Source: Chrysochromulina parva (taxonomy: Eukaryota > Haptophyta > Prymnesiales > Chrysochromulinaceae). Taken from it: DNA of 10,975 nt. The stretch is from NCBI GenBank assembly GCA_002887195.1, contig PJAB01002016.1:1-10975 (forward strand), in the 5' to 3' direction. The first letter of the stretch is position 1, and the number at the start of each line of letters is the position of its first letter. Positions 1-10,975 of this stretch are shown piece by piece. The translations under genes were made by a program, and so were the position numbers. Under the pieces are notes generated by a model. It did not search any database and was not told the DNA's origin. It saw only the letters and a list, made by a program, of their open reading frames with translations.

Positions 1-550
1 ATAGGTCGCACTTTATGTGCCTTGGGTCACCCTCCTGTTTGCACTTGATGTGCATTGACTGCGAGTCGGGTAGTCGGTCTCGGACCGACGCGATGCGATG
101 ACCTCTACGGAGCAGTCGTGTTAATCCGCAGTGCGTCACTATCCGGCACTTTAAGTGCGTAGACACCCTCCTGTTTGCACTTCATGTGCATATTTGACTG
201 TGAGTCGGGTAGTCGGTTTCATACCGACGCGATGCGATACCATCTACGGAGCGATCGCATCAATCCGCAGTGCGTCATAGGTCGGTCGCACTTCATGTGC
301 GCGTCACCCTTGTGTTCACTCGGGGCACTTTACGTGTTTCTTCTGACGCATTGATTGCGAGTCGAGTAGTCGGTCTCGGACCGACGCGATGCGACGACCT
401 CTACGGAGTCAATCCGCACTTCCGCAGTGCATCAAAAGGTCGGTCGCACCAAGATTGAGGTCACTCCTGTTTGCACTTTATGTGCATGACTGCGAGTATG
501 ACGGAGTTTGTCATACCCTCTTGTTTTGTTTCAGCTTTCACTTTATGTGC
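1..550. repeat. Decayed tandem repeat, unit about 138-155 bp, three to four copies
   Basis: Copies start near 1, 139, 277 and 433. Each of the first three holds, in order, a GCACTTNATGTGC-like palindrome, a CACCCTCCTGTTTGCAC-like stretch, GAGTCGGGTAGTCGGT, ACCGACGCGATGCGA, CTACGGAG and AATCCGCAGTGCGTC. The fourth copy loses the middle. The 13-nt palindrome appears at 8-20, 41-53, 146-158, 177-189, 288-300, 325-337 (one end changed), 473-485 and 539-550 (first base lost). A second inverted repeat, GTCGGTC-tcg-GACCGAC, lies at 73-89 and 369-385; at 212-228 it keeps a 6-bp stem with a changed loop. Short ORFs across it show no domain, so I read it as non-coding satellite-like DNA. Confidence 0.85.
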
Positions 551-765
551 TCCCACGCCACCAGACACATCGCGCTCTAACATGACCAGACACAACCTTT
601 ACGCACTTCAAATTTTCGGTTCACCCGTTCAAACACATGTTCCGCCAAATGAGAGGTGATCCCAGGTTTTTCAGTATAAACCAGGTTTACAGTACCTTGC
701 TAATCACAAGGCAGCCTCCAGTATCTGCCAAGGGAGCTGAGCCCGACGAGAATCGTGTTGAAAGC
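551..765. other. Non-coding stretch downstream of the AP2/GARP gene
   Basis: No credible ORF. It is less GC-rich than the genes and would hold the 3' UTR of the gene ending at 766. CCAGGTTT occurs twice (662 and 681). The only protein-like trace is the AP2 scrap at 699-740. No convincing polyadenylation signal was found. Confidence 0.5.
699..740 (-). pseudogene. Degenerate AP2-domain fragment
   Basis: Read on the minus strand, this stretch resembles the part of AP2 domain 1 that encodes 'LGSFATPEEAALC' (1373-1417). Shared words are CTC(A/G)GCTCC, GGAGG and GCCTTGTG. In one frame it gives 'LEAAL' and then a TGA where the intact domain has Cys. It lies past the stop codon of the AP2/GARP gene, so it looks like the remains of an AP2 module left by tandem duplication. 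The match is short and could be partly chance. Confidence 0.4.
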
Positions 766-3627
766 TCAATCGTGGGCGGAATCGCTCGTACTGGCGTCGA
801 GCCCGAGCCCGAGCGTGTCGCCCTCGTCACGCTGCTTCGCTAGGAGAATACGGTACTTTTGAAGGTGGCTCTTGATGTTTGAGCGAGTCGGGAGCCCGGT
901 CGCTTCCGGAGCGAGCCGTGCCAACTCTTCGGCGATCTTCTGTGGTTTGGCCGAGTCGATGCCGATGGCATGCACCACCTTGCAGAAGCGCTGATGCACC
1001 TCCTTTGACCAGATGAAGCGCTGCTTCTTCTCGCCGCCCTCTTCGTCGTTAACGTCGCCACACGCTGTTGAATCGTGAGCGGAATCGCTCGTACCGGCGC
1101 CGAGACCGTCAGTAACCCTGTTTTTCTTTGCCATCCATAAAGCAGCCTCCCACGGTGTCCTGAAGCTCCTAGAGCTGCAGTGATTGCGCTTGCTCGAATC
1201 CCACATCTTCACTCGGTAACTGCCATTTTCCTTGTACACATTCTTGAAGCCTGTAAGACTTGTCGCCGACGTCACGAGTGTAAGTCCCTCCGCCGCTGCC
1301 GCTACCCTGACCTCGTCCTCTGTGAGCGGCTCCGCGGCCTCCGCCGCTGCTTGCTCTACCCCTATGTAACTCGCGTAACACAAGGCTGCCTCCTCCGGCG
1401 TCGCGAAGGAGCCGAGGTGGCGATAAGTGCCATTCTTCCATATCTGCACGTAGTATCCATAGCCATCAGACTTGTTCACCACATACTTGAAGCCTGTCCT
1501 ATTTGTCGCCGACGTCACGAGGTTAAGTCCCTCGGCCGCCGCCGCGGCCCTGACAAGCTCTGCGTTGGACATCTGTGCGACAATGTTTGCCGCGGCTGCG
1601 CGAGTTTCGCCACGAACTCGCACAAGGTGGGAGATTGCGATTCCAATACGCCCTTCCTTCGACATCAACACCACAGCCCGGCAAGCGTCCTCCCGCAACT
1701 TGCCGTGGTTGATCAGGCGGCCAATCATCTCGCCTTCTCGGCTCGCCATCTCCGCCTCCGCCTTGAGCTCCGCCGCCGTCATTTGCATGATCGCCGCCCG
1801 AGCCTCGTCCTGTGTTTGTCCTAGGCGCAGCCGGCGGCCGAGCACACCGTCATCTCCAAGGTTCTCGAGCAACCGTGCCTTCCACTCAGCAAGGCGGCTC
1901 CCGGCCCTTTGTATCGCCTTGGCCTTCCAGGCCTGTAGATCGGGCGGCAGGGCATGGCCAGAAGACTCATACCCGCGGATCTGAATCCACTTTGCGGCGA
2001 TCGCCGCGCCGCCCGCGACCCCGCCTCGAGTGCCAAAGCACACAGGAAGCGCGGCCACCTCGGCCAAGGACCTCATCGGTGTGAAGAGGGTGCCGGGTGC
2101 CGCAAGGCCCCACCCAATCATGGACTCGAGGGCGGCGCGCATCAGGGCCTCGCCAGCCACCTCGAAGCCACTGAGGGCCACTTTGACGGAGAATGCCGGC
2201 GAGCTGGCGTCGCCACCTGCCTGGTGCTTGGCGCCCCCGCCGCCATGGTTACTGGAAAGGAAGCCAGAGTGGGGCATTGAATACACCCAGAACCCGGGGT
2301 GGAGAATGTGGATGGCTTCCATCATTGTGTCCCGTTGCCGGGTAAAGTATCCGCCAAACTTGAGAAAGAGTTTGGCGGTGCCGTGCCAGGGCGGTACGGG
2401 CGGCACGGGGGGCACAGGCGGCGGCGGCACATGCGGCGGTGGCGGTGGCGGTGGTGGTGGTGGCGGCGGCGGTGGTGGTGGTGGTGGTGGTGGTGGCGGT
2501 GGTGGTGGTGGCAGCGGTGGCGGCGGCGGTTGAAGTGGGAGGAGTGGCTGCTGTGGGGGCAACAGTGCATTCGCGGCAGCTTGCACAGCGGCGGCGGCAT
2601 TGGCGGCGGCGGCGGCGGCGGCGGCGGCGTTGGCACCTGCGGCTGCAGCGGCGGCCATCGCGGCAGCTGCACCGGCAGGGGCAGCAACGTAGGCGGCGAG
2701 GGCAGCGGCCATCGCTGCTGCTGCAGCGTTTGCAGCGGCAACAGAGGCCGCTTGGAGCTGCGCGGCGTTGGCTTGGAGGGCCTGCAGCTGCGCTGGAGGT
2801 GGCAACGGTGGTGGAGGTGGCAGTGGCGGCGGCGGGGGGGGAGATGGCGACGGAGGTGCTGAGGGAGGAGGCGGTGGTGATGGTGCCAGCACATCCTCAA
2901 ACTCCAACTCCAACTCATAGTCTGAGTCATCGGTCTGATGTTCCGCGTCTGAATCATCGTCTGATGGCGGTGGTGGTGGCATGGTGGGCATCGGCTGTGG
3001 AGATGGTGGTGGTGGTGCCGTGGGACGACCGCAGTCATGATGCATCGTCATTCGGGCCCCCGCAGAGTACACCAGTACCCGTCGGACGGCGGCCCCGGCC
3101 TCCAGCAAGCTGTTGCTGAGGATCCCCTGCCGCAGCCTGGTTTGCTCATGTACCTTCACATCCATTGAAAGGTACGCGTTCTCCCATGAGTTCTTCCGTC
3201 CCCTTCTGAAGCTAGTCTCATCTTCACTTCCAGTCTCGCAGCGCTTACCACCCGTCATGTCGTCTACCATGGCTTCGAAGTTCGAAACCACGGTAAAAGG
3301 TGGTGCGGTGGGCACGGCCTCGTGGAGAAGCCACGCCACGAATCCGAGTTCTCCTGAGATGGTGTAGACCTTGATGATAGTGACCTTTTGGCCACCGTCG
3401 AGAATGATCTCATCGGTAGGAAGAGGAGGAGGATTTGTGGCCCAAAAGTCACGAAAGTAGCTTAAAAGTAGTTCAAATGGATTGGGTGGCGGCGTGGATA
3501 GGGGTGGGATAGGGGGCGGCGATGATGATGATGACCGTGGTGAGGGTGGCGGCGAGGGTGGTGGAGAGGGCGGCGGTGAGATGGGTGACATAGTCGGCAA
3601 AGTCGGCAAAGTCGGCAAAGTCGGCAT
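766..3627 (-). CDS. Proline/alanine-rich protein with two AP2 domains and a GARP (Myb-like) domain; putative DNA-binding regulator
   Basis: One uninterrupted frame, 953 codons from the first in-frame ATG (3627-3625) to the TGA at 766-768. Seen in order: a (PTL)n start and Pro/Ser runs; an unrecognised segment with 'DEIILDGGQKVTI'; an acidic stretch ('DDDSDAEHQTDDSDYELE'); an Ala-rich tract (about residues 283-356); a pure proline run (about 367-411); an unrecognised region; AP2-like domain 1 (about 705-757, 'TGFKYV', 'LGSFATPEEAALCYASYIG'); AP2-like domain 2 (about 785-840, 'TGFKNV', 'FRTPWEAALWMAKK'); and a GARP domain (about 869-930, 'RFIWSKEVHQRF' to 'SHLQKYR'). Each AP2 domain follows a module like 'AAAAAEGL-LVTSAT'. 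AP2 and GARP domains bind DNA, so a nuclear transcription factor is inferred. The frame is open to 4269 but has no ATG there, so the true N-terminus, or an upstream exon, is uncertain. Unlike its neighbour it has no visible introns. Confidence 0.75.
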   Translation of the reverse strand: MPTLPTLPTLPTMSPISPPPSPPPSPPPSPRSSSSSPPPIPPLSTPPPNPFELLLSYFRDFWATNPPPLPTDEIILDGGQKVTIIKVYTISGELGFVAWLLHEAVPTAPPFTVVSNFEAMVDDMTGGKRCETGSEDETSFRRGRKNSWENAYLSMDVKVHEQTRLRQGILSNSLLEAGAAVRRVLVYSAGARMTMHHDCGRPTAPPPPSPQPMPTMPPPPPSDDDSDAEHQTDDSDYELELEFEDVLAPSPPPPPSAPPSPSPPPPPPLPPPPPLPPPAQLQALQANAAQLQAASVAAANAAAAAMAAALAAYVAAPAGAAAAMAAAAAAGANAAAAAAAAANAAAAVQAAANALLPPQQPLLPLQPPPPPLPPPPPPPPPPPPPPPPPPPPPPPPPPHVPPPPVPPVPPVPPWHGTAKLFLKFGGYFTRQRDTMMEAIHILHPGFWVYSMPHSGFLSSNHGGGGAKHQAGGDASSPAFSVKVALSGFEVAGEALMRAALESMIGWGLAAPGTLFTPMRSLAEVAALPVCFGTRGGVAGGAAIAAKWIQIRGYESSGHALPPDLQAWKAKAIQRAGSRLAEWKARLLENLGDDGVLGRRLRLGQTQDEARAAIMQMTAAELKAEAEMASREGEMIGRLINHGKLREDACRAVVLMSKEGRIGIAISHLVRVRGETRAAAANIVAQMSNAELVRAAAAAEGLNLVTSATNRTGFKYVVNKSDGYGYYVQIWKNGTYRHLGSFATPEEAALCYASYIGVEQAAAEAAEPLTEDEVRVAAAAEGLTLVTSATSLTGFKNVYKENGSYRVKMWDSSKRNHCSSRSFRTPWEAALWMAKKNRVTDGLGAGTSDSAHDSTACGDVNDEEGGEKKQRFIWSKEVHQRFCKVVHAIGIDSAKPQKIAEELARLAPEATGLPTRSNIKSHLQKYRILLAKQRDEGDTLGLGLDASTSDSAHD
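768..1104 (-). repeat. 34-nt direct repeat flanking the GARP domain
   Basis: Positions 768-801 and 1071-1104 match at 31 of 34 bases. They encode 'AGTSDSAHD' before the GARP domain and 'ASTSDSAHD' at the extreme C-terminus, so the GARP-coding segment is bracketed by a duplicated Ser/Asp linker. Tandem duplication or insertion of the GARP module would leave this pattern. Confidence 0.7.
2395..2530 (-). repeat. Polyproline-coding trinucleotide tract
   Basis: On the plus strand this is an almost unbroken run of GGT/GGC, read on the minus strand as CCN proline codons. Copies such as GTGGCGGT show slippage-prone structure. The plus strand is rich in GG pairs and could form G-quadruplexes. Confidence 0.9.
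2560..2790 (-). repeat. Polyalanine-coding tract
   Basis: GCN-rich region on the minus strand encoding long Ala runs with scattered Asn, Gln and Met. It reads as low complexity in every frame. It separates the acidic and polyproline parts of the AP2/GARP protein. Confidence 0.85.
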
Positions 3628-3655
3628 AGTCGTCAAAGTCGGCAAAGAGGCACCC
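3590..3655 (-). repeat. 9-nt minisatellite coding for (PTL)n
   Basis: Plus-strand unit GTCGGCAAA repeated about six times with small changes (GTCGGCATA, GTCGTCAAA). The first ATG of the AP2/GARP frame, at 3627-3625, lies inside it and arises from a GGCATA variant, which weakens confidence in that start. Confidence 0.85.
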
Positions 3656-3719
3656 GTCGGTCTGGGGCTGTTCAGTCCCGACGGGCGAGGTTGGTTATCA
3701 CCGCTTTTAGAAGAGAAGT

Positions 3720-4215
3720 TGGTGACGACGGTGGCGGTGATGGCAAGGGCAATGGCGGTGAGGGCGGTGAGGTAGAGGGTGGCCAGGGTGGTTGTTGCGG
3801 TGGAGATGATGGTGAGGGCAGCGAGGGCGGCGGAGGAGGTGATGGTTACAAGGGCGGCGATGGCGAGGAAGGTTAGGGTGGGGGCGGCAAGGGCAAGGGC
3901 GTGAGCGGCGAGGGCACGCGCGCGGACGGAGAGGGAGAGGGCGAGGGCGGCGAGGGTGGTGAGGGTGGGGCAGGCAAAGGCGAGGGCGGCGAGGGCGAGG
4001 GCGGCGAAGGTGAAGGCGGCGAGGGCGAGGGCGGCGATGGTGAAGGTGCGGGGGGCGGTGAGGGTGAGGGCGGTGAGGGCGAGGACGGCCAGGGCGGCAA
4101 AGGCTGGGGTGGTGAAGGCGATGGCAGTGGGGGTGAGGGTGGAGGTGGCAAGGGCGGCGAAGGCGGGAGTGGCAAACAAGGCGAGGGCGGCGGCGAAGGT
4201 GGTGAGGGAGGAGAA
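3720..4215. repeat. GC-rich minisatellite of GGCGAGGGC-like 9-mers
   Basis: The plus strand is built of GAGGGCGGC / GGTGAGGGC words, cleanest at 3880-4210. It is open in several frames: Gly/Glu repeats on plus, and an Ala/Leu/Thr hydrophobic run on minus continuous with the AP2/GARP frame. No ATG lies in the minus frame here. It may be coding, a 5' UTR, or an intron; the sequence does not decide. Confidence 0.75.
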
Positions 4216-4269
4216 GGTGAGTGTGGCCGTCAGGATACGCCGTCGCCTTTTTTGTAGACTCTGTGACAG

Positions 4270-4509
4270 TTATGCAAGCGACGAGAGTCGAGGCAAGCAC
4301 GTCAGCACCTTATTCTTCACCCCATCGGGGCGCTGGGAAATTTTCAAGGGGTCTCTGTGCACGTACTTTCTGTATAGTTGACCGAAGCATCGGTAGCAGT
4401 TGTAGGGCATGTGCAAGCGAGAGTCGTGGCAAACACGTCAGCACATCTCCCCATCGGGGCGATGGGACTCGTCAGCAATTTTCCCAATGGGGCGCTGGGA
4501 ATTCTAGAA
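4270..4509 (-). promoter_or_regulatory. Gap between genes with a duplicated block; possible promoter of the AP2/GARP gene
   Basis: About 240 bp between the stop of the large gene (4510) and the open frame of the AP2/GARP gene. A GCAAGCGA-GAGTCG-GGCAA-CACGTCAGCAC block occurs at 4274-4308 and again at 4413-4444. Each is followed by CCCCATCGGGGCG(C/A)TGGG (4320-4337, 4449-4466), and a third variant CCCAATGGGGCGCTGGG lies at 4483-4499. GTCAGCA precedes each of the three. Paired repeated motifs just upstream of a gene suggest binding sites, but this is inferred from position only. No TATA box was evident. Confidence 0.45.
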
Positions 4510-4618
4510 TCAATGGGTGTTTGCACTCACGTATAAGTATATGTAGAGGGCGGAGATGTAGAACAGGTCGATGCCTCCCACGAAGCGGATCTGACTGCCC
4601 ACGACAGGCGTGACCAAC
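4510..4618 (-). CDS. Exon 17: C-terminal hydrophobic tail
   Basis: After acceptor gctcatcag|GTTGG the frame reads 'LVTPVVGSQIRFVGG' and 'IDLFYISALYIYLYVSANTH', then TGA at 4510-4512. The last 20 residues could form a membrane segment. A textbook donor (TAC|GTGAGT) at 4530 leaves open that the gene is spliced on to a further exon, but I see none in the 240 bp that remain before the next gene. Confidence 0.5.
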
Positions 4619-7600
4619 CTGATGAGCGATGCAATCCAATGAATGATGAGGGAGGCAATCTGGTTAATGCGAGGCCATCAGAGGGCATCAGAGGCCAGGC
4701 CATCAGACGCATCAGATCATGAGGGTTTGACGAACCTTGTGAGGAGCCAATGCGCCGAGGCGGCGGCTTTCTTCGCCGACTCGGCCCTGTCGCCTTCGAG
4801 ACACGAAGGGGTGCGCTGTGGTGAGCACTTTGCAGGCAAGGCGGGTGCACAGAGGCCATCCTCGTGATTCGCGGGTCATGCACGTACCTTGGCGTAGCGC
4901 CACGTATGCGATGCCCCCAGCCTGGGCAGCGGCGCTCTGGTTGGCCTGGTTGTCGCGCGCGAGCTCGGAGAGAGCAGAGGTCGCGCGGGCCTTAACCTGA
5001 TGAGGGATGCAATTCGAGGCCACCAGAGGTCATCAGAGGCCATCAGCGATCATCAGCGGTCATCAGAGGTTTTTATCAGCACCACACCTGTACATGCACG
5101 TCCTCCGATGAGAGCAGGTCATCAGAGGTCATCAGAGGTCATCAGCGCGCGGTCATCAGTACACCTGCGCGTGCATGTCCTCTGATGAGAGCATCGAGCA
5201 CAGAGGCTGCATCCCACTGGCCGCTGCTATCGCCTCTCCCTCGGTGGAGCTGCCGGCGAGGTGCCAGAGCGTGCGCGCTGCCGCCGCGTGCGTCGCCAAG
5301 TTGCCCTTTGAGAGAAGCTCGATGAGGAGAGGGCGGCCATTCGAGCGCGTGATGAGACCTGTGGGGAAGCAGAGGAGACGTCGTGGTGAGCCCTGGCATA
5401 CTGAGGGGAGGGATGCCATTCGGAGCGCAGCGCGTGAGGAGCCCTTGGATGTTCGCAGAGGCAATCAGAGGCAATCAAATGCAATCATTTAGGTGCAATG
5501 AGATGAGACCTTGGAGCGGCTCATTTTTGGTGGCCGTGGCGAGCAATGCGGAGGTCGCCTCGCGCGGCGCGTCAGCGTTGTAACCACCCTTGGCGCTCGA
5601 ATCGAAGCCACCGGCAAGCCACATGATCAGAGGCGGCGGCACGCCCCCAGCCTTGGCGATTGCGACTTGGTTCGCCTGGGCAATTAGAGGCCAATCATGG
5701 GCAATTAGAGGCCAATCATGGGCAATTAGAGGCAATCAGTGGCACTTAGAGGTAATCAGGGGCCAATCAAAGGCCATCAGGCACACTACCTGGTTGCCCG
5801 CGGACAGCTTGGAGACTGAGCATAGGACGCCATTTACCTGTGCGGAGATGATCTTGATGAGAAGCAGTGATGAGGGATGCAATCAGAGCGTGCACTCCGA
5901 GCATAATCACCGTGACGAGAAGCAGTGATGAGGGATGCAATCAGAGCGTGCACTCCGAGCATAGTCACCGTGAGGAGAGCAGTGATGAGGGATGCAATCA
6001 GAGCGTGCACTCCGAGCATAATCACCTTGAGGAGAGCAGTGATGAGGGATGCAATCAGAGCGTGCACTCAGAGCACAATCACCGTGACGAGCGTGCCGCC
6101 ACGCATGGGGCCTCCGGTGGGCAAGATGCCGAAGACGTGAGGGTCCTCGTAGTACCTAATGAGGCATGCAATTCGTACGCAATTAATGGCCATCGGAGAC
6201 AATCAGATGCAATCAGATGCAATCAGATGCAATCAGATGCAATCAGATGCAATCAGATGCAATCAGAGAGGTCTCGAGCTAGGCAACGTACGTGAAGCCA
6301 CTCCCACTAAGTGGTCTGAGGTAGTGGTGGGTGTTGAGGGCGAGGCTGAAGTCGGAGACCCCGGGGGCGAACAACGTAGGTTCTTTGACGAGCCCGTACC
6401 CCCGGACAGTGATGAGCGTGCCGCCCTCTACCGGCCCTCCTGTGGGGAAGATGGAGAGGAAGGACTGCTGGTAGTACCGGTAGATGGCGGGGGGGCGGGC
6501 GGAGAGGAAGTGCTCGCCATTGAGGGCGATGGTCAACTGTGGAAGGGTGGGCGCCGTAGTGAGCGTGTGCATGCATGGGAGAGGGAGTGCTCGCTATTGA
6601 GGGCGATGGTCACCTGCCAACAGAGAGGAACTCAGCGGGCACTCAGCGGGCACTCAGAAGGCAATCAGAAGGCACTCAGAGGGCACTCAGAGGGCACTCA
6701 GAGGGCACACAAAGGGTACTCCGAGATGGCAATTGTCACCTCAACCTCCGCCGTGCCACCCACGCCCACGAGATCGACATCTGGAGCGACGAGATCGAAA
6801 TCTGGAGCAATGCAGCGTACAAGCGTGCCTGCGCCGCTCCCACCCCAGCTTGCAACGCCTCCATCGCCTCCATCGCCTCCGCCGTCTCCGCCGCCTCCGC
6901 CGCCGCTGCTGCTACCGGTAGCACCGTTGCTGCCTTCTCCGCTCGTGACCGGTAGGAAGACGTCGAGAGTGCCAAATGCATGCATGCTCGTACCTAATTA
7001 GGGTTTGAGGTAGGGTAGGGGGGATGAGCACATCGAGAGCGCGCCTTGTCGGTGCATGCATGCATGGCTCGTACCGGCAGTTGCTGCCGTTGACGAACCC
7101 GCTGATGAGGCGCCGTCATCAGTCGAGGAGGGAGGGGGCTCGGGCGCTCGGGGCGGGTACGGCGGCGCTCGGGGCAGCGCGGTGCCGCTCAGCTCGATCG
7201 AGATCACTTGGGTGATGACGGTGCCGAACTTGCAACGCGCCGTCGCGAGCGTCGACGCGCCGAGGACATCGAAGCCGAAGCCGGTCACCGCCACGCTCGT
7301 GTTCGCCGCCTCCGAGGCGGTGCCCGGGACGGCACGGTCCTCGGCAGCAGCAGCGGCGGCGGCGGCGGCGGCGGCGGGTGTGCTTGGGGTGCAACACGGC
7401 TCATCGCCGCGCAGTGCCGGACCGGCGCGCGGCCAGAACGTGTGCAGCACCTGCTCATAGTAGCGGAAGTAGAGGCAATTAGAGGTCATCAGAGGTCATT
7501 CGAGGTCATCAGAGGTCATTCGAGGCGAGCACCTGCTCATAGTAGCGGAAGTAGAAGTAGCTGCCGTTGAATATCGCCCGCAGCGACGTGGTCCGATTGG

Positions 7601-10600
7601 CACTCAACACGGCACGCAGCCACGGCCGGTAGGGCCCGATCGATGTGGAAGCGAGGAGGACGAAACCGTCGTCCTCGGGATGGTCCCAAGTGGGCATGAG
7701 CTCGAGCGTCATGTTGGGCACGTGCGGCGGGAAGGGCACCAGCGCCTGCGACGTGTGATGAGGGGGGTACTCAGCAGAATGCAAGTGCACTCGGCTACCG
7801 TGGTACTCAGCGGCGATCACCTCATCAGGGCTCATCAGAGCTCATCTGGGCTCATCACGGAGGGCTCATCAAGGGAGGGCTCATCAGGGCTCATCATCAG
7901 GGCTCATCATCAGGGCTCATCAGAGCCGCGCGCACTTCCAAGAAGAGCTCATCGCGCGTCGTCCTGGTCGTGAGCACGCGCGTCGTCCTCGAGCTGCACT
8001 CGAGCACGCCTTGCGAGATCAAGAGCACGCGCACCTGTGGGGAAGGGTGAGACGCCGTGGTGAGCGCATGCATGTGCGGGAGCGCAGTCATGAGCGCATG
8101 CATGCGCTGGGCGCGCGCGAGCCGTCGCGAGCGCATGCATGCACGCATGCATGAGCGAGGCCCACAAGCCTGCGCACCTCGTCGTCGGCCATGGTCGTCG
8201 GCGCGCCCAGGGCATCCGTCAGTTGATCTCCGGCAGAAAACGAAAGCCCGAGCGCCGCTGAGATGACCTGCCTGAGCTGTTCGGTGGCGTCGGAGGCGCT
8301 TAGGAGGAGGATAGTGAGGACGGGCGGCAGGTAAGCCTCGGTCGCGTTCGTCAAGTTCGAACCGTCGAAGAAGAGAAGCTCTCGCGGAGAGTAGAAGTCC
8401 TGATGGGAGGGGACATCAGCGGTCATCAAAGGCCCTCAGGGATCATCATGGGTCTGCGGGCGCATGATTTTTCGTCACTCCATGAGGTTTCGTCACTCGA
8501 TCAGGTTTCATCGCTCAATGAGGTTTCGTCACTCGATCAGGTTTCATCACCCACCTGCCCATTGACGGAGAATTCCACAAGAGCGCTCCCCTGCCGACCG
8601 GGCGGCAAGAGGCACACCGCATACGTGGGGCCCACCGCCACCGCTGGAGCCGCCACGCCGCCGGCTTGACACAACGTGAGAAGACCAACGTGAGGAGATC
8701 GCACCTCGTAGCCCGGCCGTGCGCTCAGGTGATTCCACAGGTCGCGTGAGCCCTCAGGCGCCGTATCGGGCAGCCTCGAGGGCATCATCCAGCGACGCCC
8801 GTCATGCGAGTGGTCGGCGATGGCGCGCACCTGTGGGGAAGCGAGGACATTGGACTTGAAGTCATCAGGCGTCATCAGGCGTCATCAGGCGTCATCAGGC
8901 GTCATCAGGCGTCATCAGGCGTCATCAGGCGTCATCAGGCGTCATCAGGCGTCATCAGGCGTCATCAGGCGTCATCAGGCGTCATCAGTGCGCACCTCGA
9001 CGGAGGCTTCGCCTCCAACTGACGAGCTCACGCACGAAAAGAGATCGATCCGGATCTTGAGCTTGGGCATGTGCTCCGGCACGGAGTCCTGGAACTGCTC
9101 GAGGCGCGACTTGAACCACTCGACCTGCGGGGCGCATGCGGCCTCGAGCACCGCACTTGAACGGTCGCGCCGCTCCGCGGACATCAGCAGATCTTCGCCC
9201 TTGGTCATGACGGGGATGACGGTCGTGTTCGGGGCACCCAGGCGCAATGCGTTGAGCCAGCGGCCGACATAGAGCTCGTACATCGTCTTCAGGATGGATA
9301 CATCGAGCGCGGGCACGACGAGCAGGTAGACCGAGCCGTCGCACAGGTACGGCTGTAGCACGGACCCATAGTCCTTTCCACCAGACAGGTCCCACATGGT
9401 GAAAACCCCTTGCGAGTCCGCCTCGCCGATGAGCGCGGACGAGACGCTGATGTGACCAGACAGCGAGTACGAGAGGTCGCGCATGTGCTGCTCGAGCTGC
9501 TTGAGAGCCTTGGTGAGCACCTGTGGGGAAGTGAGCGAGGGAAGGCGCCGTGATGAGCGCGCAGACTGGGCGCCGTGGTGGGCGCGCATCTTGGGCGCCG
9601 TGTTGAGCACATGCATGCTGGGCGTACGCGTACTGTCTTGCCTGACTGAGCGTGCCCGACAGTCAATCAGTGGCAATCCGTGGCAATCCGTGGCAATCCG
9701 TGGCAATCAGTGGCAATCCGTGGCAATCAACGTACCATCTTGCCCAACTGAGCATGCCCGAGGATGCACACGCGCGCTCCATAGTATTTCATCGAACCTT
9801 GCATCAGCTTCTCCTGGATGAATTTACGCACGGCTCTGATGCCCTGCCGTGCAGTGGACGTGGGCGGCCGTTGGAATGCCTTGATGGCGGCCTCACGTGG
9901 CGCCGTGCCGGGCTCGAGGGCAAACAAGGCGTCGAAATTGGCCGGAACGGCCTCGCCCGCCTTGGGGGTGAGCGCGGCCGAGGTGCTCGACACGACGCCG
10001 AGCAAGTCCACGTGGATGACCAACGGCGCGATGGGCTTGGGCGGGCGCACGAGCAACACCTCATGCACGGACAGCTTGAGGCTCACCGAGCCCGGCGCGC
10101 CGCCGCCAGAGCTCTCATTGAGTGTGCGAAGCGCGGCGAGAGCGACCACCGAGACGCTCAGCGTCCCAAGGGTCTCCTTGCCGTTGGGGGAGAGCACGGG
10201 GCGCGGCGCCATGGATGAGAGGTCCTGCCCGGCCGCGAGCAGTGCCCTGAGCGACACGTGGCAGATGCCATACCTGATGAGGGAGGCAATCAGAGGTCAT
10301 CAGAGGTCATCAGAGGTCATCAGAGGTCATCAGAGCACGTCATGTGGCAGACGCCGTACGTCGAGGCGCTGCCGCTTCGGAAAATGGTCTTGACCACGAG
10401 CTGCATCTCGCTCTCCTCCTCATCGGCCGCCTCGAGCGCCGTCGCGAGCTTCACGGCGAGCTTCGAGAGTGGCGCGAGTGTGAAGGACTTGGAGAAGGGG
10501 AATGGGTAGAGGCCTTCGCCGTGCGTGGTCTCCTTCTGAGTCGTCTCCTCGAGCTCGGCCACGCCGAGCATGTCGACGAGCAGCCGCACGCCATGTCGCG

Positions 10601-10975
10601 CGGCGGGCGGTGCTTTCTTGAGCTTGAGTTCCGTCACGTCGACGAAGAGTTGGTCCGAGTGCGCCGACTTGCCCATGGTGGCGATTGCCGTGATCACCTT
10701 GACGCCGACAGTCAGCTCGCCCACCACGACGCCGGCGCAATCGACGATTGGGCGTGGCGTGGGCGGCAGGTTGGCACCCTTGGCGACCAGATCATCCTCC
10801 ATGCTCGTCAGACGCTCGCTCGCGAGGCTCTGGCTGGCGTCCACCATGGAGGAGGCGACCCACTCGCCCGTGTAGTCGTTCCCGAGCGCCGTCGAGAAGC
10901 GGAAGATGTCGTCCACAAACGAGCGGTTGCCGCGCAGCGCACCGGCGGCGTAATTGGTCACGCCATCAAAGTGGA
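4510..10975 (-). CDS. Large multi-exon gene (5' partial): C2-like units, Roc GTPase, IPT/TIG segments, Armadillo repeats
   Basis: Seventeen exons can be joined through GT-AG introns with matching phase at every junction: 10360-10975, 9736-10273, 8996-9520, 8555-8830, 8178-8399, 7936-8034, 7533-7820, 7075-7450, 6740-6993, 6292-6536, 6083-6155, 5790-5837, 5510-5675, 5165-5358, 4888-4996, 4736-4793 and 4510-4618. The sum is 4,196 nt, about 1,397 codons, ending at TGA 4510-4512. The frame is open at the window edge, so the start lies outside. Fifteen of 16 acceptors are AG|G and twelve are AG|GT. Roc and Armadillo domains are normally cytosolic, while IPT domains occur both outside and inside cells, so the combination is odd. 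I see no promoter-like gap between the parts, but a boundary hidden in an intron (6083/5837 or near 8830 are likeliest) is possible. Two or three genes is the alternative. Confidence 0.55.
4619..4735 (-). repeat. Intron 16 (117 nt) with GAGGCCATCA array
   Basis: Starts AAG|gttcgtcaaacc and the next exon starts GTTGGTCACGCC (9 of 12 bases shared). Two copies of the CTGATGAGGGATGCAAT-like 3' module lie at 4619-4665. Confidence 0.75.
4736..5837 (-). CDS. Exons 12-16: Armadillo repeats
   Basis: Exons 5790-5837, 5510-5675, 5165-5358, 4888-4996 and 4736-4793. Spliced reading gives 'VLCSVSKLSAGNQANQVAIA' / 'KAGGVPPPLIMWL', 'GLITRSNGRPLLIELL', 'AAAARTLWHLAG', 'GEAIAAASGMQPLCSML', 'VKARATSALSELA' / 'RDNQANQSAAAQAGGIAY' and 'GDRAESAKKAAASAHWLLT'. 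The repeating 'A..AL..LA..N..n...Ia.aGgi..L..lL' pattern is that of Armadillo repeats, a protein-binding superhelix. Exon 12 may start at 5852 instead of 5837; both acceptors keep phase 0. Phases of the other junctions match uniquely with GT-AG sites. This block could be its own gene or the C-terminal third of the large one. Confidence 0.7.
4794..4887 (-). other. Intron 15 (94 nt), no tandem array
   Basis: Donor CAAG|gtacgt and acceptor ctcgaag|GCGAC are the only pair I found that keeps phase and gives 'LRQ-GDRAESAKK'. It lacks the decamers seen in most of the others. Confidence 0.6.
4997..5164 (-). repeat. Intron 14 (168 nt), twintron-like
   Basis: 5085-5116 copies the exon 14 end and donor (5162-5193; 27 of 32 bases). 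The copy ends in AG at 5088 and is followed by gtgtgg. Removing 5088-5164 first would rebuild a donor for the remaining 4997-5087. GGTCATCAGA arrays lie on both sides. Ends gcatccctcatcag|GTTAAG. Confidence 0.8.
5359..5509 (-). repeat. Intron 13 (151 nt) with a 42-nt exon-like cassette
   Basis: Donor gtctcatc repeats the exon 14 start GTCTCATC. Inside, 5402-5443 copies the first part of exon 14 with a 6-nt insertion. It has its own AG (5444) and GT (5401) and a length divisible by three. It ends in the ACGACGTCTCC-cttccccacag module. Confidence 0.8.
5676..5789 (-). repeat. Intron 12 (114 nt) with a 21-nt array
   Basis: CAATTAGAGGCCAATCATGG-type units start at 5681, 5702 and 5723. Splices 'AGNQ' to 'ANQVAIA', the conserved NxxNQ of an Armadillo repeat. 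Confidence 0.8.
5838..6082 (-). repeat. Intron 11 (245 nt) made of 57/58-nt units that carry splice-site copies
   Basis: Units begin at 5864, 5922, 5979 and 6036 (spacing 58, 57, 57). Each contains a copy of the exon 11 end plus donor (CTCGTCACG-GTGATT) and of the ATCCCTCATCA 3' module. Two nested acceptors, at 5853 and 5838, are both in phase. This is where a boundary between the IPT and Armadillo parts would fall. Confidence 0.8.
6083..6536 (-). CDS. Exons 10-11: further IPT/TIG repeats
   Basis: Exon 10 (6292-6536) opens 'LTIALNGEHFLSARPPAIY', then 'FLSIFPTGGPVEGGTLITV' and 'RGYGL', and ends 'LSGSGFT'. Exon 11 (6083-6155) continues 'YYEDPHVFGILPTGGPMRG' and 'GTLVT'. 'PTGGPxxGGTLxTVxG' is a strong IPT signature and occurs twice. 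The middle of the exon 10 repeat is shorter than usual, with no 'C-FG' strand. The junction phases (2 then 1) match. Confidence 0.75.
6156..6291 (-). repeat. Intron 10 (136 nt) with an AATCAGATGC array
   Basis: Six perfect decamers at 6201-6260 plus a partial one. Donor TTCAC|gtacgt, acceptor gcctcattag|GTACTA; they share only GTAC. Confidence 0.85.
6537..6739 (-). repeat. Intron 9 (203 nt) with two copies of the next exon's start
   Basis: 6578-6613 matches the exon 10 start (6501-6536) at 33 of 36 bases. The intron's own first ~29 nt (6711-6739) is a more diverged copy. A decamer array GGCACTCAGA of about nine units lies at 6627-6715, and a CATGCATG/CACTACGGCG 3' module at 6537-6577 ends in cttccacag. 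Confidence 0.85.
6740..7450 (-). CDS. Exons 8-9: IPT/TIG domain with polyalanine and glycine inserts
   Basis: Exon 8 (7075-7450) reads 'VLHTFWPRAGP', a polyalanine run, 'NTSVAVTGFGFDVLG' and 'ARCKFGTVIT'. Exon 9 (6740-6993) reads 'FGTLDVFLPV', a Gly/Asp-rich insert, then 'TLVRCIAPDF' and 'GGTAEVE'. The order 'fwPraGp - vaVtGfGF - CkFG - vrCiaP - vevtia' is that of IPT/TIG (immunoglobulin-like, plexin and transcription-factor) domains. The low-complexity inserts lie in loops between strands. Exon 8 ends in phase 1 and exon 9 supplies the matching two bases. Confidence 0.7.
6994..7074 (-). repeat. Intron 8 (81 nt) with exon-start copy
   Basis: Donor gtacgagcCATGCATGCAT repeats the start of exon 9 (GTACGAGC-ATGCATGCAT from 6993), with one extra C. 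Ends aaccctaattag. It has no decamer array. Confidence 0.8.
7451..7532 (-). repeat. Intron 7 (82 nt) bounded by a perfect 28-bp direct repeat
   Basis: 7446-7473 and 7528-7555 are identical, offset by exactly the intron length (82). CAG|GTGCT lies inside each copy: the donor comes from the upstream copy and the acceptor from the downstream copy. Splicing restores a single uninterrupted 'FRYYEQ-VL'. The 26 or so bases between arms beyond the array are GAGGTCATCA/T repeats. Confidence 0.92.
7533..8034 (-). CDS. Exons 6-7: linker and start of an IPT segment
   Basis: Exon 6 (7936-8034, 33 codons, 'VRVLLISQGVLECSS') is the least certain of the series, since its donor GAA|GTGCGC is weak. Exon 7 (7533-7820) encodes 'PNMTLELMPTWDHPEDD' and ends 'NGSYFYFRYYEQ', the FxYY element that opens IPT repeats in algal and oomycete proteins. 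All four ends are phase 0. A short direct repeat (GCTGAGTACC) near 7757-7815 hints that the start of exon 7 could differ from my call. Confidence 0.55.
7821..7935 (-). repeat. Intron 6 (115 nt) with a GCTCATCAGG array
   Basis: About ten imperfect copies of CTCATCAGGG fill nearly the whole intron. Ends gatgag|GTGATC. The intron start and exon start agree at 8 of 12 bases. The donor GAA|gtgcgc is weak. Confidence 0.65.
8035..8177 (-). repeat. Intron 5 (143 nt) rich in CATGCATG
   Basis: Donor GAG|gtgcgc and exon start GTGCGC share six bases. The body (8079-8152) is a run of GCGCATGCATG palindromic words. The 3' end is the cleanest copy of the CACGGCGTCTCACCC-ttccccacag module. Confidence 0.85.
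8178..8830 (-). CDS. Exons 4-5: linker and IPT-like segment
   Basis: Exon 4 (8555-8830) starts at cccacag|GTGCGC and ends at a good donor, GGGCAG|GTGGGT. Exon 5 (8178-8399) follows after cccatcag|GACTTC. The join gives 'LVEFSVNGQDFYSPRELLFF', which looks like the end of an IPT/TIG repeat (vsvNGqdF...F), followed by two N-glycosylation sequons in 'NLTNAT'. The first half ('DHSHDGRRWMMPSRLPD') is unrecognised and may complete the Roc region or start another domain. The change from Roc-like to IPT-like sequence falls inside one open exon, which argues against a simple gene boundary here. Confidence 0.6.
8400..8554 (-). repeat. Intron 4 (155 nt) with an 18-nt array
   Basis: Alternating 18-mers AGGTTTCGTCACTCGATC and AGGTTTCATCGCTCAATG, about five copies in 8465-8553. 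Donor CAG|gtgggt, acceptor cccatcag|GAC. No exon-start copy is visible. Confidence 0.85.
8831..8995 (-). repeat. Intron 3 (165 nt) with a perfect decamer array
   Basis: GTCATCAGGC is repeated 12 times without a change at 8861-8980, plus 8 more bases. Donor GAG|gtgcgc matches the downstream exon start GTGCGC. Ends cttccccacag. Confidence 0.9.
8996..9520 (-). CDS. Exon 3: core of a Roc (Ras of complex proteins) GTPase
   Basis: 175 codons, phase 0 at both ends, after a strong acceptor (cttccccacag|GTGCTC) and ending GAG|GTGCGC. 'VLTKALKQLEQH' continues the P-loop helix of exon 2. Then come 'FTMWDLSGGKDYGSVL' (G3, DxxG), 'DGSVYLLVVPALD', 'NTTVIPVMTKGEDLL' (G4-like, TKGE rather than NKxD) and 'IDLFSCVSSSVGGEAS' (G5-like). 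This order and spacing fit Roc domains of Roco proteins. These bind GTP and act in signalling, usually with a following COR domain. No clear COR domain follows here. Confidence 0.75.
9521..9735 (-). repeat. Intron 2 (215 nt) holding a second P-loop copy
   Basis: Starts ATG|gtacgt and ends cttccccacag|GTGCTC. Array TGGCAATCCG-like x6 at 9671-9730. At 9629-9659 it holds a 31-nt copy of the exon 2 end plus donor (9731-9761), which reads 'GHAQSGKT' and is followed by another donor (gtacgc at 9633). A 3' module with CATGCATG and CACGGCG words fills 9525-9620. Confidence 0.85.
9736..10975 (-). CDS. Exons 1-2: tandem C2-like units leading into a GTPase P-loop
   Basis: Exon 1 is 10360-10975 (5' end outside the window) and exon 2 is 9736-10273. 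The peptide holds two similar units. Unit 1 runs 'GELTVGVKVI', 'LFVDVTELKL', 'VRLLVDMLG', 'FTLAP'; unit 2 runs 'GTLSVSVVAL', 'LKLSVHEVLL', 'LVIHVDLLG', 'FALEP'. The alternating beta-strand pattern and the 'vdllG' turn recall C2 domains such as those of RPGRIP1-type ciliary proteins; this is a pattern-level guess. Exon 2 ends with 'KFIQEKL' and 'ARVCILGHAQLGKM', the usual run-in to the P-loop of Roco GTPases, but with Met where Ser/Thr is expected. Exons 1 and 2 join inside a Thr codon (TCGAC|GTATGG). Confidence 0.7.
10274..10359 (-). repeat. Intron 1 (86 nt) with decamer array and exon-start copy
   Basis: Starts at GAC|gtacgg and ends ctccctcatcag|GTATGG. Its first 27 nt (10333-10359) copy the start of exon 2 (from 10273 downward); over the first 19 nt only three bases differ. 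Plus-strand array CAGAGGTCAT x4 at 10291-10330. Confidence 0.85.

What the first reader, a model, noticed from the sequence alone, without database searches (positions are those of the whole stretch)
4619..10359. Introns begin with a copy of the following exon's start
The first bases of introns 1 (19 nt, 3 differences), 3 (6), 5 (6), 7 (within the 28-mer), 8 (about 18 with one indel), 9 (about 29, diverged), 13 (8) and 16 (9 of 12) match the start of the exon that follows. Twelve of 16 acceptors read AG|GT. Introns normally share only GT with the next exon. The trend suggests most introns here arose by the same duplication event seen in its fresh form at 7451-7532, at different ages.
Basis: partly seen in the sequence, partly recalled or inferred. 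Interest (0 to 1): 0.9.

Follow-up and report, generated by a model that had tools for sequence, protein, structure and literature searches.

The report
Mobile introns flanked by long duplications
In this alga many introns look like copies of small mobile elements that landed inside genes, duplicated roughly 20-40 letters of the gene, and use the duplicated copy as their own start signal for splicing.

Summary
The genome is haptophyte-like. Introns belong to at least two repeated families. Family A ends TGCCTCCCTCATCAG|: 603 exact places followed by GT, control 0. Family B is GCTCACCACGGCGCC..CTTCCCCACAG|: 146 exact places, 127 followed by GT. At 95 fetched B places, 73 have an upstream copy of the following exon's start (score >=12), against 1 of 94 when the same exon is read from +45; for A, 21 of 40 against 1 of 40. 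Copies at 48 B loci are 9-43 nt, median 27, nearly always starting GT. These look like introners that bring the acceptor and take the donor from a target-site duplication. Earlier introner families are described with 3-9 bp duplications (PMC9860276, passages). No terminal inverted repeats. Left ends vary, the right end is fixed: like retroposition, but selection for splicing would do the same. In the window itself 4 of 15 introns carry a clear copy. No RNA data and no clean empty site.

The parts
10274..10359 (-). Intron 1, family A introner with AG end TTGCCTCCCTCATCAG
10338..10359 (-). Copy 1 of the duplicated target (22 nt), at the donor of intron 1
   Evidence: score 12, 0 of 210 mismatched pairs as good
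10252..10273 (-). Copy 2 of the same sequence, start of the next exon
9521..9735 (-). Intron 2, compound; ends CTTCCCCACAG (family B end); no donor copy
8831..8995 (-). Intron 3; 10-bp array GTCATCAGGC and CTTCCCCACAG end; GTGCGC match not above chance
8035..8177 (-). Intron 5, family B end; GTGCGC match not above chance
7451..7532 (-). Intron 7: 54 bases between two copies of a 28-mer; AG|GT in both copies gives both splice sites
7528..7555 (-). 28-nt repeat, first copy
   Evidence: overlapping BLAST pieces
7446..7473 (-). 28-nt repeat, second copy
6994..7074 (-). Intron 8; first 19 nt copy the next exon with one indel
6537..6739 (-). Intron 9, compound: an A-like array, then a B-like insert
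6578..6613 (-). 36-nt copy of the exon start (copy 1) inside intron 9
   Evidence: score 28.5
6537..6577 (-). B-like element between the two copies, ends CTTCCACAG
6501..6536 (-). Copy 2, start of the following exon
5359..5509 (-). Intron 13, family B end; 8-nt match GTCTCATC, borderline
   Evidence: 1 of 210
5855..6091 (-). 57-bp tandem array with A-like repeats within intron 11

Best explanation
The introns are introners: short mobile elements of at least two unrelated families (B inserts mostly about 40-75 nt, by subtraction; A 39-161 nt with its arrays) that insert into exons. Insertion duplicates roughly 20-40 bp of target. The element carries a 3' splice-site module: branch-point-like CTGAT or CTCAC (motif recalled), a pyrimidine run, and CAG at its very end. 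The left copy of the duplicated target begins with GT (sometimes GC), becomes the donor, and is removed with the element; the right copy restarts the exon, so splicing restores the original reading frame. Shown: the families, the long flanking repeats, their register with the splice sites, open joined frames and some unbroken Pfam domains. Inferred: splicing itself, and mobility (no transcript or empty allele seen). How they move is open. Long variable duplications, a fixed right end and ragged left ends with some microhomology resemble target-primed retroposition more than a cut-and-paste transposon with fixed ends.
For: Families: 603 and 127 exact GT-followed places, 0 reversed-pattern controls; 2742 against 5 for A at up to two mismatches. 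Repeats: B 73 of 95 at score >=12 against 1 of 94 for the same exon read from +45; A 21 of 40 against 1 of 40; exons re-paired with other loci 3 of 1184 (B) and 5 of 782 (A). Copy length 9-43 nt, median 27, in 48 single-copy B loci. GT follows 127 of 146 exact B ends. Of 15 non-GT B places fetched, 10 still have the repeat at score >=10; by eye six have a left copy starting GC, each after AG. Joined flanks of the 74 loci (of the first 100) with score >=10: open frame in 53 of 74, while retention would stay open and in frame in 15 of 74. Of 10 joined peptides I picked by eye, bromodomain, FH2, U-box and ferrochelatase pass their Pfam cut-offs across the junction; aldo-keto reductase and ion channel match below theirs; four show nothing relevant. 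No inverted termini: 0 of 43 B, 0 of 18 A. Left boundary spread 5-67 nt, sd 11, in 68 of 89 single-core B loci; microhomology 3.71 against 2.51 nt in 31 loci.
Against: No RNA, and no allele or paralogue lacking an insert was found for the two introns searched (searches show only the C1367 paralogue, which has introns 7 and 9 too). 22 of 95 B and 19 of 40 A places show no copy at score >=12. The fixed right and ragged left ends could reflect selection for a precise acceptor rather than mechanism, and places were picked by that right end. The microhomology measure is biased upwards, because chance matches extend the repeat. 21 of 74 joined flanks are not open (often another intron lies within 90 nt, by eye). 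Some sampled loci are related to each other (for example L081/L094, L100/L139, L040/L134), so counts are not all independent.
Confidence: 0.86

Rival explanations
1. Staggered double-strand breaks repaired by end joining, with short intron-derived DNA captured as filler; the fill-in makes the direct repeats. No dedicated mobile element is needed.
For: Published for Daphnia with 4-12 bp exon repeats (PMC4202315, passages). Ragged left junctions with microhomology and local tandem [repeat+insert] arrays suit break repair.
Against: Hundreds of exact copies of two family ends point to heritable replication of elements; the median repeat (27 nt) is more than twice the longest Daphnia exon repeat.
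Confidence: 0.3
2. Cut-and-paste or MITE-like DNA transposons, as described for Micromonas and Aureococcus introners.
For: Same splicing logic: element brings one splice site, target duplication brings the other (PMC9860276, passages).
Against: No terminal inverted repeats, no fixed left terminus, duplications of variable length and longer than the 3-9 bp described.
Confidence: 0.12
3. Plain tandem duplication of exon sequence containing AG|GT, without an inserted element.
For: Intron 7 (7451-7532): both splice sites lie inside the 28-nt repeat. Tandem [exon start + element] units occur at several loci (C43, C475, C333).
Against: In 48 single-copy B loci with a repeat, a family B core lies between the copies and provides the AG. 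Even intron 7 has a 10-bp-repeat insert.
Confidence: 0.05
4. Chance, shared splice-site consensus or GC-rich coding bias makes intron and exon starts look alike.
For: Short matches such as GTGCGC (introns 3, 5) are of this kind (7 of 210).
Against: Controls with re-paired loci and with the same exon shifted by 45 or 60 nt.
Confidence: 0.01

Closest known systems
Introners of Symbiodinium microadriaticum (PMC9860276, Fig. 2B legend)
   Same: Carry the 3' splice site and take the 5' splice site from the target-site duplication; many copies in genes.
   Different: Those have 4-bp duplications and terminal inverted repeats; here 9-43 nt (median 27) and none found.
Introners of Chrysochromulina sp., a TARA metagenome assembly (PMC9860276, Fig. 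2C legend)
   Same: Also a haptophyte (recalled); target duplication without inverted repeats.
   Different: 4-bp duplication, carries the 5' splice site and takes the 3' one: the reverse arrangement. Whether this very genome is in that survey's supplement could not be checked.
Newly gained introns of Daphnia pulex (PMC4202315)
   Same: Direct repeat of the adjacent exon at the far end of the intron, ascribed to staggered breaks.
   Different: 4-12 bp repeats; no abundant element family in the passages seen.
SINE/LINE retroposons (general knowledge)
   Same: Long target duplications of variable length, ragged 5' ends, fixed 3' end.
   Different: No poly-A or tail seen by eye, much shorter, ends in a splice acceptor; link to a reverse transcriptase untested.

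Membership tests
Introner (mobile intron element) | Near-identical intron sequence at many gene sites | tested here: met
Introner (mobile intron element) | Splices out, restoring the coding frame | tested here: inconclusive
   Sequence only: joined frames open 53 of 74; 4 of 10 picked junction peptides pass a Pfam cut-off. No transcripts.
Introner (mobile intron element) | Insertion shown by an intron-less allele or paralogue | tested here: not met
   No clean empty site for window introns 7 and 9; other loci not searched.
MITE-like DNA-transposon introner | Terminal inverted repeats | tested here: not met
   0 of 43 B and 0 of 18 A with 9 or more of 12
MITE-like DNA-transposon introner | Short target duplication (3-9 bp) | tested here: not met
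   9-43 nt, median 27
Non-LTR retroposon (SINE-like) | Long, variable target duplications | tested here: met
Non-LTR retroposon (SINE-like) | 5' truncation with a constant 3' end | tested here: inconclusive
   the fixed 3' end may come from selection on splicing, and places were picked by it
Non-LTR retroposon (SINE-like) | 3' tail (poly-A or simple repeat) or sequence shared with a LINE | not tested
   No tail seen by eye; RVT_1 has 5 matches in the genome but their 3' ends were not compared.
Intron from AGGT tandem duplication | Both splice sites in the duplicated exon sequence, no insert | tested here: not met
   An insert is present in the single-core loci; intron 7 meets the first half only.

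The most novel reading that the evidence does not exclude
Spliceosomal introns here multiply through RNA: a short intron RNA ending in CAG is copied into staggered nicks in exons by target-primed reverse transcription, giving 20-40 nt duplications, ragged microhomologous 5' junctions and an exact 3' end, with the duplicated exon serving as donor of the new intron.
Probability: 0.33. Interest if true: 0.92.

Novelty: new variant of a known kind. Interest (0 to 1): 0.66.

Why it matters
How introns are gained in bulk is an old question. Previously characterised introner families are described with 3-9 bp duplications, or without any (fungi) (PMC9860276, passages). Families with duplications of about 20-40 nt, no inverted repeats, and identical copies at 26 of 48 measured B loci suggest recent activity by another insertion route, and give a genome in which the target before insertion, the order of events and the relative age of an intron can be read from sequence.

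Tried and rejected
Empty sites: I aligned window 5855-8700 to the paralogue on C1367 and searched the genome with joined exons around introns 7 and 9; only the window and C1367 matched, both with the introns. The one large difference (an extra A-like intron in C1367 near 10979) coincides with a larger loss of exon in the window, so it is no clean empty site.

Terminal inverted repeats: none. Unusual U1 snRNA: one match, 5' end ATACTTACCTG read by eye, the canonical sequence as I recall it, so the GTRCG donors look like ordinary weak sites taken from coding sequence. A pedigree test (does the filler of one intron equal the duplicated target of its source?) gave hints only (L110/L146). Two related loci (L040/L134) have copies closer to their own exon than to the relative's, suggesting homogenisation; unexplained.

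In the 203-kb sample, at score >=12, family A gave 12 of 48 against 0.7% of re-paired cases; family B at my loose motif threshold gave only 5 of 41 against 1.2%, and 7 of 41 against 13% at >=7, because most of those B motif hits look spurious. L051 is an array self-match, not a target duplication, but sits in the A counts and possibly 69. The exon of L081 is cut off by the contig end, so it could not score; it counts as a miss. First script on C1367 failed.

Literature searches. Seen: passages of PMC9860276, PMC7789003 and PMC4202315; abstract and outline of PMC11782384 (direct repeats of 4-30 bp near the borders of 213 introns, mean 11.4); listings for the rest. Huff et al. 2016 (Micromonas, Aureococcus) is recalled. 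In these listings and passages I met no report of introners with duplications of 20-40 nt; supplements were not open to me.
Full report
What was checked. The window is contig C2016 of an unnamed 45.07-Mb, 2199-contig assembly. Among named hits, an HSP70 protein from it is 92% identical to an MMETSP entry whose name is cut to 'Scypho' (Scyphosphaera, my reading), 91% to Emiliania huxleyi, 90% to Tisochrysis and 89% to Diacronema; the best unnamed hits reach 93%, and five longer plant or animal proteins with more bits are only 60-68% identical. The host is therefore a haptophyte, most likely a prymnesiophyte (inference). The gene of the finding lies on the minus strand. Its exons include a Roc-like stretch below the Pfam cut-off and an IPT/TIG domain just above it; armadillo-like repeats are my reading by eye.

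The window itself. A simple gene model plus corrections gives 15 introns. Summed similarity of each intron's start to the next exon's start is 72.5, against a mean of 37.0 (sd 5.6, maximum 69.5) in 20,000 re-pairings; without introns 1 and 8 it is still high (p = 0.001). Four introns are individually convincing: 1 (22 nt), 7 (28-nt repeat), 8 (19 nt with an indel) and 9 (36-nt copy inside a compound intron). Intron 13 is borderline and the hexamers of introns 3 and 5 are not above chance. Ten of 15 introns end in one of two recurring motifs, by eye: CATCAG or CATTAG, and CTTCC(CC)ACAG.

Two families of repeated introns. The 17-mer TGCCTCCCTCATCAGGT occurs 603 times exactly, reversed control 0, and 2742 times with up to two mismatches, control 5; some are tandem copies within one intron. 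TGCCTCCCTCATCAG followed by A, C or T occurs 147 times. GCTCACCACGGCGCC-N0-12-CTTCCCCACAG occurs 146 times, 127 of them followed by GT. Family A is often preceded by 10-bp tandem units such as CTCTGATGAC, by eye; 10 bp is the commonest period in the 203-kb sample (69 of 477 arrays).

The duplication. I fetched 60 B places in listing order, near tandem copies merged; 20 further B places, most chosen for shared inner sequence; 15 of the 19 B places not followed by GT; and 40 A places in listing order, where one place already held, one other place and several tandem pairs of the second twenty were passed over. A copy of the following exon's start upstream of the acceptor (score >=12, 170 nt searched) is present in 48 of 60, 16 of 20, 9 of 15 and 21 of 40. 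The same search with the exon read from +45 gives 1 of 59, 0 of 20, 0 of 15 and 1 of 40. Re-pairing exons and introns between loci gives 3 of 1184 for B and 5 of 782 for A (where 200-300 nt were searched and A reads 22 of 40). In the 48 single-copy B loci with score >=9 the left copy starts G in 44 and has T second in 44; the base before it is G in 39, and +5 is G in 34. Copy length there is 9-43 nt, median 27; introns are 65-112 nt long. The 18 A single-core loci left after dropping L051 have copies of 11-31 nt. The two copies are identical in 26 of 48 B loci. Some loci are related genes or overlapping contig ends, so the counts are not all independent.

Why this is insertion and not coincidence of splice sites. 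The left copy lies inside the intron and the right copy in the exon; removing left copy plus element restores one copy. Of the first 100 loci, 74 have score >=10; their joined flanks have an open frame in 53 of 74, with phases 38, 14 and 22, whereas leaving the intron in would keep an open frame in 15 of 74. Of 10 junction peptides that I picked by eye, four pass the Pfam cut-off across the junction (bromodomain, FH2, U-box, ferrochelatase), two match below it (aldo-keto reductase, ion transport), and four show no relevant family. The FH2 match covers 58 residues to 58 profile positions without net gap. Of the 15 fetched B places not followed by GT, 10 still have the repeat at score >=10. By eye, six of the 15 have a left copy beginning GC, each after AG (L156, L157, L159, L160, L161, L164; in L161 the AG is that of another element), as expected of GC-AG introns (recalled). 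U1 is canonical as recalled.

How they may move. No terminal inverted repeat was found. The left boundary of family B is not fixed: the distance from copy end to the anchor GCTCACC runs from 5 to 67 nt (sd 11) in 68 loci with a clear repeat among 89 single-core B loci, while the right boundary is CACAG by choice of the places. Target ends show microhomology to longer copies (mean 3.71 against 2.51; at least 4 nt in 16 of 31 against 21%). Part of that excess is an artefact, because chance matches lengthen the apparent repeat. Retroposons of the LINE/SINE kind give such junctions (general knowledge), and the genome has five RVT_1 matches; no link between them and the introners was tested. Two cautions: selection for a precise acceptor alone would give a fixed right end and a free left end, and intron 7 of the window lacks the usual end. 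I therefore hold an RNA route at about one in three, and staggered-break repair with filler as the main rival.

Tandem growth. At several loci the unit [copy + element] is repeated, for example five times at C43 and three times at C475. This secondary expansion may explain some longer introns and may homogenise the copies.

What is known. Introners that bring one splice site and take the other from a target duplication are known; previously characterised families are described with 3-9 bp duplications and/or inverted repeats, others with neither (PMC9860276, passages; the lengths in that survey's own families were not in the passages seen, apart from figure examples of 4 and 8 bp). Amoebophrya introners have 3-5 nt direct repeats and inverted repeats (PMC7789003, passages). 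New Daphnia introns have 4-12 bp exon repeats (PMC4202315, passages). A 2025 survey reports repeats of 4-30 bp, mean 11.4, around 213 introns (PMC11782384, abstract). The present families share the logic of the first group and differ in the length and variability of the duplication and in lacking inverted repeats. I could not read supplements, so the genome or its families may already be listed in the 2022 survey.

Verdict. Observation confirmed; interpretation partly supported; a new variant of a known kind. The splicing logic is well supported by sequence; transcripts and empty sites are missing; the way of moving is open.

Noticed in passing
window 5855-6091 and C1367 (L009-L010) 9980-10388: A 57-bp tandem array of an A-like unit lies in intron 11 and differs in copy number between the window and its paralogue.
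   Followed up: partly
L060 (C43:45419-46136), L088 (C475), L061, L056, L079: Tandem units of exon-start copy plus introner, two to five copies and often nearly identical; a possible route of intron growth and copy homogenisation.
   Followed up: partly
L040 (C135) and L134 (C1348): Related introns at related genes whose duplicated copy matches their own exon better than the other gene's exon, as if the two copies were homogenised within each locus.
   Followed up: no
L153 (C1238) and L152 (C1211): The intron start of L153 matches the exon start of L152 over more bases than its own exon, suggesting the exon changed after insertion.
   Followed up: no
L071-L073 and C103:30237, C34:41247: Weak reverse transcriptase (RVT_1) matches in open frames given as 758 to 2709 aa (one with a stop inside); an antisense frame of L071 weakly matches Exo_endo_phos below its cut-off.
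   Followed up: partly
window 1-600: Repeated stretches with CACTTTATGTGC and GGTCGGTCGCACT motifs outside the gene; not identified.
   Followed up: no
window 769-4269, minus strand: A 1167-codon open frame with long simple-repeat stretches (GGT/GGC on the plus strand) and no Pfam match.
   Followed up: no
L156, L157, L159, L160, L161, L164: Introners whose left copy starts GC instead of GT, all after AG, read by eye; natural material for testing GC-AG splicing.
   Followed up: partly
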